Below, piece after piece: positions 1 through 64,000 of a stretch of DNA of 64,000 nucleotides. The stretch is from Ramlibacter ginsenosidimutans (lineage in GTDB: Bacteria > Pseudomonadota > Gammaproteobacteria > Burkholderiales > Burkholderiaceae_C). The stretch's first letter is position 1. Each line of letters opens with the position of its first letter. The DNA is taken from contig NZ_JAEPWM010000004.1 in assembly GCF_016654015.1 (NCBI RefSeq), positions 62,001 through 126,000 of the forward strand, read 5' to 3'. The translations under genes were made by a program, and so were the position numbers. The notes beneath the pieces are model-generated. The model saw nothing but the letters and a program-made list of their open reading frames with translations, was not told the origin of the DNA and searched no databases.

Positions 1-1
1 C

Positions 2-850
2 GGGTGCGGCCTCATGGGCGGCTCGTTCGCCATGGCGATGAAGCGCGCGGGACTCGTCAAGCGGGTGGTGGGCTACAGCAAGTCCCCGTCCACGACCGAG
101 CGCGCGCGCCAGATGGGCGTGATCGACGTCGAGGCGCCCTCGGCATTGCTCGCCGTCTCGGGCGCCGACATCGTGCTGCTGGCCGTGCCGGTCGCGGCGA
201 CCGAGGCGACCTTCAAGGCGATCCGGCACCTCGTCACGGCCAACATGCTCGTGATGGACGTCGGCTCGACCAAGCGCGACGTCGTCGAAGCCGCGCACCG
301 CGTGCTGCGGGACCACGTGGCCTCCTTCGTGCCTGCGCACCCGATCGCCGGCAAGGAAGTCTCGGGCGTGGAGCATGCCGACCCGGACCTGTACCAGGGC
401 AAGCAGGTCATCCTGACCCCGACGGAGCGGACGCTGCCGGCGCACGTGCGGCGCGCGCAGGAGCTGTGGGAGGGCCTGGGCTGCCACGTGCACCAGATGG
501 CGCCCGAGTCGCACGACGCCGCCTTCGCCGCCGTGAGCCACCTGCCGCACCTGATCGCCTTCGCGCTGATGCACGGGATCCTGCACCAGTACAACGGCAA
601 GGAATTCCTCGGTCTCGGCGGACCCGGCTTCAAGGACTTCACGCGCATTGCCGCCAGCGACCCCAAGATGTGGCGCGACATCCTGCTGGCCAACCGGGTC
701 GAGCTGGTCGAGCAGGCCAAGATGTTCCAGCGCAGCCTGATGACCATGATGAAGCTGGCCGAGGACGGGGAGGGCGAGAAGCTCGAAGAGCTCATCACCG
801 AAGCGAGCAACGCCCGCGCGCACTGGCGCATGGGCCAGAAGCTGAAGTAA
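2..850 (+). CDS. tyrA: Prephenate dehydrogenase, 5' partial
   Basis: NAD(P)-dependent prephenate (or arogenate) dehydrogenase of tyrosine synthesis, cytoplasmic. The frame is open from base 2, so the start codon lies before the window. About 282 residues are present, close to full length, so only a few N-terminal residues are missing. It opens inside the Rossmann glycine loop (GCGLMGGS), and the family's prephenate-binding and catalytic stretch HPIAGKEVSGVEH is seen near base 335. It ends 27 bases before aroA on the same strand, the usual betaproteobacterial order. Prephenate versus arogenate specificity cannot be read from the sequence. Confidence 0.93.
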   Translation, partial: GCGLMGGSFAMAMKRAGLVKRVVGYSKSPSTTERARQMGVIDVEAPSALLAVSGADIVLLAVPVAATEATFKAIRHLVTANMLVMDVGSTKRDVVEAAHRVLRDHVASFVPAHPIAGKEVSGVEHADPDLYQGKQVILTPTERTLPAHVRRAQELWEGLGCHVHQMAPESHDAAFAAVSHLPHLIAFALMHGILHQYNGKEFLGLGGPGFKDFTRIAASDPKMWRDILLANRVELVEQAKMFQRSLMTMMKLAEDGEGEKLEELITEASNARAHWRMGQKLK

Positions 851-877
851 CAAGGGAGCGGCCCACCGGGCCCGTGC

Positions 878-2935
878 ATGTTCGCCACCGCATTCCTGGA
901 CCTGCCGCCGCTCGAGGAAGCCGCCGGCAAGGTCATCCTGCCCGGCTCCAAGAGCATTTCCAACCGCGTGCTGCTGCTGGCGGCCCTGTCGGAAGGCACG
1001 ACCGTCATCCACGACCTGCTGGAGTCGGATGACACGAAGGTCATGCTCGATGCGCTGAGGGCCTTGGGGTGCAGCGTGGTGCACAGTGGCCCTTCACTCG
1101 AGATCACGGGCTTCTCTCCTCCCCCCTCTGGGGGGAGGTCGGGTGGGGGGCGCTCGGCCCCGGAGCGCCCCCACCCCAACCCTCCCCCAAAGGGGGAGGG
1201 AGCAAAGAGGCTCTTCCTCGGCAACGCCGGCACCGCCATGCGGCCCCTCACGGCCGCCCTCGCCCTGCTCGGCGGCGATTACGAAGTCTCCGGCATCGCG
1301 CGCATGCACGAGCGCCCTATCGGCGACCTGGTCGATGCCCTGCGCCAGCTCGGCTGCCGCATCGACTACCTCGGCAACGAGGGCTACCCGCCGCTGCGCA
1401 TCCACCCGGCCGACGCCCTGCAGCTCGCCGCGCCGATCTCCGTGCGCGGGGACGTCTCCAGCCAGTTCCTCACCGCGTTGCTCATGGCCCTGCCCCTCGT
1501 GGCCACGCAGGACATCGTCATCGAAGTGGTCGGCGACCTGATCTCCAAGCCGTACATCGAGATCACGCTGAACATGCTGCAGCGCTTCGGCATCGCCGTG
1601 CGCCGCGACGGCTGGCAGCGCTTCATCATCCCCGCCGGCAGCCGCTACCAGTCGCCGGGCGAGATCCACGTCGAGGCCGACGCCTCCTCGGCCAGCTACT
1701 TCGTGGCCCTGGGCGCGCTGGCCGCCGTCGACCAGCCGGTACGCATCGAAGGCGTGGGCGCGGACTCGATCCAGGGGGACATCCGCTTCCTTGACGCCGC
1801 CCAGGCCATGGGAGCGCAGGTCACCAGCGGCCCCAACTGGCTCGAAGTGAAGCGCGGCGCCTGGCCGCTGAAGGCGATCGACCTGGACTGCAACCACATC
1901 CCCGACGCAGCGATGACGCTGGCGGTGATGGCGCTCTATGCCGACGGGATCAGCACGCTGCGCAACATCGCGAGCTGGCGCGTCAAGGAGACCGACCGCC
2001 TTGCCGCCATGGCGGCGGAGCTGCGCAAGCTGGGTGCAACGGTGGTGGAAGGCGCGGACTTCCTGCGCGTCGCACCGCCCGCCACCTGGACTTCGGCCGC
2101 GATCCACACCTACGACGACCACCGCATGGCCATGTGCTTCGCGCTGGCGGCCTTCAATCCGGCCGGCACGCACGTGCGCATCCTGGACCCCAAGTGCGTG
2201 GCCAAGACCTTCCCCGACTACTTCGAGGCGCTGTTCTCCGTGACCCGGACCGACGCTCCGCACATCCCGGTGCTCTGCGTGGACGGGCCCACCGCGTCCG
2301 GCAAGGGTACGCTGGCCTCGCAGGTCGCCCACCGGCTGGGCTACCACTACCTGGATTCCGGGGCGCTGTACCGCATCACCGGCCACGCCGCCGTCCACGC
2401 CGGCCTCTCGCTGGACGTGGCGCACGAGCACACCATCGCCAGGATGGCCGAGACCCTGCCCATCGTCTTCCACGCCGACCGGGTGCTGCTCGATGGCGTC
2501 GACGTGACCGATGCCATCCGTACCGAAGAGGCAGGCATGAACGCGTCCAAGGTGTCCGCCCTGCCCGCCGTGCGCACGGCGCTCGTGGCCCTGCAGCAGT
2601 CGTTCCGCAAGCTGCCCGGGCTGGTCGCGGACGGCCGGGACATGGGCACGGTGATCTTCCCGGACGCCCCGCTGAAGGTCTACCTCACGGCCAGCGCCGC
2701 CCAGCGCGCCGAGCGCCGGTATAAGCAATTGATTTCAAAGGGCATTCCGGCTACACTCCCCGCTCTTCGCGCGGACCTCGAGGCCCGCGATGCGCGCGAT
2801 TCCAATCGCGCCGTCGCCCCCCTCAAGCCCGCAGAAGACGCCCTCCTCCTCGATAACTCGGGCCAGTCGGTTGAAGAATCGGTGGCACAGGTCCTGAAGT
2901 GGTGGGATGAAAAGCAGGCTTTCGCCCCCAGGTAA
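878..2935 (+). CDS. aroA-cmk: Fused EPSP synthase / cytidylate kinase
   Basis: A 685-residue fusion. The N-terminal part (about 1-455) is 3-phosphoshikimate 1-carboxyvinyltransferase of the shikimate pathway, with [10 protein letters not shown] (21-30), [10 protein letters not shown] (114-123) and a late DDHRMAM. The C-terminal part (about 463-685) is cytidylate kinase, with the P-loop [11 protein letters not shown] (468-478) and an [14 protein letters not shown] stretch. Separate genes are the rule in most bacteria, and the fusion is known in some Burkholderiales. Residues about 80-110 are an insertion rich in Pro, Gly and Arg. It is encoded by a palindromic repeat and lies between the EITG strand end and RLFLGNAGT, without breaking the frame. 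rpsA follows, as it usually does after cmk. Confidence 0.95.
1115..1205. repeat. GC-rich palindromic repeat inside aroA
   Basis: Three stacked palindromes. A 9-base-arm hairpin lies at 1118-1138 (CCTCCCCCC, loop TCT, GGGGGGAGG). A long stem runs from about 1141-1155 to 1163-1177 (GGGTGGGGGGCGCTC against GAGCGCCCCCACCCC, one position imperfect). A second small hairpin lies at 1181-1199 (CCTCCCCC, loop AAA, GGGGGAGG). The same family recurs at 17872-18041, inside another gene, and at 55729-55830, between genes. Here it is a multiple of three in effect and carries no stop in the aroA frame. Confidence 0.85.
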
Positions 2936-2950
2936 GAAGTCTGCTGCTCC

Positions 2951-2983
2951 GTAGGCTGGCGGTGAGCACAGCGAACCCCAGCG
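2951..2983. repeat. Half copy of the GTAGGCTGG palindromic repeat
   Basis: The segment starts GTAGGCTGGCGGTGAGC and ends GCGAACCCCAGCG, matching one arm of the longer palindromes at 43493-43580 and 61915-61987. It lies in the 147-base gap between aroA-cmk and rpsA, where the rpsA promoter and leader would also have to be. The second arm is absent. Confidence 0.7.
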
Positions 2984-3082
2984 AAGAAGCAGTACCGAGG
3001 CCCCCGCCACTCCCTCCGCGCAGCAGCGCACCGGTGTCGGGGATCATCAACCCTAACCCCCGCGGGTCACACCGCAAACTCA

Positions 3083-4771
3083 ATGTCTGAATCCTTTGCC
3101 GCCCTGTTCGAGGAATCGCTGCAACGCGCCGAAATGCGCGCCGGCGAAGTCATCACCGCCGAAGTCGTCCGCGTGGAGCACAACCACGTCGTCGTCAACG
3201 CCGGCCTGAAGTCGGAAGCCTACATTCCGATCGACGAATTCAAGAACGACCAGGGCGAAGTCGAAGTGCAAGCCGGGGACTTCGTCTCCGTTGCCATCGA
3301 CGCCATCGAAAACGGCTACGGCGACACCATCCTGTCGCGCGACAAGGCCAAGCGCCTCGCCTCGTGGATGTCCCTCGAGAAGGCGCTCGAGTCCGGTGAG
3401 TTCGTCACCGGCACCACCACCGGCAAGGTCAAGGGCGGCCTGACCGTCCTGGTCAACGGCATCCGTGCCTTCCTGCCCGGCTCGCTGATCGACACCCGTC
3501 CCATCAAGGACCTGTCGCCCTACGAGAACAAGACCCTCGAATTCAAGGTCATCAAGCTCGATCGCAAGCGCAACAACGTGGTGCTGTCGCGCCGCGCGGT
3601 CGTGGAAGCGTCCATGGGCGAAGAGCGCGCCAAGCTGATGGAGACCCTGAAGGAAGGCTCCATCGTCCGTGGCGTGGTCAAGAACATCACCGAATACGGT
3701 GCGTTCGTGGACCTCGGCGGCATCGACGGCCTGCTGCACATCACCGACATGGCCTGGCGCCGTGTCCGCCACCCGTCCGAGGTGGTGCAGGCCGGCCAGG
3801 AAATCACCGCCAAGATCCTCAAGTTCGACACCGAGAAGAACCGCGTGTCCCTGGGCCTGAAGCAGATGGGCGACGACCCGTGGCTGGGCGTGTCCCGCCG
3901 CTACCCGCCGGGCACCCGCATGTTCGGCAAGGTCACGAACATCGCCGACTACGGCGCGTTCGTCGAGCTCGAGCCCGGCATCGAAGGCCTGGTGCACGTC
4001 TCCGAAATGGACTGGACCAACAAGAACGTGGCCCCGTCCAAGGTCGTGTCCCTGGGCGACGAAGTCGAAGTCATGGTCCTCGAGATCGACGAAGACAAGC
4101 GCCGCATCAGCCTGGGCATGAAGCAGTGCAAGGCCAACCCGTGGCAGGAATTCGCGCAGAACACCAAGCGCGGCGACCGCGTCAAGGGCCCGATCAAGTC
4201 GATCACCGACTTCGGCATCTTCGTGGGCCTGGCCGCCGGCATCGACGGCCTGGTGCACCTGTCCGACCTGTCCTGGAACGAGACCGGCGAAGCCGCCGTG
4301 CGCAACTTCAAGAAGGGCCAGGAAGTCGAGGCGATCGTGCTGGGCGTGGACGTGGACCGCGAGCGCATCTCCCTGGGCATCAAGCAGCTCGATGGCGACC
4401 CGTTCGCCACGTTCACCTCGGTGCACGACAAGGGCGCCACGGTGACGGGCAAGGTCAAGACGGTGGACCCGAAGGGCGCCGAGATCGACCTGGGCCAGGA
4501 CATCATGGGCTACCTGCGTGCCTCCGAAATCAGCCGCGACCGCGTGGAAGACGCGCGCAACGTGCTGAAGGAAGGCGACGAAGTCACCGCCGTCGTGGTG
4601 AACATCGACCGCAAGACGCGCAACATCCAGCTGTCCATCAAGCAGAAGGACATGATCGACGAGCAAGGCGCGATGGCGCAGCTGTCGCAGCAGTCCTCGC
4701 GCGAGCAGGCCGGCACCACCAGCCTGGGTGCGCTGCTGCGTGCCAAGCTGGATAACGCGGACAACAAGTAA
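3083..4771 (+). CDS. rpsA: 30S ribosomal protein S1
   Basis: A 562-residue ribosomal protein S1, the usual length for proteobacteria. It binds mRNA on the small subunit and helps load structured messages. Six S1 (OB-fold) repeats can be followed by recurring strings such as [40 protein letters not shown] and [20 protein letters not shown]. The first two repeats are the more divergent ribosome-binding ones. The N-terminus [13 protein letters not shown] is characteristic. It sits between cmk and ihfB, a highly conserved order. Confidence 0.98.
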
Positions 4772-4784
4772 GGGACTGGGGCCT

Positions 4785-4857
4785 AGGGGCTGGGGACTAG
4801 GGAGAGGCACGGCTGTTTGGCTGTTGCCCTAAGCCCTAGTCCCTGTCCCTAGCCCCT
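4785..4857. repeat. Inverted repeat between rpsA and ihfB
   Basis: The left arm around 4785-4802 (AGGGGCTGGGGACTAGGG) is complementary, with small gaps, to 4831-4857 (CCCTAGTCCCTGTCCCTAGC and flanks). The structure fills nearly all of the 95-base gap. It could attenuate rpsA readthrough or be another dispersed palindrome. There is no T-run to support a classical terminator. Confidence 0.55.
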
Positions 4858-4866
4858 CCTCAAGCA

Positions 4867-5172
4867 ATGACCCGATCAGACCTCGTCGAAGAACTGGCGG
4901 CCCGTTTCAGCCAGCTCACGCATCGCGATGCGGAATACGCCGTCAAGACGATCCTCGACGCGATGAGCGAGGCGCTGGTGCGCGGGCACCGCATCGAGAT
5001 CCGCGGCTTCGGCAGCTTCTCGATCAACCGGCGTCCTCCGCGCATGGGCCGCAATCCCCGTTCGGGCGAAAGCGTGCACATTCCGGAAAAGCGCGTTCCC
5101 CACTTCAAGCCGGGCAAGGCCCTGCGCGAGGCGGTGGACGAGCGGACGAAGGAAATGGAGTCGGCGGCGTAG
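4867..5172 (+). CDS. ihfB: Integration host factor subunit beta
   Basis: A 101-residue HU/IHF-family protein that pairs with IhfA to bend DNA at specific sites. It starts [14 protein letters not shown] and carries the family signature in [20 protein letters not shown] (about 59-78), including the proline of the arm that intercalates into DNA. The IhfB assignment rests on position after rpsA and on the MTRSDLVE start. The length is slightly above the E. coli protein through a short C-terminal tail. Confidence 0.95.
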
Positions 5173-5254
5173 CGTGGTGGGGGAGCCGCTGGCGAATGCC
5201 TCGCATGCCGCCCCAGCCTACAATTCCGGGCGACCGAGGAGCCCAGGAGCCGAA

Positions 5255-5545
5255 TTGAAATATCTCGCATGGCTGCTCAAGGCAGCCATTTTTTTTACCC
5301 TGTTCGCTTTCGCGCTGAACAACCAGCAGGACGCGACCGTGCACTTCTTCTTCGGCACGGCGTGGACCGCGCCGCTGGTGCTGGTCGTCCTGGTCGCCTT
5401 CGCGGCCGGACTGGTGGTGGGCGCGCTGGGCATGGTGCCGCGCTGGTGGAAGCACCGCAAGGCGGCGCGCGTCGCCGCGCCGGCGGACACGCAGCACGCG
5501 CCGAGCACGCTGATCGGCCAGGGCACGCCTCCGAATGGACTTTGA
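5255..5545 (+). CDS. lapA: LapA-domain inner-membrane protein (DUF1049)
   Basis: A 96-residue protein with two hydrophobic segments (WLLKAAIFFTLFAFAL and WTAPLVLVVLVAFAAGLVVG) followed by a basic tail, as in LapA, which works with LapB in LPS assembly control. I chose the TTG at 5255 (KYLAWLLKAAIFF follows). It has AGGAG five bases upstream and begins where the family begins. A GTG at 5174 would add 27 residues with no family resemblance. It overlaps lapB by 11 bases. Confidence 0.85.
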   Translation: MKYLAWLLKAAIFFTLFAFALNNQQDATVHFFFGTAWTAPLVLVVLVAFAAGLVVGALGMVPRWWKHRKAARVAAPADTQHAPSTLIGQGTPPNGL

Positions 5546-6668
5546 CCTCACCTGGCTGTTGTGGGGCCTGCCGATCGCCTTCGGCCTGGGCTGGCTCGCC
5601 TCGCGCCTGGACCTGCGGCAGCTGCGCATCGAGAACCGGCTCGCGCCCAAGGCCTACTTCCGCGGCCTGAACTTCCTGCTGAACGAACAGCAGGACCAGG
5701 CCATCGACGCCTTCATCGAGGCGGTGCAGAACGACCCGGACACCTCCGAGCTGCACTTCGCGCTCGGCAACCTGTTCCGCCGCCGCGGCGAGTACGAGCG
5801 CGCGGTGCGCGTGCACGAGCACCTGCTCTCGCGCGCAGACCTCTCGCGCGAGGACCGGCACCGCGCGCAGCACGCGCTCGCGCTCGACTTCCTGAAGGCG
5901 GGCCTGCTCGATCGCGCCGAAGAGGCGCTGCGCAAGCTGGAAGGCACCGCCTACGAGGAGCAGTCGCTGCTCGCCCTGCTCGCCATCTACGAGCGCTCGC
6001 GCGACTGGGTGCAGGCCTCGGACATTGCCCGCAAGCTGGACGCCGCCAGTCCCGGCCAGTTCGCGGCCCGGCAGGCGCATTACCTGTGCGAGCAGGCCGC
6101 GAGCGCCGCGCCGGCCGCGGCCGAACAGCTGCTGGAGAAGGCCATCAAGGCCGCGCCGCGGTCGCCGCGCCCCCGCATCGAACTGGCCGCGCTGCGCCAC
6201 CGCGCGGGCGACCCGCGCGCGGCGTTCGAGCTGCTGAAGGAAACGGCCGCAGCGGTGCCGACCTCCATCCCGCTGCTGGCGCAACCCATGGCGCAGGCCG
6301 CGCTCGCCAGCGAGCGCCGCGAGGAAGCGGCGCAGTTGCTGCGCACCAGCTACGAGGCCACGCCGACGCTGGACGTGCTGGACGCCCTGGCGGCGCTTGA
6401 CACCGACCCCGCGGTGGCGCGCGACCGCTACGTGCAGCACCTGCAGCGCGAGCCATCGCTGGTCGCGGCTTCGCGGTGGCTCGCCGGCGAAAAGCTCGAG
6501 CACGAGCAGTTTCATCCGGACGTGCAGCGCGCACTCGACCATGCCGTGAAGCCGCTCACCCGCTACCGCTGCGCGGCCTGCGGCTTCGAATCCAAGCAGC
6601 ATTTCTGGCAGTGTCCCGGCTGCCAGGCGTGGGACTCCTATCCGCCACGCCGCGTGGAAGAGTTATGA
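5535..6668 (+). CDS. lapB: LPS assembly protein LapB (TPR plus rubredoxin-like domain)
   Basis: A 377-residue protein. An N-terminal membrane anchor (TWLLWGLPIAFGLGWLASRL) is followed by a series of TPR-like helices. It ends with a four-cysteine metal knuckle, CAACGFESKQHFWQCPGC. This is the LapB/YciM architecture and usual length. LapB regulates LpxC proteolysis, and so lipid A synthesis, from the inner membrane. The neighbours fit: lapA directly before, and heptose genes rfaE1 and rfaD after. Confidence 0.94.
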   Translation: MDFDLTWLLWGLPIAFGLGWLASRLDLRQLRIENRLAPKAYFRGLNFLLNEQQDQAIDAFIEAVQNDPDTSELHFALGNLFRRRGEYERAVRVHEHLLSRADLSREDRHRAQHALALDFLKAGLLDRAEEALRKLEGTAYEEQSLLALLAIYERSRDWVQASDIARKLDAASPGQFAARQAHYLCEQAASAAPAAAEQLLEKAIKAAPRSPRPRIELAALRHRAGDPRAAFELLKETAAAVPTSIPLLAQPMAQAALASERREEAAQLLRTSYEATPTLDVLDALAALDTDPAVARDRYVQHLQREPSLVAASRWLAGEKLEHEQFHPDVQRALDHAVKPLTRYRCAACGFESKQHFWQCPGCQAWDSYPPRRVEEL

Positions 6669-6678
6669 CCCACCCCCG

Positions 6679-6795
6679 AAGCGACCTGCGGTCGCCTCCC
6701 CCAAACGCACCCCGGAAAATCGCCTGGCGATTTCCCGGAGACCCCGCTCAAGGGGGCGCCACCAGCGGCCCGGCAAAGCCGGTTCCGCGGTGGCA
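6679..6795. repeat. Cluster of three palindromes before rfaE1
   Basis: The 147-base gap between lapB and rfaE1 is nearly filled by hairpins. They are GCGAC/GTCGC at 6681-6695, CCGGAAAATCGCC/GGCGATTTCCCGG near 6712-6737, and a large one from about 6759 to 6794 (GCCACCAGCGG...CCGCGGTGGC with an inner CCGGC/GCCGG). It looks like a composite dispersed palindrome rather than a terminator, as no T-run follows. Confidence 0.65.
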
Positions 6796-6815
6796 CTGAA
6801 GAAGGCAGAGCAATC

Positions 6816-7748
6816 ATGAGCAATCCAAGCAGGCAGCAACTCGCGCGCGCACGCGTCCTCGTCGTGGGCGACGCGATGCTGGACCGGTACTGGCACGGCG
6901 CGGTGGAACGCATCTCGCCGGAAGCGCCGGTGCCGGTCGTGAAGGTCACGCGCGAGGAAGAGCGCATCGGCGCGGCGGCCAACGTCGCCTACAACGTGAG
7001 CACGCTGGGCGCCAGGGCCAGCTTCCTCGGCGTGGTCGGCGACGACGAGCCCGGCCAGCGGCTGGAGCGGCTGATGAAGGACACCGGCATCGCAGCGCAC
7101 CTCAAGCGCGACCCCGGCCTGCGCACGACGGTGAAGCTGCGCGTGATCGGCCGGCAGCAGCAGCTGCTGCGCATGGACTTCGAGAACGAGCCGGACCACG
7201 AGGTGCTGGCGCTGCAGACCTCCACCTTCACCGAGCTGCTGCCGCAGCAGGACGCGGTGCTGTTCTCCGACTACGGCAAGGGCGGCCTCGCCCACATCCC
7301 GTCCATGATCGAGGCGGCGCGCAAGGCAAAGAAGCCGGTGCTGATCGACCCCAAGGGCGAGGACTACGCGCGCTATCGCGGCGCCACCATCATCACGCCC
7401 AACCGCGCCGAGCTGCAGGAAGTGGTGGGCCGCTGGAGCAGCGAGGACGACCTGCGCCGCCGCGCGCAGGAGCTGCGCACGTCGCTGGACCTCACCGGCC
7501 TGCTGGTCACCCGCAGCGAGGAAGGCATGACGCTGTACGACGCGCAGGGCGAACTGCACGTGAAGGCGCAGGCCCGCGAGGTGTTCGACGTCACGGGCGC
7601 GGGCGACACGGTGATCGCAACGCTCGCCACCATGGTCGCGGCGGGGCTGAGCCTGCGCGAGGCCGTCCCCATCGCCAACCGCGCCGGCGGCATCGTCGTC
7701 GGCAAGTTCGGCACGGCCACCGTGTCCTACGAGGAGCTGTTCCAATGA
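6816..7748 (+). CDS. rfaE1: D-glycero-beta-D-manno-heptose-7-phosphate kinase
   Basis: A 310-residue PfkB-family kinase that makes heptose 1,7-bisphosphate in ADP-heptose synthesis for the LPS core. It shows the N-terminal [13 protein letters not shown] and the C-terminal PfkB signature [13 protein letters not shown] with the catalytic Asp. The adenylyltransferase domain of the E. coli two-domain HldE is absent, so this is the one-domain form and a separate rfaE2 must lie elsewhere. It overlaps rfaD by four bases. Confidence 0.95.
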
Positions 7749-8740
7749 CCCGCGTCGTCGTCACCGGCGGAGCCGGGTTCATTGGCTCCAACATCGTCAA
7801 GGCGCTCAACGCGCGCGGCATCGACAACATCATCGTCGTCGACGACCTCACCGAGGGCGACAAGTTCCGCAACATCGCCGACCTGCAGATCGCCGACTAC
7901 ATGGACGCCGACGACTTCTACGGCATCTTCGCCGATGGCGGCTTCGGCAAGGTCGAGGCCGTGTTCCACGAAGGCGCCTGCAGCGACACGATGGAGCCGG
8001 ACGGCAAGTACATGATGGACAACAACTACAGCGTGTCCTGCTCGCTGTTCGACTCCTGCCAGCAGCGCGGCACGCGCCTGCTGTACGCGTCGTCGGCGGC
8101 CGTGTACGGGGGTTCCGCGACCTTCAAGGAGACGCCCGAGTTCGAGCGGCCGCTCAACGTCTACGGCTACAGCAAGCTGCTGTTCGACCAGCGCATGCGG
8201 CGCGAGTGCGGCGACTTCCGGCGCCTGAAGCGGCAGGTGGCGGGCTTCCGCTACTTCAACGTGTACGGTCCGCGCGAACAGCACAAGGGCCGCATGGCGA
8301 GCGTCGCGTTCCACCAGTTCAACCAGTTCCGCGAGCAGGGCAAGGTCAAGCTGTTCGGGGAATACGGCGGCTACGGGCCGGGTGAGCAGACGCGCGACTT
8401 CGTGTTCGTCGACGACGTGGTGGCCGTGAACCTCTGGTTCTTCGACCATCCGGAGAAGTCCGGCATCTTCAACCTCGGCACGGGCCGCGCGCAGCCGTTC
8501 AACGACGTCGCGGTCGCCGTGGTCAACGCGCTGCATGCGGGCGGCGTGCGCGATGCAGCCACGGCCATTGACCTCGGGCTGCTGGAATACATCCCCTTCC
8601 CCGACGCGCTGCGTGGCAAGTACCAGTGCTACACGCAGGCGGACCTCACCGCGCTGCGCGACGCGGGGTGTGAACACCAGTTCGCCGACGTGGCGACGGG
8701 CGTAGCGCGCTACATGCAGGAGCTCGCGCGCAACGCCTGA
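7745..8740 (+). CDS. rfaD: ADP-L-glycero-D-manno-heptose 6-epimerase
   Basis: A 331-residue short-chain dehydrogenase/epimerase that makes ADP-L-glycero-D-manno-heptose. The NADP-binding loop [10 protein letters not shown] is at the start, with SSAAVYGG and the catalytic YGYSK in the middle. The sequence [20 protein letters not shown] is typical of RfaD. The ATGA overlap with rfaE1 indicates coupled translation. The order rfaE1-rfaD is common in Burkholderiales, where cysM often follows. Here the glycan cluster follows instead. Confidence 0.96.
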
Positions 8741-8870
8741 GCACGCCTGCAGCACGACGGCAAAAGCAGTTCTTTCGTCTGAAGAGTGCGCGGCAGCGTC
8801 CGCCACTTCCTACGGACGTGTCATCCTGAACCTACAGGGAGCCTGATCGGCCGACGGCTTAATCGAAGCG

Positions 8871-11669
8871 ATGCGCTTCGTGATCTTCGGCCTGACGGTG
8901 AGTTCTTCCTGGGGCAACGGCCACGCGACGCTGTGGCGTGGCCTGTGGCGGGCGCTGGCGAAGCGCGGCCACTCCATCGTGTTCTTCGAGCGCGACGTCC
9001 CGTACTACGCGGACCACCGCGACGTGAGCGCCCTGCCCGGCGGCGAGCTCGTGCTGTACCGCAACTGGGAAGAGAACCTGGAACGCGCGCGGCGCGCCCT
9101 GCGCGACGCGGACGTGGCGATGGTCACGTCCTACTGTCCCGACGGCGTCCCCGCGACCGCGCTGCTCGGCGACGCGGCGCCCTCGGCCGTCAAGCTCTTC
9201 TACGACATGGACACGCCGGTGACGCTGGAGAACGTGCGTGCGGGCCGCGACGTCGCGTACATCGGCCCGCGCGGACTCGCCGACTTCGACCTCGTCCTCA
9301 GCTACACCGGCGGCGCCTGCCTGGCGGACCTGCAGACCCTGCTGCACGCGAAGCGCGTGGGCACGCTCTATGGCCATGTCGATCCCGCGCAGCATCACCG
9401 GGTCGAGCCGCAGCCGCAGTACGTGAGCGACCTCTCCTATCTCGGCACCTATGCGGCGGACCGCCAGGCCGCACTCGAGTCGCTCTTCATCGAGCCCGCA
9501 CGGCGGCTCGCGCAGCGCAGCTTCCTCATAGGCGGCGCGCAGTACCCGCCGGACTTTCCCTGGACCGCGAACATCCGCTTCGTGCGCCACCTTCCGCCGC
9601 CCGAGCACCCGGCCTTCTTCTCCTCCTCGCGCCTGACGCTCAGCGTCACGCGGCGCGCGATGGCGGAGAACGGGTGGTGTCCCTCGGGCCGCCTGTTCGA
9701 GGCCGCGGCCTGTGGCACGCCGGTGCTCAGCGACTGGTGGGACGGCCTGGACACCTTCTTCACGCCGGGCCGCGAGATCCTGGTAGCCCGCACGACCGCG
9801 GACGCCATCGCCGCGCTCGAGCTCAGCGACGCCGAGGTTGCGCGCATCGCCGCGGACGCGCGCGAGCGCACGCTCGCCGAGCACACCTCCGAGCGGCGGG
9901 TGGAAGAGCTCGAGCGCCTCGTCGAAGGCGTGCGGGCACCGCGACCGGCGCAGGCCGCGGCAGTCACCGACATCACGACCAGCAGGAGAAAGTCCAGCAT
10001 GTGGGGCATCATTCCCGCGGCCGGCATGGGCACGCGCATCCAGCCGCTCGGCTTTTCCAAGGAATTGCTGCCGGTCGGCAGCAGCCTCGTGGGCGACGTG
10101 GAGCGACCGCGCGCCGTCAGCGAGTTCCTGGTCGAACGCATGGTCAAGGCGGGCACCGACAAGATCTGCTTCGTCATCGGCCCGGGCAAGTCCGACATCG
10201 TCCAGTACTACGGCTCCAGCACCGGCCAGACCGACCTCTGCTACGTGGTGCAGCCCAAGGCCGGCGGCCTGTGCGACGCGATCTTCCGCGCCTGCCCGCT
10301 GATCCGGGCCGACGAGCTCGTGGTGGTGGGCCTGCCCGACACGATCTGGTTCCCCGATGACGGCCTGGCGGCGCTGCCCGACGACGTGCTGTCCTTCCTG
10401 CTGTTCCCGGTGGAGCGGCCGCAGGCCTTCGACGCCGTGGTCACCGACGCTGCGGGCAACGTGCAGGAGATCCAGGTCAAGCACCCGGACGCGAGCTCGA
10501 ACTGGATCTGGGGCGCCTTCAAGATGCCGGGTCACGTGCTGCACGCGCTGCAGGCCTTGTGGGAGGAGCGCGGCCGGCGCGACGAGTACATGGGAACGCT
10601 CGTCAACGCGTACATCCAGAAGGGCGGCCGCGCCGTCGGCGTGCGGCGCGGCGAGGCCTACGTCGACGTGGGCACCGTGCACGGCTATCGCGAGGCGCTC
10701 GCCCTGCTCAGCGCTCGCGCGCAAGCCCCTGCACAGGAGGCCGCCACCCGCGCGCCCACGGTCTGCAGCAACGCAGGCACGCCGCTGTCGATGCAGGCCG
10801 TGGTGCCCGGAACGTCGCCATGGTCGCCCGCACTCACCGGGCACCCGGACCGTCCGGACACGCCGCGCGCGCGCGGCGCCACGCCGCTCGAGCGGCGCAG
10901 CTTCACCCGCGCCGAGATCGAGGAGGGCGTGCGCCGGCGCGGCGACTGGTTCCAGAACCTGGACCTGTTCGGCGTCCGCACGGCGCCCGCGCACTTCCTC
11001 GGCGACTTCCCCATGACCAAGTGGAAGCGCTTCTCGCACGTGATCCCGCAGGACCTCACCGGCAAGTCGGTGCTGGACATCGGCTGCAATGCCGGTTTCT
11101 ATTCCTTCGAGATGAAGAAGCGGGGCGCCAGCCGCGTGGTGGGCATCGAGTTCGACGACTACTACCTGCACCAGGCCCGCTTCGCCGCCGAGGTGCTGGG
11201 CCACGACGACATCGAGTTCCGGCGCATGACGGTCTACGACATCGCCGCGCTGCGCGAGCGCTTCGACCTCGTGCTGTTCATGGGGCTGGTCTACCACCTG
11301 CGCCACCCGCTGCTCGCGCTGGACCTGATCCACGAGCACGTGGCCGGCGACCTGCTGGTCTACCAGTCGCTGCAGCGCGGCAGCCCGGAGGTGGAGCCGC
11401 TGGCCGACGACTACGACTTCTGGGAGACCGAGGTGTTCCACCGGCCCGGCTACCCGAAGCTGCACTTCGTCGAGCAGAAGTACTCGCACGACGAGACCAA
11501 CTGGTGGGTGCCCAATGCCGCGTGCAGCGCCGCCATGCTGCGCAGCGCCGGCTTCCAGGTGCTTGCGCACCCCGAAGAGGAAGTATTCCTCTGCCAGCGC
11601 GTGGAACTGCCGCCTGGACCGGCGCGGGCGGTGTACCCGCAGCGCGAGAAGGAAGCGCGCCAGGGATGA
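8871..11669 (+). CDS. Three-domain fusion: CgeB-like glycosyltransferase, nucleotidyltransferase, methyltransferase
   Basis: One 932-residue open frame. Residues 1-370 resemble CgeB-type glycosyltransferases (start MRFVIFGLTVSSSWGNGHAT, late SGRLFEAAACGTPVLSDWWD). Residues 377-615 are a sugar-phosphate nucleotidyltransferase (MWGIIPAAGMGTRIQPLGFS, then KAGGLCDAIF and YVDVGTVHGYREAL). Residues about 670-932 are a SAM methyltransferase (SVLDIGCNAGFYSFE, FMGLVYHLRHPL) resembling, from memory, a Ramlibacter-named family found beside glycosyltransferases. The linkers are low complexity. ATG 9999 starts exactly at the nucleotidyltransferase N-terminus and has AGGAG at 9984, so internal initiation is possible. 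The product is unknown; a decorated surface or secreted saccharide is an inference. Confidence 0.82.
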   Translation: MRFVIFGLTVSSSWGNGHATLWRGLWRALAKRGHSIVFFERDVPYYADHRDVSALPGGELVLYRNWEENLERARRALRDADVAMVTSYCPDGVPATALLGDAAPSAVKLFYDMDTPVTLENVRAGRDVAYIGPRGLADFDLVLSYTGGACLADLQTLLHAKRVGTLYGHVDPAQHHRVEPQPQYVSDLSYLGTYAADRQAALESLFIEPARRLAQRSFLIGGAQYPPDFPWTANIRFVRHLPPPEHPAFFSSSRLTLSVTRRAMAENGWCPSGRLFEAAACGTPVLSDWWDGLDTFFTPGREILVARTTADAIAALELSDAEVARIAADARERTLAEHTSERRVEELERLVEGVRAPRPAQAAAVTDITTSRRKSSMWGIIPAAGMGTRIQPLGFSKELLPVGSSLVGDVERPRAVSEFLVERMVKAGTDKICFVIGPGKSDIVQYYGSSTGQTDLCYVVQPKAGGLCDAIFRACPLIRADELVVVGLPDTIWFPDDGLAALPDDVLSFLLFPVERPQAFDAVVTDAAGNVQEIQVKHPDASSNWIWGAFKMPGHVLHALQALWEERGRRDEYMGTLVNAYIQKGGRAVGVRRGEAYVDVGTVHGYREALALLSARAQAPAQEAATRAPTVCSNAGTPLSMQAVVPGTSPWSPALTGHPDRPDTPRARGATPLERRSFTRAEIEEGVRRRGDWFQNLDLFGVRTAPAHFLGDFPMTKWKRFSHVIPQDLTGKSVLDIGCNAGFYSFEMKKRGASRVVGIEFDDYYLHQARFAAEVLGHDDIEFRRMTVYDIAALRERFDLVLFMGLVYHLRHPLLALDLIHEHVAGDLLVYQSLQRGSPEVEPLADDYDFWETEVFHRPGYPKLHFVEQKYSHDETNWWVPNAACSAAMLRSAGFQVLAHPEEEVFLCQRVELPPGPARAVYPQREKEARQG

Positions 11670-12511
11670 GTCCCGCGCAGGCGGCGCTGCTGGCGGTGCT
11701 GGGCGCGCCGGCCGGCCAGGCGACCGGCGCTTTGCCGGCGACGATGGTGGTCGGCGCGCATCCCGATGACGAGACCGTGGGCGTGGGTTCGCGCCTGCCG
11801 CGGCTGGCCGACGCGCGCTTCGTCTGCGTCACGGACGGCGCGCCGCGCAACGGCCACGATGCCTCGCGGCACGGCCTGACACCGCAGCAGTACGCGCAGG
11901 CGCGGCGGCACGAGCTGGAAGCCGTGCTCGCGCGCTGCGGCATCCCGGCGCAGCGACTCCATTCCCTGGCCTGCCCCGACCAGCAAGCGTCCCTGCAACT
12001 TGCACCGTTGGCGCGTTCGCTCGCCGATCTCATGGCCGCCGACGGGACCGCGGTCGTGCTCACGCAGCCCTATGAAGGGGGCCACCCGGACCACGACGCG
12101 ACCGCCTTCGCGGTGCATGCGGCCGTCGCCCTGCTGCGCTCGCGCGGTGCGACGGCCCCCGATGTCGTGGAGATGGCTTCCTACCATCGCGGTGCCGACG
12201 GCGTGCGCACCTGCGCCTTCCTGCCGTTGCCGGACGGCGGCGACGATGCCGCCATGATGTTGTCGCTAGCCCCCGAGGAGCAGCGCTTCAAGGCCGAACT
12301 GATCGCCGGCTTCACGACGCAGCGCGAAACCCTGCGCGGCTTTCCGGTCGACGCGGAGGGCTTCCGGCCCGCGCCGCACTACGAGTTCCGCGCTCCGCCG
12401 CATCCGGGCAAGCTGCACTACGAGAACTATCCGTGGGGCATGACGGGCGAGCGCTTCCGCGAGCTCGCGAGCGAGGCGATGGCGCAGCTCGGACTGGAAG
12501 GCCCGCTGTGA
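11666..12511 (+). CDS. PIG-L family deacetylase
   Basis: A 281-residue PIG-L/LmbE-type zinc deacetylase. The metal-binding motif AHPDDETVG is at about residues 32-40 and the second motif GGHPDHDATAF lies midway. Such enzymes remove N-acetyl groups from GlcNAc-type or related sugars. The start is the ATG at 11666, which overlaps the fusion gene's stop as ATGA. The stop overlaps the next gene's GTG, so it is embedded in a translationally coupled operon. The substrate is probably the sugar handled by the neighbouring glycosyltransferases; the sequence does not identify it. Confidence 0.88.
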   Translation: MSPAQAALLAVLGAPAGQATGALPATMVVGAHPDDETVGVGSRLPRLADARFVCVTDGAPRNGHDASRHGLTPQQYAQARRHELEAVLARCGIPAQRLHSLACPDQQASLQLAPLARSLADLMAADGTAVVLTQPYEGGHPDHDATAFAVHAAVALLRSRGATAPDVVEMASYHRGADGVRTCAFLPLPDGGDDAAMMLSLAPEEQRFKAELIAGFTTQRETLRGFPVDAEGFRPAPHYEFRAPPHPGKLHYENYPWGMTGERFRELASEAMAQLGLEGPL

Positions 12512-13551
12512 GCCTGACCGTCCTCAGCGTCGCGTACCCGTTCGCGCCGGTGTCGCGGGACACGCCCGGGGGCGCCGAGCAGGTGCTGGCGCAGATCGAC
12601 GCGGCGCTGGTGCGCGCCGGCCACCGCTCGCTGGTCGTGGCGAGCGCGGGCTCGCGCGTCGCGGGCACGCTGGTGCCGATCGCCGCGCCCGCTGCCCCGT
12701 TCGACGATGCGCAGCGCCAGAGGACCTGGGACGCGCAGCGCCGCGCCATCGCCCAGGTGCTCGCGAGCGAGCGCGTCGATGTCGTGCACCTGCACGGCAT
12801 CGACTTCGCCCACTACCTGCCGCCGCCCGGCGCGGTGCCTCTCCTCGTCACGCTGCACCTGCCGCCTTCCTGGTATCCGCCGGAGGTGTTCGCGTCGCAG
12901 CGGGCCGACCTGCACCTGCAGTGCGTGTCCCGCACGCAGCAGCGTGCCTGCCCCGCCGGCGCGCGCCTGCTGCCGGCGATCGCCAACGGCGTGCCGGTGC
13001 AGGACTTGCAGGCCCGCGTGCGCAAGCGGAACTTCGCGCTGGCGCTGGGCCGCATCTGCCCGGAGAAGAACCTGCATGCGGCGCTGGATGCGGGCCACAT
13101 TGCGGGCGTCTCCGTGCTGCTGGGCGGGCAGGTCTTTCCGTACGACGCGCACGAGCGCTACTTCCGCGACCAGATCGTGCCGAGGCTGGATGCACGGCGC
13201 CGCTTCCTGGGCCCGCTGGACTTCCGGCGCAAGCGCCTCCTGCTCACGGCCGCCCGCTGCCTGCTGCTGCCCACGCTGGCGCCGGAAACCAGTTCGCTGG
13301 TCGCGATGGAAGCGCTGGCCTGCGGCACGCCTGTCGTCGCATTCGCCGCCGGCGCGTTGCCGGAGATCGTGCAGCACGGCGAAACGGGCTTCCTGGTGCA
13401 CGACGCGGGGGGCATGGCGGACGCCATCGCGCGATGCGACCGCATAGCCCCGGACCATTGCCGCGCGGTCGCCCGCGAGCGCTTCTCCTCCGAGCGCATG
13501 ACGCGGGAGTACCTCCATGTCTACCGTCAGCTCGCCGCCGCGGCTGCTTGA
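12508..13551 (+). CDS. Glycosyltransferase family 4
   Basis: A 347-residue GT-B fold glycosyltransferase. The N-terminal half has VAYPFAPVSRDTPGGAEQVL, with the acceptor-side glycine loop, and VDVVHLHGIDFAHYLPP. The C-terminal half has ALGRICPEKNLHAALDAG and the donor-binding EX7E-like block PETSSLVAMEALACGTPVVA. The start is GTG 12508, four bases inside the deacetylase stop. It probably adds a sugar to the same glycan as the fusion protein. No membrane segment is seen, so it acts in the cytoplasm or at the membrane surface. Confidence 0.9.
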   Translation: MSLTVLSVAYPFAPVSRDTPGGAEQVLAQIDAALVRAGHRSLVVASAGSRVAGTLVPIAAPAAPFDDAQRQRTWDAQRRAIAQVLASERVDVVHLHGIDFAHYLPPPGAVPLLVTLHLPPSWYPPEVFASQRADLHLQCVSRTQQRACPAGARLLPAIANGVPVQDLQARVRKRNFALALGRICPEKNLHAALDAGHIAGVSVLLGGQVFPYDAHERYFRDQIVPRLDARRRFLGPLDFRRKRLLLTAARCLLLPTLAPETSSLVAMEALACGTPVVAFAAGALPEIVQHGETGFLVHDAGGMADAIARCDRIAPDHCRAVARERFSSERMTREYLHVYRQLAAAAA

Positions 13552-14542
13552 GGCGCAGGTCCTCACGGACGCGGCGCAATTGCAGCGGCTGGTCCCGGAG
13601 TGGGAGGAGCTGTGGCGGGCCGATCCGCGGGCGACGCCTTTCCAGTCGCCCCGCTGGCTGCTGCCCTGGTGGCGGCACATCGGCCGCGGCGCGCTGCTCA
13701 CGCTCGCGTGGCGCGACGCGCAAGGTGCGCTGGCGGGGCTCGCGCCCCTCTATGTCTGGCCGGACGCCGACGGGCGCAGGCAGCTGTTCCCGCTGGGCAT
13801 CGCGACCACCGACTACCTCGACGTGCTGGCGCGGCCTGGCAGCGAAGAGGTGGTCGCGCGGGACCTGTTCGCACGCCTGCACGACTTGCACGAGCGCTGG
13901 GACGTTCTCCACTTTCCGCAGCAGCGCGCGGGCAGTCCCTTGCTGGCTGCAGCGGCCGCGCACCCGCGCGCGCACGTGCTCGCGGGCGAGCCCAACCCGG
14001 TGCTCGCACTCGACGCGCCTGGCCGCATTCCGCGCTCCACCCTCGCCAACCTGCGCACGTGCCGCAACCGCGCCGCCGGCATCGGATCGCTCTCCTTCGC
14101 CACGGCCAACGCGCAGGAGATTCCGGCCTGCCTGGATGCACTGCAGCGGCTGCACGCCCAACGCTGGACGCAGCGCGGCGAGCCCGGCGTGCTGGCCGGC
14201 ACCGCCGTGCGCGCGGCGCACTCGGAGAGCGCACCCCTGCTGCACGCCGCGGGCCTGCTGCGCCTGCACGTCCTGCGGCTGGCCGGCGAGACCGTCGCGG
14301 TGCTGCATGCACTGGCCGATGCGCCGCAGCGCGCCGCGCGCAGCCACTACTACTACATCTCCGGCTTCGATCCGGGCCACGCCTTCTTCAGTCCGGGCAG
14401 CCTGCTGCTCGCGCACGCGATAGAGCAGGCGCAGGGCGAAGGCGCGGTGGCCTTCGACTTCCTGCGCGGCGCCGAGCCCTACAAGTACCGCTGGGGCGCC
14501 GCGGACCGGCCGATGTTCACGCTGCGCCTGGCGTCGCGTTGA
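13517..14542 (+). CDS. BioF2/FemAB-like acyltransferase
   Basis: A 341-residue member of the GNAT-related BioF2 (Acetyltransf_6) group often encoded in exopolysaccharide clusters. N-terminal features are WEELWRADPRATPFQSPRWL and WWRHIG. The C-terminal GNAT fold has FSPGSLLLAHAIEQA and the closing AVAFDFLRGAEPYKYRWG. The start overlaps the glycosyltransferase end by 35 bases in another frame, and the 3' end overlaps the convergent mutase gene by 26 bases. The likely role is acylation of the sugar deacetylated by the PIG-L enzyme; that pairing is inference. Confidence 0.84.
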   Translation: MSTVSSPPRLLEAQVLTDAAQLQRLVPEWEELWRADPRATPFQSPRWLLPWWRHIGRGALLTLAWRDAQGALAGLAPLYVWPDADGRRQLFPLGIATTDYLDVLARPGSEEVVARDLFARLHDLHERWDVLHFPQQRAGSPLLAAAAAHPRAHVLAGEPNPVLALDAPGRIPRSTLANLRTCRNRAAGIGSLSFATANAQEIPACLDALQRLHAQRWTQRGEPGVLAGTAVRAAHSESAPLLHAAGLLRLHVLRLAGETVAVLHALADAPQRAARSHYYYISGFDPGHAFFSPGSLLLAHAIEQAQGEGAVAFDFLRGAEPYKYRWGAADRPMFTLRLASR

Positions 14543-15902
14543 GCGACGCGTCCGGCTTCACGGTGCGCAGCAGCGCCATCATGTCGGCCTCGATGCGGCG
14601 CATCGCCTCGTGCGTGTGGCCTTCGAAGCGCAGCACCAGCACCGGCGTGGTGTTGGATGCGCGCACGAGGCCGAAGCCGTCGCTCCAGTCCACGCGCAGG
14701 CCGTCGGTGGTGCAGACCTGTGCGCCGGGAAAGCGCGCGCGCTGCACCAGTTCCTCGGCGATGCGGTGCGGCTCGCCTTCGGCGCAGCGGATGTTCAGCT
14801 CGGGGGTGGAGTAGCTGGTGGGCAGGGATTCCAGCACGGCGCTGGGGTCCTCGTGGCGGGAGAGGATCTCCAGCAGCCGGCAACCCGCGTAGGTGCCGTC
14901 GTCGAAGCCGCACCAGCGCTCGCGGAAGACGACGTGCCCGCTCATTTCGCCGGCCAGCGGCGCGTCCAGCTCGAACATGCGCGCCTTCATCAGTGGATAG
15001 CCGCTGCTGCCCATCACGGGCCGCCCACCCGCTGCTTCGATGGCGGGCGCGAGGCGCTGCGTGCACTTGACGTCGAACAGGATGGGCGCCCCCGGCACGC
15101 GCGATAGCACGTCCTGCGCGAACAGCATCAGCTGCCGGTCGGGAAACACGATCTGGCCCGAGCGCGTGACCACGCCCAGCCGGTCGCCGTCCCCGTCCAG
15201 CGCGAGTCCGAGGTCGGCGCCGCTGTCGCGCACGGCAGTGATCAGGTCCTGCAGGTTCTCGGGCTTGCTGGGGTCGGGATGATGATTCGGGAACGCCCCG
15301 TCCACCTCGCTGAACAACTCCACGACCTCGCAGCCGAGCGCGCGGAAGACCTGCGGCGCATAGGCGCCGCCGATGCCGTTGCCGCAGTCGAGCACGATCT
15401 TCAGCGGCCGCGCGAGCCGGATGTGCCCGGTGATGCGCGCGAGGTAGGGAGGGTAGACGTCGGCATGCCGCAGCGTGCCGGGCACGGCCGCGGCCGGCAC
15501 GCCGGCTTCCATGGCACGCCGCAACACTTGCAGGTCCTCGCCGAACAGCGAACGGCCGGCGAGCATCAGCTTGAAGCCGTTGTGGTCGCGCGGGTTGTGG
15601 CTGGCCGTGACCTGGATGCCCGTGCGGCACAAGGTGCTGGCTGCGAACCACAGCAGTGGCGTGGTGACCCGGCCCACGTCGATCACGTCCACGCCGCCCG
15701 CGAGCAGGCCTTGCACCAGCGCAGCGGAGAGTTCGGGCCCGCTGATGCGGCCGTCCCGTCCCACTGCGACCACCCGCTCGCCCTCCGCCCTGGCCATTTG
15801 CGCGAACGAGCGGCCGAGTGCTTCGGCCACGTCGGGCGTGAGGGTCGCGGGGACGATGCCCCGCAGGTCGTAGGCCTTGAACAGCGAGGCGCTCAACTGC
15901 AT
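14517..15902 (-). CDS. Phosphomannomutase/phosphoglucomutase
   Basis: A 461-residue AlgC/ManB-type alpha-D-phosphohexomutase that interconverts hexose 6- and 1-phosphates for nucleotide sugar synthesis. It starts MQLSASLFKAYDLRGIVP. The active-site serine loop is TASHNPRDHNG, the metal loop is DGDGDRLG and the sugar loop is GEMSGHVVF. It is convergent with the glycan operon and could supply its sugar-1-phosphates. Mannose versus glucose preference is not readable. The length matches AlgC. Confidence 0.95.
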   Translation of the reverse strand: MQLSASLFKAYDLRGIVPATLTPDVAEALGRSFAQMARAEGERVVAVGRDGRISGPELSAALVQGLLAGGVDVIDVGRVTTPLLWFAASTLCRTGIQVTASHNPRDHNGFKLMLAGRSLFGEDLQVLRRAMEAGVPAAAVPGTLRHADVYPPYLARITGHIRLARPLKIVLDCGNGIGGAYAPQVFRALGCEVVELFSEVDGAFPNHHPDPSKPENLQDLITAVRDSGADLGLALDGDGDRLGVVTRSGQIVFPDRQLMLFAQDVLSRVPGAPILFDVKCTQRLAPAIEAAGGRPVMGSSGYPLMKARMFELDAPLAGEMSGHVVFRERWCGFDDGTYAGCRLLEILSRHEDPSAVLESLPTSYSTPELNIRCAEGEPHRIAEELVQRARFPGAQVCTTDGLRVDWSDGFGLVRASNTTPVLVLRFEGHTHEAMRRIEADMMALLRTVKPDASLNATPGAA

Positions 15903-16074
15903 CGGAAGCTCCGGGACGGCGGGAGCCGGATTCTAGGAGCCGGCGGCGGATCCGGGGGCGAACCGCGGCCCGGGTTCACCCTCGGGCGGTGCGTCAACGG
16001 ACGCGCGCGTTGCGCCGTTAGAAGCGGGCCGGCCGCTTCGGACCGGAGCAACGCACCATTGGAGAGAACATCGC

Positions 16075-16473
16075 ATGCTGAAGAAAATCCTGGCCGTGCT
16101 GGCCCTGCTGTATGCCGCCGCCTCCTTCGCGGCCGTGGACGTGAACAAGGCCACCGCTGCCGAGCTCGACAGCGTCAAGGGCATCGGCCCGTCCACCTCC
16201 AAGACCATCGTCGACGAGCGCAAGAAGCACGGCGACTTCAAGAGCTGGGAAGACTTCATCTCCCGCACCAAGGGCATCGGCGAGACCAAGGCCTCGTCGC
16301 TCTCCAAGGAAGGCCTGACCGTCAACGGCGCCGAGTACAAGAAGGCCACCGCCAAGGAAGAGAAGAAGGAAAGCAAGGCCGAAAAGAAGGATGAGAAGGC
16401 CGCTGCCAAGGACGCCAAGAAGGACGAGAAGACCGCCGCCGCCAAGCCGGCCGCTTCCGCCACCAAGAAGTAG
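16075..16473 (+). CDS. Secreted ComEA-like helix-hairpin-helix protein
   Basis: A 132-residue protein with a signal peptide (MLKKILAVLALLYAAASFAA). It has a ComEA-type double helix-hairpin-helix DNA-binding unit (VDVNKATAAELDSVKGIGPS and FISRTKGIGETKA), then a tail of about 50 residues made almost only of Lys, Ala, Glu and Asp. ComEA proteins bind incoming DNA in the periplasm, but this one lacks an obvious lipid or membrane anchor and has an unusual charged tail. It is alone, with no competence genes nearby. Confidence 0.85.
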   Translation: MLKKILAVLALLYAAASFAAVDVNKATAAELDSVKGIGPSTSKTIVDERKKHGDFKSWEDFISRTKGIGETKASSLSKEGLTVNGAEYKKATAKEEKKESKAEKKDEKAAAKDAKKDEKTAAAKPAASATKK

Positions 16474-16518
16474 TCGTCCGCGGGAGCGTCCTGAAGGCGG
16501 GGGCGGGAACGGACAACC

Positions 16519-16612
16519 GGACGCAGAAGACGCAAAGGACGCAGAGGACGCAAAGGAATCCATTGAAGGATTCTTTTGCGTCCTTTCTCCTTTTTGCGAC
16601 CTCTGCGTCCGG
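16519..16612. repeat. CGCAGAGG-family inverted repeat, copy 1
   Basis: The left arm is a run of 9-base units like GACGCAGAG/GACGCAAAG (16519-16559). The right arm has the complement (TTTTGCGTCCTTT, then CGACCTCTGCGTCC, to 16612). The tip of the hairpin is GGAATCCATTGAAGGATTC. It lies between the helix-hairpin-helix gene and the end of the convergent oxoprolinase gene. Relatives are at 24410, 49065, 53376 and 58790. Confidence 0.85.
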
Positions 16613-16643
16613 CTGCCCGCTCCCGCTCCCGCCTTCGTCTTCG

Positions 16644-20420
<3,777 letters not shown>

Positions 20421-20547
20421 GGCGGCCATTATGAAGAAGGCACTAGCGCCCGCTCGCAAACCCTAGGGTAAATCGCGGCGGCCTGGGCGCGGGCACGCCG
20501 CTTGCTGCCCCTACACTTTCGCTCGACTACAACAACGAAAGGCGGAC

Positions 20548-21057
20548 ATGCGTCGCTGGCTGGATCTTCTCTACGATGCCTCGGCCTGGCTTGCGGCCCT
20601 GGCGATGATCGGCGTGCTCGTCTCGGTGCTCGCCTCCATCGTGAGCCGGCAGCTCGGGTTCAACGTGCCGGGCACCGACGCCTATGCGGGCTACGCGATG
20701 GCGGCGGCGGGCTTCCTCGCGCTGGCGCACACCCTGAAGCGCAATGAACACATTCGGGTGACACTGATCCTCGGCCGGCTGCAGGGCGCGAAGCGGCACG
20801 CGCTGGAGATGTGGGCCCTGACCGGGGGCCTGCTGCTCGCTGCCCTCTTCGCCTTCTACTCGGTGCGGCTCGCCTGGGTGTCGCACGCGATCAACGACGT
20901 CTCCACCGGCAACGACGCCACGCCGCTGTGGATCCCCCAGCTCACGATGGCGCTGGGGACCATCGTGCTGTTCATCGCCTTCGTCGACGAATGGGTGCTG
21001 GAACTGCGCGGCCGGCGCCAGGTGGTCGACAGCGAGGAGGCCTTGCACAATGAATGA
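20548..21057 (+). CDS. dctQ: TRAP transporter small membrane subunit (DctQ-like)
   Basis: A 169-residue four-segment membrane protein. Hydrophobic stretches are WLAALAMIGVLVSVLASIVS, AGYAMAAAGFLALAHTL, WALTGGLLLAALFAFYSV and MALGTIVLFIAFVDEWVLEL. The KRNEHIRVTLI motif after segment two is typical of DctQ. It couples sodium-driven import through DctM. GAAAGG precedes the ATG. It overlaps dctM by eight bases. The substrate is unknown. Confidence 0.9.
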   Translation: MRRWLDLLYDASAWLAALAMIGVLVSVLASIVSRQLGFNVPGTDAYAGYAMAAAGFLALAHTLKRNEHIRVTLILGRLQGAKRHALEMWALTGGLLLAALFAFYSVRLAWVSHAINDVSTGNDATPLWIPQLTMALGTIVLFIAFVDEWVLELRGRRQVVDSEEALHNE

Positions 21058-22345
21058 CGTCCTCGTCACCACGCTGCTGATCGTCACGCTCTTCCTGCTC
21101 CTGGGCAGCGGCATCTGGATCGGCCTCACGCTGGCCGGCGTCGCCTGGGTGGGCATGCAGCTGTTCTCGTCCCGGCCCGCCGGCGACGCGATGGCCGTCA
21201 CCGTCTGGGGCGCCGCATCGAGCTGGACGCTCACCGCCCTGCCCCTGTTCATCTGGATGGGCGAGATCCTGTTTCGCACCAAGCTCAGCGAAAGCATGTT
21301 CCGCGGGCTCGCGCCCTGGGTGTCACGCCTGCCCGGCCGGCTGCTGCACACGAACGTGATCGGCTGCACCATCTTCGCGGCCGTCTCGGGCTCGTCCGCT
21401 GCCACCTGCGCCACGATCGGGAAGATGACGCTGCCCGAGCTCGCGAAGCGCGGCTACCCCGACGACATCACCGTCGGATCGCTCGCGGGTGCGGGCACGC
21501 TGGGCCTGCTGATCCCGCCTTCGATCATCATGATCGTGTACGGCGTGACGGCAGACGTGTCCATCGCCCACCTGTTCGTCGCGGGCATCCTTCCCGGCAT
21601 CGTGCTCGCCGGCCTGTTCTCGCTGTACCTCGGCGTGTGGGCCATGCTGAACAAGGACCGCGTTCCGCCACCCGACCAGGTCCTCAGCTTCGCGCAGAAG
21701 CTGGGCGAGTCGCGCCACCTGATCCCGGTGGTGCTGCTGATCGGCGCCGTGCTGGGCTCCATCTACGCCGGCGTCGCCACCGCCACCGAGGCTGCCGCGG
21801 TGGGGGTCGTGGGTGCGCTCGTGCTCTCCGGCGTGCAGCGCTCGCTGAACTGGGTGACCTTCCGGGAGTCGCTGCTGGGGGCCACGCGCCTGTACTGCAT
21901 GATCGCGCTGATCCTCGCGGGCGCGCAGTTCCTCACGCTGTCGATGGGCTATATCGGCCTGCCGCGCCACCTGGCGGAGTTCGTGCGTTCGCTGGGCCTG
22001 ACGCCCTTCATGCTGATGATCGCGCTGTCGATCTTCTACATCATCCTCGGCTGCTTCCTCGACGGCATCTCGATGGTGGTGCTCACCATGGGCGTGATCC
22101 TGCCGACGGTGCAGGCCGCCGGCTTCGACCTGGTGTGGTTCGGCATCTTCATCGTGATCGTCGTCGAGATGGCGCAGATCACGCCGCCGGTGGGCTTCAA
22201 CCTGTTCGTGCTGCAAGGCATGACGGGCCGGGAGATCACCTGGATCGCCCGCGTCACCATGCCCTTCTTCTTCCTGATGTGCGGGATGGTGCTGCTGCTG
22301 TGGTTCGTGCCGCAGCTCGCGACCTGGCTGCCCTCGCACATGTAG
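21050..22345 (+). CDS. dctM: TRAP transporter large membrane subunit (DctM-like)
   Basis: A 431-residue protein with about twelve hydrophobic segments, the transport channel of a TRAP system. Characteristic blocks are FAAVSGSSAATCATIGKMTL, GAGTLGLLIPPSIIMIVYG and ITPPVGFNLFVLQGM. It is translationally coupled to dctQ. The periplasmic binding protein lies at 23382, beyond an antisense hydrolase gene, so the three subunits are not in one simple operon. Confidence 0.95.
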   Translation: MNDVLVTTLLIVTLFLLLGSGIWIGLTLAGVAWVGMQLFSSRPAGDAMAVTVWGAASSWTLTALPLFIWMGEILFRTKLSESMFRGLAPWVSRLPGRLLHTNVIGCTIFAAVSGSSAATCATIGKMTLPELAKRGYPDDITVGSLAGAGTLGLLIPPSIIMIVYGVTADVSIAHLFVAGILPGIVLAGLFSLYLGVWAMLNKDRVPPPDQVLSFAQKLGESRHLIPVVLLIGAVLGSIYAGVATATEAAAVGVVGALVLSGVQRSLNWVTFRESLLGATRLYCMIALILAGAQFLTLSMGYIGLPRHLAEFVRSLGLTPFMLMIALSIFYIILGCFLDGISMVVLTMGVILPTVQAAGFDLVWFGIFIVIVVEMAQITPPVGFNLFVLQGMTGREITWIARVTMPFFFLMCGMVLLLWFVPQLATWLPSHM

Positions 22346-22363
22346 CCCGCCGGCGCGGGCCTT
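22345..22363. terminator. Weak hairpin between convergent dctM and hydrolase
   Basis: GCCCGC (22345-22350), loop CGGC and GCGGGC (22355-22360) are followed by CTTT. It overlaps the last base of the dctM stop codon and lies in the 23-base convergent gap, so it could serve both strands. The short T-run makes it a weak candidate. Confidence 0.4.
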
Positions 22364-22368
22364 TGAGA

Positions 22369-23238
22369 TCACGCCGCCACGCGCACGTCCAGCTGCTGCA
22401 GCCAGCTCGCAACCTCGTCGGCGACGAGGCGCGTGCCGGCCGGGATGTCGCCGCCCAGCGAGAGGAGGTGGTCCATGCCGTCCACGATCTTCAGCGTCGC
22501 GTCGGGGCGGCCCTGCTGCAGCCAGTGCGCATGCTCCACGGCCAGCTGTGTGTCCGCGGTGCCGTGCACCAGCAGCACCGGCAGCGCGAGGCCGGCGAGC
22601 ACCTGCGGCGGATCGTGGCGGAACCAGGACATCAGGTAAGGCTGCACCGAAGGGCGGAACAGCAGGATCAGCGCGTCGGGGACGTCGGCCACCGGCTGCT
22701 GCGCTTCCAGCGCGCGCAAGGCGCTGACGGCGGGCTGCGCCAGGTCCGGCGGCAGCTGGGCCTCGATCTGCGTGCGCATCAGCGTCGAGGCACGGCTGCC
22801 CGCGCCCGCGATGGACACGACGCCTTGCGCATGGGCCTGCGTGGCCGCGAGCGCCGCGACCAGCGCGCCCTCGCTGTGCCCCACCAGGCTGAGCCGCGCG
22901 ATATGTTCGTCGGCGGCAAGTTGGTGCGCGAGCACCACCGCATCGGCGACCAGATCCTCGAAGCGCAACGCGGATTCGCTCAGGCCCGGATAGGCGCTGC
23001 CGCCCACGCCGCGCTTGTCGTAACGCAGGCTCGCCACGCCCCGCCCCGCGAGTTGCTGGGCGAGCCGCTTGAGGTTGTCGATGGGGCCCGGCAGCAGCGC
23101 GTTGTTGCCGTCGCGGTCGGTCGGCCCCGAGCCTGCGATCAGCAGCACGCCCGGCCACGGGCCGTCGCCCTCGGGCAGCTCCAGCGTGCCCGAGAGGCAG
23201 CCCCAGGACGTGGGCAGGTCGAACGCTTGTGCGGGCAT
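22369..23238 (-). CDS. Alpha/beta-hydrolase
   Basis: A 289-residue serine hydrolase. It has the oxyanion-side LIAGSGPTDRDGNN, the RYDKRGVGGSAYP block, the nucleophile elbow GHSEGA, and late LLVHGTADTQL (Asp region) and DGMDHLLSL (His region). No signal peptide is seen from the start I prefer, ATG 23238; upstream codons give an unrelated extension. It resembles bacterial dienelactone-hydrolase or acyl-esterase-like proteins. It lies antisense between dctM and dctP, which is odd for a TRAP locus, so it may act on the transported compound. Confidence 0.88.
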   Translation of the reverse strand: MPAQAFDLPTSWGCLSGTLELPEGDGPWPGVLLIAGSGPTDRDGNNALLPGPIDNLKRLAQQLAGRGVASLRYDKRGVGGSAYPGLSESALRFEDLVADAVVLAHQLAADEHIARLSLVGHSEGALVAALAATQAHAQGVVSIAGAGSRASTLMRTQIEAQLPPDLAQPAVSALRALEAQQPVADVPDALILLFRPSVQPYLMSWFRHDPPQVLAGLALPVLLVHGTADTQLAVEHAHWLQQGRPDATLKIVDGMDHLLSLGGDIPAGTRLVADEVASWLQQLDVRVAA

Positions 23239-23381
23239 CGACCCACTGTAGCAAACGCCCCTGCGCACTCGCGTCGGACAGCGCAGCAGGTGCACGTGCG
23301 CCCCGGGAAAGACCGCATCCGGCGGCGTGGGAATTGCACGTAAGCTCCCCGCATTCCAAAACTCATCCTTCCGGAGCTTTC

Positions 23382-24350
23382 ATGAACGCCAAGTTCGCCC
23401 TGGCCGCCGCCGCCCTGCTGCTGGCCGGTTCGGTGTCGGCGCAGACCAAGTGGGACCTGCCCGCCGCCTACCCCGCCAACAACTTCCACACCGAAAACCT
23501 CGAGCAGTTCGCGCAGGACGTGGACAAGGCCACCAACGGCAAGCTCAAGATCCAGGTGCACGCGAACGCGTCGCTGTTCAAGGCGCCCGAAATCAAGCGC
23601 GCCGTCCAGGGCGGCCAGGCGCAGATCGGCGAGATCCTGCTGGTGAACTTCCAGAACGAATGGCCGATCTTCGGCGCCGACGGCATTCCCTTCCTGGCCG
23701 ACAGCTACGACGAGTCCATGAAGCTGTGGCGCGCGCAGAAGCCCATGCTGGAGAAGAAGCTGGCCGACCAGGGCCTGATGGTGCTGTACGCGGTGGCATG
23801 GCCCCCGCAAGGCATCTACACGAAGCGCACGCTGAATTCCGCGGCCGACATGAAGGGCCTGAAGTGGCGCGCCTACAGCCCCGCGACCGCGCGCATCGCG
23901 GAACTGGTGGGCGCGCAGCCGGTGACGGTGCAGCAGGCGGAGCTGTCGCAGGCCATGGCGACCGGCGTGATCGACTCGTACATGTCGTCGGGCGCCACCG
24001 GCTACGACACCAAGACCTACGAGTACATCAAGAACTGGTACGACACGCAGGCCTGGCTGCCCAAGAACGCGGTGATCGTGAACAAGGCCGCCTTCGCCGC
24101 ACTCGACAAGCCGACGCAGGACGCGCTGCTGAAAGCCGGCGCGCAGGCCGAGGCCCGCGGCTGGGCGATGAGCAGGAAGGCGAACACCGAGACGCTGGAG
24201 AAGCTGAAGGCCAACGGCATGCAGATCCTGCAGCCGTCCGCGCAGCTCAAGACCGACATGAAGAAGGTCGGCGACCAGATGCTCAAGGAATGGCTGGAGA
24301 AGGCCGGGGCGGAAGGCCAGCAGCTGGTCGACAGCTATCGGAAGATGTAA
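23382..24350 (+). CDS. dctP: TRAP transporter periplasmic binding protein (DctP-like)
   Basis: A 322-residue extracytoplasmic binding protein with signal peptide MNAKFALAAAALLLAGSVSA. The DctP fold is seen in HTENLEQFAQDVDKATNGKL, VNFQNEWPIFGADGIPFLA and MKGLKWRAYSPATARIAELV, the last near the carboxylate-binding arginine. The start is ATG 23382, preceded by CGGAG; longer frames upstream run through the divergent hydrolase promoter region. It belongs with dctQM at 20548-22345. The ligand is unknown, probably an organic acid. Confidence 0.93.
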   Translation: MNAKFALAAAALLLAGSVSAQTKWDLPAAYPANNFHTENLEQFAQDVDKATNGKLKIQVHANASLFKAPEIKRAVQGGQAQIGEILLVNFQNEWPIFGADGIPFLADSYDESMKLWRAQKPMLEKKLADQGLMVLYAVAWPPQGIYTKRTLNSAADMKGLKWRAYSPATARIAELVGAQPVTVQQAELSQAMATGVIDSYMSSGATGYDTKTYEYIKNWYDTQAWLPKNAVIVNKAAFAALDKPTQDALLKAGAQAEARGWAMSRKANTETLEKLKANGMQILQPSAQLKTDMKKVGDQMLKEWLEKAGAEGQQLVDSYRKM

Positions 24351-24375
24351 GTCCGTCTCGAACCTGACGCAAGAA

Positions 24376-24398
24376 GGGCCGCATGCGCGGTCCTTTTT
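24376..24398 (+). terminator. Intrinsic terminator after dctP
   Basis: A stem GGGCCGC/GCGGTCC with loop ATGC (one G-U pair) is followed directly by TTTTT. It starts 26 bases after the dctP stop. A classical rho-independent terminator. Confidence 0.85.
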
Positions 24399-24409
24399 CG
24401 TTTGAGCAG

Positions 24410-24490
24410 GAGAACGCAGAGGGAATACGAAACCCCTTCAAAGGTTTTCTCTGCGTCCTCTGCGTAACCTCTGCGCACTCTGCGTTCCTC
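24410..24490. repeat. CGCAGAGG-family inverted repeat, copy 2
   Basis: The short left arm GAGAACGCAGAGGG (24410-24423) faces a longer right arm (24448-24490) of CTCTGCGTCCTCTGCG-type units. The centre has CCCCTTCAAAGGTTTT. The left arm is truncated compared with copies at 49065 and 58790. It lies just after the dctP terminator. Confidence 0.8.
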
Positions 24491-24613
24491 TTCCTCGTGC
24501 GACTCCCTGGCTCCTACCGGCCCCTCAGAGGGACACGCCTTGCCCGTAAGGCCAATAGCCCACGGCAGCCGGCGGTGGGAAGCTCAGTGCAGAGGGACCC
24601 GAAAGGAAGCCAG

Positions 24614-24766
24614 ATGTCCAGAACCTGCATCGTTGCCGCCTTGGCGCTGCTGTTGGCCGCATGCGGCGACATGCCGCCGCCGCGCTCCGACGGCTCGCCG
24701 TGCGCCACCTACGGCGAGGCCAGCCAGCAATGCCAGGCGCATCGCTACGCGAGCGCGGGAGGGTAG
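24614..24766 (+). CDS. Small putative lipoprotein
   Basis: A 50-residue frame starting MSRTCIVAALALLLAACGDM. It has a lipoprotein signal peptide with lipobox LLAAC and Cys17 as the lipidated residue. The mature part is about 34 residues, with two further cysteines (PCATYGEASQQCQAH). AGGAAG lies eight bases before ATG 24614. It ends nine bases from the convergent xdhC. Function not recognised; similar tiny lipoproteins are common in Burkholderiales. Confidence 0.65.
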   Translation: MSRTCIVAALALLLAACGDMPPPRSDGSPCATYGEASQQCQAHRYASAGG

Positions 24767-24775
24767 TGCCGGCGT

Positions 24776-25843
24776 TCAGCGCCCGCCGGCGACGCCGCAC
24801 ACGACCGTGCCGGGGTCGTTCGCCTGCACTGCCCGCAGGTTCTTCGCTTGCGCGACTTCCATGTCACGCGGCAGGGTGACGCCGTTCTTGACCGCCAGCA
24901 CTTCGGCCATGATGCTCACCGCGATTTCGGCCGGGGTCTTGCTGCCGATGTAGATGCCGATCGGGCCGCGCAGGCGCTGGAGGTCGGCGGCGGACATCTC
25001 GAAGTGTTCCACCATGCGCTCGTGCCGCGCTTCGTTGTTGCGCCGGCTGCCGATCGCACCGACGTAGAACGCGTCCGTCTTCAGCGCCTCCAGCAAAGCC
25101 AGGTCGTCGAGCTTCGGGTCGTGCGTCAGCGCGATCACGCAACTGCGCCGGTCCGGCTTGAAGGACAGCACCACGTCGTCGGGCATCTCGCTCACCACGC
25201 GCGCGCCGGCGACGCTCCAGGTGCCGCGGTATTCCTCGCGCGGATCGCACACCGTCACGGCGAAGCCGCTGAAGAGCGCCATCGTCGCGAGGTATTCGGT
25301 CAGCTGGCCCGCGCCGATCAGGAGCATGCGGTACTCGGGGCCGAAGGTGTTGACCAGCACGCCGCCCGCGAGGCTCAGCTCCTCGGGCGCATGCGCCTCT
25401 TGCAGCGCCACGGCGCCGTCGGCGAGGCGCACGGTGCGCCGCATCAGCTTGCCGCTCTCCAGCGCCTGCACGAGTTGCTCCAGCGCCTGCGCGTCGGGGT
25501 CGTATTCCAGCAGCAGTTCCAGCGTGCCGCCGCAAGGCAGGCCGAAGCGATGGGCCTCGTCCGCGGTGACGCCGTACTTCACGAAGCCCGGCGCGCCCGA
25601 GGGCATCTCGTGGCCCGGCTCCTTGCCGGCATAGGCCTGGGTGTGCCGATAGATCAGGTCGTCCTCGATGCAGCCGCCGGACACGGAGCCGACGACGGCG
25701 CCGTCCTCGGCGAGCGCCATGATCGAACCGATCGGCCGCGGCGACGAACCCCAGGTGCGTACCACCGTCGCCAGCAGCGCGCGCTTGCCGGCCCGGCGCC
25801 AGTCGCGCAAGGTCCGCAGCACCATCACGTCCAGGTTTTCCAT
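24776..25843 (-). CDS. xdhC: XdhC/CoxF-family molybdenum cofactor insertion protein
   Basis: A 355-residue XdhC/CoxI-family protein. The N-terminal part has ATVVRTWGSSPRPIGSIMAL and VSGGCIEDDL, with the conserved cysteine. The C-terminal Rossmann part has GPEYRMLLIGAGQLTEYLA and YVGAIGSRRNN. Such proteins bind and sulfurate molybdenum cofactor and deliver it to xanthine-dehydrogenase-type enzymes. I chose ATG 25843. It sits 19 bases after the PqqU-like gene, on the same strand, and probably serves the coxSLM enzyme encoded 13 kb away. Confidence 0.92.
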   Translation of the reverse strand: MENLDVMVLRTLRDWRRAGKRALLATVVRTWGSSPRPIGSIMALAEDGAVVGSVSGGCIEDDLIYRHTQAYAGKEPGHEMPSGAPGFVKYGVTADEAHRFGLPCGGTLELLLEYDPDAQALEQLVQALESGKLMRRTVRLADGAVALQEAHAPEELSLAGGVLVNTFGPEYRMLLIGAGQLTEYLATMALFSGFAVTVCDPREEYRGTWSVAGARVVSEMPDDVVLSFKPDRRSCVIALTHDPKLDDLALLEALKTDAFYVGAIGSRRNNEARHERMVEHFEMSAADLQRLRGPIGIYIGSKTPAEIAVSIMAEVLAVKNGVTLPRDMEVAQAKNLRAVQANDPGTVVCGVAGGR

Positions 25844-25862
25844 CGCCTCTCCTTTGCGCGCC

Positions 25863-27998
25863 TCAGAAGGCGTAGACCGCGTTCGCACCCAGCAGGAAGG
25901 TGCGGCCGGGCGCCGATTCGAAGTAGCGCCGGTTGCCCTCGTTGACGATCACGGAGCCTACATAGTTCCGGTCTGCGAGGTTGTCCACCCGCAGGAATTC
26001 CCGGAAGGTCCAGCGGTCACGCTTCTGCGTCACGCTCAGCCTCAGGTTGAACACCGTCGCGGCTGGCGTGAAGTCGCTGTTGAGATCGTCGACCGCCATC
26101 CTGCCGATATAGCGCATCTCCAGCGCGGTCTCCAACCCCCAGGGCTGGTGGGTCCAGGCCACTTCCGCATACGCGGTGGACTGCGGGATGCCGGGCATGC
26201 GGTTGCCCGACGCCACCTGGTTGTTGGGCGGCGGGCAGGCCGTGGACACGCAGGTGAAGGGGGTGCGATAGGTGGCATCGAGCCAGGTGTACGCGGCATA
26301 GGTGGACCACGCCTGGGCCCAGCGGCCCGTGAGCGCGAGCTCGAGCCCGCGCCGCAGCGTGTCCGAAGCGTTCTGGAAGGTGCTCCGGCCGCCCGAATTG
26401 GTGGCGACGACGATCTCGTTGGCCGTGCGGGCCTCGAACAGCGCGGCGTTCACGCGCCAGTCGGTCACGGGCTCCGCCTTCACACCCAGTTCCCATTGCC
26501 GGCTGGTGGCAGCCTGCAGGTTCAGGTTCAGTCCCGACTGGCCGTCCGGGCGATAGGCCAGCTCGTTGGAGGTCGGCGTCTCGAAGCCGCGCCCCGCCGA
26601 GCCATACACGTTGAGCCGGTCGTTCACGTGCCAGACCAGGCCCAGGGCCGGCGTGGTCGCCGAGTACTGCACGGAGCCGCTGTCGTTGCCGTTGGCGCCG
26701 ACGATGAAATGGTCCGTCGAATCGAACTTCACCTCGGAATGCCGCACGCCCGCCGTGAGGCTGAAGCGCTCGCTCTCCCAGGCCGCCTGCGCATACTGGT
26801 CGAAGCTGCGCACACGGTTGTCCTCGTCGCGGCGCCGCACGCCCATCACGCCCACGGCCGACGGCGTGGCCGGCGGCCCCCAGAAGTTCTGGAAGCCCTG
26901 CCGGTGCTCCTGCAGTTCGTCGGACAGGATACCGGCCGTCAACGTGAGCGGGCCGCCGAAGGCGCGCGTCTTCGCGATCCACTGGCCGTCGACGCCGCGG
27001 TAGTCGCGATCCAGCGCGATCACGCCGCCCGGGTGCGTGATGGGCGCCTGCACCGCCGTCGGGATCGCCTGGAACTGCTCGGTGCTGCGCTGGCCGCCCC
27101 AGGTGGTGAGCCGGAGCGAGTGCACGTCGTTCAGGCGCTGTTCGATGATCGCGCCCACCTGCTGCTGGTTGACCGACTTGCGCGTATTGAACTGCAGCGC
27201 GGCAGGACTGGCCTGCCTCGGATTGGCCTGCCACTCCGCGCGCGTGAGGCCCAGCGGGTCCTGCACCTGCGGCATGTCGATGGCGTTGGCCACGAACGTG
27301 ACGCGCGTGTCGCGCGCCAGCTGCCAGCGCGCCTTGCCGTTGAAGCCGGTGCGCTCGGCGGCGCTGTGGTCGCGGAAGCCATCGGTCTGGAAGTGCACCG
27401 CGTCGAGGTTCCAGTTCCATTCGCCGACGTCGCCGGCGAAGCGCAGGTTCTCGCGCTGCACGCCGTCGCTGCCGAAGGCGGCACCGGCCTCGGCCTGCAG
27501 GCCGGGCAGGCCGTCGGCCGTGAACAGGCTGATCACGCCGCCGGAGGAATTGCCGTACAGCGACGAGAACGGTCCGCGCAGCACTTCCAGCCGCCCGGCG
27601 GAGGACAGGTCGAAGTGCGAGACCTGCCCCTGCCCGTCCGGCATGGTGGCGGGGATGCCATCGGAGTACAGGCGGATGCCGCGCACGCCGAAGGTGGAAC
27701 GCGCGCCGTAGCCGCGCACCGAGATCTGCAGGTCCTGCGCGTAGTTCTGGCGATTGAGCGCCACCACGCCAGGAACGCGCGCGAGCGGCTCGGACAGGTT
27801 CACCTGCAACTGCGCGTTGCGCATCTGCTCGCCCGTGACCACGTCCACCGACGCCGGCGTGTCGAAGGCCTGCTGCGCGACGCCCGGCGTGGGCGTGACC
27901 ACGATGGGCCGCAACGTCGCCTCGGTGCCACCGTTCGTTTGCGCGGCAGCGTGCAAGGCTGCGAGCGCGGTGGCGGCCAGCCAGGCCGGCTTCTTCAT
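25863..27998 (-). CDS. TonB-dependent receptor, PqqU (YncD)-like
   Basis: A 711-residue outer-membrane receptor with signal peptide MKKPAWLAATALAALHAAAQ. The plug has DTPASVDVVTGEQMRNAQ, NRQNYAQDLQISVRGYG and RLYSDGIPATMPDGQGQVSH. The barrel has GRGFETPTSNELAYRPDGQ and ends NYVGSVIVNEGNRRYFESAP. These strings closely match, from memory, E. coli YncD, now PqqU, the importer of the cofactor PQQ. It lies 55 bases after the cytochrome c gene, downstream of a PQQ dehydrogenase, which supports that role. A catecholate or metallophore receptor is the alternative. Confidence 0.85.
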   Translation of the reverse strand: MKKPAWLAATALAALHAAAQTNGGTEATLRPIVVTPTPGVAQQAFDTPASVDVVTGEQMRNAQLQVNLSEPLARVPGVVALNRQNYAQDLQISVRGYGARSTFGVRGIRLYSDGIPATMPDGQGQVSHFDLSSAGRLEVLRGPFSSLYGNSSGGVISLFTADGLPGLQAEAGAAFGSDGVQRENLRFAGDVGEWNWNLDAVHFQTDGFRDHSAAERTGFNGKARWQLARDTRVTFVANAIDMPQVQDPLGLTRAEWQANPRQASPAALQFNTRKSVNQQQVGAIIEQRLNDVHSLRLTTWGGQRSTEQFQAIPTAVQAPITHPGGVIALDRDYRGVDGQWIAKTRAFGGPLTLTAGILSDELQEHRQGFQNFWGPPATPSAVGVMGVRRRDEDNRVRSFDQYAQAAWESERFSLTAGVRHSEVKFDSTDHFIVGANGNDSGSVQYSATTPALGLVWHVNDRLNVYGSAGRGFETPTSNELAYRPDGQSGLNLNLQAATSRQWELGVKAEPVTDWRVNAALFEARTANEIVVATNSGGRSTFQNASDTLRRGLELALTGRWAQAWSTYAAYTWLDATYRTPFTCVSTACPPPNNQVASGNRMPGIPQSTAYAEVAWTHQPWGLETALEMRYIGRMAVDDLNSDFTPAATVFNLRLSVTQKRDRWTFREFLRVDNLADRNYVGSVIVNEGNRRYFESAPGRTFLLGANAVYAF

Positions 27999-28053
27999 GC
28001 TGTCTCCTCTTCCTACTTTGTGCCCGGATGGTAGCGAGGAATGGCAGCGCCGC

Positions 28054-28389
28054 TCACTTCCCTGCCATCACGTAGGTCCACAACGATTCAATGTCCTCCG
28101 GCTTGAGGATGCTGCCCCAGGCCGGCATGGCACCCAGGCCCTGCGTGACGGAGTGCTCGAAGCGCGCGTGTTCGTCCGGCCCGAGCGTGCGCAGGTCGAA
28201 GGCGGCGCCCGAGTTCACCATGTTGATCCCGTGGCAGCGCGCGCAGTAGCTGTTGTACAGCTGCTTGCCGCGCTCGGGCGACGGCGCGGGCGAAGCGGGC
28301 TGCGCCGCCGCGACGGCCAGGCCCGCCAGCCAGGCCGTAGCGACGAGTCCGGCGGCCGCGGCCGCGGCTTGCCGGATGCGGTGCCTCAT
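28054..28389 (-). CDS. Periplasmic cytochrome c
   Basis: A 111-residue protein with a signal peptide (AGLVATAWLAGLAVAAAQ) and one haem site YCARCHGIN, with a distal methionine probably in GAMPAWG. It starts at ATG 28389, overlapping the stop of the PQQ dehydrogenase as ATGA. It is the natural electron acceptor of that dehydrogenase, like PedF or ExaB in Pseudomonas. It closes the pair before the TonB receptor gene. Confidence 0.92.
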   Translation of the reverse strand: MRHRIRQAAAAAAGLVATAWLAGLAVAAAQPASPAPSPERGKQLYNSYCARCHGINMVNSGAAFDLRTLGPDEHARFEHSVTQGLGAMPAWGSILKPEDIESLWTYVMAGK

Positions 28390-30074
28390 TGCAGCGCGAA
28401 GGTCCACAGGGACGAACCCGGGACCACGTTCGCGAGCTCCGGGTCCCCGGCGAGCGCGCCGTACACCGTGGCCGCGCCGCTGGTGACCGTCACGTACTGC
28501 TTGCCATTGCGCTCCCACACGATCGGCAGGCCGCTGATGCCCGAGCCGGTCTGGAACTGCCACAGCTTCTTGCCCGTCTTCGCGTCGAAGGCCATGAACT
28601 CGCCCGTCTGGGCGCCGGTGAACACGAGGCCGCCGGCCGTGGAGACCACCCCGGCCCAGTAGGGCGCCTTGCTGGGCGCTTCCCACAGCTTCTTGCCGGT
28701 GGCCGGATCCCACGCGACCAGGGCGCCGCGCATGCCGTCCTCGGGCGGAACGAAGCCTTCCAGCTCCAGGCCCAGGTACCAGGTCGGCTGCGGCGGCCGT
28801 GGCTGCTGCACGTACTTCACCTTCATGCCCAGGTTCAGCGTGTTGAAGTAGGCGACGCGCCGCTGCGGGTCGAAGCTCATGGGCATCCAGTTCTTGCCGC
28901 CGAAGGCGCTGGGCCACACCTCCACCGCGCTCGTCATCTGCTCGGTCTTGCGGACCATGGCCGTGAGCTCGGTGTCGATCGGCCGGCCGGTCGCCATGTC
29001 GACGCCCTTGGCCCAGGTCATCTTGCGCACGAAGGGCGTCGCGGACAGCAGCTTGCCGTTGGTGCGATCGAGCACGTAGAAGAAGCCGTTGCGGTTGGCC
29101 TGCATCAGCACCTTGGTGGGGCGTCCCCCCATGGGCAGTTCGCCGAGCACGAGCTCGTTGGTGCCGTCGTAGTCGTAGGGATCGCCGGGAGAGAACTGGT
29201 AGTGCCAGACGATCTCGCCGGTGGACGGACGCAGCGCGAGCACGGAGCCGATGTACAGCGAGTCGCCGCCGCGCGCGGCAGCATTCCACGGACTGCCGTT
29301 GCCGGTGCCCCAGTACACGAGGTCCAGGTCCGGGTCGTAGGTTCCGGTGAGCCAGGTGGTGGCGCCACCGGTCTCGTACTTGCCGGGCCCCCAGGTGTCG
29401 CCGCCCTTCTCGCCCGGTGCCGCCGTGGTCCAGCGGTGCCACTTCTGCTCGCCGGTCTTCAGGTCCCAGGCATCGAGGAAGCCCCGCGCCCCGTACTCGC
29501 CGCCCGAGATGCCCGTGATCAGCACGTTGCCCGCGATCAGCGGTGCGTGCGTCATGCTGTAGCCGTTGTGGTAGTCGGCCGCCTGCTTCGTCCACACCAC
29601 CTTGCCGTCGGCCGCATTGAGCGCCACGACGTGCGCGTCGATAGTGGTCCGGTACAGCACCCCATCCAGCATCGCCATGCCCCGGCTCTGGATGCCGCAG
29701 CACAGGTAGGCGTTGATGTCGGCGGGCAGCTTGACCGGCGTGCGCCACATCTGCCTGCCGGTGAGCGCGTCGACGGCCACGGTGGCGTCGTGCAGGGAGA
29801 TGTACATCGTGCCGTTCACCAGCAGCGGCTGCGTCGATGCGTTCGCCGAGTGGTTCAGGCTGAGGTTCCACACGGGCACGAGGCGCTGCACGTTCTCCGT
29901 GTTGATCTGGCGCAGGGGCGAGTAGCGCTGTTGCGACCAGCCCATGCCGTATGTGGCGATGTTGCCGGCCTGCGTCCCGTCCTTGCGCAGGTCGTCGATG
30001 GATTGCGCGGCGGCACCCGCCGCAACTGCGCACAGGGCCAGGGCCAGTGCACAGGTAAAGCCTGGGTATCTCAT
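28386..30074 (-). CDS. PQQ-dependent alcohol dehydrogenase with lanthanide-type motif
   Basis: A 562-residue quinoprotein dehydrogenase: signal peptide MRYPGFTCALALALCAVAAG, then an eight-bladed propeller of tryptophan-rich repeats. The adjacent disulfide Cys125-Cys126 (AYLCCGIQSRG) of alcohol dehydrogenases is present. The active site reads GDPYDYDGTNE, with catalytic Asp301 and a second Asp303. That Asp-X-Asp pattern marks lanthanide-dependent enzymes (XoxF, PedH, ExaF), whereas calcium enzymes have a small residue at the second position. No cytochrome domain is fused. It oxidises alcohols in the periplasm; the substrate is unknown. The upstream site at 30194 is shared with coxS. Confidence 0.92.
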   Translation of the reverse strand: MRYPGFTCALALALCAVAAGAAAQSIDDLRKDGTQAGNIATYGMGWSQQRYSPLRQINTENVQRLVPVWNLSLNHSANASTQPLLVNGTMYISLHDATVAVDALTGRQMWRTPVKLPADINAYLCCGIQSRGMAMLDGVLYRTTIDAHVVALNAADGKVVWTKQAADYHNGYSMTHAPLIAGNVLITGISGGEYGARGFLDAWDLKTGEQKWHRWTTAAPGEKGGDTWGPGKYETGGATTWLTGTYDPDLDLVYWGTGNGSPWNAAARGGDSLYIGSVLALRPSTGEIVWHYQFSPGDPYDYDGTNELVLGELPMGGRPTKVLMQANRNGFFYVLDRTNGKLLSATPFVRKMTWAKGVDMATGRPIDTELTAMVRKTEQMTSAVEVWPSAFGGKNWMPMSFDPQRRVAYFNTLNLGMKVKYVQQPRPPQPTWYLGLELEGFVPPEDGMRGALVAWDPATGKKLWEAPSKAPYWAGVVSTAGGLVFTGAQTGEFMAFDAKTGKKLWQFQTGSGISGLPIVWERNGKQYVTVTSGAATVYGALAGDPELANVVPGSSLWTFALQ

Positions 30075-30193
30075 GGAGCCTCCCGAGGGTTTGGGGTCGA
30101 CCGCGCCGATCGCCCGGTCCGCGCCCATTCTTGGAGGCGAGTTCCGCGCGCGGCTTGGGTCAAACCCGCAGACGCGGGCTCATTCGCCGGAAT

Positions 30194-30231
30194 TTCTCAA
30201 AATGGAACACGCTGTCCCGCAAGCGGACAGC
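30194..30231. promoter_or_regulatory. Candidate activator site upstream of the PQQ dehydrogenase
   Basis: TTCTCAAAATGGAACA (30194-30209) is identical to 42255-42270 upstream of coxS, in the same orientation relative to the gene. It is followed by an inverted repeat GCTGTCC-N7-GGACAGC (30211-30231). It lies 119 bases before the dehydrogenase start and just after the permease gene's stop. The half-site style TTC...GAA suits a Fis-type activator; this is inference. Confidence 0.6.
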
Positions 30232-30237
30232 GCGGAC

Positions 30238-31050
30238 TCAGGCGGCTGCGGGCGGCCCGCGCTTCTGCGCCCCCCGCTGCGGGTCGTAGCCCCAGAGCGC
30301 GAGCAGGAAGAACCCGACGGCGCAGCCGGCGACGATCGCGAGGCTGTCCCATTGCCACTGGCCGTACAGCGCGAAGCGCATCGCCTCCACCGCATGCGTG
30401 AACGGGTTGAAGCGGGCGATGTCGTGCACCAGCCAGGCGCCCGACTCCTGCAGCTTCCACAGCGGATAGAGCGCGGTGCTCAGGAAGAACATGGGGAAGA
30501 TCACGAAGTTCATCGTGCCCGCGAAGTTCTCCAGCTGCTTCACGTACACCGACAGCACCAACCCGAGCGCGCCCAGCATCAGCGCGGAGAGGAGGAACAC
30601 CGGCAGCGCCATGGGCACGAAGCGCCACTCCAGGTCGATGCGGAAGATCCACGCGGCCAGCAGGAAGGCGAGCATCTGCGCGAGCGACAGCGTGGCGCCG
30701 CCCAGCAGCTTGCAGGCCAGGATCCACCAGCGGGGCAGCGGCGCGGTGAGCAGCAGGCGCATCACGCCCATCTCGCGGTCGTACACCATGGCGAGCGAAC
30801 TCTGCATGCCGTTGAACAGGGCGACCATGCCCAGCAACCCGGGCGCGAGGTACACGCGGTATTCGATGTAGGTCTCGTAGGGCGGCACGATCGCGACGCC
30901 GAACACGTTCTGGAAACCGGCGGCGAACACCAGCAGCCAGAGCAGCGGCCGCACCAGCGCCGACATCAGCCGCCCCGGCTGGCGCGCGAAGCTGTGGATC
31001 TCGCGGCCGGCGACGGCACGCAGTGCGCGCAGGGCGTGGGCGGCTTTCAT
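30238..31050 (-). CDS. ABC-2 type permease of the PQQ-associated transporter
   Basis: A 270-residue ABC-2 membrane protein with six hydrophobic segments, for example LVRPLLWLLVFAAGFQNVFG and MLAFLLAAWIFRI. Its start overlaps the binding-protein stop as ATGA. It matches the alcohol-linked ABC permease found with PQQ dehydrogenases (PedC-like). It is the last gene of the minus-strand run that begins at coxD. Export of a toxic intermediate or uptake of a cofactor are both possible. Confidence 0.88.
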   Translation of the reverse strand: MKAAHALRALRAVAGREIHSFARQPGRLMSALVRPLLWLLVFAAGFQNVFGVAIVPPYETYIEYRVYLAPGLLGMVALFNGMQSSLAMVYDREMGVMRLLLTAPLPRWWILACKLLGGATLSLAQMLAFLLAAWIFRIDLEWRFVPMALPVFLLSALMLGALGLVLSVYVKQLENFAGTMNFVIFPMFFLSTALYPLWKLQESGAWLVHDIARFNPFTHAVEAMRFALYGQWQWDSLAIVAGCAVGFFLLALWGYDPQRGAQKRGPPAAA

Positions 31051-32261
31051 CGCGCCTTGCAGCCCGTCTCGGGCAGGTCGTAGCCCAGCGTGTCGAGCGT
31101 GCTGCGCGGATGCAGGAAGCCCTCCAGCGGCGCGACGTCGGCGACGCCGTTGCCGTAGGCGAGCAGCATGGGCTGGCGCAGTTGCCCGTCCCACGCGCGG
31201 AAACTCAGGCGCTGCCCCTTGTAGCCGTCCACCGTGACGGCCCCCTGGCGCAGCGCCTGCAGCTGTTGCGGGACGCCCGCCTTGTCGTAAGCGGAGGCGA
31301 CCTCGGCCGCCGCGCGCGCTGCGATCCACATCGCCCAGTCGTAGCTGCCCATCGCCCGGCCGGCCTTGCGCAGGAAGCGGCGCGTGAGCTGCGGCGCCCC
31401 GTCGCGTTCCCACAGCGGGTCCCAGGCTTGCGCGGTGATTCCGTTGCTGCCCAGCACGGGCCGCGGCAGCACCGTGCGGTACGGCACGTCGCGCGCGAAC
31501 TCGCCCTGCGCGTCCAGTACCACCACTGCGTCGTAATCGCGGTCGCTGGTGAGCAGGCGCACGTTGCCCAGGTCCCGCTCGCGCGGGTCGTTGGACAGCT
31601 TGAAGGGATGCTCCGCCTGCGGCCGCAGGCCGAAGCGGTGCGCCGACCGCTGCCACGCCGCATGCAGCAGGCCATCGCCCGGCGTCGGCCCGAACAGCAC
31701 AAGCGGGCGGTTCCACTTGCGCGCGACCAGCAGCTGCGCGATGGCGTCCATCTGCATCGCCCGGCTGGGCAGCGTGTGCAGCAGCCAGGGCGCGCACTGC
31801 GCGGCCCGCAAGGCGTCCTCGGGCGCGGCGGTGTTGAACAGCATCACGTCCTTGCCGGCGGCCGCGGCGCTCACGGCGGCGACGCCGGCCGCCGGCAGTT
31901 CGAGCAGCACGTGGCGGACCCCCTGGCGCAGCAACTGCTGCAAGGCGGCCGGCAGGCCGGCGGCGTCGGGCGCTTCGACCGGGAGCAGGTGCGCGGACGT
32001 CCAGCCCGCCATCTGCAGGGTGATCGCGCTGTCGTTCAGCGCGATCTGCGCGGCGGGCTCGGAGCGGCCGGAGGGCGCGTCGGGATAGCCCTTCTGCAGC
32101 ACCGACGCGCTGTAGCGGTCGTCATCGGCCTGCGTGATCAGGCCCAGGGACAGGGCGTGCGGCGGCTGCGCCAGCGCGCTGCGTGCAGCGACGGCGGCGA
32201 GGGAGGACAGGAGAAGGGAGCGGCGTCGCATCGCGCCTTCGGGCGGCCGGGCGGCGCTCAT
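31047..32261 (-). CDS. Periplasmic binding-type protein of the PQQ-associated ABC set
   Basis: A 404-residue secreted protein of the branched-chain amino acid binding-protein fold. The likely signal peptide is MRRRSLLLSSLAAVAARSAL, starting at residue 11. ATG 32261 overlaps the propeller stop as ATGA, so either start may be used. Blocks such as ALSLGLITQADDDRYSASVL and MGSYDWAMWIAARAAAEV resemble the substrate-binding member of PQQ alcohol dehydrogenase systems. It is odd for an ABC-2 type exporter to carry a binding protein, but this pairing is the conserved feature of the family. Confidence 0.82.
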   Translation of the reverse strand: MSAARPPEGAMRRRSLLLSSLAAVAARSALAQPPHALSLGLITQADDDRYSASVLQKGYPDAPSGRSEPAAQIALNDSAITLQMAGWTSAHLLPVEAPDAAGLPAALQQLLRQGVRHVLLELPAAGVAAVSAAAAGKDVMLFNTAAPEDALRAAQCAPWLLHTLPSRAMQMDAIAQLLVARKWNRPLVLFGPTPGDGLLHAAWQRSAHRFGLRPQAEHPFKLSNDPRERDLGNVRLLTSDRDYDAVVVLDAQGEFARDVPYRTVLPRPVLGSNGITAQAWDPLWERDGAPQLTRRFLRKAGRAMGSYDWAMWIAARAAAEVASAYDKAGVPQQLQALRQGAVTVDGYKGQRLSFRAWDGQLRQPMLLAYGNGVADVAPLEGFLHPRSTLDTLGYDLPETGCKAR

Positions 32262-33232
32262 TCGTCCACCACCACCGTGTGGGGAACCCGCCCCACCCGG
32301 AGGGTGCGAATGCCTTTCATGGCGGCGGTGTCGACGACTGTCAGGTCGTCGGACAGGCCGTTGGCCACGTACAGCCGGCTGCCGTCGCGCGAGACTGCGA
32401 GGCCCCAGGCCCGGCGGCCCACGAGCACGTAGCCCTTGACCTTGTGGGTCGCGGTGTCGACGACGGCCACATGGTTGGCGCGGCCGAGCCCCACGTAGGC
32501 TGTCTTGCCGTCAGGCGACAAGGCCATGCCCACCGGCGTGACGTCTTCGCTGCGCATGCCCGGGGGCAGGAAATCGATGCGGCCCTGCACGGTGTGGTCG
32601 GCGACGCGGATCAGGCTCACGCCGCCATCGAGCTCGTTGGTGACCCACAGCTCGCCGCCCACCAGCAGCAGGCGGCGCGGCCGCTTGCCGACCGCGATGT
32701 TCTTGACGATCTTGCGGCCGGCCACGTCGATGACGTGCACGACGCCGGCGACCTCGGAGGTCACGTACACCAGCTTGCCGTCGGGGCTGACCTTCACGCC
32801 CTCCGGCTCGCCACCCACGTGCACCGAGAACGCCTTCTTGCGGCCCGCGAGGTCGTAGGCCGTGAGCGCGGAGTCCTCCTCGTTCGAGGCGTAGAGCATG
32901 CGGCCGTCCGGACTCAGGTCGAACATCTCCGGGTCTTCTCCGACGTCGAGCCGCGCCACCACCTTGTTCGCCGCCACGTCCCACACGGCGACCGCCTGGT
33001 CGTTGCCGCAGGCGATGTACAGCAGCTTGCGGTCCGGCGACAGCTGCATGTGGCGGGGCCGTTTGCAGACGACCGGCGAAGCCGTCACTTCCAGCTTCGC
33101 GGCATCGACGATCGCGATCGCGTTGTCCTTCTCCGAGGAGACGAAGAGCCGTCCCCCGACCGCCGCATGCGCCGCGCCGGCCAGGCAAGCCAGCGCCAGT
33201 GCCAGTGCCGCGCACTCAAGCCGCCATCGCAT
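32258..33232 (-). CDS. PQQ-associated YVTN beta-propeller protein
   Basis: A 324-residue secreted beta-propeller with signal peptide MRWRLECAALALALACLAGA. YVTN-type blades recur (RLFVSSEKDNAIAIVDA, LYIACGNDQAVAVWDV, MLYASNEEDSALTAYDL, LVYVTSEVAGVVHVIDV). Such propellers accompany PQQ-dependent catabolic dehydrogenases; their exact role is not established. It overlaps the ATPase gene by 17 bases and the binding-protein gene by four. Confidence 0.88.
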   Translation of the reverse strand: MRWRLECAALALALACLAGAAHAAVGGRLFVSSEKDNAIAIVDAAKLEVTASPVVCKRPRHMQLSPDRKLLYIACGNDQAVAVWDVAANKVVARLDVGEDPEMFDLSPDGRMLYASNEEDSALTAYDLAGRKKAFSVHVGGEPEGVKVSPDGKLVYVTSEVAGVVHVIDVAGRKIVKNIAVGKRPRRLLLVGGELWVTNELDGGVSLIRVADHTVQGRIDFLPPGMRSEDVTPVGMALSPDGKTAYVGLGRANHVAVVDTATHKVKGYVLVGRRAWGLAVSRDGSRLYVANGLSDDLTVVDTAAMKGIRTLRVGRVPHTVVVDE

Positions 33233-33992
33233 TTTTCTGTCCTCCCGTGAGTTTCAGGAACGCGCCCTGCAGGGTGGGCACGCCTTCCTGCGCGCACAGC
33301 GCGCGCGCCTCGCCGTCCCACAGCACGTGTCCCTTGTGCAGCACGATCACGCGCTGCGCCCGCTCCGCCTCGTCGACGAGGTGCGTGGCCCACAGCACGC
33401 CCAGGCCGTGCTCGCTGCGCGCCTGCAGCACGTCTTCCAGCAACTGCGCGCGCGACCCCGGGTCCAGCCCCACCGTCGCCTCGTCCATCAGCAACAGGCG
33501 CGGCTCGTGGATCAGGGCGCGCACGAGTTCCACCTTGCGCCGGTTGCCGCCGGAGAGTTCGCGCCCCGGCTTGCGCGCGAGGTCCGCGAGCCCGAAGCGC
33601 GCGAGCAGCGCCTCGATGCGCGGTCGCGAGACCGCGCCGGGCAGCCCATGCAGGTCCGCGTGGAAGCGCAGGCTGGCCCGCACCGACAGGTTCAGGTCCA
33701 GCGCGGGCTGCTGGAACACGACCCCGAGCCGCGACAGCGCCCGCACCGGTTCGCGCCGCATGTCCGCGCCCAGCACTTCCACGCTGCCGCTGTCGGCGAC
33801 GAACAGGCCGGTGAGCAGCTGGAACAGCGTGGACTTGCCCGCGCCGTTCGGGCCCAGCAGCGCGACCATCTCGCCCGCAGCGACGGCGAGCGACACCCGG
33901 TCCAGCGCCTGCGTGCGCCCATAGCGCTTGGAAACCTCGTGGCAGCGCAGGACCGGTGCGCTGTTCATCGCTGCTGCGTCGTCGCCGCTCAT
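33216..33992 (-). CDS. ABC transporter ATPase, PQQ-associated (PedA-like)
   Basis: A 258-residue ATPase. It shows Walker A GPNGAGKST, signature LSGGNRRKVEL, Walker B LLLMDEATVGLD and the switch histidine in LWATHLVDEAE. The sequence is closest in style to drug/ABC-2 exporter ATPases and partners the permease at 30238. The start ATG 33992 overlaps the upstream stop as ATGA; ATG 33968 (MNSAPVLRC) is an alternative. Confidence 0.92.
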   Translation of the reverse strand: MSGDDAAAMNSAPVLRCHEVSKRYGRTQALDRVSLAVAAGEMVALLGPNGAGKSTLFQLLTGLFVADSGSVEVLGADMRREPVRALSRLGVVFQQPALDLNLSVRASLRFHADLHGLPGAVSRPRIEALLARFGLADLARKPGRELSGGNRRKVELVRALIHEPRLLLMDEATVGLDPGSRAQLLEDVLQARSEHGLGVLWATHLVDEAERAQRVIVLHKGHVLWDGEARALCAQEGVPTLQGAFLKLTGGQKNAMAA

Positions 33993-34984
33993 TCGGTGCG
34001 CGGCCCCAGGCCCAGCCGCGCGAGCAGCACGCGCTCGCGCGCGGTCGCTGCCTGCACGAAGCGGCCGTAGTCGGCGGTGTCCAGGTATTCGGGGTCCATG
34101 TCGTACTTGGCGAGCTCCCGCAGGTGGCGCGGGTCAAACAGGGCGAGCTTGAAGGCATCGTGCAGCTTGCGGACCACCGCCGGGTCGCCGCCCGCGGGCA
34201 TGCCGATGCCGTAGGGCGAGGTGTAGACGGAATCGGTGTAGCCCAGCTCGCGCATGGTCGGCACGTCGGGCCAGCGCTTGCTGCGTTCGGCGTCGAAGTT
34301 CGCCAGCAGCCGCAGCTTGCCGAGCTCCACGTAGGGCGCGAAGCCGGTCGAGTTGACGCCCACCATCAACACCTTGTTGGCGACGGCGAGCATCTGGTCC
34401 GCCGTCCCCTTGTACGGCACATGGATGTACTGCACGCCTTCGCGCGACAGAACATCTTCCATCGCGATGTGCGCGGTGCTGCCGACGCCAGTCGATCCGA
34501 CCGTGAGCTGGCCCGGGTGGGCGCGGCCCCAGGCCACGAGGTCGGCGATGCTGCGGAACGGGCTGTCCGCCGGCACCACGATGCCGAAGGTGACGCCGGA
34601 GATCTGGATGATGGGCGTGATGTCGCGCAGCGGGTCCCAGCTCAGCTTGCGCTGCAGCGGCGCGCGGTACAAGGTGAGCGGAAGCTGCCCGATCACGTAG
34701 CCGTCGGGCGCCGCGTTGTGCAGGGCCGGACCGACCATGGTGCCCGCCGCGCCCGGCCGGTTGTCGACCACCACCGGCACACCGAGGCGCTGCCCGGCGA
34801 GTTCCGCCAGGATGCGCATCGTGATGTCGGTCTGGCCGCCCGCGGGCCAGGGCACGATCAGGTTGATCGGGTGCGCGGGATAGCTCGCCTGCTGGGCAAA
34901 GGCGAAGGCGGGCAGCGCAAGCAGGCTCGCCGACGTGCCCAGCACGACGCGACGGGTCCAGCGGGTGCTGCGCAGTGCGGCCAT
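33989..34984 (-). CDS. Tripartite tricarboxylate-type (Bug/TctC) binding protein
   Basis: A 331-residue periplasmic binding protein of the Bug family, hugely expanded in Burkholderiales. The signal is twin-arginine-like (RWTRRVVLGTSASLLALPAF). Family blocks are INLIVPWPAGGQTDITMRIL, VVVDNRPGAAGTMVGPA and VQYIHVPYKGTADQML. No TctA/TctB membrane partners are nearby. Its stop overlaps the ATPase start and it lies eight bases after coxG, so it is co-transcribed with both sets. The ligand is unknown, probably a carboxylate linked to the pathway. Confidence 0.93.
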   Translation of the reverse strand: MAALRSTRWTRRVVLGTSASLLALPAFAFAQQASYPAHPINLIVPWPAGGQTDITMRILAELAGQRLGVPVVVDNRPGAAGTMVGPALHNAAPDGYVIGQLPLTLYRAPLQRKLSWDPLRDITPIIQISGVTFGIVVPADSPFRSIADLVAWGRAHPGQLTVGSTGVGSTAHIAMEDVLSREGVQYIHVPYKGTADQMLAVANKVLMVGVNSTGFAPYVELGKLRLLANFDAERSKRWPDVPTMRELGYTDSVYTSPYGIGMPAGGDPAVVRKLHDAFKLALFDPRHLRELAKYDMDPEYLDTADYGRFVQAATARERVLLARLGLGPRTE

Positions 34985-34992
34985 CGTTCTCC

Positions 34993-35580
34993 TCAGCGTG
35001 CCAGCAGGAGCAGCCCGAGCACCACTACCACCGCGAAAGCGATCCACACCCACACGGGGATGCCCTTCGCCGGCTCGGCCGCGGGCGCCTGCAGCGGCGG
35101 CAACGCGGCCTCGGCGGCGGTGGCTTCGGGATAGCGGCGCTGCATCTCCTCGTCGAAGCGGCGGAAGAAGTCTTCCGCCATCGAGCGGGCGACACCGTCC
35201 ACCAGGCGCTGGCCCACCTGCGCGATCTTGCCGCCGACCTGCGCCTGCGCGGTGTATGCCAGTTCGCAACCGGCGCCCTCGGCCGCGGGCGAGAGGTTCA
35301 CCTTGGCCGTGCCCTTGCCGAAGCCCGCGGCGCCGCCCTGCCCCTCGAAGGCCAGCGTGTAGCTGTTGGGCGGCATCACGTCGACGAGGTTGATCTTCCC
35401 GGCGAAGCGCGCGGACACCGGCCCGATCTTCACCGCCATGCCGATCGCGTACTGGTTCTCGCCCGTGGGCTCCACCTTGTCGCAACCGGGGATGCAGGTC
35501 TTGAGTACCTCCGGGTCGTTGAGCGCGTCCCAGGCCTGTTGTTGCGTGACCGCCAGGTGGCGGCTGCCTTGCATGTCCAT
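34993..35580 (-). CDS. coxG: CoxG-family SRPBCC protein
   Basis: A 195-residue protein. Residues 1-150 form the SRPBCC/CoxG domain (MQGSRHLAVTQQQAWDALND, PGCDKVEPTGENQYAI, MPPNSYTLAFEGQG). A Pro/Ala-rich linker and a C-terminal membrane anchor (VWVWIAFAVVVVLGLLLLAR) follow. CoxG tethers CO-dehydrogenase-type enzymes to the inner membrane. It follows coxE by 23 bases. The tail anchor agrees with that role. Confidence 0.92.
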   Translation of the reverse strand: MDMQGSRHLAVTQQQAWDALNDPEVLKTCIPGCDKVEPTGENQYAIGMAVKIGPVSARFAGKINLVDVMPPNSYTLAFEGQGGAAGFGKGTAKVNLSPAAEGAGCELAYTAQAQVGGKIAQVGQRLVDGVARSMAEDFFRRFDEEMQRRYPEATAAEAALPPLQAPAAEPAKGIPVWVWIAFAVVVVLGLLLLAR

Positions 35581-35603
35581 GTTCCTGCCTTCCTTCCCTC
35601 GTT

Positions 35604-36782
35604 TTACTTGTCGAGCAGCGCGGCGAGGCTGAGTGCCAGATCCTGCAGCTTGGCCAGGTTGTGCACGGCGAGCATCGCATCGGCATGACGATGCAGCACG
35701 GCCGCGCCGCGCGCCAGGGGAGCATAGCCCTCGAAGCGCAGGAGCGGGTTGAGCCAGAGCAGGCGGCGACAGCGATGCGTCAGCCAGTCCAGTTCACGGT
35801 CGAGCTCTTCCGGCTCGCCGGTGTCCAGCCCGTCACTGATCACCAGCACCAGGCTGCGCCGGCCGACGAGCCGCCGCGCATGCCGTTGCCGCAGCGTGGC
35901 GAGCGAGGCGCCGAGGCGCGTGCCGCCGGCGAAGTCGTCGATGGCCGCGCTCGCCGCCGCGAGCATCGCGTCGGTGTCGGCGAGGCGAAAGGCCGGCGTG
36001 AGGTCGGTGAGATGCGTGCCGAACGCGAACACGTCGCGCCGGCGGTGCGCACGCGTGGCTGCGTGGAGGAACGCCAGCAGCAACCGCGCGTAGCGCTCCA
36101 TCGACCCGGAGATGTCCACCAGCACGAGCAAGGGCAGCGGCGCGCGCCGGCGCTGCAGCCGGCGCAGCACCAGCAGCTCGCCGCCCGTGTGGCCCGCATG
36201 GCGCAGCGTGCGCGACCAGTGCAGCTGGGTGCCGCGCGTGCCGGGACGCGTGCGCCGCAGCTCGATCTCCGGCACCGGCAGCGCGATCTCGCGCGCGAGC
36301 CGCTCGACCAGCCGGAACTCGCTGGCCGTGAGCGCGTTGAAGTCGGCGTGCTTCAGGCGAGCGAGGTCGCTGGCGGTCATGGCCGCGTCGAACTCGATCT
36401 CCTGGTCCGGCTTGCGCTGTGCGTCGCCGAAGCGCTTCTGCGGCGACAGCGCCTCGCTCACGCGCGGCCGCTTGGACGGCTCGCTGCGGCCCTGTGCGGT
36501 GGGCAGCATCTGCCCGAGCAGCTTGTGCGCGACTTCCGGGTCGCGGAAGAAGGCGTCGAACAGTTCGCGGAAGATGGTGCGCTCGTCCTCGCGGCTCACC
36601 AGCACAGCCTCCATCGCGGCGGACAGGTCGTCCTTGCGGCCGACGCCGACCAGCTGCGCGGCTTCCTGCGCCAGCGCGATGCGCGCGCTGTCCACGCGCA
36701 GCCCGGCGCGGCGCAGGGCGCGACCGAAGCCGGCGATGTTGTCGGCCAGCTTGCCCCTGCGTGCGTCCCCGAGGGTGGCCAT
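35604..36782 (-). CDS. coxE: CoxE-family von Willebrand A domain protein
   Basis: A 392-residue protein. The C-terminal VWA domain has a MIDAS motif in LLVLVDISGSMERYARLL (DxSxS) and the later VLVISDGLDTGEPEEL. In Oligotropha, CoxE works with the AAA+ protein CoxD to assemble the copper-molybdenum site of CO dehydrogenase. Here the enzyme is form II and lacks the copper-binding cysteine, so a role in sulfuration or general maturation is more likely. It lies 18 bases after coxD. Confidence 0.9.
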   Translation of the reverse strand: MATLGDARRGKLADNIAGFGRALRRAGLRVDSARIALAQEAAQLVGVGRKDDLSAAMEAVLVSREDERTIFRELFDAFFRDPEVAHKLLGQMLPTAQGRSEPSKRPRVSEALSPQKRFGDAQRKPDQEIEFDAAMTASDLARLKHADFNALTASEFRLVERLAREIALPVPEIELRRTRPGTRGTQLHWSRTLRHAGHTGGELLVLRRLQRRRAPLPLLVLVDISGSMERYARLLLAFLHAATRAHRRRDVFAFGTHLTDLTPAFRLADTDAMLAAASAAIDDFAGGTRLGASLATLRQRHARRLVGRRSLVLVISDGLDTGEPEELDRELDWLTHRCRRLLWLNPLLRFEGYAPLARGAAVLHRHADAMLAVHNLAKLQDLALSLAALLDK

Positions 36783-36800
36783 GGTCGAAGGCCGGCGGCC

Positions 36801-37703
36801 TCAGGCCGCCTGCGGCTCCGGCTTGAGCAGCTCGGTCGCGAGTTCGTGGGTGAGCGCCGCCACGTCCTCGCGCTGCTTGAACAGGATGCCGGCGGTGTCG
36901 GTGACGACTTCCGGGTCGAGCGCCAGCGTGTCGAGCGCCACCAGCGCCTTGGCCCATTCCACGCTCTCGGCGATCCCGGGCGCGCGCTGGAACGCGTTCG
37001 CAAAAGGCTGGCTGCGCAGCCGGCCGACGAAGGCCGCGACCTGCTGCGACAAGGCCTCGCTCGCCTCGGGCACGCGCGCGCGCACGATGGCGAGCTCGCG
37101 TTCGCGATCCGGGTAGTCCAGCCAGTGATAGAGGCAACGCCGCTTCACCGCGTCGTTCAGCTCGCGCGTGCGGTTGCTGGTGAGGATGGTCACCGGCGTG
37201 GCGCGCGCCTGGATCGTGCCGATCTCCGGGATGCTCACCTGGTACTCGCCCAGGTACTCCAGCAGGAAGGCCTCGAACGGTTCGTCGGCGCGATCCACTT
37301 CGTCGATCAGCAGCACGGCGCCGGGCTCGGGCGCCTGCAGCGCCTGCAGCAGCGGCCGGCGAATCAGGTAGCGGTCCTGGTAGACCTCGCGCTCGATCTG
37401 GTCCGCGCTCTCGCGCCCTTCGACCGCGCGCATGTGCAGCAGCTGCGCGGCGTAGTTCCATTCGTAGAGCGCCTCGCGCAGCTCGAGACCGTCGTAGCAC
37501 TGCAAGCGGATCAGGGACCGCTGCAAGGCGGTCGCGAGCGATTTGGCCAGCTCCGTCTTGCCTACGCCGGGCTCGCCTTCCAGCAGCAGCGGACGCTGCA
37601 GGCGCAGGGCCAGGTAGACAGCGGTGGCGAGCCGGCGTTCCGCGTAGTAGCCGGCAGCCTGCAGCCCCTGCTGCAGCGCCTCGATGGAGGGAAAAGCGGT
37701 CAT
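36801..37703 (-). CDS. coxD: CoxD-family MoxR AAA+ ATPase
   Basis: A 300-residue AAA+ ATPase of the MoxR group. It shows Walker A GEPGVGKTEL, Walker B AVLLIDEVDRADEPF and sensor 1 ILTSNRTREL. It starts at ATG 37703 (MTAFPSIEALQQGL). CoxD unfolds or remodels Mo hydroxylases during metal-centre assembly with CoxE. It opens a continuous minus-strand run: coxD, coxE, coxG, Bug binding protein, then the PQQ-associated ABC genes. A short inverted repeat (37717-37738) lies just upstream. Confidence 0.93.
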   Translation of the reverse strand: MTAFPSIEALQQGLQAAGYYAERRLATAVYLALRLQRPLLLEGEPGVGKTELAKSLATALQRSLIRLQCYDGLELREALYEWNYAAQLLHMRAVEGRESADQIEREVYQDRYLIRRPLLQALQAPEPGAVLLIDEVDRADEPFEAFLLEYLGEYQVSIPEIGTIQARATPVTILTSNRTRELNDAVKRRCLYHWLDYPDRERELAIVRARVPEASEALSQQVAAFVGRLRSQPFANAFQRAPGIAESVEWAKALVALDTLALDPEVVTDTAGILFKQREDVAALTHELATELLKPEPQAA

Positions 37704-37716
37704 GCGGCTATTGTCC

Positions 37717-37738
37717 CCCTGCGCGCTCCGGCGCAGGG
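37717..37738. repeat. Short inverted repeat upstream of coxD
   Basis: CCCTGCGC (37717-37724) and GCGCAGGG (37731-37738) with a six-base loop sit in the divergent 91-base gap between coxD and the membrane protein gene. It could be an operator or a leader hairpin. Nothing in the window matches it. Confidence 0.35.
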
Positions 37739-37794
37739 CTTGGCGGGTGGGGACGACCCGGCGATGATCCGGGTGAACGAGGAAGAGGGGCTCC

Positions 37795-38457
37795 ATGCCG
37801 GAACAAGACCGCACGGCGCGAACGCGTCTCCTGAGCCCCGTCGACCGCATCTCGGAGGTGCTGTTCGGGCTGATCATGGCCGTGACCATCGTCGGTTCGC
37901 TGTCGGTCGCGACGGCGGGAAGGCAGGATGCGCGACTCGCCATGGCCGCGGCCCTGGGCTGCAACATTGCCTGGGGCCTGGTCGACGCCGTCATGTTCCT
38001 CGTGCGCACGCTCACCGAGCGCAGCCGCATGCGCAGCCTGGCGCGCCAGGTCCTCGCCGCCACCGATGCGGAGTCGGCGCGCCACTTCATGCAGCAGGCG
38101 CTGCCCGGCGAGCTCGTGGCGCTGGCGGGCCCGCAGGAGCTGGAGGCAATGCGCCAGCGCCTGCTGGCCGCGCCGCCGGCGGCAGGCGCCGTGCTGCGGG
38201 CCGCCGACTATGGCGGGGCGTTCGCGATCTTCCTGCTGGTGGTGGTCGCCACCCTGCCCGTCGTCCTGCCGTTCGCGATGCTGCACGACCTGGATGCGGC
38301 GATGCAGATGTCGCGCATCGTGGCGCTGGCGATGCTGTTCCTCTCCGGCGCCGCCCTCGGCCGGTATGCAGGCCACGCGAGTCCGGCCCACACCGGCCTC
38401 GCGATGGCGGTCTTCGGCGCGGTGCTGATCCTGGCCGTGATCGCCCTCGGAGGCTGA
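37795..38457 (+). CDS. VIT1/CCC1-like membrane protein
   Basis: A 220-residue protein with two hydrophobic segments near the start (DRISEVLFGLIMAVTIVGSL and ALGCNIAWGLVDAVMFLV), a soluble helical middle, then three segments at the end. The first half resembles the VIT/CCC1 iron-manganese transporter family, but the protein is short and its metal-binding middle is not evident, so transport is unproven. It is transcribed against the genes around it, between coxD and coxM, and divides the Cox structural and accessory genes. Confidence 0.72.
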   Translation: MPEQDRTARTRLLSPVDRISEVLFGLIMAVTIVGSLSVATAGRQDARLAMAAALGCNIAWGLVDAVMFLVRTLTERSRMRSLARQVLAATDAESARHFMQQALPGELVALAGPQELEAMRQRLLAAPPAAGAVLRAADYGGAFAIFLLVVVATLPVVLPFAMLHDLDAAMQMSRIVALAMLFLSGAALGRYAGHASPAHTGLAMAVFGAVLILAVIALGG

Positions 38458-38483
38458 CACGCGGACCGGCCCCGGCCGGCGCA

Positions 38484-39278
38484 TCAGCCCAGCGCCTTCG
38501 CCACCGCGCGCTGCGCCAGCACCGAGATCAGGTTGGCACGGTAGGCCGCGCTGCCATGCAGGTCCGCGGACAGGTTGCCCGCATCGATCCTCACCCCAGC
38601 GGCCGCCTCGGGCGTGAAGCTCTTGCTGAGCGCCTGCTCCAGCCCCGTGTGCCGGAACACGCCGTTGCCACCGCCGGTGACCGCCACGCGCACGCCGCTG
38701 TCGGTCTGCGCCACGCAGACGCCGATCAACGCGAAGCGCGAGGCCGGCTGCTTGAACTTCAGGTAGGCCGCGCGTTTCGGAATCGGGAAGCTCACCGAGG
38801 TGATCAGCTCGCCGTCGTTCAGCGCCGTGGCGAACATGCCCTGGAAGAAGTCGTCGGCCGCGATCTTGCGCTGCGTGGTCTGGATGGTCGCGTTCAGCGC
38901 CAGTGCGCCGGCGGGATAGCAGGCCGCCGGATCGTTGTTCGCCAGCGAGCCGCCGATGGTGCCCATCGCGCGCACCTGCCGGTCGCCGATGCCGCCCGCC
39001 AGCTCCGCGAGTGCGGGGATGGCGGACTTCACTTCCGCGTGGGCGGCGACGTCGGCGTGCCGCGTCATCGCCCCGATCACGATGGCATTGCCCTCGCGGC
39101 GGATGCCGGAGAGCTCCGCGATCGCGCCCAGGTCCACCAGCTTCTCGGGGTTGGCCAGGCGCAGCTTCATCGAGGCGAGCAGGGTCTGGCCGCCCGCCAG
39201 CACCTTGGCGCCGCCGGCCGCTGCCGCGCGCTGGGCGTCGGCCAGCGAGGCAGGCCGTTCGAAGGTGAATTCATACAT
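38484..39278 (-). CDS. coxM: Mo hydroxylase FAD subunit (CoxM-like)
   Basis: A 264-residue FAD-binding subunit of a xanthine-dehydrogenase-type enzyme. FAD contacts are seen in KVLAGGQTLLASMKLRLANP (29-48) and GTIGGSLANNDPAACYPAGA (about 106-125). It passes electrons from the iron-sulfur subunit to FAD and on to quinone or another acceptor. It lies 21 bases after coxL. It ends 26 bases from the convergent membrane protein gene. Confidence 0.93.
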   Translation of the reverse strand: MYEFTFERPASLADAQRAAAAGGAKVLAGGQTLLASMKLRLANPEKLVDLGAIAELSGIRREGNAIVIGAMTRHADVAAHAEVKSAIPALAELAGGIGDRQVRAMGTIGGSLANNDPAACYPAGALALNATIQTTQRKIAADDFFQGMFATALNDGELITSVSFPIPKRAAYLKFKQPASRFALIGVCVAQTDSGVRVAVTGGGNGVFRHTGLEQALSKSFTPEAAAGVRIDAGNLSADLHGSAAYRANLISVLAQRAVAKALG

Positions 39279-39299
39279 GGTGTTCGTCTCCTTCGGTTC

Positions 39300-41675
<2,376 letters not shown>

Positions 41676-41684
41676 GGCGGCCTC

Positions 41685-42158
<474 letters not shown>

Positions 42159-42254
42159 GGGATCTGTCTCCTTGGGGACGGACTGGCATTGTTGAATTGC
42201 GCCCCGCTCCCCTGCTCAGGCCAAACCCTAGGTGGGCCGGGCACTGGCGGGAAA

Positions 42255-42270
42255 TTCTCAAAATGGAACA
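42255..42270. promoter_or_regulatory. Candidate activator site between coxS and the GAF-Fis regulator
   Basis: TTCTCAAAATGGAACA is identical to 30194-30209 upstream of the PQQ dehydrogenase and in the same orientation to its minus-strand target. It lies 96 bases before coxS and 53 bases before the divergent regulator gene, so it could serve both. A further small palindrome GACACTGTC lies near 42291. Confidence 0.62.
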
Positions 42271-42323
42271 ATGGCCCCCGGGCAGTGCAGGACACTGTCG
42301 GGCAGGAGATCCAAGGAACGTCC

Positions 42324-43442
42324 ATGAACCCAGCAGGCGCCAGTGCCGGCGCGGAACGGCTGCTGCAGATCGCGCGCGCGCGGCAGGCGGTGATGGAGGA
42401 AGGCCGGTCGATGACCGATGTGCTCGTCCAGGGCTGGTACGACGCCGGCTGGATCGAGCGTTCGTGGCGGCGCTGCCTGGTCAATGGCCAGCGGCCGCAC
42501 GACCACGTCACCTTCGCCGCGGTGCCCGACCAGCAGATGCGCCGCGCCGCCGAAGGGAGCCGCGCGCTCGTCACCGCCGCGCGCCCGGTCCTCGAGCAAC
42601 TGGGCCGGGCCATTGCGAGCACGCGCTACTTCGCCATCCTCACCGACGAAGCAGGCGTCGTGGTCGACGCGCACGGGCCGATCGACCGCGCCGACCCGAG
42701 GGCCGCCCTGATCACGCGCGTAGGCGTGGACCTCTCCGAGCGCAGCGTGGGAACCACCGCGATCGGCGCCGCGCTCGCGGAGCTGCAACCGGTGTGGCTG
42801 CACCGGGGCGAGCACTTCTTCCAGGAGACCAGCTGCTACAGCTGCGCGGGCGCGCCGCTGTTCGGCCCGGACGGCCGCTGCGTGGGCATGCTGGACCTGA
42901 CCGGGATCGACGCGGCCGAGCGGCCCGAACTCAAGCACCTGGTCGCGCAGTCCGCGCGCAGCATCGAGAACGCCCTGGCCGTCTCGCGCCCGCACCGGCT
43001 GGTCCTGCGCCTGAACTGGCCGGGTCGCCTGCTGGGCGACGACGACGACGGCCTGCTGTGCCTGGACGACGAGGGCTGGGTGACCGGCAGCAATGGCGCC
43101 GCGCGCCAGATGATTCCGGCGCTCGCTCCGTCGCGCGGGCCGGTGCATTGCAGCGAACTGTTCGCGCAACCGTGGGAGCCGCTCTTCGACGAGGCGCACC
43201 GCGCGGAGCAGGTCCCGCAGGACCTGGCGCTGTGGTCCGGCCTGCGCCTGTCCTGCCTGCCGCAGCCCGCCGGCGAAGCGCGCACCGGTGCCGGCATGCG
43301 CATGCCGCTGCGCGACGTGGAGATCGCGATGATCCGCAAGGCCGTGAGCGACGCCCGCGGCAACGTCATGGAAGCGGCCCGCTCGCTCGGCATCAGCCGC
43401 GCCACGGTGTATCGCAAGCTGGCGCAGAAGACGGGGAAGTAG
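42324..43442 (+). CDS. GAF-Fis transcriptional regulator without AAA+ domain
   Basis: A 372-residue regulator resembling AcoR-type activators. It has an N-terminal AcoR-like region (RERS-like SWRRCLVNGQRPHDHV), a GAF domain about 65-200 (GVDLSERSVGTTAIGAALAE, HFFQETSCYSCAGAPLFGPD) and a C-terminal Fis helix-turn-helix (GNVMEAARSLGISRATVYRK). AcoR-like proteins usually exceed 600 residues with a sigma-54 AAA+ domain (GAFTGA). That domain is absent here, the region 200-325 being short and unrelated. It is divergent from coxS and probably senses the pathway substrate. Confidence 0.88.
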   Translation: MNPAGASAGAERLLQIARARQAVMEEGRSMTDVLVQGWYDAGWIERSWRRCLVNGQRPHDHVTFAAVPDQQMRRAAEGSRALVTAARPVLEQLGRAIASTRYFAILTDEAGVVVDAHGPIDRADPRAALITRVGVDLSERSVGTTAIGAALAELQPVWLHRGEHFFQETSCYSCAGAPLFGPDGRCVGMLDLTGIDAAERPELKHLVAQSARSIENALAVSRPHRLVLRLNWPGRLLGDDDDGLLCLDDEGWVTGSNGAARQMIPALAPSRGPVHCSELFAQPWEPLFDEAHRAEQVPQDLALWSGLRLSCLPQPAGEARTGAGMRMPLRDVEIAMIRKAVSDARGNVMEAARSLGISRATVYRKLAQKTGK

Positions 43443-43492
43443 CGGTTCGTTCACGACACTGGCCCCGTGTCACGGTGATTGAATCGGAAACC

Positions 43493-43580
43493 GTAGGCTG
43501 GTGGTGAGCCGCAGGCGAACCCCAGCTTGCTGCGCTACGCTGGATCGCTGGGGTTCGCGGTGCTCACCGCCAGCCTACGA
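43493..43580. repeat. GTAGGCTGG palindromic repeat, full copy
   Basis: It runs from GTAGGCTGGTGGTGAGC to GGTGCTCACCGCCAGCCTAC, with the inner arms GCGAACCCCAGC and GCTGGGGTTCGC. A near-perfect hairpin about 88 bases long, 50 bases after the regulator gene. The same family is at 2951 (one arm) and 61915-61987 (full). It may act as a terminator or is a dispersed REP-like unit. Confidence 0.85.
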
Positions 43581-43625
43581 GTACGAGGGTCCGTGAGGCT
43601 TACGCGCAGGGGCCACACTGTTCAT

Positions 43626-43906
43626 CGTCGCGGCAGGCGGCGTGCGGTGCAGGCCCGCATGAAGGGCATCGCCTGGAAGCCGGTCCGGGCGGCGGAGCGC
43701 GGTTACGAGAGCGCAGCGTATCGAACCGCGCGTACGTTTCATGCTACCGCGGCACTTGTCCGAGCAGAGAGTTTGACCGCTGCGCGGGCAAACTCTCTGC
43801 GAGTTGTGCCGCGCGACGCCGCCCGGACCGGCTTGCAGGGGAGTCGGCGCGCGCAGCCGCCGACCGATGCCCAGCGGGCCTGCACCGCACGCCGCCTGCC
43901 GCGACG
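43626..43906. repeat. 281-base nested inverted repeat
   Basis: The outer arms 43626-43658 and 43874-43906 are perfect 33-base inverted repeats. Inside them, 43677-43694 (AAGCCGGTCCGGGCGGCG) pairs perfectly with 43817-43834. Further in are CGCGGCAC/GTGCCGCG (43748-43755, 43806-43813) and GCAGAGAGTTTG/CAAACTCTCTGC (43764-43775, 43789-43800), plus a local GCGCGGTT/AACCGCGC pair. No convincing gene is inside, though open frames exist on both strands. With the repeat at 43493 it fills most of the 516-base gene-free gap 43443-43958. No target-site duplication is seen. Confidence 0.85.
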
Positions 43907-43958
43907 CCCACCGCGCTCCGCAGAGGCAACGAGTGCGTGGCCGAAATCGTCCGCCCCT

Positions 43959-44714
43959 CTAACCTGCCAACGCAATCACCACCGCCGACGCATCGAGGTG
44001 AGCGAACGCGGCATCACCTCGGCGCAATCCCTGCGCGGCCGGGGCGAATCCCACCAGTTGCGCGCCCCCTTCCAGCGACAGCGCCACTTCGCCGGCCGCG
44101 GCCGCGCGCGTTGCGCGGCTGACGGTGCCCGCGAGCACGTTCGCGCGCGCCGGGTCGGCGACTGCAAGCACGTCGACCGCCGTCGCCTTGCACAGCGCCA
44201 GCACCTCCTGCCCTTTCGCCAGCTGCAGCAACTGCACGCTCTCGCCGGTGATGCGCGCCACAAGCGTGGCGCCACCGGGCAGTTCGAGCGTCACGTCGTA
44301 CGCCCCACCGGACCGCTTCAGCGCGGAGATCCGGCAAGGCAGGTGATTGCGCATGCTGGTGCGCAGCCCCAGGGCCGCCACGCTAGCCGGCAGCCCGCCA
44401 CGTTGCGCCAGGCGATCGAGAACCGCCTCGCGGGCGCGCGCGACCTCGTCGGCGGCCTGCAGCACCTGCATGCCGGCTTGCGTGAGCCGCGCACCGCCAC
44501 CGCCGGCGCCGCCGACCGCGCGCTCCACGAGCGGCGCGCCGGCCAGGTTGCTCAAGGTGTCGAGCGCCTGCCAGGCCGCCTTGTAGCTCACCCCCGCATC
44601 GCGCGCGGCCTGCGAGATGGAGCCGAGCGCGCCGACGCGGCGCAGGATCTCCACGCGCTTGTCCGCCACCGCGTGCACCAGCGCGCCGGCGAGCTGCAGG
44701 GGTCGACGGGGCAT
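43959..44714 (-). CDS. modE: Molybdate-responsive regulator ModE
   Basis: A 251-residue ModE. The N-terminal winged helix is LysR-like (RRVGALGSISQAARDAGVSY). Two C-terminal Mop/TOBE domains bind molybdate (RNHLPCRISALKRSGGAYDV and SRATRAAAAGEVALSLEGGA). With molybdate bound it represses modABC. It is divergent from modA, with an inverted-repeat operator in the 44-base gap between its start and the modA GTG I prefer. The length is close to the E. coli protein. Confidence 0.94.
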   Translation of the reverse strand: MPRRPLQLAGALVHAVADKRVEILRRVGALGSISQAARDAGVSYKAAWQALDTLSNLAGAPLVERAVGGAGGGGARLTQAGMQVLQAADEVARAREAVLDRLAQRGGLPASVAALGLRTSMRNHLPCRISALKRSGGAYDVTLELPGGATLVARITGESVQLLQLAKGQEVLALCKATAVDVLAVADPARANVLAGTVSRATRAAAAGEVALSLEGGAQLVGFAPAAQGLRRGDAAFAHLDASAVVIALAG

Positions 44715-44719
44715 GCACC

Positions 44720-44750
44720 TATACTAGCGCTATTCCTTGGATGAATAGCG
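44720..44750. promoter_or_regulatory. modA promoter and ModE-type operator
   Basis: CGCTATTC-N7-GAATAGCG (44728-44750) is a perfect inverted repeat like ModE Mo-boxes, which carry CGNTAT-type ends. TATACT at 44720-44725 could be the -10 box of modA, putting the transcription start inside the operator, as expected for a repressor. It also lies just in front of modE, so autoregulation is possible. Confidence 0.65.
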
Positions 44751-44758
44751 GGGGTCCC

Positions 44759-45505
44759 GTGCTGCGAGCCTGGCTGACGACGTGGATGCTGGCGCTGGCC
44801 GCCGTATCGGCGCAGGCCGCGCAGGTGCAGGTGGCCGTGGCGGCCAACATGGCCGCGCCGATGAAGCAGATCGCCGCCGACTTCGAACGCGCCACGGGAC
44901 ACCACGCGGTCGTCGTGCTCGGTTCCACCGGCAAGCTGTATGCGCAGATCCGCGTGGGCGCGCCCTTCGACGTGCTGCTGGCCGCCGACGACGAGACTCC
45001 GGCGCGGCTGGAGGCCGAAGGACTCGCCGTCCGCGGCACGCGCTTCACGTATGCGACGGGGCGCCTCGTGCTGTGGAGCGCCGACCCGGCCGCGGTGGAC
45101 GCGCAAGGCCAGGTCCTGCGCCAGCCGCCGCAGGGCAAGCTGGCCATCGCCGATCCGCGGCTCGCGCCCTACGGCGCGGCTGCCCTGCAGGTGCTGGCAG
45201 CACTCGGCGTCGCCTCCGCCTGGGCGCCGCATCTCGTGCAGGGCGAAAGCATAGGCCAGGCCTACCAGTTCACCGCGACGGGCAACGCCCGCCTGGGCTT
45301 CGTCGCACTCGCGCAGGTCATGGCCGCCGGCCGCATCACCAGCGGCTCGGCGTGGATCGTTCCGGCGGACCTGCACAAGCCGCTGCGGCAGGACGCCATC
45401 GTGCTCACCCCCGGCCGGTCCAACGCAGCCGCCGCCGCCCTGCTGCACTACCTGCGTGGCGATGCCGCCCGCGCCACACTGCGCGGCTACGGCTATGTCA
45501 CCTGA
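44759..45505 (+). CDS. modA: Molybdate ABC transporter binding protein
   Basis: A 248-residue ModA with signal peptide MLRAWLTTWMLALAAVSAQA. Oxyanion-contact blocks are VAVAANMAAPMKQIAADFER, STGKLYAQIRVGAPFDVLLA and ITSGSAWIVP. I prefer GTG 44759, because the ATG at 44741 lies inside the operator and only nine bases after the probable transcription start; the ATG would add six residues. First gene of modABC. Confidence 0.92.
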   Translation: MLRAWLTTWMLALAAVSAQAAQVQVAVAANMAAPMKQIAADFERATGHHAVVVLGSTGKLYAQIRVGAPFDVLLAADDETPARLEAEGLAVRGTRFTYATGRLVLWSADPAAVDAQGQVLRQPPQGKLAIADPRLAPYGAAALQVLAALGVASAWAPHLVQGESIGQAYQFTATGNARLGFVALAQVMAAGRITSGSAWIVPADLHKPLRQDAIVLTPGRSNAAAAALLHYLRGDAARATLRGYGYVT

Positions 45506-45511
45506 CGCATC

Positions 45512-46192
45512 GTGTTCACGCAAGAAGACCTGCAGGCGATCTGGCTCACGCTGAAGCTGGCCACGGCCACCACGGCGCTGCTGCTGGTACTGGCGACGCC
45601 GCTCGCCTGGTGGCTGGCGCGCACGCAAACGCGCTGGCGCGGCCCCGTGTCGGCGCTGGTCGCCCTGCCCCTGGTGCTGCCGCCGACGGTGCTGGGCTTC
45701 TACCTGCTGGTCGCCTTCGGGCCGCAGGGCTGGGGCGGGCAGCTCACGCAGGCGCTGGGACTGGGGCTGCTGCCCTTCACCTTCGGCGGACTGCTGCTCG
45801 GCTCCGTCCTCTACTCGCTGCCCTTCGCAGTGCAGCCGCTGCAGCACGCGTTCGAAGGCGTGGGGCGCCGGCCGCTGGAGGTCGCGGCCACCTTGCGCGC
45901 CGGCCCGCTGGATTCCTTCGTCCACGTCGTGCTGCCGCTCGCGCGCGGCGGCTTCGTGCAGGCGGCCGTCCTGAGCTTCGCGCACACGGTGGGCGAGTTC
46001 GGCGTGGTGCTCATGATCGGCGGCAACATCCCGCAGCAGACCCGCGTCGTCTCCACCCAGATCTACGGCCACGTCGAGGCCCTGGAATACACGCAGGCGC
46101 ACTCGCTCGCGGCGGCCATGCTGGCGTTTTCGTTCGTGGTGCTGCTCTCGCTGGCGCTGCTGAACCGGCGCAGCGCGCGGGTGCTGGGATGA
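45512..46192 (+). CDS. modB: Molybdate ABC transporter permease
   Basis: A 226-residue inner-membrane permease with five to six hydrophobic segments. The cytoplasmic EAA loop is EVAATLRAGPLDSFVHVVLP, followed by TVGEFGVVLMIGGNIPQQTR, characteristic of ModB. It begins with GTG 45512, six bases after modA, and its stop overlaps the modC ATG. Length and order are standard. Confidence 0.95.
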   Translation: MFTQEDLQAIWLTLKLATATTALLLVLATPLAWWLARTQTRWRGPVSALVALPLVLPPTVLGFYLLVAFGPQGWGGQLTQALGLGLLPFTFGGLLLGSVLYSLPFAVQPLQHAFEGVGRRPLEVAATLRAGPLDSFVHVVLPLARGGFVQAAVLSFAHTVGEFGVVLMIGGNIPQQTRVVSTQIYGHVEALEYTQAHSLAAAMLAFSFVVLLSLALLNRRSARVLG

Positions 46193-47262
46193 CAGGCCTC
46201 GCGATCCGCGTGCGCCTGCCGCGGCCGGACTTCCTGCTCGATTGCGACCTGCACCTGCCCGCCAGCGGCATCACGGCGGTGTTCGGTCCGTCCGGCTCGG
46301 GCAAGACCACGCTGCTGCGCTGTGTCGCCGGACTGGAGCGGCCGGCGCAGGCGCGGGTCGTGCTGCAGGGCGAGACCTGGGAAGACAGCGAGCGCGGCCT
46401 GCGCCTGCCCACGCACCGCCGGCCCCTGGGCTACGTGTTCCAGGAGGCGAGCCTGTTCGACCACCTCGACGTGGCCGGCAACCTGCGCTTCGCGCACCGG
46501 CGCGCGGGACGCGATGCAGCCCCGCTGCAGCCGCTGCTCGAACTCCTGGGCATCGCCGGACTGCAAGGGCGGCGGCCCGGTGAGCTGTCCGGCGGCGAAC
46601 GCCAGCGGGTGGCGATCGCCCGCGCGCTGGCCACGGGCCCTCGCGTGCTCTTGCTGGACGAGCCGCTCGCTGCGCTCGACCTCGCGCGCCGCCGCGAGAT
46701 CCTGCCCTGGCTGGAGCGGCTGCGCGACGAGTTGCGGATCCCGATGCTCTACGTCACGCACGCGGGCGACGAGGTGGCGCGGATGGCCGACCACCTCGTG
46801 CTGCTGGACGCGGGCCGCGTGCGCGCCTCCGGGCCGCTGGCGGAGACGCTGGCGCGCATCGACCTGCCCGCGGTGCCCGGCGAGGAAGCGGGCGCGCTGC
46901 TGCACGGCGCCATCGGCCAGCGCGACGCGCGCTGGCAGCTCGCCGAGGTCCGCTTCGAGGGCGGCGCCCTGTGGATCGCCGACCCGGGCTTCGCATCGGG
47001 GCATCCGGTGCGCGTGCACGTGCTGGCGCGCGACGTGAGCCTGGCGCTGGTGCCGCCGCAACAGAGCTCGATCCAGAACGTGCTCCCCGCCATCGTCCGC
47101 GCCATCGCGCCCGGCGGCCATCCCTCGCAGGCGCTCGTGCAGCTCGCGTGCGGGCCGACGCTGCTGCTCTCGCGTGTCACTACGCGCTCGGTGGAGGCAC
47201 TGGAGCTCGCGCCGGGCCGCAGCGTCTGGGCCCAGGTGAAGTCCGCCGCACTGGTCGCCTAG
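46189..47262 (+). CDS. modC: Molybdate ABC transporter ATPase
   Basis: A 357-residue ATPase. Walker A is GPSGSGKTT, the Q loop is YVFQEASLF, the signature LSGGERQRVAI and Walker B VLLLDEPLAALD. A C-terminal Mop/TOBE regulatory domain (about 290-352, SSIQNVLPAIVRAIAPGGHP) is typical of ModC and binds molybdate. ATG 46189 overlaps the modB stop, so translation is coupled. It supplies molybdenum for the coxSLM enzyme encoded next door. Confidence 0.96.
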   Translation: MTGLAIRVRLPRPDFLLDCDLHLPASGITAVFGPSGSGKTTLLRCVAGLERPAQARVVLQGETWEDSERGLRLPTHRRPLGYVFQEASLFDHLDVAGNLRFAHRRAGRDAAPLQPLLELLGIAGLQGRRPGELSGGERQRVAIARALATGPRVLLLDEPLAALDLARRREILPWLERLRDELRIPMLYVTHAGDEVARMADHLVLLDAGRVRASGPLAETLARIDLPAVPGEEAGALLHGAIGQRDARWQLAEVRFEGGALWIADPGFASGHPVRVHVLARDVSLALVPPQQSSIQNVLPAIVRAIAPGGHPSQALVQLACGPTLLLSRVTTRSVEALELAPGRSVWAQVKSAALVA

Positions 47263-47390
47263 CGCGCCGGGCGCGCACGCTGCCCCTGCGTGCAGGGCCA
47301 TTGCCCCGCACCCGGATGGCGGCGGCAGCGCCGCCCTGCGACCATGCCCGATTCCCGCTGGACCTTCTGCGCACCGCGGGCAATCAGGAA

Positions 47391-49037
47391 ATGCGAGGAC
47401 AAGTGCGAGCGACCGCCGCCACCGTGGGCTGGATCCGCGCCTGGGCGCACCTGGTGCTGCTTTGCGTGCTCGTTTGCGGCGCGCTCCCGCATCCCGCCTT
47501 CGCGCAGATCCCTGCGCTGGCCGGTTCCGCTGCGAAGGGCAGCGAGCCCGATGCCGTGCACCGCGACCCGCTGGACCGCGGGACGCCCCGCCGCGCCGTC
47601 GCTGCCTTCATCCGAGCCGCCCACCGCAACGACATGGTCGCCGCCTTGCGCTACGTGCAGGCGGGCGGACGGTCGCAGGCTCGCGCGGAAGACCTGGTGC
47701 ACGGCCTCAACGGGCTGATGGACCGCTACTTCCACCAGCCGCTGGCCTCCATCAGCGACGCACCCGAAGGCTCGCTCGACGACGGCCTGCCGCTCGATCG
47801 CGAGCGCATCGGGCCGCTGAAGATCGGCCGGCGCGACGTCTACCTGGAACTGGTGCGGGTCAACGACCCGAGCTCGGGCCCGGTGTGGCTGATCTCCTCC
47901 GAGACGCTGGCCCGCGTGCCCGCGATGCTCGACGACGAGGAGCGCTCCTGGGTCGAGGCCTGGTTGCCGGACCGCCTGTTCGCGCCCGCCGCGTTCGGCT
48001 TCTCGTTCGCGGAGATGCTCGTCTGGGTCGCATCACTGGCCCTGCCGCTGCTGCTGTTGCCGCTGCTGCTGCGGCTGCTGCTGGTGGTGGCGTGCCGCGT
48101 GCTGCCGCGGCGGCGCGAGGCGCTCCAGCTCTGGCACGACGCTCTGCACTGGCCCATCGTGCTCGCGCTGCTGGTCGGCCTGCAGCTGGTGGCGCTGCCC
48201 TGGTTCGGCCCGACGGTGTCGTTCCGCTTCGCCTACACGCAGGTCGTGCTCGTCGTGCTGGTGATCGTGCTGGCGTGGGGCCTGCACCGCCTGATCACGT
48301 TGGCCCTGCGCCGCGTGTCGGTTCGCGTGGAGCACCATGGCCGCACCGGCGTGCGCTCCGTCCTCATGCTGGGCGAGCGGCTGCTCAACGTGCTGCTGGT
48401 GCTGCTCGCGGTGCTGACCGTCCTGTCCCTCGCGGGCTTCGAGGTGAAGACGCTGCTGGCGGGGCTGGGCATCGTCGGCATCGCTGTCGCGCTCGGCGCG
48501 CAGAAGACCATCGAGAACATCCTGGGCGGCATGATGCTGCTGGGCGACGAGGCCATCGCGGTGGGCGACGTGTGCCGCATCAACAACCGCCTGGGCACGG
48601 TGGAAGACATCACCCTGCGCTCCGTGCGCTTCCGCACGATCGAGCAGACGCTGCTGTCCATCCCCGCGGGCGTGCTGGCGCAGGCCGACCTGGAGAACTT
48701 CGCATCGCGCGGCAAGATCCTCGCGCAACACCGGCTGCGTCTTGCGTACGGCACGCCGGTGGAGCAGTTGCGCGCGATCTGCGCCCAGCTCGGCGCGCTG
48801 GTGGATGCGCATCCCCGCCTCGAGCACCCGCTGTCGCGCGTGCGCCTGATCGAGTTCGCGCCGCTGGGCATCGAGCTGGAGCTGTACGCGTACGTGCTGA
48901 CCAGCGACCTGCCCGAATTCCTCGCCATCCGCGAGGACCTGCTGCTGCAAGCCGCAGCCCTCGTCGAATCCGCCGGCGCCCGCTTCGCCGACCCCACGGC
49001 AACCGAACTGCTGCGCACGCAAACGCCGGCGCCTTGA
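47391..49037 (+). CDS. MscS-family mechanosensitive channel
   Basis: A 548-residue MscS-like protein. A signal peptide (WAHLVLLCVLVCGALPHPAFA) is followed by a periplasmic domain of about 150 residues and four to five membrane segments. The pore helix is LLAGLGIVGIAVALGAQKTI, and the MscS beta-domain has MMLLGDEAIAVGDVCRINNR. It is longer than E. coli MscS through the periplasmic domain, like YbdG- or MscM-type relatives. It is thought to open on osmotic downshift. I chose ATG 47391; the frame is open far upstream but overlaps modC. Confidence 0.88.
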   Translation: MRGQVRATAATVGWIRAWAHLVLLCVLVCGALPHPAFAQIPALAGSAAKGSEPDAVHRDPLDRGTPRRAVAAFIRAAHRNDMVAALRYVQAGGRSQARAEDLVHGLNGLMDRYFHQPLASISDAPEGSLDDGLPLDRERIGPLKIGRRDVYLELVRVNDPSSGPVWLISSETLARVPAMLDDEERSWVEAWLPDRLFAPAAFGFSFAEMLVWVASLALPLLLLPLLLRLLLVVACRVLPRRREALQLWHDALHWPIVLALLVGLQLVALPWFGPTVSFRFAYTQVVLVVLVIVLAWGLHRLITLALRRVSVRVEHHGRTGVRSVLMLGERLLNVLLVLLAVLTVLSLAGFEVKTLLAGLGIVGIAVALGAQKTIENILGGMMLLGDEAIAVGDVCRINNRLGTVEDITLRSVRFRTIEQTLLSIPAGVLAQADLENFASRGKILAQHRLRLAYGTPVEQLRAICAQLGALVDAHPRLEHPLSRVRLIEFAPLGIELELYAYVLTSDLPEFLAIREDLLLQAAALVESAGARFADPTATELLRTQTPAP

Positions 49038-49064
49038 GCGAGGAGCGGGCGGGCGCGAGCTGGT

Positions 49065-49171
49065 GAACGCAGAGGGCGCAGAGGTTGCGCAGAGGACGCA
49101 GAGGGACTTCCATCGAAAAGGGTCTTCTCTGCGTACCTTGGCTGTTTTTCTCTGCGTCCTCTGCGTTCTCC
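49065..49171. repeat. CGCAGAGG-family inverted repeat, copy 3
   Basis: The left arm is GAACGCAGAGGGCGCAGAGG and on through GCGCAGAGGACGCAGAGG (49065-49104). The right arm has TCTTCTCTGCG and then TCTCTGCGTCCTCTGCGTTC (to 49171). The centre includes ACTTCCATCGAAAAGGGTC. It lies between the MscS gene and the quinone reductase gene, in a 214-base gap that also must hold the latter's promoter. Confidence 0.85.
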
Positions 49172-49251
49172 TGTCCGCATTCGCTCTGTCGCTTCCTCTC
49201 GGCCATCGGCCAACCGCAGCGCCCGGTTCCCGATTGCGTTATGTTCGCGGC

Positions 49252-49896
49252 ATGCCAGATTCCGAACCGCGGGCTGCCGCGCCTCGCGTCTACCTGATCG
49301 CTGCGCATCCGGACTGGTCGGAGTCGCGCGTGAACCGGCTGTTGCTGGAGGCGGCGCGGCAGGTGCCGCACGTGAAGGTGCGCGACCTGTATGGCGCCTA
49401 TCCCGACTACGACATCGACGCGTCGCGCGAGCAGTCGCTGGCGCAGGCGGCGGACCTGCTGGTGCTGCTGCACCCGATCCAGTGGTACGCCATGCCCGCG
49501 CTGATGAAGCTCTGGTGCGACGAGGTCCTCGCCTACGGATGGGCCTATGGACCCGGCGGCACGGCGCTCACCGGCAAGGACGTCTGGCTGGTCGCGAGCA
49601 CCGGCGGGCCCGAGGCCTCGTACCACCCGCAAGGCTACAACCGCTATTTCTTCGACGCATTCCTGCCGCCGTACGAGCAGACCGCCACGCTGTGCGGCAT
49701 GCGCTTCCTGCCGCCGCTGCTGCTGCACGGCGCGCATCGCGCGAGCCACGCGGACATCGAGGCGCACGTGGGCGTGTTCCAGCAGCGGCTCGCGAGTTAC
49801 CCGGACTGGCCGGAGCTGGAGGACCTGGGGGCGTGCCCCGTCGTGGACGTTCCGACCACCGACCGGCCGCTGCCGGATCCGCACACGGAGGCCTGA
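49252..49896 (+). CDS. KefF-type quinone reductase, Kef ancillary protein
   Basis: A 214-residue flavodoxin-fold NAD(P)H quinone oxidoreductase. Blocks are YLIAAHPDWSESRVNRLLLE, DLLVLLHPIQWYAMPALMKL and WLVASTGGPEASYHP, as in KefF/KefG. Kef ancillary proteins bind the antiporter and raise its activity during electrophile stress. The stop abuts the antiporter ATG with no gap. Start ATG 49252 lies after repeat copy 3. Confidence 0.92.
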   Translation: MPDSEPRAAAPRVYLIAAHPDWSESRVNRLLLEAARQVPHVKVRDLYGAYPDYDIDASREQSLAQAADLLVLLHPIQWYAMPALMKLWCDEVLAYGWAYGPGGTALTGKDVWLVASTGGPEASYHPQGYNRYFFDAFLPPYEQTATLCGMRFLPPLLLHGAHRASHADIEAHVGVFQQRLASYPDWPELEDLGACPVVDVPTTDRPLPDPHTEA

Positions 49897-51768
49897 ATGG
49901 AGCCGCACCTTCCCGGCTGGCTGACCAGCAGCCTGATCTACCTCGGCGCCGCGGTATTCGTGGTGCCGCTGTCGCGTGCCCTTGGACTGGGATCCATCCT
50001 CGGCTACCTCGCCGCCGGCATCGCGATCGGCCCCTACGGCTTCGGCCTCGTGAGCAACGTCGAGGACATCCTGCACTTCGCCGAGTTCGGCGTGGTGCTG
50101 ATGCTGTTCCTGGTCGGGCTGGAACTGGAGCCGCGGCGCCTGTGGAGCCTGCGCCAGCCGATCTTCGGCTGGGGCAGCGCGCAGGTGCTCGGTTGCGCGG
50201 CGCTGCTGTTCGGGGTGGGCCTGCTCGCGGGGGCGCCGTGGCGCGTCGCGCTCGTCGCCTCGCTCGGGCTCGCACTGTCGTCCACCGCCATCGCCCTGCA
50301 GGTGATGGGCGAGCGCAACCTGCTGCCCACCAGCAGCGGCCAGGCCGGCTTCTCCATCCTGCTGTTCCAGGACGTCGCGGCCATTCCGATCCTGGCGCTG
50401 CTGCCGCTGCTGGCCATCGGCGTGCAGGACGCGCACAGCGAGACGCCCGCGTGGGAAAGCGCGGCCAAGATCGTCGGCGTGATCGCGGCCATCGTGCTCG
50501 GTGGCCGGCTTGCCCTGCGCCCGCTGCTGCGGTGGATCGCGCGCAGCCGCACGCCGGAGATCTTCACGGCCGCGGCGCTGCTGCTGGTCGTCGCGATCGC
50601 CGCGCTCATGCAACTGGTCGGCATGTCGATGGCGCTGGGCGCCTTCCTCGCCGGCGTGCTGCTGGCGGAAAGCGAATACCGGCGCGAACTCGAGACCGAC
50701 ATCGAACCGTTCAAGGGCCTGCTGCTGGGCCTGTTCTTCATCGCGGTCGGCATGAGCGTGGACTTCGCCGCGCTGGCCCACGCCCCGCTCGCGATGGCGG
50801 CCATCGTGCTCGCGCTGCTGGCGCTGAAGGCCGTGGTGGTCTGGTTCATCGCCAAGCCGATGGGCATCCCGCTGCAGGAGCGGCCCGTGTTCACGGTGCT
50901 GCTGGCGCAGGGCGGCGAGTTCGCGTTCGTGGTGTTCCAGGCCGCAGCCAACGGCTCCGTGCTGCCGGCGGAGACCGCGTCGCTGCTGATCGGCGCCGTG
51001 GCGGTGTCCATGCTGCTGGGCCCGGTGCTGCTCGTGGTGGTGGACAGGTGGGTGATGCCGCGCCTGGACGGCGCGGCGCGCAGGAAATTGCCCGAGCTCA
51101 GCGAGCCGCAGCATGCGCCGGTGATCATCGCGGGCTTCGGCCGCTACGGGCAGATGGTGGGACGCCTGCTCAATGCGCAAGGCATTGCCTCCACGGTGCT
51201 GGACCACGACGCCGACATGATTGAAGCGGCGCGGGCGTTCGGCTACAAGGTGCATTACGGCGACGCCACGCGGCTGGACCTGTTGCGTACCGCCGGCGCG
51301 GCGTCGGCCCAGGTGTTCGTGGTGGCGGTGGACGACCGCGAGCAGTCGCTGCGCATCGTGGACCTGGTGCAGGAGAATTTTCCGAAGCTGCAACTGGTCG
51401 CGCGCGCCCGCGACGTCACGCACTGGAACGAACTGCGCGACCGCGGCGTCATGCGGGTCGACCGCGAGCTGTTCGAATCCAGCCTGCGCACCGGGCGGCG
51501 CGTGCTGGAGCTGCTGGGGCAGACGCCGCACGAGGCGCGCCGCCAGGCCATGCGCTTCCGCCGCCACAACCTGGCGCTGTTCGAACGGATGTATCCCTAC
51601 CACCGCGACCGGGCGAAGATGATCGCCGTGGTCAAGGAAGGCCGGCAGCAGCTGGAGGCGCAGATGGCGCGCGAGCGCGCCGACGCCGAGGCGCGCCGCC
51701 ATCGCAGCGACGATCGCCTGCCCGGCTGGGACACGCCCCAGGAGGAGGAAGAGCAAAGCCATGGCTGA
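49897..51768 (+). CDS. Glutathione-gated potassium/proton antiporter (KefB/KefC-like)
   Basis: A 623-residue CPA2 antiporter with about twelve membrane segments (for example LGSILGYLAAGIAIGPYGFG, EFGVVLMLFLVGLELEPRRL, GQAGFSILLFQDVAAIPILA). A cytoplasmic RCK/TrkA-N domain follows (APVIIAGFGRYGQMVGRLLN). It acidifies the cytoplasm by potassium efflux to protect against electrophiles. Paired with the KefF-like gene directly upstream. KefB versus KefC is not decidable. It overlaps the next gene by eight bases. Confidence 0.94.
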   Translation: MEPHLPGWLTSSLIYLGAAVFVVPLSRALGLGSILGYLAAGIAIGPYGFGLVSNVEDILHFAEFGVVLMLFLVGLELEPRRLWSLRQPIFGWGSAQVLGCAALLFGVGLLAGAPWRVALVASLGLALSSTAIALQVMGERNLLPTSSGQAGFSILLFQDVAAIPILALLPLLAIGVQDAHSETPAWESAAKIVGVIAAIVLGGRLALRPLLRWIARSRTPEIFTAAALLLVVAIAALMQLVGMSMALGAFLAGVLLAESEYRRELETDIEPFKGLLLGLFFIAVGMSVDFAALAHAPLAMAAIVLALLALKAVVVWFIAKPMGIPLQERPVFTVLLAQGGEFAFVVFQAAANGSVLPAETASLLIGAVAVSMLLGPVLLVVVDRWVMPRLDGAARRKLPELSEPQHAPVIIAGFGRYGQMVGRLLNAQGIASTVLDHDADMIEAARAFGYKVHYGDATRLDLLRTAGAASAQVFVVAVDDREQSLRIVDLVQENFPKLQLVARARDVTHWNELRDRGVMRVDRELFESSLRTGRRVLELLGQTPHEARRQAMRFRRHNLALFERMYPYHRDRAKMIAVVKEGRQQLEAQMARERADAEARRHRSDDRLPGWDTPQEEEEQSHG

Positions 51769-53314
51769 TCGTCCGGGGCGCCTGTTCGCCCGCATCCTGC
51801 TGGCTGCGCTGGTGCTGTGCGCCAGCCTCGCCTCCGCTGCCGCCCCGGTGGTCGTCGGCTCCAAGCGCTTCACCGAAAGCTACCTGCTCGGCGAGATCGT
51901 TCGCCAGACCTACGAGCGCTCCGGCATCGCGGCCGAACACCGCCAGGGCCTCGGCAACACCGCGGTCATGGAGCAGGCGCTCGCCACGCACGGGATCGAC
52001 CTGTACCCCGAATACACCGGGACCATCGTGCGCGAGCTGCTGAAGAAGGACGCGCCCGCGCCCACGCTCGAACAGATCAACGCCTGGCTGGCCCCGCACG
52101 GGCTGAAGGCGGGCATCCCGCTCGGCTTCAACAACAGCTACGCGCTCGCGATGCGCGAGGACGACGCCGCCCGCCTGGGCATCGCAAGCATCTCGGACCT
52201 CGCGCGCAGCCGCGAGCCGCTGCGCTTCGGGCTCTCGCACGAATTCCTGGTGCGCGCCGACGGCTGGAACGCGCTGAAGAAGGCCTACGGCCTGCCCTTC
52301 ACGCCCGGCAGCGGGCTGGACCACGGGCTCGCCTACCAGGCGCTCGCGGCGAAGCAGGTGGACGTGGTCGATGCGTACACGACCGATGCGCAGATCCAGC
52401 GGCTGCACCTGCGCGTGCTGCGCGACGACCGCCAGTTCTTTCCGCGCTACGACGCGGTGCTGCTGATGCGTGCCGAAGTCGACGAGCGTCCGCTGGCCTC
52501 GCTGGCCGGCCGCATCGACGAGGATGCGATGCGGGCCATGAACGGCGCGGCCGAAATCGACGGCAAGTCCTTCACGGCGGTCGCGCGCGACTTCCTCGCA
52601 CGCGGCCAGGGGGCGCAGCCCGCAGCCGCAGCCGCCGCGAGCGCCGCGCCGGCGCAGCGCCAGGGCTTTTGGCAACACCTGTTCGCGCCGGACCTGCCGC
52701 GCCTGCTGCGCCAGCACCTGGTGCTGGTGTTCGGCTCGGTGGCCATCGCCATCGTGATCGGGCTGCCGCTCGGCGTGCTGGCCTTCCGCCGGCCCCGGAT
52801 TGCCGGAGTGCTCATGGGCGCCGTCGGCATGGCGCAGACGATTCCGTCGCTGGCGCTGCTCGCGTTCCTGATCGCCATCGTCGGCAGCATCGGCTTCGTG
52901 CCGGCGCTGGTGGCGCTGGTCGTCTACGCGCTGCTGCCCATCGTGCGCAACACGCACGCGGGACTGGCGAGCCTTGCGCCGGGCGTGCGCGACGCCGCGT
53001 ACGCGCTGGGCCTGCGCGAGCCGCAGGTGCTGCGCAGCATCGAGCTGCCGCTGGCCGCGCCCACCATCCTCGCCGGCATCAAGACCGCCGCCGTCTGGAA
53101 CGTGGGCATGGCCACGGTCGCCACCTTCATCGGCGCCGGCGGCCTGGGCGAACGCATCGTGGCCGGACTGGCGGTGAACGACACGAACACCATGCTGGCC
53201 GGGGCGGTCCCGGCGGCATTGCTGGCGCTGGCGATGCAGTGGCTGTTCGACGGGGTGGAGCGGTGGGTGGTGCGTGGGCAGCAGGCGAACGCAGAGCGCA
53301 CAGAGGTTGGATAG
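51761..53314 (+). CDS. Fused osmoprotectant-type binding protein and permease
   Basis: A 517-residue fusion. After signal peptide RILLAALVLCASLASA comes an OpuAC/ProX-type binding domain (about 28-285: VVVGSKRFTESYLLGEIV, GIDLYPEYTGTIVREL). An Ala-rich linker and a BPD-type permease domain follow (about 300-510, EAA-like loop GVRDAAYALGLREPQVLRSI). Known fusions such as OpuF and EgtU have the reverse order, permease first. No ATPase gene is adjacent. The last eight residues (NAERTEVG) are encoded by a fragment of the CGCAGAGG repeat, so the original C-terminus has been replaced. Ligand: choline, betaine or a similar compound, uncertain. Confidence 0.88.
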   Translation: MADRPGRLFARILLAALVLCASLASAAAPVVVGSKRFTESYLLGEIVRQTYERSGIAAEHRQGLGNTAVMEQALATHGIDLYPEYTGTIVRELLKKDAPAPTLEQINAWLAPHGLKAGIPLGFNNSYALAMREDDAARLGIASISDLARSREPLRFGLSHEFLVRADGWNALKKAYGLPFTPGSGLDHGLAYQALAAKQVDVVDAYTTDAQIQRLHLRVLRDDRQFFPRYDAVLLMRAEVDERPLASLAGRIDEDAMRAMNGAAEIDGKSFTAVARDFLARGQGAQPAAAAAASAAPAQRQGFWQHLFAPDLPRLLRQHLVLVFGSVAIAIVIGLPLGVLAFRRPRIAGVLMGAVGMAQTIPSLALLAFLIAIVGSIGFVPALVALVVYALLPIVRNTHAGLASLAPGVRDAAYALGLREPQVLRSIELPLAAPTILAGIKTAAVWNVGMATVATFIGAGGLGERIVAGLAVNDTNTMLAGAVPAALLALAMQWLFDGVERWVVRGQQANAERTEVG

Positions 53315-53513
53315 CGCGGGAGCGGGCGGGAGAACGCAGGGGCGCGCGGAAGTTGGCTAGTGCGAGAGCGCGCAGGAGAACGCAGAGGGCGCAAAGGTTA
53401 CGCAGAGGACGCAGAGAACACATGAAGGTTTTCTCGTTTCCCTTGCCTTCCCGCTGCGCTTTCCCCCCTTCTTCCGGTTTTCCTTTGCGTCCTCTGCGTA
53501 ACCTCTGCGTTCT
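53288..53513. repeat. CGCAGAGG-family repeats, copy 4 with a degenerate fragment
   Basis: A fragment at 53288-53310 (AACGCAGAGCGCACAGAGGT) overlaps the 3' end of the transporter gene, with another degenerate piece near 53331. The full element is 53376-53513: left arm GAGAACGCAGAGGGCGCAAA through CGCAGAGGACGCAGAG, right arm CCTTTGCGTCCTCTGCGTAA and CCTCTGCGTTC. The centre is T/C-rich (GGTTTTCTCGTTTCCCTTGC). Confidence 0.82.
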
Positions 53514-53833
53514 ACTTGCCCGCCCCCCCGCGATCCACCGATGCGGCCGCGATCGCCGCACTCCCCAGCGCGAGCCCATGCTCGCCAGCAGGACCAGCAC
53601 TAGCCTGAACCGAAGGCCGCGCGGGCGGGGCGTCCGTGCGAAATTTACGGGCTGGCGCCGATTCCTTCGCAGAGCTGACAAGGCGGCGGGCACCAGCCCT
53701 CGGCCAGTCAACTCCCGGGCCTGCTCATCCGTTGGCAAGCCTTGTGACACGCGCCTCCTTGCCCCACCTGTTGAATGCGCAGTCGCGCGAGCCTGCCGCC
53801 CGGTCGGGCGAGCGCGCGCCGCTGGCGACCCCC
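53514..53833. other. Gene-free stretch before the ABC exporter
   Basis: About 320 bases between the repeat and the preferred exporter start. The exporter frame is open through the second part (from 53636) without family resemblance, so some of it may be coding if a GTG near 53741 is used. No promoter box stands out, and a hydrophobic-looking minus-strand frame near 53530-53610 lacks support. Confidence 0.4.
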
Positions 53834-55711
53834 ATGCGCGACGCGCACACCGTGCTGCACCGGGCCCTGCCCTGGCTGCGCGGCTTCGAGCGGCCGATCG
53901 CCAAGGTCGTGGCGCTCGCGCTGGTGCTGGCGGCCGTCAGCGCCGCGGCGCCGCTCGCGGTCATGCGCCTGGTGGACGTGCTGACCAAGGTCGCGACGAC
54001 GGCGCCGGGGCGGCTGCGGCCCGACACCGGCCTGACCATCCTGGTCGCGCTCGGCCTCGTCGCCGGCGCGGAACTCGCGAACGTCTGGCTGGCGCGCCTG
54101 CTGGCCGCGCGCAGCTGGCGCGTGCGCCTGGACATGGACTTCGCGCTGCGCCAGCGCGTCACCTCGAAGCTGCACGAGCTGCCCCTCACCTGGCACCAGC
54201 AGCACACGGTGGGCGGTACGGTGAGCCGGGTCAACACGTCCATCAACGGCTTCGTCTCCGCCATCGGCGACCTCGCGTTCAACGCCCTGCCCGCCATCGC
54301 CTACCTGGGGCTGGCGGTCGCCGCCCTGCTGGAGCTGGACTGGCGGCTCGCGCTCGCGGTCTGCGTGTTCGCACCGCTACCGGCCGTGATCGGCATGCGG
54401 GCTGCGCGCGAGCAGACGCAGCGCGATCGCGTACTGCTGGACCACTGGACGGCGACCTTCGGCCGCTGGTCCGAGGTGCTCTCCGGCATCCGTACCGTCA
54501 AGGGCTTCGCCATGGAGCACGCGGAGCAGCAGCGCTTCCTGGACGCCGTGGCCAAGGGCAACGAGCGCGTCACGCAAGGCGCCCGCCGCGATGCCCGCAC
54601 GGGTTCGCTGCAAGGCCTCTCGGCCGCGGCCGCGCGCCTGTCCGTCGCGACCCTGGGCGCCTGGCTCGTGCTGCGTGGCCACGGCACCGTGGGCACGCTG
54701 GTCGCCGCGCTGCAGTACGTGGGCGGCCTGTTCGGTCCGATCCAGGGCCTCACGAACGTGTATGCCACGGTGCGCCGCGCGGGCGTGTCGCTGGAGACCG
54801 TGGCGTCCATCCTCGATGCGCCCGACCCGGTCGCGGACCGGCCGGATGCGCAGGAGCTCGCCGTCACGGCGGGCGGCGTCACCTTCGAGCACGTCTCCTT
54901 CGGCTACACGGAAGGCCGCCCGGTGCTGCGCGACATCTCGCTGACCGTGCAGCCCGGCGAGACCGTGGCCCTGGTCGGCCCGAGCGGCTGCGGCAAGACG
55001 ACGCTGGTGTCGCTGCTGGAGCGCCTGCATGCGCCCACGGCCGGGCGCATCCTGGTCGACGGCGTCGACATCGCCCATTGCACGCGCCAGTCGCTGCGCC
55101 GCCAGGTCGGCACCGTGATGCAGGACGTGCACCTGTTCAACGACACGATCCTCGCGAACATCAGCTACGGCACGCCCGGCGCCACCCGCGACCAGGCCGA
55201 AGCCGCAGCACGCGCGGCGAACGCGCACGAGTTCATTGCGAAGCTGCCGCAGGGCTACGACACGGTCGTGGGCGAGCGCGGCGCCGGCCTGTCCGGCGGC
55301 CAGAAGCAGCGCATCGCGATCGCGCGCGCGCTGCTGAAGAATCCGCCGATCCTCGTGCTCGACGAAGCGACGAGCGCCCTGGACAACGAGAGCGAAGCCC
55401 TGGTGCAGGCGGCCCTGGACCGCCTCACGCGCGACCGCACCACGCTGGTGGTGGCGCACCGTCTCTCCACCGTCATGGACGCCGACCGCATCGTCGTGCT
55501 GCGCGGCGGCCGGGTCGACGCGATCGGCACGCACCAGGAGTTGCTGGCGCAAGGCGGTTACTACGCGCGCCTGTTCGCGCGGCACACGCGCAGCGGCGGA
55601 CACGCGTCGGGCTTGGCCATGCTCGACGATGCGCCGGAAGCCGCGGACCCGGCCGACGCACCGACGCGCCAGATCTCGCGTCCGCGTCCACGCCGCCGCC
55701 TGGCCGCCTGA
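53834..55711 (+). CDS. ABC exporter, fused membrane and ATPase domains
   Basis: About 625 residues: an MsbA/MDR-type half transporter. Six membrane segments occupy about 20-300 (IAKVVALALVLAAVSAAAPL, IAYLGLAVAALLELDWRLAL). A C-terminal ATPase has Walker A GPSGCGKTT, signature LSGGQKQRIAI, Walker B ILVLDEATSALD and H-loop VVAHRLSTV. I chose ATG 53834 (MRDAHTVLHRALPWLRGFER). It would dimerise to export a lipid, peptide or drug; the substrate is unknown. The C-terminus has an Arg/Pro-rich tail. Confidence 0.9.
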   Translation: MRDAHTVLHRALPWLRGFERPIAKVVALALVLAAVSAAAPLAVMRLVDVLTKVATTAPGRLRPDTGLTILVALGLVAGAELANVWLARLLAARSWRVRLDMDFALRQRVTSKLHELPLTWHQQHTVGGTVSRVNTSINGFVSAIGDLAFNALPAIAYLGLAVAALLELDWRLALAVCVFAPLPAVIGMRAAREQTQRDRVLLDHWTATFGRWSEVLSGIRTVKGFAMEHAEQQRFLDAVAKGNERVTQGARRDARTGSLQGLSAAAARLSVATLGAWLVLRGHGTVGTLVAALQYVGGLFGPIQGLTNVYATVRRAGVSLETVASILDAPDPVADRPDAQELAVTAGGVTFEHVSFGYTEGRPVLRDISLTVQPGETVALVGPSGCGKTTLVSLLERLHAPTAGRILVDGVDIAHCTRQSLRRQVGTVMQDVHLFNDTILANISYGTPGATRDQAEAAARAANAHEFIAKLPQGYDTVVGERGAGLSGGQKQRIAIARALLKNPPILVLDEATSALDNESEALVQAALDRLTRDRTTLVVAHRLSTVMDADRIVVLRGGRVDAIGTHQELLAQGGYYARLFARHTRSGGHASGLAMLDDAPEAADPADAPTRQISRPRPRRRLAA

Positions 55712-55728
55712 GCGCCGCGCCTTCAAAC

Positions 55729-55830
55729 TCCCTCCCCCTCCGGGGGAGGGTTGGGGTGGGGGCGCCCGGCGGACCGCGATACCAGCGCCGCATGCCCTCA
55801 CCCCGACCCTCTCCCAGGGGGAGAGGGAGG
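55729..55830. repeat. GC-rich palindromic repeat pair between exporter and nrsF
   Basis: The left half at 55729-55768 (CTCCCTCCCCCTCCGGGGGA, then TGGGGTGGGGGCGCC) and the right half at 55792-55830 (CCTCACCCCGACCC, then CTCTCCCAGGGGGAGAG) are inverted, about 25 bases apart. Same family as 1115-1205 and 17872-18041, here in its ordinary place between convergent genes, where it could act as a terminator. Confidence 0.85.
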
Positions 55831-55862
55831 AAAACCGGGTGCTGCTGCGCGCTAACGCCCGT

Positions 55863-56507
55863 TCACCACCGCAACAGCCAGCGCCCCAGCGCCGCCCCTG
55901 CGATCACCGGGATCGCCATGCCCAGCACGTACCAGACGGCCAGGAAGGGCGCGGCCAGTTCGGGACAGTGCAGCGCGTACACCGCGGCGCCGGCGCCGGC
56001 GGCCAGCGCACCCGCCGCCGCACCGGCCAGAGTGGGTCGCGTGGGCGCGAGCCGGCGCAGCGCGAGCACGGAGGCCGCGAACACCGGCAAGGCCATGGCC
56101 GTGATGTTCAGGGCGCAGGTGCGCCAGGTGCGGCCCCACAGCAGCGCGGGCTGTTCGGCCGGCGTCGCGCCGGCCCAGGTGATCGCGGCCAGGATCCACA
56201 CCAGCAGCACCGGCACCACCACGCCCAGCCAGGCGCGCCGCACCGGCACGCCCGGGCGCGCCAGCCGCTCGGTCGCGACGAAGCCGGCGATGGCGATGGC
56301 CGCCGGCATCAGTACCTTGAACAGCGCCATCGGCTCGTGCACGAGGCTGGACGCGAGTCCCGGCCGCAGGCCGTAGCCCGCGAGCATGAGCGCGACGGAA
56401 AAGGGCAACCCCGCGAGCACCGCCAGGGCCAGCGTGCGGCGCGCCGCATGGGGACGCACCGGCTGTGCGTCGGCGGCCAGCAGCGCGACGAGCTCGTCGG
56501 TCTTCAT
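55863..56507 (-). CDS. NrsF-type anti-sigma factor (DUF1109)
   Basis: A 214-residue protein with six hydrophobic segments (for example [39 protein letters not shown]). The N-terminal [17 protein letters not shown] is characteristic of NrsF/DUF1109 proteins, which hold an ECF sigma factor at the membrane until stress such as oxidation or metal is sensed. It overlaps the sigma gene by four bases. Confidence 0.9.
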
Positions 56508-57058
56508 GCGGCCGGGCGTCCGAGCTTGGCCGCCAGCGCCTTCAGGCCGCGGTGGATGCCGACCTTCACGGCCGACTCCGACATGCCGGTCAGCTGCGCG
56601 GTCTCGGCGACCGAGCGTCCTTCCAGCTTGACGTGCACGATCGGCAGGCGATGGCGGTCGGGCAAGGTGTCCAGCAGCCCGGCGAGGTCGCGGCGCGCGT
56701 CACCGGCTTCCTCCAGCGACGCGGCAAACACCGGGAGGTCGTCGTCCAGCGGCTCGTGCAGGTCTTCGCGTGCCGCCTTGGCGCGCAGCAGGTCGATCAT
56801 CTTGTAGCGGGCGATCGCATGCACCCAGGCGGTCAGCGGCTGCTCGGGCTGGTAGGTGTGGCGCTGGTTGTGCATCGCGAGCAGGCACTCCTGGACGAGG
56901 TCTTCCACTTCATCGGGCCAGCCGAACAGCCGGCGTCGCAGGTAGGCGCGCAGGTGCGCGCCCAGCCGGCGCAGGAAGGCGTGGTACGCCGCCGCGTCGC
57001 CGGCCTGGCCGCGCACGAACAGGCCGTGCAGTTCTGCCTCGACGTCGCTCGTGGCCAT
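56504..57058 (-). CDS. ECF sigma factor (SigF-like)
   Basis: A 184-residue extracytoplasmic-function sigma factor. Region 2 has [20 protein letters not shown] and [20 protein letters not shown]. Region 4 has [20 protein letters not shown] and [18 protein letters not shown], the helix-turn-helix that reads the -35 box. The partner NrsF gene overlaps its stop. In Caulobacter and Burkholderiales such pairs respond to oxidative or metal stress. An 89-base gap upstream probably holds its own promoter. Confidence 0.93.
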
Positions 57059-57147
57059 CCTTCGTGGAGTGATTCGGACGAAAGCCCGTCCCGGTTACAG
57101 CGGGCCGAAAATAAAGTCAGCCCCGGCGATGGAGCCGGTTCCGGCCC

Positions 57148-57588
57148 TCACACGCTGGCGCCGGTCCAGTCCCTCAGCGCACGCGTCACCCGGCGCGGGC
57201 CGCCTTCGACGTGTTCCACCAGGTTCAGGCGACCGTAGCGGAAGGCATCGAGCACGGCCACCATGTCGTCGCCGACGGACTGCTCCAGGCCGCGCAGGGT
57301 GGCCAGCGCGAGCGGCTTGTTGTTCCAGACGGCCGCGATGAAGGCCAGGATGTCGCGCCGGTGGCGCGGGTCGCGGCCCTCCACCCGGCGCAGCAGCCGG
57401 TCGAGGGCGGCCAGCCCCAGCTCGGTGGCCTGGTGGGCGCTGATCTCCTCGCCCAGCATGCGGGCCCGTTCGAACAGCGTGCCCTCGTGGTCGATGCGCA
57501 GGCCATCGGCGCTGCCGCAGACCAGTTGCACGCGGTCGATGCGATCCAGGTTGGCCTGGTGCCGGCGTTCGCGTTCCGACTTGCCCAT
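57148..57588 (-). CDS. Conserved hypothetical protein
   Basis: A 146-residue soluble, helical, charged protein starting MGKSERERRHQANLDRIDRV. It has no signal peptide or membrane segment. The middle (HRRDILAFIAAVWNNKPLAL and SVGDDMVAVLDAFRYGRLNL) faintly resembles a small family of unknown function seen in Comamonadaceae. I do not recognise a function. Codon usage matches the neighbours. Confidence 0.72.
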   Translation of the reverse strand: MGKSERERRHQANLDRIDRVQLVCGSADGLRIDHEGTLFERARMLGEEISAHQATELGLAALDRLLRRVEGRDPRHRRDILAFIAAVWNNKPLALATLRGLEQSVGDDMVAVLDAFRYGRLNLVEHVEGGPRRVTRALRDWTGASV

Positions 57589-57688
57589 ACGCGTCCCCTT
57601 GGCGCGGCGCCCTGCCGCTGTGCTCCTTGTACTGCAGCGCGGCCGCGGCGTTAAGGGGAAGTTCCCGGTTCGGGCCGCCCCGTCGCGC

Positions 57689-58705
57689 TCACACGACGTG
57701 CTGGGGCGCCAGGGCGCAGGCGGCGCCGGTGCTGGCCACCTCGATCTGCAGGGTGGCGTGGTGGATCGCGAAGTGCTGCGACAGCCGCTGGCAGGCGTCG
57801 TGCAGGAAGGCGTCGCCGGGGTGGCCGGCGGGGATCACCAGGTGCGCCGTCAAGGCATTCTCCGAGGTGCTCATCGCCCAGATGTGCAGGTCGTGCACCT
57901 CGGTGACGCCGGGCAAGGCGCCCAGCCAGTCGCGCACCTCGCCCGTGCGGATGCCGGCCGGCACCGCCTGCAAGGCCAGGCGCAGGGACTGGCGCAGCAG
58001 GTCCCAGGAGCTCCAGAGGATCACCGCCGACACGGCCAGCGTGAGCGCCGGGTCGAGCCAGTTCCAGCCGGTGAACATCACGGCCGCGCCGGCGATCGCG
58101 ACCGCCAGCGACACGGCCGCATCGGCCGCCATGTGCAGGTAGACGCCGCGGATGTTGAGGTCGTCGCGGCCGCCCATGAAGAGCCAGGCCGTCACGCCAT
58201 TCACGACGACGCCGGCCAGGGCCACCCAGATCACGATGACGCCGTCCACCGTGCCGGGGTGAGGCAGGCGCCGCAGCGCCTCCCAGCCGAGGGCGCCGGT
58301 CACGAGCACCAGGGCCCCGGCATTCATCAATGCGGCGAGGATGGAACTGCCGCGCAAGCCATAGGTGAATCGCTCGCTGGGCGGTCGGCGCGCCAGTCCG
58401 GCCGCGCCCCAGGCCAGCAGCAGCGCCAGCACGTCGCCGAAGTTGTGGACCGCGTCCGCGATCAGGGCGAGCGAATGCGCCAGCGCGCCGAACGTCCATT
58501 CGGCGATCACGAATCCGATGTTCAGCACGCAGCCGATCGCGAAAGCGCGGCCGAAGGAGGCGGGCGCGTGCGCGTGCGAGTGGCCCAGGCCGTGGCCATG
58601 GCCATGGCCGTGGTCATGGCCACGGCCACGGCCGTGGTCATGGCCGTGGTCATGGCCGTGGTCTTGGCCGTGTGCGTGCCCGTCGTGGTCGTGTCCTGCC
58701 GTCAT
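57689..58705 (-). CDS. Cation diffusion facilitator metal exporter (CzcD/ZitB-like)
   Basis: A 338-residue CDF transporter that exports zinc, cobalt or similar ions in exchange for protons. A histidine-glycine-aspartate-rich N-terminus of about 45 residues precedes six membrane segments. The metal sites HNFGD (segment 2) and HMAAD (segment 5) and a C-terminal cytoplasmic domain are present. Start ATG 58705 (MTAGHDHDGHAHG). The His-rich region is encoded by a near-tandem hexamer DNA repeat. The specificity is unproven. Confidence 0.94.
   Translation of the reverse strand: MTAGHDHDGHAHGQDHGHDHGHDHGRGRGHDHGHGHGHGLGHSHAHAPASFGRAFAIGCVLNIGFVIAEWTFGALAHSLALIADAVHNFGDVLALLLAWGAAGLARRPPSERFTYGLRGSSILAALMNAGALVLVTGALGWEALRRLPHPGTVDGVIVIWVALAGVVVNGVTAWLFMGGRDDLNIRGVYLHMAADAAVSLAVAIAGAAVMFTGWNWLDPALTLAVSAVILWSSWDLLRQSLRLALQAVPAGIRTGEVRDWLGALPGVTEVHDLHIWAMSTSENALTAHLVIPAGHPGDAFLHDACQRLSQHFAIHHATLQIEVASTGAACALAPQHVV
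58589..58671. repeat. Tandem hexamer repeat coding the His-rich tail
   Basis: About thirteen near-identical six-base units of the type GGCCAT/GGCCGT/GGTCAT run through the CDF gene and encode alternating His, Gly and Asp on the minus strand. Slippage at such an array can change the length in frame, by two residues per unit. Confidence 0.7.
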
Positions 58706-58789
58706 GCCGCCATTGGACACCAAGCGGGCACGTTCCCTTGCGGGCTGGCGGCGTTGCCGTCCATGAGACGAGTGGGCGACCGGGCAATG

Positions 58790-58905
58790 GAACGCAGAGT
58801 GCGCAGAGGTGACGCAGAGGACGCAGAGAAGACCTTCGCAGAGAAAACCTTGAAAGGATGTTCCTCTGCGCGCTCTGCGTCACCTTTGCGTCCTCTGCGT
58901 TCTCC
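58790..58905. repeat. CGCAGAGG-family inverted repeat, copy 5
   Basis: The left arm GAACGCAGAGTGCGCAGAGG through GACGCAGAGGACGCAGAG (58790-58828) pairs with the right arm CCTCTGCGCGCTCTGCGTCA through TTGCGTCCTCTGCGTTC (to 58905). The centre has AACCTTGAAAGG. It sits in the 465-base divergent gap 58706-59170. The remaining 265 bases downstream hold no gene or motif I can name and should contain the receiver gene's promoter. Confidence 0.85.
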
Positions 58906-59170
58906 TGCTGGAGAGCCCACCCCGGCTGCCAACGCGCGCCCCCGTCGTACCCGCTGAGCCTTCGTCCTACTGGCCCGCTGCGGCAGCGCCGGTAGAGTCC
59001 CGTCCCATGCGTCGTGCTGGTACACGTCTCCGTCGCCTGGCCGCATACGTGACGCCAGCAGGGGTGGTTGTGACGGCGCGGCGACGTCGCCCGGATTTGC
59101 GCTGCATCAAGCGGCCGTCCGGACCGCCTGCCACCATGGCACGCACTGCCGCAGGACCCGCTTCGCCTCG

Positions 59171-59569
59171 ATGAACCCGCCCTCTCCACAGCCTGCCGGG
59201 AACGCGCCGCTGGTGCTGGTCGTCGACGACCAGCCCGAGAGCGCGCGGCACGTCGCCGAAGTGCTGGAGCTGGTGGGCTACCGCACGCTGCTCGCATTCG
59301 ACGGGGAAGCCGCGGTGTCGCTGTGCCTGGAGCACCAGCCGGCGGCCGTGATCCTGGACCTGCACATGCCCGTCATGGGCGGTCTGGTGGCGTGCACGCA
59401 CATCCGCCGCCAGCCGGACGGCTCGAAGATGCGCCTGATCGCACTCACCGGTTCGACCTCCGCCGAGTCCCGCGTCGCCGCGGAACTGGCGGGCTTCGAC
59501 CATTTCCTGGCCAAGCCGCTCATGACCGCGACGCTGCTGCGCGTGCTGCCGCCCTTGCCCGGGGCCTGA
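59171..59569 (+). CDS. Single-domain response regulator
   Basis: A 132-residue CheY-like receiver with no output domain. The acidic pair is VVDDQPES, the phospho-acceptor Asp is in AVILDLHMPVMGG, the Thr is in LIALTGST and the Lys in HFLAKPL. No histidine kinase is nearby, so its partner is unknown. It ends seven bases from the convergent tupA. Confidence 0.92.
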   Translation: MNPPSPQPAGNAPLVLVVDDQPESARHVAEVLELVGYRTLLAFDGEAAVSLCLEHQPAAVILDLHMPVMGGLVACTHIRRQPDGSKMRLIALTGSTSAESRVAAELAGFDHFLAKPLMTATLLRVLPPLPGA

Positions 59570-59576
59570 GCCCGCC

Positions 59577-60389
59577 TCAGTTCTCCGTGCCGGCGTTCGG
59601 GAAGAACAGCTGCTGGCCGTTGATGCGGTAGCTCGCGATCACCTGCTGGCCGGCGGGCGAGGTGACCCAGTCGATGAACTTCTGCGCTTCCGCCACCTTC
59701 ACGTGCGGGAACTTCTGCGGGCTCACCAGCATCACGCCGTACTGGTTGAACAGGCGCTTGTCGCCCTGCACGAGGATGTCGAGGTCGCCGCGGTTCTTGA
59801 AGCTGAGCCAGGTGCCGCGGTCGGTGAGCACGTAGGCATTGCTGGACGCGCCGATGTTCAGCGCCGGTCCCATGCCGCAGCCGCATTGCTTGTAGCCGCT
59901 GCCGCGGCTGGCCAGGCCCGACTGCGCCCAGAAACGCTTTTCGGCCGCGTCGGTCCCGCTCTTGTCGCCGCGCGAGATGAAGGGCGCGTTGGCCGCCGCG
60001 ATCTTCTTCAGGGCCGCGACGATGTCGTTGCCCTTCACCCCTGCCGGATCGGACTTCGGGCCCACCAGCACGAAGTCGTTGTACATGACGGGGTAGCGGT
60101 GCGGCGCATAGCCCTCGGCGACGTACTTCTGCTCCGCCGCGCGGTCGTGCACGAACAGCACGTCCGCGTCGCCGCGCCTGGCCATGTCGATCGCCTGCCC
60201 GGTGCCGACCGCCACCACCTTCACCGTGATGCCGGTGGCTTTGGTGAACGCGGGCAGCAGGTGCGAGAACAGCCCGGACTGCTCGGTGGACGTGGTCGAT
60301 GCCATGACCATCGTGTCCTCGGCGCGGGCCGCCGTGGCAGCGGCGAATCCGAGCAGCGCGATGCAGGCGATGCGGCGGGTGAACTTCAT
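59577..60389 (-). CDS. tupA: Tungstate ABC transporter binding protein (TupA-like)
   Basis: A 270-residue periplasmic oxyanion-binding protein with signal peptide MKFTRRIACIALLGFAAATA. The TupA signature is seen in VMASTTSTEQSGLFSHLLPA, with FISRGDKSGTDAAEKRFW and NQYGVMLVSPQKFP later. TupA binds tungstate far better than molybdate. Start ATG 60389 overlaps the ATPase stop by four bases. Gene order tupB-tupC-tupA on the minus strand. Confidence 0.92.
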   Translation of the reverse strand: MKFTRRIACIALLGFAAATAARAEDTMVMASTTSTEQSGLFSHLLPAFTKATGITVKVVAVGTGQAIDMARRGDADVLFVHDRAAEQKYVAEGYAPHRYPVMYNDFVLVGPKSDPAGVKGNDIVAALKKIAAANAPFISRGDKSGTDAAEKRFWAQSGLASRGSGYKQCGCGMGPALNIGASSNAYVLTDRGTWLSFKNRGDLDILVQGDKRLFNQYGVMLVSPQKFPHVKVAEAQKFIDWVTSPAGQQVIASYRINGQQLFFPNAGTEN

Positions 60390-61084
60390 CCCAACTCTCC
60401 TCTGACGAACAACTCGGCCTCGCGCGACGTCTGTCCCAACGGGCCATCGAAAAATGCCGACTGCGAAAGGTCCGCGAGCACGCGGCCTTCCTGCAGGTAC
60501 ACGACGCGGCTGGCCAGGCGCTTCACCTGGCCCAGGTTGTGGCTGGCGAACACCAGGGTGGTGCCGCCGGCGGCGAACTCCGCCATCAGGCGTTCGACCT
60601 CGCGCTTGGCATGCGGGTCGAGAGCGGAGGTGGGCTCGTCGAGCAGCAGCACGTGCGGGTCGAGCGCCCAGGCACGGGCGAGCGCGAGCCGCTGCAGCTC
60701 GCCACCGGAGAGCGTGCGCGCATTGCGCAGCGCGCGGGCGCCGAGCTCCACGCGCTCCAGCGCACGCATCGCATCGAGCCGGGCCTGCCGCCAGGGCGTC
60801 CCGCGCAGCCACAGCCCCAGCGCCACGTTCGCCAGCGCCGAGGCCCGCAGCGCGAACGGCCGCTGGAACACCATCGCCTGGCGCATGGCGCCGTCGCGCA
60901 GCACCGTGCCGGCGCTCGGCGCCAGCAGGCCGTGCAGCACGCGCAGCAGGGAGCTCTTGCCGCTGCCATTCGGGCCGACCAGCGCGACGCGCTCGCCCGG
61001 CGCGATGCGCAGGTCCACGCCGCGCAAGGCCGCCACGGTGCCGTAGCGCAGGTCGACGCCCTTCAGCTGCACCCAGGCACTCAT
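60386..61084 (-). CDS. tupC: Tungstate ABC transporter ATPase (TupC-like)
   Basis: A 232-residue ATPase: Walker A GPNGSGKSS, signature LSGGELQRLAL, Walker B VLLLDEPTSALD and H-loop FASHNLGQV. It lacks a Mop/TOBE extension, as usual for TupC and unlike the ModC at 46189. ATG 61084 shares one base with the tupB stop. Confidence 0.92.
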   Translation of the reverse strand: MSAWVQLKGVDLRYGTVAALRGVDLRIAPGERVALVGPNGSGKSSLLRVLHGLLAPSAGTVLRDGAMRQAMVFQRPFALRASALANVALGLWLRGTPWRQARLDAMRALERVELGARALRNARTLSGGELQRLALARAWALDPHVLLLDEPTSALDPHAKREVERLMAEFAAGGTTLVFASHNLGQVKRLASRVVYLQEGRVLADLSQSAFFDGPLGQTSREAELFVRGELG

Positions 61085-61812
61085 CAGCTGGCTCCCGCCA
61101 GCACCACGCCTTCGGCGTGCGCGCCGCGCCAGCGCGAGACCAGGGAGATCGCGGCGTTGAGCGCCAGAACGACCGCGAGCAGCAGCACGCCGAGCGCGAG
61201 CGCCAGCGGCAGGTCGCCCTTGCTGGTCTCCAGCGCGATGGCGGTGGTCATCACGCGCGTGAACCCGTCGATGTTGCCGCCGACGATCATCACTGCTCCG
61301 ACCTCGGAGATGGCCCGGCCGAAGCTCGCGAGGATCACGGTGAGCAGCGCGAAGCGCTCGTCCCACGCGAGCAGCAGGCTGCGCAGCGGCCCGTGCGCGC
61401 CGAGCGAGGCCAGCTGCTCGCCGTTGGCGCGGTCGGCGTCTTCCACCACCTGGCGCGTCAGCGCGGCCGCCACCGGCAACACGAGCAGCGACTGCGCCAG
61501 CACCATGGCCTTGAACGAGAACAGCCAGCCGAGCGAGCCCAGCGGCCCGCTGCGCGAGAGCAGCAGGTAGACGACGAGACCGACCACCACTGAGGGCACG
61601 GCCAGGAAGGTGTTGAGCACCGTCAGCAGCGCGTCGCGTCCGGGGAAGCGGACCACCGCGAACCATGCCCCCAGGCCGATGCCGACGACGCACGCGATCG
61701 CGCAGGCCGTGCCGCTCACCGCGAGCGAACGCGCGACGATGGACAGCAGGACGGGATCCGCATCGAGGACGAGGCGTGCCGCCTGCCCGAGGCTCTCCTG
61801 GAACGTGTTCAT
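61084..61812 (-). CDS. tupB: Tungstate ABC transporter permease (TupB-like)
   Basis: A 242-residue permease with five to six hydrophobic segments (LLTVLNTFLAVPSVVVGLVV, SFKAMVLAQSLLVLPVAAAL). The EAA loop region GEQLASLGAHGPLRSLLLAW is followed by SFGRAISEVGAVMIVGGNID, close to TupB and similar to ModB. First gene of tupBCA; its promoter lies in the 225-base gap to the divergent regulator. Confidence 0.92.
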   Translation of the reverse strand: MNTFQESLGQAARLVLDADPVLLSIVARSLAVSGTACAIACVVGIGLGAWFAVVRFPGRDALLTVLNTFLAVPSVVVGLVVYLLLSRSGPLGSLGWLFSFKAMVLAQSLLVLPVAAALTRQVVEDADRANGEQLASLGAHGPLRSLLLAWDERFALLTVILASFGRAISEVGAVMIVGGNIDGFTRVMTTAIALETSKGDLPLALALGVLLLAVVLALNAAISLVSRWRGAHAEGVVLAGAS

Positions 61813-61914
61813 GGGGCCGCCATGCTACTGGCATCCGCGGCGGGAGACAGGCGGGGCTTGCGAGCTATGAACGCAGGTGCATAGCACCGGGCGTGCGCGG
61901 GGGTTCCGTCACAC

Positions 61915-61987
61915 GTAGGCTGGTGGTGAGCGAAGCGAACCCCAGCGCTGCGCGCATCGCTGGGGTTCCTGCGTCACCCCAGCCTAC
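61915..61987. repeat. GTAGGCTGG palindromic repeat, full copy
   Basis: Arms GTAGGCTGGTGGTGAGC and TGCGTCACCCCAGCCTAC with inner GCGAACCCCAGCG and CGCTGGGGTT form a hairpin of about 73 bases. It lies between divergent tupB and its putative regulator, so it separates their promoters. Same family as 43493-43580. Confidence 0.85.
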
Positions 61988-62037
61988 GATCCATTGCCCC
62001 TGCCCAGGTGACGCTCGCGTGCCCGCATACTCGCGTC

Positions 62038-63150
62038 ATGCGCAAGGTGGAACTCTCGTACGAATTCGGCGCGCGGCGCCAGGACGGCTGGGTCCGCAAC
62101 GCGCTGATCGACCTGCTGCATGCCGTGCAGGAACAAGGTTCCATCGCCGCGGCCGCCAGGGTGCTCGGCCTCTCCTATCGCCACGTCTGGGGCGAACTGC
62201 GGCGCTGGGAAGAACAGCTGGGGCATCCGCTGCTGCTGTGGGAGAAGGGCCAGCGCGCGCGGCTCGCGCCCTTCGGCGAAAAGCTGCTGTGGGCCGAGCG
62301 GCAGGCGCAGGCGCGGCTCGCGCCGCAGATCGAGTCCCTGCGCGCGGACCTCGAGCGCGCGTTCGCGGTGGCGTTCGACGACAAGGCCCTGGTGCTCACG
62401 CTGTTCGCGAGCCACGATGACGGCCTCTCGCTGCTCCGCGACGTCGCCGTGCAGCAGGCCCAACTGCACCTGGACGTGCATTTCCTCGGCAGCGTGGACG
62501 CGATCGCCGCGCTCAATGCGGGACGCTGCACGCTGGCCGGCTTCCACAGCTCGCAGCAGCCCGGGCTGGGCAGCTTCACGCAGCGGGCCTACCAGCCGCT
62601 GCTGCAACCGGGGCAGCACAAGCTGATCGGGTTCGCCGAGCGCAGCCAGGGCCTGATGGTGGCGCCGGGCAACCCGATGCGGCTGCACTCCCTGCGCGAC
62701 GTCGTGCGCTGGCGCGCCCGCTTCGTGAACCGGCCGGCAGGCACCGGCACCCGCCTGCTGTTCGACGAGCTGCTCGCGCGCGACGAGCTCAGCCCCGGGG
62801 AGGTCGCGGGCTACGAGCGCGAGGAGCCTTCGCATGCGGCCGTGGCGCAGGCGGTGGCCTCGGGCAGCGCGGATGCGGGCCTCGGCATCGAAGCCGCGGC
62901 GCGCGCCCGGGGGCTCGCGTTCGAGCCCCTCCTGCGCGAGCACTACTACCTGGTGTGCCTGAAGGACGCGCTCGACCAGCCGCCGGTCGCGGCGCTGCGC
63001 CGGGTGCTCCAGTCGGCGCCGTGGCAGGAGGCGCTCGCCTCCTTGCCGGGCTACGCGCCGTGGCGCTGCGGCGAGGTCCTCAGCCTGAAGGCGGAGCTGC
63101 CCTGGTGGCAGTTGCCGCCCAAGCGCAAGCTCACGGCGCGCAGGTCCTGA
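62038..63150 (+). CDS. ModE-like HTH fused to a binding-protein domain; likely Tup regulator
   Basis: A 370-residue regulator. The N-terminal winged helix resembles the ModE/LysR type (DLLHAVQEQGSIAAAARVLG, SYRHVWGELRRWEEQLGHPL). The rest (about 110-350) is a periplasmic-binding-protein fold (LTLFASHDDGLSLLRDVAVQ, VNRPAGTGTRLLFDELLARD, GSADAGLGIEAAARARGLAF) rather than Mop domains. Divergent from tupBCA, it probably senses tungstate or molybdate through this domain. Start ATG 62038. It overlaps the convergent EgtB-like gene by 20 bases. Confidence 0.88.
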   Translation: MRKVELSYEFGARRQDGWVRNALIDLLHAVQEQGSIAAAARVLGLSYRHVWGELRRWEEQLGHPLLLWEKGQRARLAPFGEKLLWAERQAQARLAPQIESLRADLERAFAVAFDDKALVLTLFASHDDGLSLLRDVAVQQAQLHLDVHFLGSVDAIAALNAGRCTLAGFHSSQQPGLGSFTQRAYQPLLQPGQHKLIGFAERSQGLMVAPGNPMRLHSLRDVVRWRARFVNRPAGTGTRLLFDELLARDELSPGEVAGYEREEPSHAAVAQAVASGSADAGLGIEAAARARGLAFEPLLREHYYLVCLKDALDQPPVAALRRVLQSAPWQEALASLPGYAPWRCGEVLSLKAELPWWQLPPKRKLTARRS

Positions 63151-64000
63151 AGCCGAAGAAGCCGTCGTCGCGCCCCGGCAGGGCCCAGGCCCGCGCGCGC
63201 ACATGGCGCAGCCGCGCACGGGTGGCGAACGAGGCGCCGCGCAGCACGCGCGCCGCGCCGAACATCGTCTCGGCATCGAGCTCCGCATGCGCCGCCCAGG
63301 CGTCCTGGCGGAAGCCCGCGAACGGCCGCAGCGTGCCGGCGGTCCATTCGCGCACCTCGCCCCAGCGCCAGCCGCGGCGCGCGGCCTGCACGGCGGCGAT
63401 CTCCCATTCGGCTTCGGTGGGCAGGCGGCGTCCGGACCAGCGCGCCCACGCATCGGCCTCCCACCAGCTCACGTGCATCGCCACCTGCGTTGCGCCCATG
63501 CGCATCGGCTTGCCGAAGAAGCCCTGCATCACCGCGCCGCTGGCGATGCCGATCTGCTCCACGTGCCGCGGGCCGCGCCGGCCCTCGCGTTGCGCCTCGG
63601 CCTGCAGCCAGTCCCAGCCGCGCGGCTGCCACAGGTCCTGCCGGTCGTAGCCGCCGTCGTCGATGAACTCGACGTACTGCGCCCAGGTGACCGGCTGGGC
63701 GTCGATCTCGAACTCCGGCACCTGCACCGCCTCGTGCCCGCGCTCGATGTCGAGGGCGAAGCTGTGGTCGTCGGGCCAGCCGAGCGTCCATTTCGTCGCG
63801 GGCAGCGCCAGCGGCGCACGCGTCGCCATCCCCGGGGGCAGCTCGAGGCCGAGCGGGATGCCCAGCGTCTGCGCGATGGTCACGAGTTCCTCGCCGCGCA
63901 AGTCCTCGTGGAACAGCGCCATGCGGAAGAAGTACAGCGCCTCGTCCTCGTCGGGCGTGCGCTCCAGCAGTTCGAGCGTGGTCTCCACCGTGTCCAGCAG
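63131..64000 (-). CDS. EgtB/SenA-type sulfoxide or selenoxide synthase, 5' partial
   Basis: The frame is open to the window edge (LLDTVETTLELLERTPDEDE), so the N-terminus is missing. The visible 289 residues hold the end of a DinB-like domain (FFRMALFHEDLRGEEL), then a formylglycine-enzyme-like domain (PVTWAQYVEFIDDGGYDRQD, RLPTEAEWEIAAVQAARRGW, RVLRGASFATRARLRHVRAR). This is the ergothioneine EgtB or selenoneine SenA architecture. The usual iron motif HX3HXE reads HEDLRGE here, with Arg in place of the second His. A GTG at 63988 could start a short version, but the domain would be cut. Specificity uncertain. Confidence 0.82.
   Translation of the reverse strand: MLDTVETTLELLERTPDEDEALYFFRMALFHEDLRGEELVTIAQTLGIPLGLELPPGMATRAPLALPATKWTLGWPDDHSFALDIERGHEAVQVPEFEIDAQPVTWAQYVEFIDDGGYDRQDLWQPRGWDWLQAEAQREGRRGPRHVEQIGIASGAVMQGFFGKPMRMGATQVAMHVSWWEADAWARWSGRRLPTEAEWEIAAVQAARRGWRWGEVREWTAGTLRPFAGFRQDAWAAHAELDAETMFGAARVLRGASFATRARLRHVRARAWALPGRDDGFFGFRTCAP

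Follow-up and report, generated by a model that had tools for sequence, protein, structure and literature searches.

The aroA-cmk gene in the window, by which we mean the whole 64,000-nucleotide stretch of Ramlibacter ginsenosidimutans DNA analysed here, carries a dispersed palindromic repeat (family A) within an open reading frame, and across the genus the same AroA loop (site 1) holds repeats of different families, whose distribution is scattered over the tree of the host genomes. In-frame intragenic REPs are already known, as described in PMC3733652; what is new is the re-occupation of one enzyme loop by several repeat families across a genus. We consider it very probable that non-autonomous palindromic repeats enter a permissive AroA loop in frame, and that the active families hit such tolerant loops repeatedly.

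The host gene spans 878..2935 (+ strand), with a frame that is open across the whole interval, and encodes an EPSP synthase fused to a (d)CMP kinase. The bifunctional assignment comes from PRK11860 (1161.8 bits against a cut-off of 943, NCBIfam), and further domain models match TIGR01356 and TIGR00017 (NCBIfam) as well as PF00275 and PF02224 (Pfam). The named relatives of this AroA belong mostly to Ramlibacter, together with one Caenimonas, one Aquabacterium and some Burkholderiales, and the nearest named loci are from Ramlibacter. The family A repeat lies in frame at 1113..1206 (+), roughly residues 80-110, as delimited by genome matches, inverted repeats and the alignment of inserts. The inverted-repeat search resolved two perfect inner hairpins of 9 bp with a 3-nt loop, at 1118..1138 (arms 1118-1126 and 1130-1138) and 1180..1200 (arms 1180-1188 and 1192-1200), inside an outer inverted repeat at 1111..1207, whose 45-nt arms (1111-1155 and 1163-1207) are 78% complementary. 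The RNA fold of 1108-1210 has a z of -3.66 and was equalled by none of 200 shuffles, and the aligned A inserts end in MITE-like terminal inverted repeats (GCTCCTCC / GGAGGGAGC). The first-pass annotation had put the added segment at about 31 residues, a figure that has to be lowered: counted from PGSKS to NAGT, this loop has 98 residues where the usual one has 76, a net gain of 22, and about 31 is the length of the whole replaced stretch. Six sub-threshold Rfam matches to microRNA families were obtained in window positions 1-6000, four of them on the repeat; all are far under their gathering scores and were rejected as chance matches on a GC-rich hairpin.

In the AlphaFold2 model of AroA-Cmk (48 sequences, mean pLDDT 86.4), the insert is placed between strands 73-77 and 110-116, and the sole segment with pLDDT below 50 comprises residues 83-106, a low value that is partly due to the few aligned sequences covering the insert. 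The core of the model matches EPSP synthases such as 7tm4 and 1g6s, and the LFLGNAGT motif presumably contributes to the PEP site.

Sixty genomes of the genus were searched, with an AroA-query match in 56 (in G017 to the repeat part only), and 55 AroA loops were read, including that of the window. Thirty-eight of them are short (net -2 to +3), and the other 17, the window's among them, contain repeats or remnants belonging to at least four families, with net changes of +22 to +49 in ten, +7 in five, and +4 and +1 in two. The insert is thus not the single case, unique to this AroA, that had been supposed at first. Related species with this same loop but free of repeat-like DNA had been named as possible counter-evidence; what we found is that the loops without a repeat are short, and that the 17 longer or altered ones match a family by similarity score, firmly in 13 cases and probably in four. 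Nine of the 17 inserts are self-complementary beyond all 200 shuffles, and that of G056 beyond 196 of 200; the seven short ones do not exceed their shuffles in self-complementarity and were recognised solely by their similarity to a family. In G049 the aroA gene is broken into two frames 3' of the loop, which we take for a sequencing error in an assembly that is 63% complete.

Outside the genus, the best 80 of 595 AroA loci comprised three Ramlibacter records and 77 others, whose net loop length relative to 76 is -1 to +2 in 68, +4 to +6 in four, +9 in one and +12 in three, one loop being unread; by eye, no repeat was seen at site 1 in these 77 loci. A survey of the bacterial family with an antisense aroA reading as query matched 116 of 120 genomes, although some of the matches may not be aroA and their lengths are rough. 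Twenty of these loops were read (16 with long or split matches and four arbitrary ones; 18 by pattern and two by eye), and no repeat was seen by eye at site 1 in this chosen set. One genome from another genus of the family (G145, L314) has a tandem APGAPD expansion, a simple repeat, in the turn before the site 1 strand.

By similarity, family A occupies site 1 in G000 (the genome of the window), G027, G025, G043, G055, G045 and G021, family B in G011 and G001 and probably in G056 and G022, family C in G004, and family D in G029, G046 and G049 and probably in G014 and G036. In an in-register alignment of five A inserts, the other four match that of the window at E ≤ 1e-4, and the full-size A inserts have a common junction, so some of them could stem from one ancestral insertion. 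Pairs of inserts were scored against 300 shuffles, on stretches that include short native flanks, which may add likeness. Within families, the three A pairs tried, the B pair G011/G001 and the D pairs G029/G046 and G029/G049 scored above all 300 shuffles, and the D pair G046/G049 was reached by one. Between families, firm A-C and A-D pairs are within chance (score reached by 124 to 285 of the 300 shuffles) and C-D pairs near chance (33, 38 and 272); firm B-D pairs show a slight likeness (2 to 68), and the probable D insert of G014 is like C (4). By eye, a GTAG tag stands next to the stem in family B (GTAGGGTGG...) and a CGTC tag in family D (CGTCATTCCCGCG...), and the five aligned A inserts have neither tag at their ends. 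The window also holds two family B half-elements from the repeat search, one between cmk and rpsA at 2950..2983 (CGTAGGCTGG...GCGAACCCCAGCG, assigned to B by eye) and a second, 91% identical to it, at 61914..61947, which also gave a genome match at C21:123915-123944.

The first-pass annotation had described the insert as a dispersed palindromic repeat, and this was borne out by the genome matches together with the open frame and the inverted repeats. In its own genome (5.33 Mb, 26 contigs) family A gives at least 51 matches (E ≤ 0.001, 40 of 56 candidates scored), a number that takes in aroA itself and some places matched on both strands; the stretches read contain 40 separate places. Further family A places in the window, identified by genome match, lie at 17883..17918 and 17992..18041, not flagged as in frame, and at 55728..55833, with a coding signal on neither side. 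The earlier suggestion that the repeat be sought in other coding genes proved fruitful, in that a codon-usage test flagged ten of the 40 places as in frame within ORFs, and on inspection three more lie within ORFs (L238 and two in L230). By NCBIfam or Pfam, the ten hosts are AroA-Cmk, PurL, MetG, ThrC, LipB, UvrA, an RluC/RluA-type protein, IleS, an MsbA-like ABC transporter and an allantoate amidohydrolase fusion, where for MsbA, RluC and the allantoate amidohydrolase fusion the most specific model stayed under its cut-off. For family C in G004, five of 17 places are in frame, three of them within one ORF, the 17 coming from 12 regions plus aroA, out of about 40 places listed.

Wherever both flanks code on one strand, the repeat keeps the frame: ten family A places are in frame and none out (7/0 and 11/0 at other flank lengths), and for family C the numbers are five and none. 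The chance of obtaining 15 of 15 is about 7e-8, assuming free phase and independent cases. Of the family A frames, 229 of 240 are open, so that this family is nearly free of stops by composition; for family C the figure is 66 of 102. Since the frame is kept so strictly, and bypass would not need frame keeping, translation of the insert is favoured over bypass. Proteins with such inserts were classified by eye among the 120 best-scoring of 8000, and one and the same family is read there in different frames (VIPAQAGTQ, HWAPASAGVT, LDSRLRGND, PWIPA); these 120 are all full-length ORFs and so cannot reveal broken frames. The same kind of insert is present in many assemblies and metagenome proteins.

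The supply of each family was then compared between carriers, with counts that take in both strands and are lower bounds for the large families (40 candidates scored); for family A the DNA count covers G000 only. Family C has at least 78 matches in its carrier G004, three in G043 and none in G000. The D core is found at least 121, 65 and 70 times in the firm D carriers G029, G049 and G046, at least 58 and 35 times in the probable carriers G014 and G036, and only eight times in G000; a reversed-pattern control gives 4 to 11 per genome. For family B, the G011 version has at least 91 matches in G011, at least 52 (mostly half-length) in G000, seven in G001 and one weak match in G056, and the G001 version at least 87 in G001 and none in G056. 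The local family of the loop is thus abundant in the genomes counted, with the exception of G056 when queried with these two versions of B. The occupant is not simply the commonest family, since G000 holds A in the loop though B is about as frequent there.

In order to place the occupants on a tree, we used concatenated TyrA-RpsA-AroA-Cmk sequences without the loop, which represent one linked locus with a bootstrap that is not fully settled, and in which five rows, that of G001 among them, are under half filled. A clade of 16 genomes (support 100/99) comprises 15 carriers and G058, and two carriers, G004 (C) and G043 (A), fall outside it. All five two-genome forks within this clade join different occupants. 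In two of these sister pairs both assignments are firm, G021 (A) with G049 (D) (100/100) and G029 (D) with G001 (B) (100/99), and in three at least one side is probable, namely G000 (A) with G036 (probably D; 99/97), G025 (A) with G022 (probably B; 100/100), and G056 (probably B) with G014 (probably D; 100/100). Parsimony, which is blind to gain versus loss, requires 13 changes of family identity with all assignments and nine with the 13 firm ones (11-13 and 7-9, respectively, over 1000 bootstrap trees), and four changes for presence or absence of the insert. Among carriers alone, ten changes are needed with all assignments and six with the firm ones, and the family labels are no more clustered than shuffled labels (ten changes against a shuffled mean of 8.7).

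Other loops and other enzymes present a similar picture. One loop of LipB contains at least three kinds of peptide (A-like, F-like and VIPGxTRDPWIAG-like; 27 of 30 loci read, by eye), F being a further repeat family, and in UvrA an A insert in G000 and a C insert in G004 occupy the same place, the G004 ORF being matched to UvrA by eye; judged by eye, these two loops are re-occupied in the manner of AroA site 1. The UvrA-like ORF of G004 (L250, C21:3000-9000; 1741 residues, open at the end of the stretch) has three separate in-frame C inserts. ThrC shows A/F-like peptides in several species (30 of 30 loci read, by eye), and as these are the only kinds seen we claim no change of family there. 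AroA itself has a second site (1499..1513, + strand), empty in the window and read in 51 of the 55 genomes, with inserts labelled E, which we take to be a dispersed repeat, of 27-28 residues in G002, G007 and G029 and of 16 in G019; ThrC and this site are hit repeatedly by alike peptides. A third place in AroA carries 28 residues in G056 and seven in G019. In a scan of the TyrA, RpsA, AroA and Cmk columns of the genus, site 2 and this third place were the only insertions of at least six residues outside site 1, the scan using the best tblastn piece per gene, with incomplete rows and the ends left out. In G168 (L328), from another genus of the family, a family E-like insert was observed at AroA site 2, and in G004 a long ORF that resembles a transcription-repair coupling factor by eye (L249, C323:6500-10600) contains an in-frame C insert.

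On these data we propose that 1113-1206 would be a non-autonomous palindromic mobile repeat of the REP/REPIN-like kind that entered a permissive AroA loop in frame and would be translated into a disordered, Pro/Gly-rich linker running from the strand ending at residue 77 to the strand carrying LFLGNAG. From the frame keeping and the model we infer that the insert is translated and tolerated by the folded AroA; mobility, indiscriminate insertion and the order of events are inferred as well. Repeats would insert indiscriminately as to gene, and purifying selection would retain only frame-preserving, stop-free insertions in length-tolerant loops. Whichever family is amplifying in a given genome would supply fresh insertions, so that the same tolerant loops would be hit again and again, and older occupants would shrink or be displaced. 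As a candidate mover, G000 contains one tyrosine transposase gene of the Y1_Tnp type (L139, C1:201725-202018), whose 3.3-kb locus has two weak matches of 22-26 nt to family A and no match to family B. By eye, this gene lies between inverted GGTCAGATTCCAATT stretches, without clear family A or B flanks.

It may also be, though we hold this only tentatively, that a loop once occupied becomes a lasting landing pad, in or beside whose resident later repeats insert and which they replace without a short state in between. This would account for loop presence being inherited (four changes) while family identity turns over (nine changes with firm assignments, 13 with all). The G055 loop, in which a second hairpin, of family F, lies beside A, would be a step of such a replacement; 23 further F matches occur in G055, two of them in the stretch containing its lipB, and A and F inserts are somewhat alike. 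If loops do behave as landing pads, the family found in a loop would record which selfish repeat was active in that lineage.

A target at the DNA level, with the repeats recognising a sequence or structure in aroA so that the site is hot through its DNA and not through the tolerance of the loop, would agree with the use of nearly the same junction by different families and with the one UvrA site that holds A in G000 and C in G004. We consider it unlikely, as the modelled position in a loop and the exclusively in-frame state point, if only indirectly, to selection. It is improbable that the inserts are adaptive and tune the activity, stability or partners of EPSP synthase: they are retained in 15 of the 16 genomes of one clade and in frame in all cases read, but sister species have different peptides, a single family can even be read in more than one frame, and 38 of the 55 loops in the genus do without any insert. 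A single ancestral insertion in the clade, diverged until it resembles different families, is in our view largely refuted and very improbable. The few changes in presence or absence, the insert or remnant in all but one member of the clade and the common junction of the full-size A inserts would fit it, but the firmly assigned A, C and D inserts show no likeness to one another above chance, C was not found and the D core is scarce in G000, and the C insert of G004 and the A insert of G043, which both lie outside the clade, need separate origins. Finally, an insert that is bypassed or removed and so remains untranslated, for which the strong predicted RNA hairpin might speak, or one that results from an assembly error, is scarcely credible given that none of the 15 flanked cases is out of frame, a constraint that bypassing would not impose, and that the same kind of insert recurs in many assemblies and in metagenome proteins.

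The insertion of selection-filtered repeats into tolerant loops, which we prefer, has parallels in several known systems. Intragenic GTAG- and CGTC-tagged REPs, often dimers, have been described within the ORFs of core genes (uvrA, tRNA synthetases, pseudouridine synthases), are proposed to lie in linkers or loops, and include in-frame cases in several phyla, in Thauera for instance (PMC3733652). Like the repeats described here they are short, palindromic and located in core genes, and by eye families B and D carry these tags, whereas family A of the window has neither tag. Different REPs at about the same site are described there for recB of two Xanthomonas species, but such a common site is exceptional there, whereas the Ramlibacter loop holds several families across the genus and sister genomes differ. 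Neither "Ramlibacter" nor "aroA" occurs in the main text of that paper, and among open-licence papers we found no report of repeats in Ramlibacter or of several families that re-occupy a single loop across a genus.

The likeness to the palindromic elements of Rickettsia, already remarked upon in the first-pass annotation, agrees with the dispersal, the in-frame hosts, the frame test and the model. Those elements are palindromic, dispersed, in frame in conserved genes and solvent-exposed in models (PMC2229807, PMC3767692); like the repeats here they are dispersed and in frame in conserved genes, although they belong to another bacterial class and are likened to the repeat of the window by description alone. 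In RPE-1 to RPE-3, orthologues carry one and the same group at similar positions, while for RPE-4/6/7 the groups differ nearby, and the authors favour a common origin without excluding hot spots (PMC3767692). On that question Ramlibacter provides a clear hot-spot case, because the occupants come from recognisably different families, most of them dispersed in the carrier genome. Wolbachia palindromic elements are likewise protein-coding palindromic repeats, in one gene with a region common with an RPE (PMC3767692), and they too are likened to ours by description alone. In the mitochondria of Magnusiomyces, palindromic elements also interrupt protein genes, and they are transcribed and bypassed in translation (PMC6649704), whereas here the frame keeping argues for translation.

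Selfish DNA seems to land repeatedly in a few tolerant enzyme loops. The site 1 inserts amount to a naturally occurring set of loop insertions in an enzyme of well-known structure, which makes the cost of selfish DNA inside proteins directly measurable, and loop repeats of this kind may account for odd stretches, Pro/Gly-rich or of the VRPEPVEG/VIPAQAG type, in the annotated enzymes of this group.

Some further observations concern the same genomes. A second, more distant AroA-like match, with 41% identity, is present in G004 (L145, C398). In the window, dispersed repeats of the CTCTGCGTCCTCTGCG type, a further family, occur at 16520, 24445, 49046, 49146, 53359, 53479, 58771 and 58860, and two copies (86%) of an AT-richer 29-nt stretch, CATTCGCCGGAATTTCTCAAAATGGAACA, lie at 30181-30209 and 42242-42270. 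In addition, positions 58581-58676 consist of a 12-bp tandem repeat (TGGCCATGGCCG-like), visible as six 36-nt copies in register at 12-nt steps.
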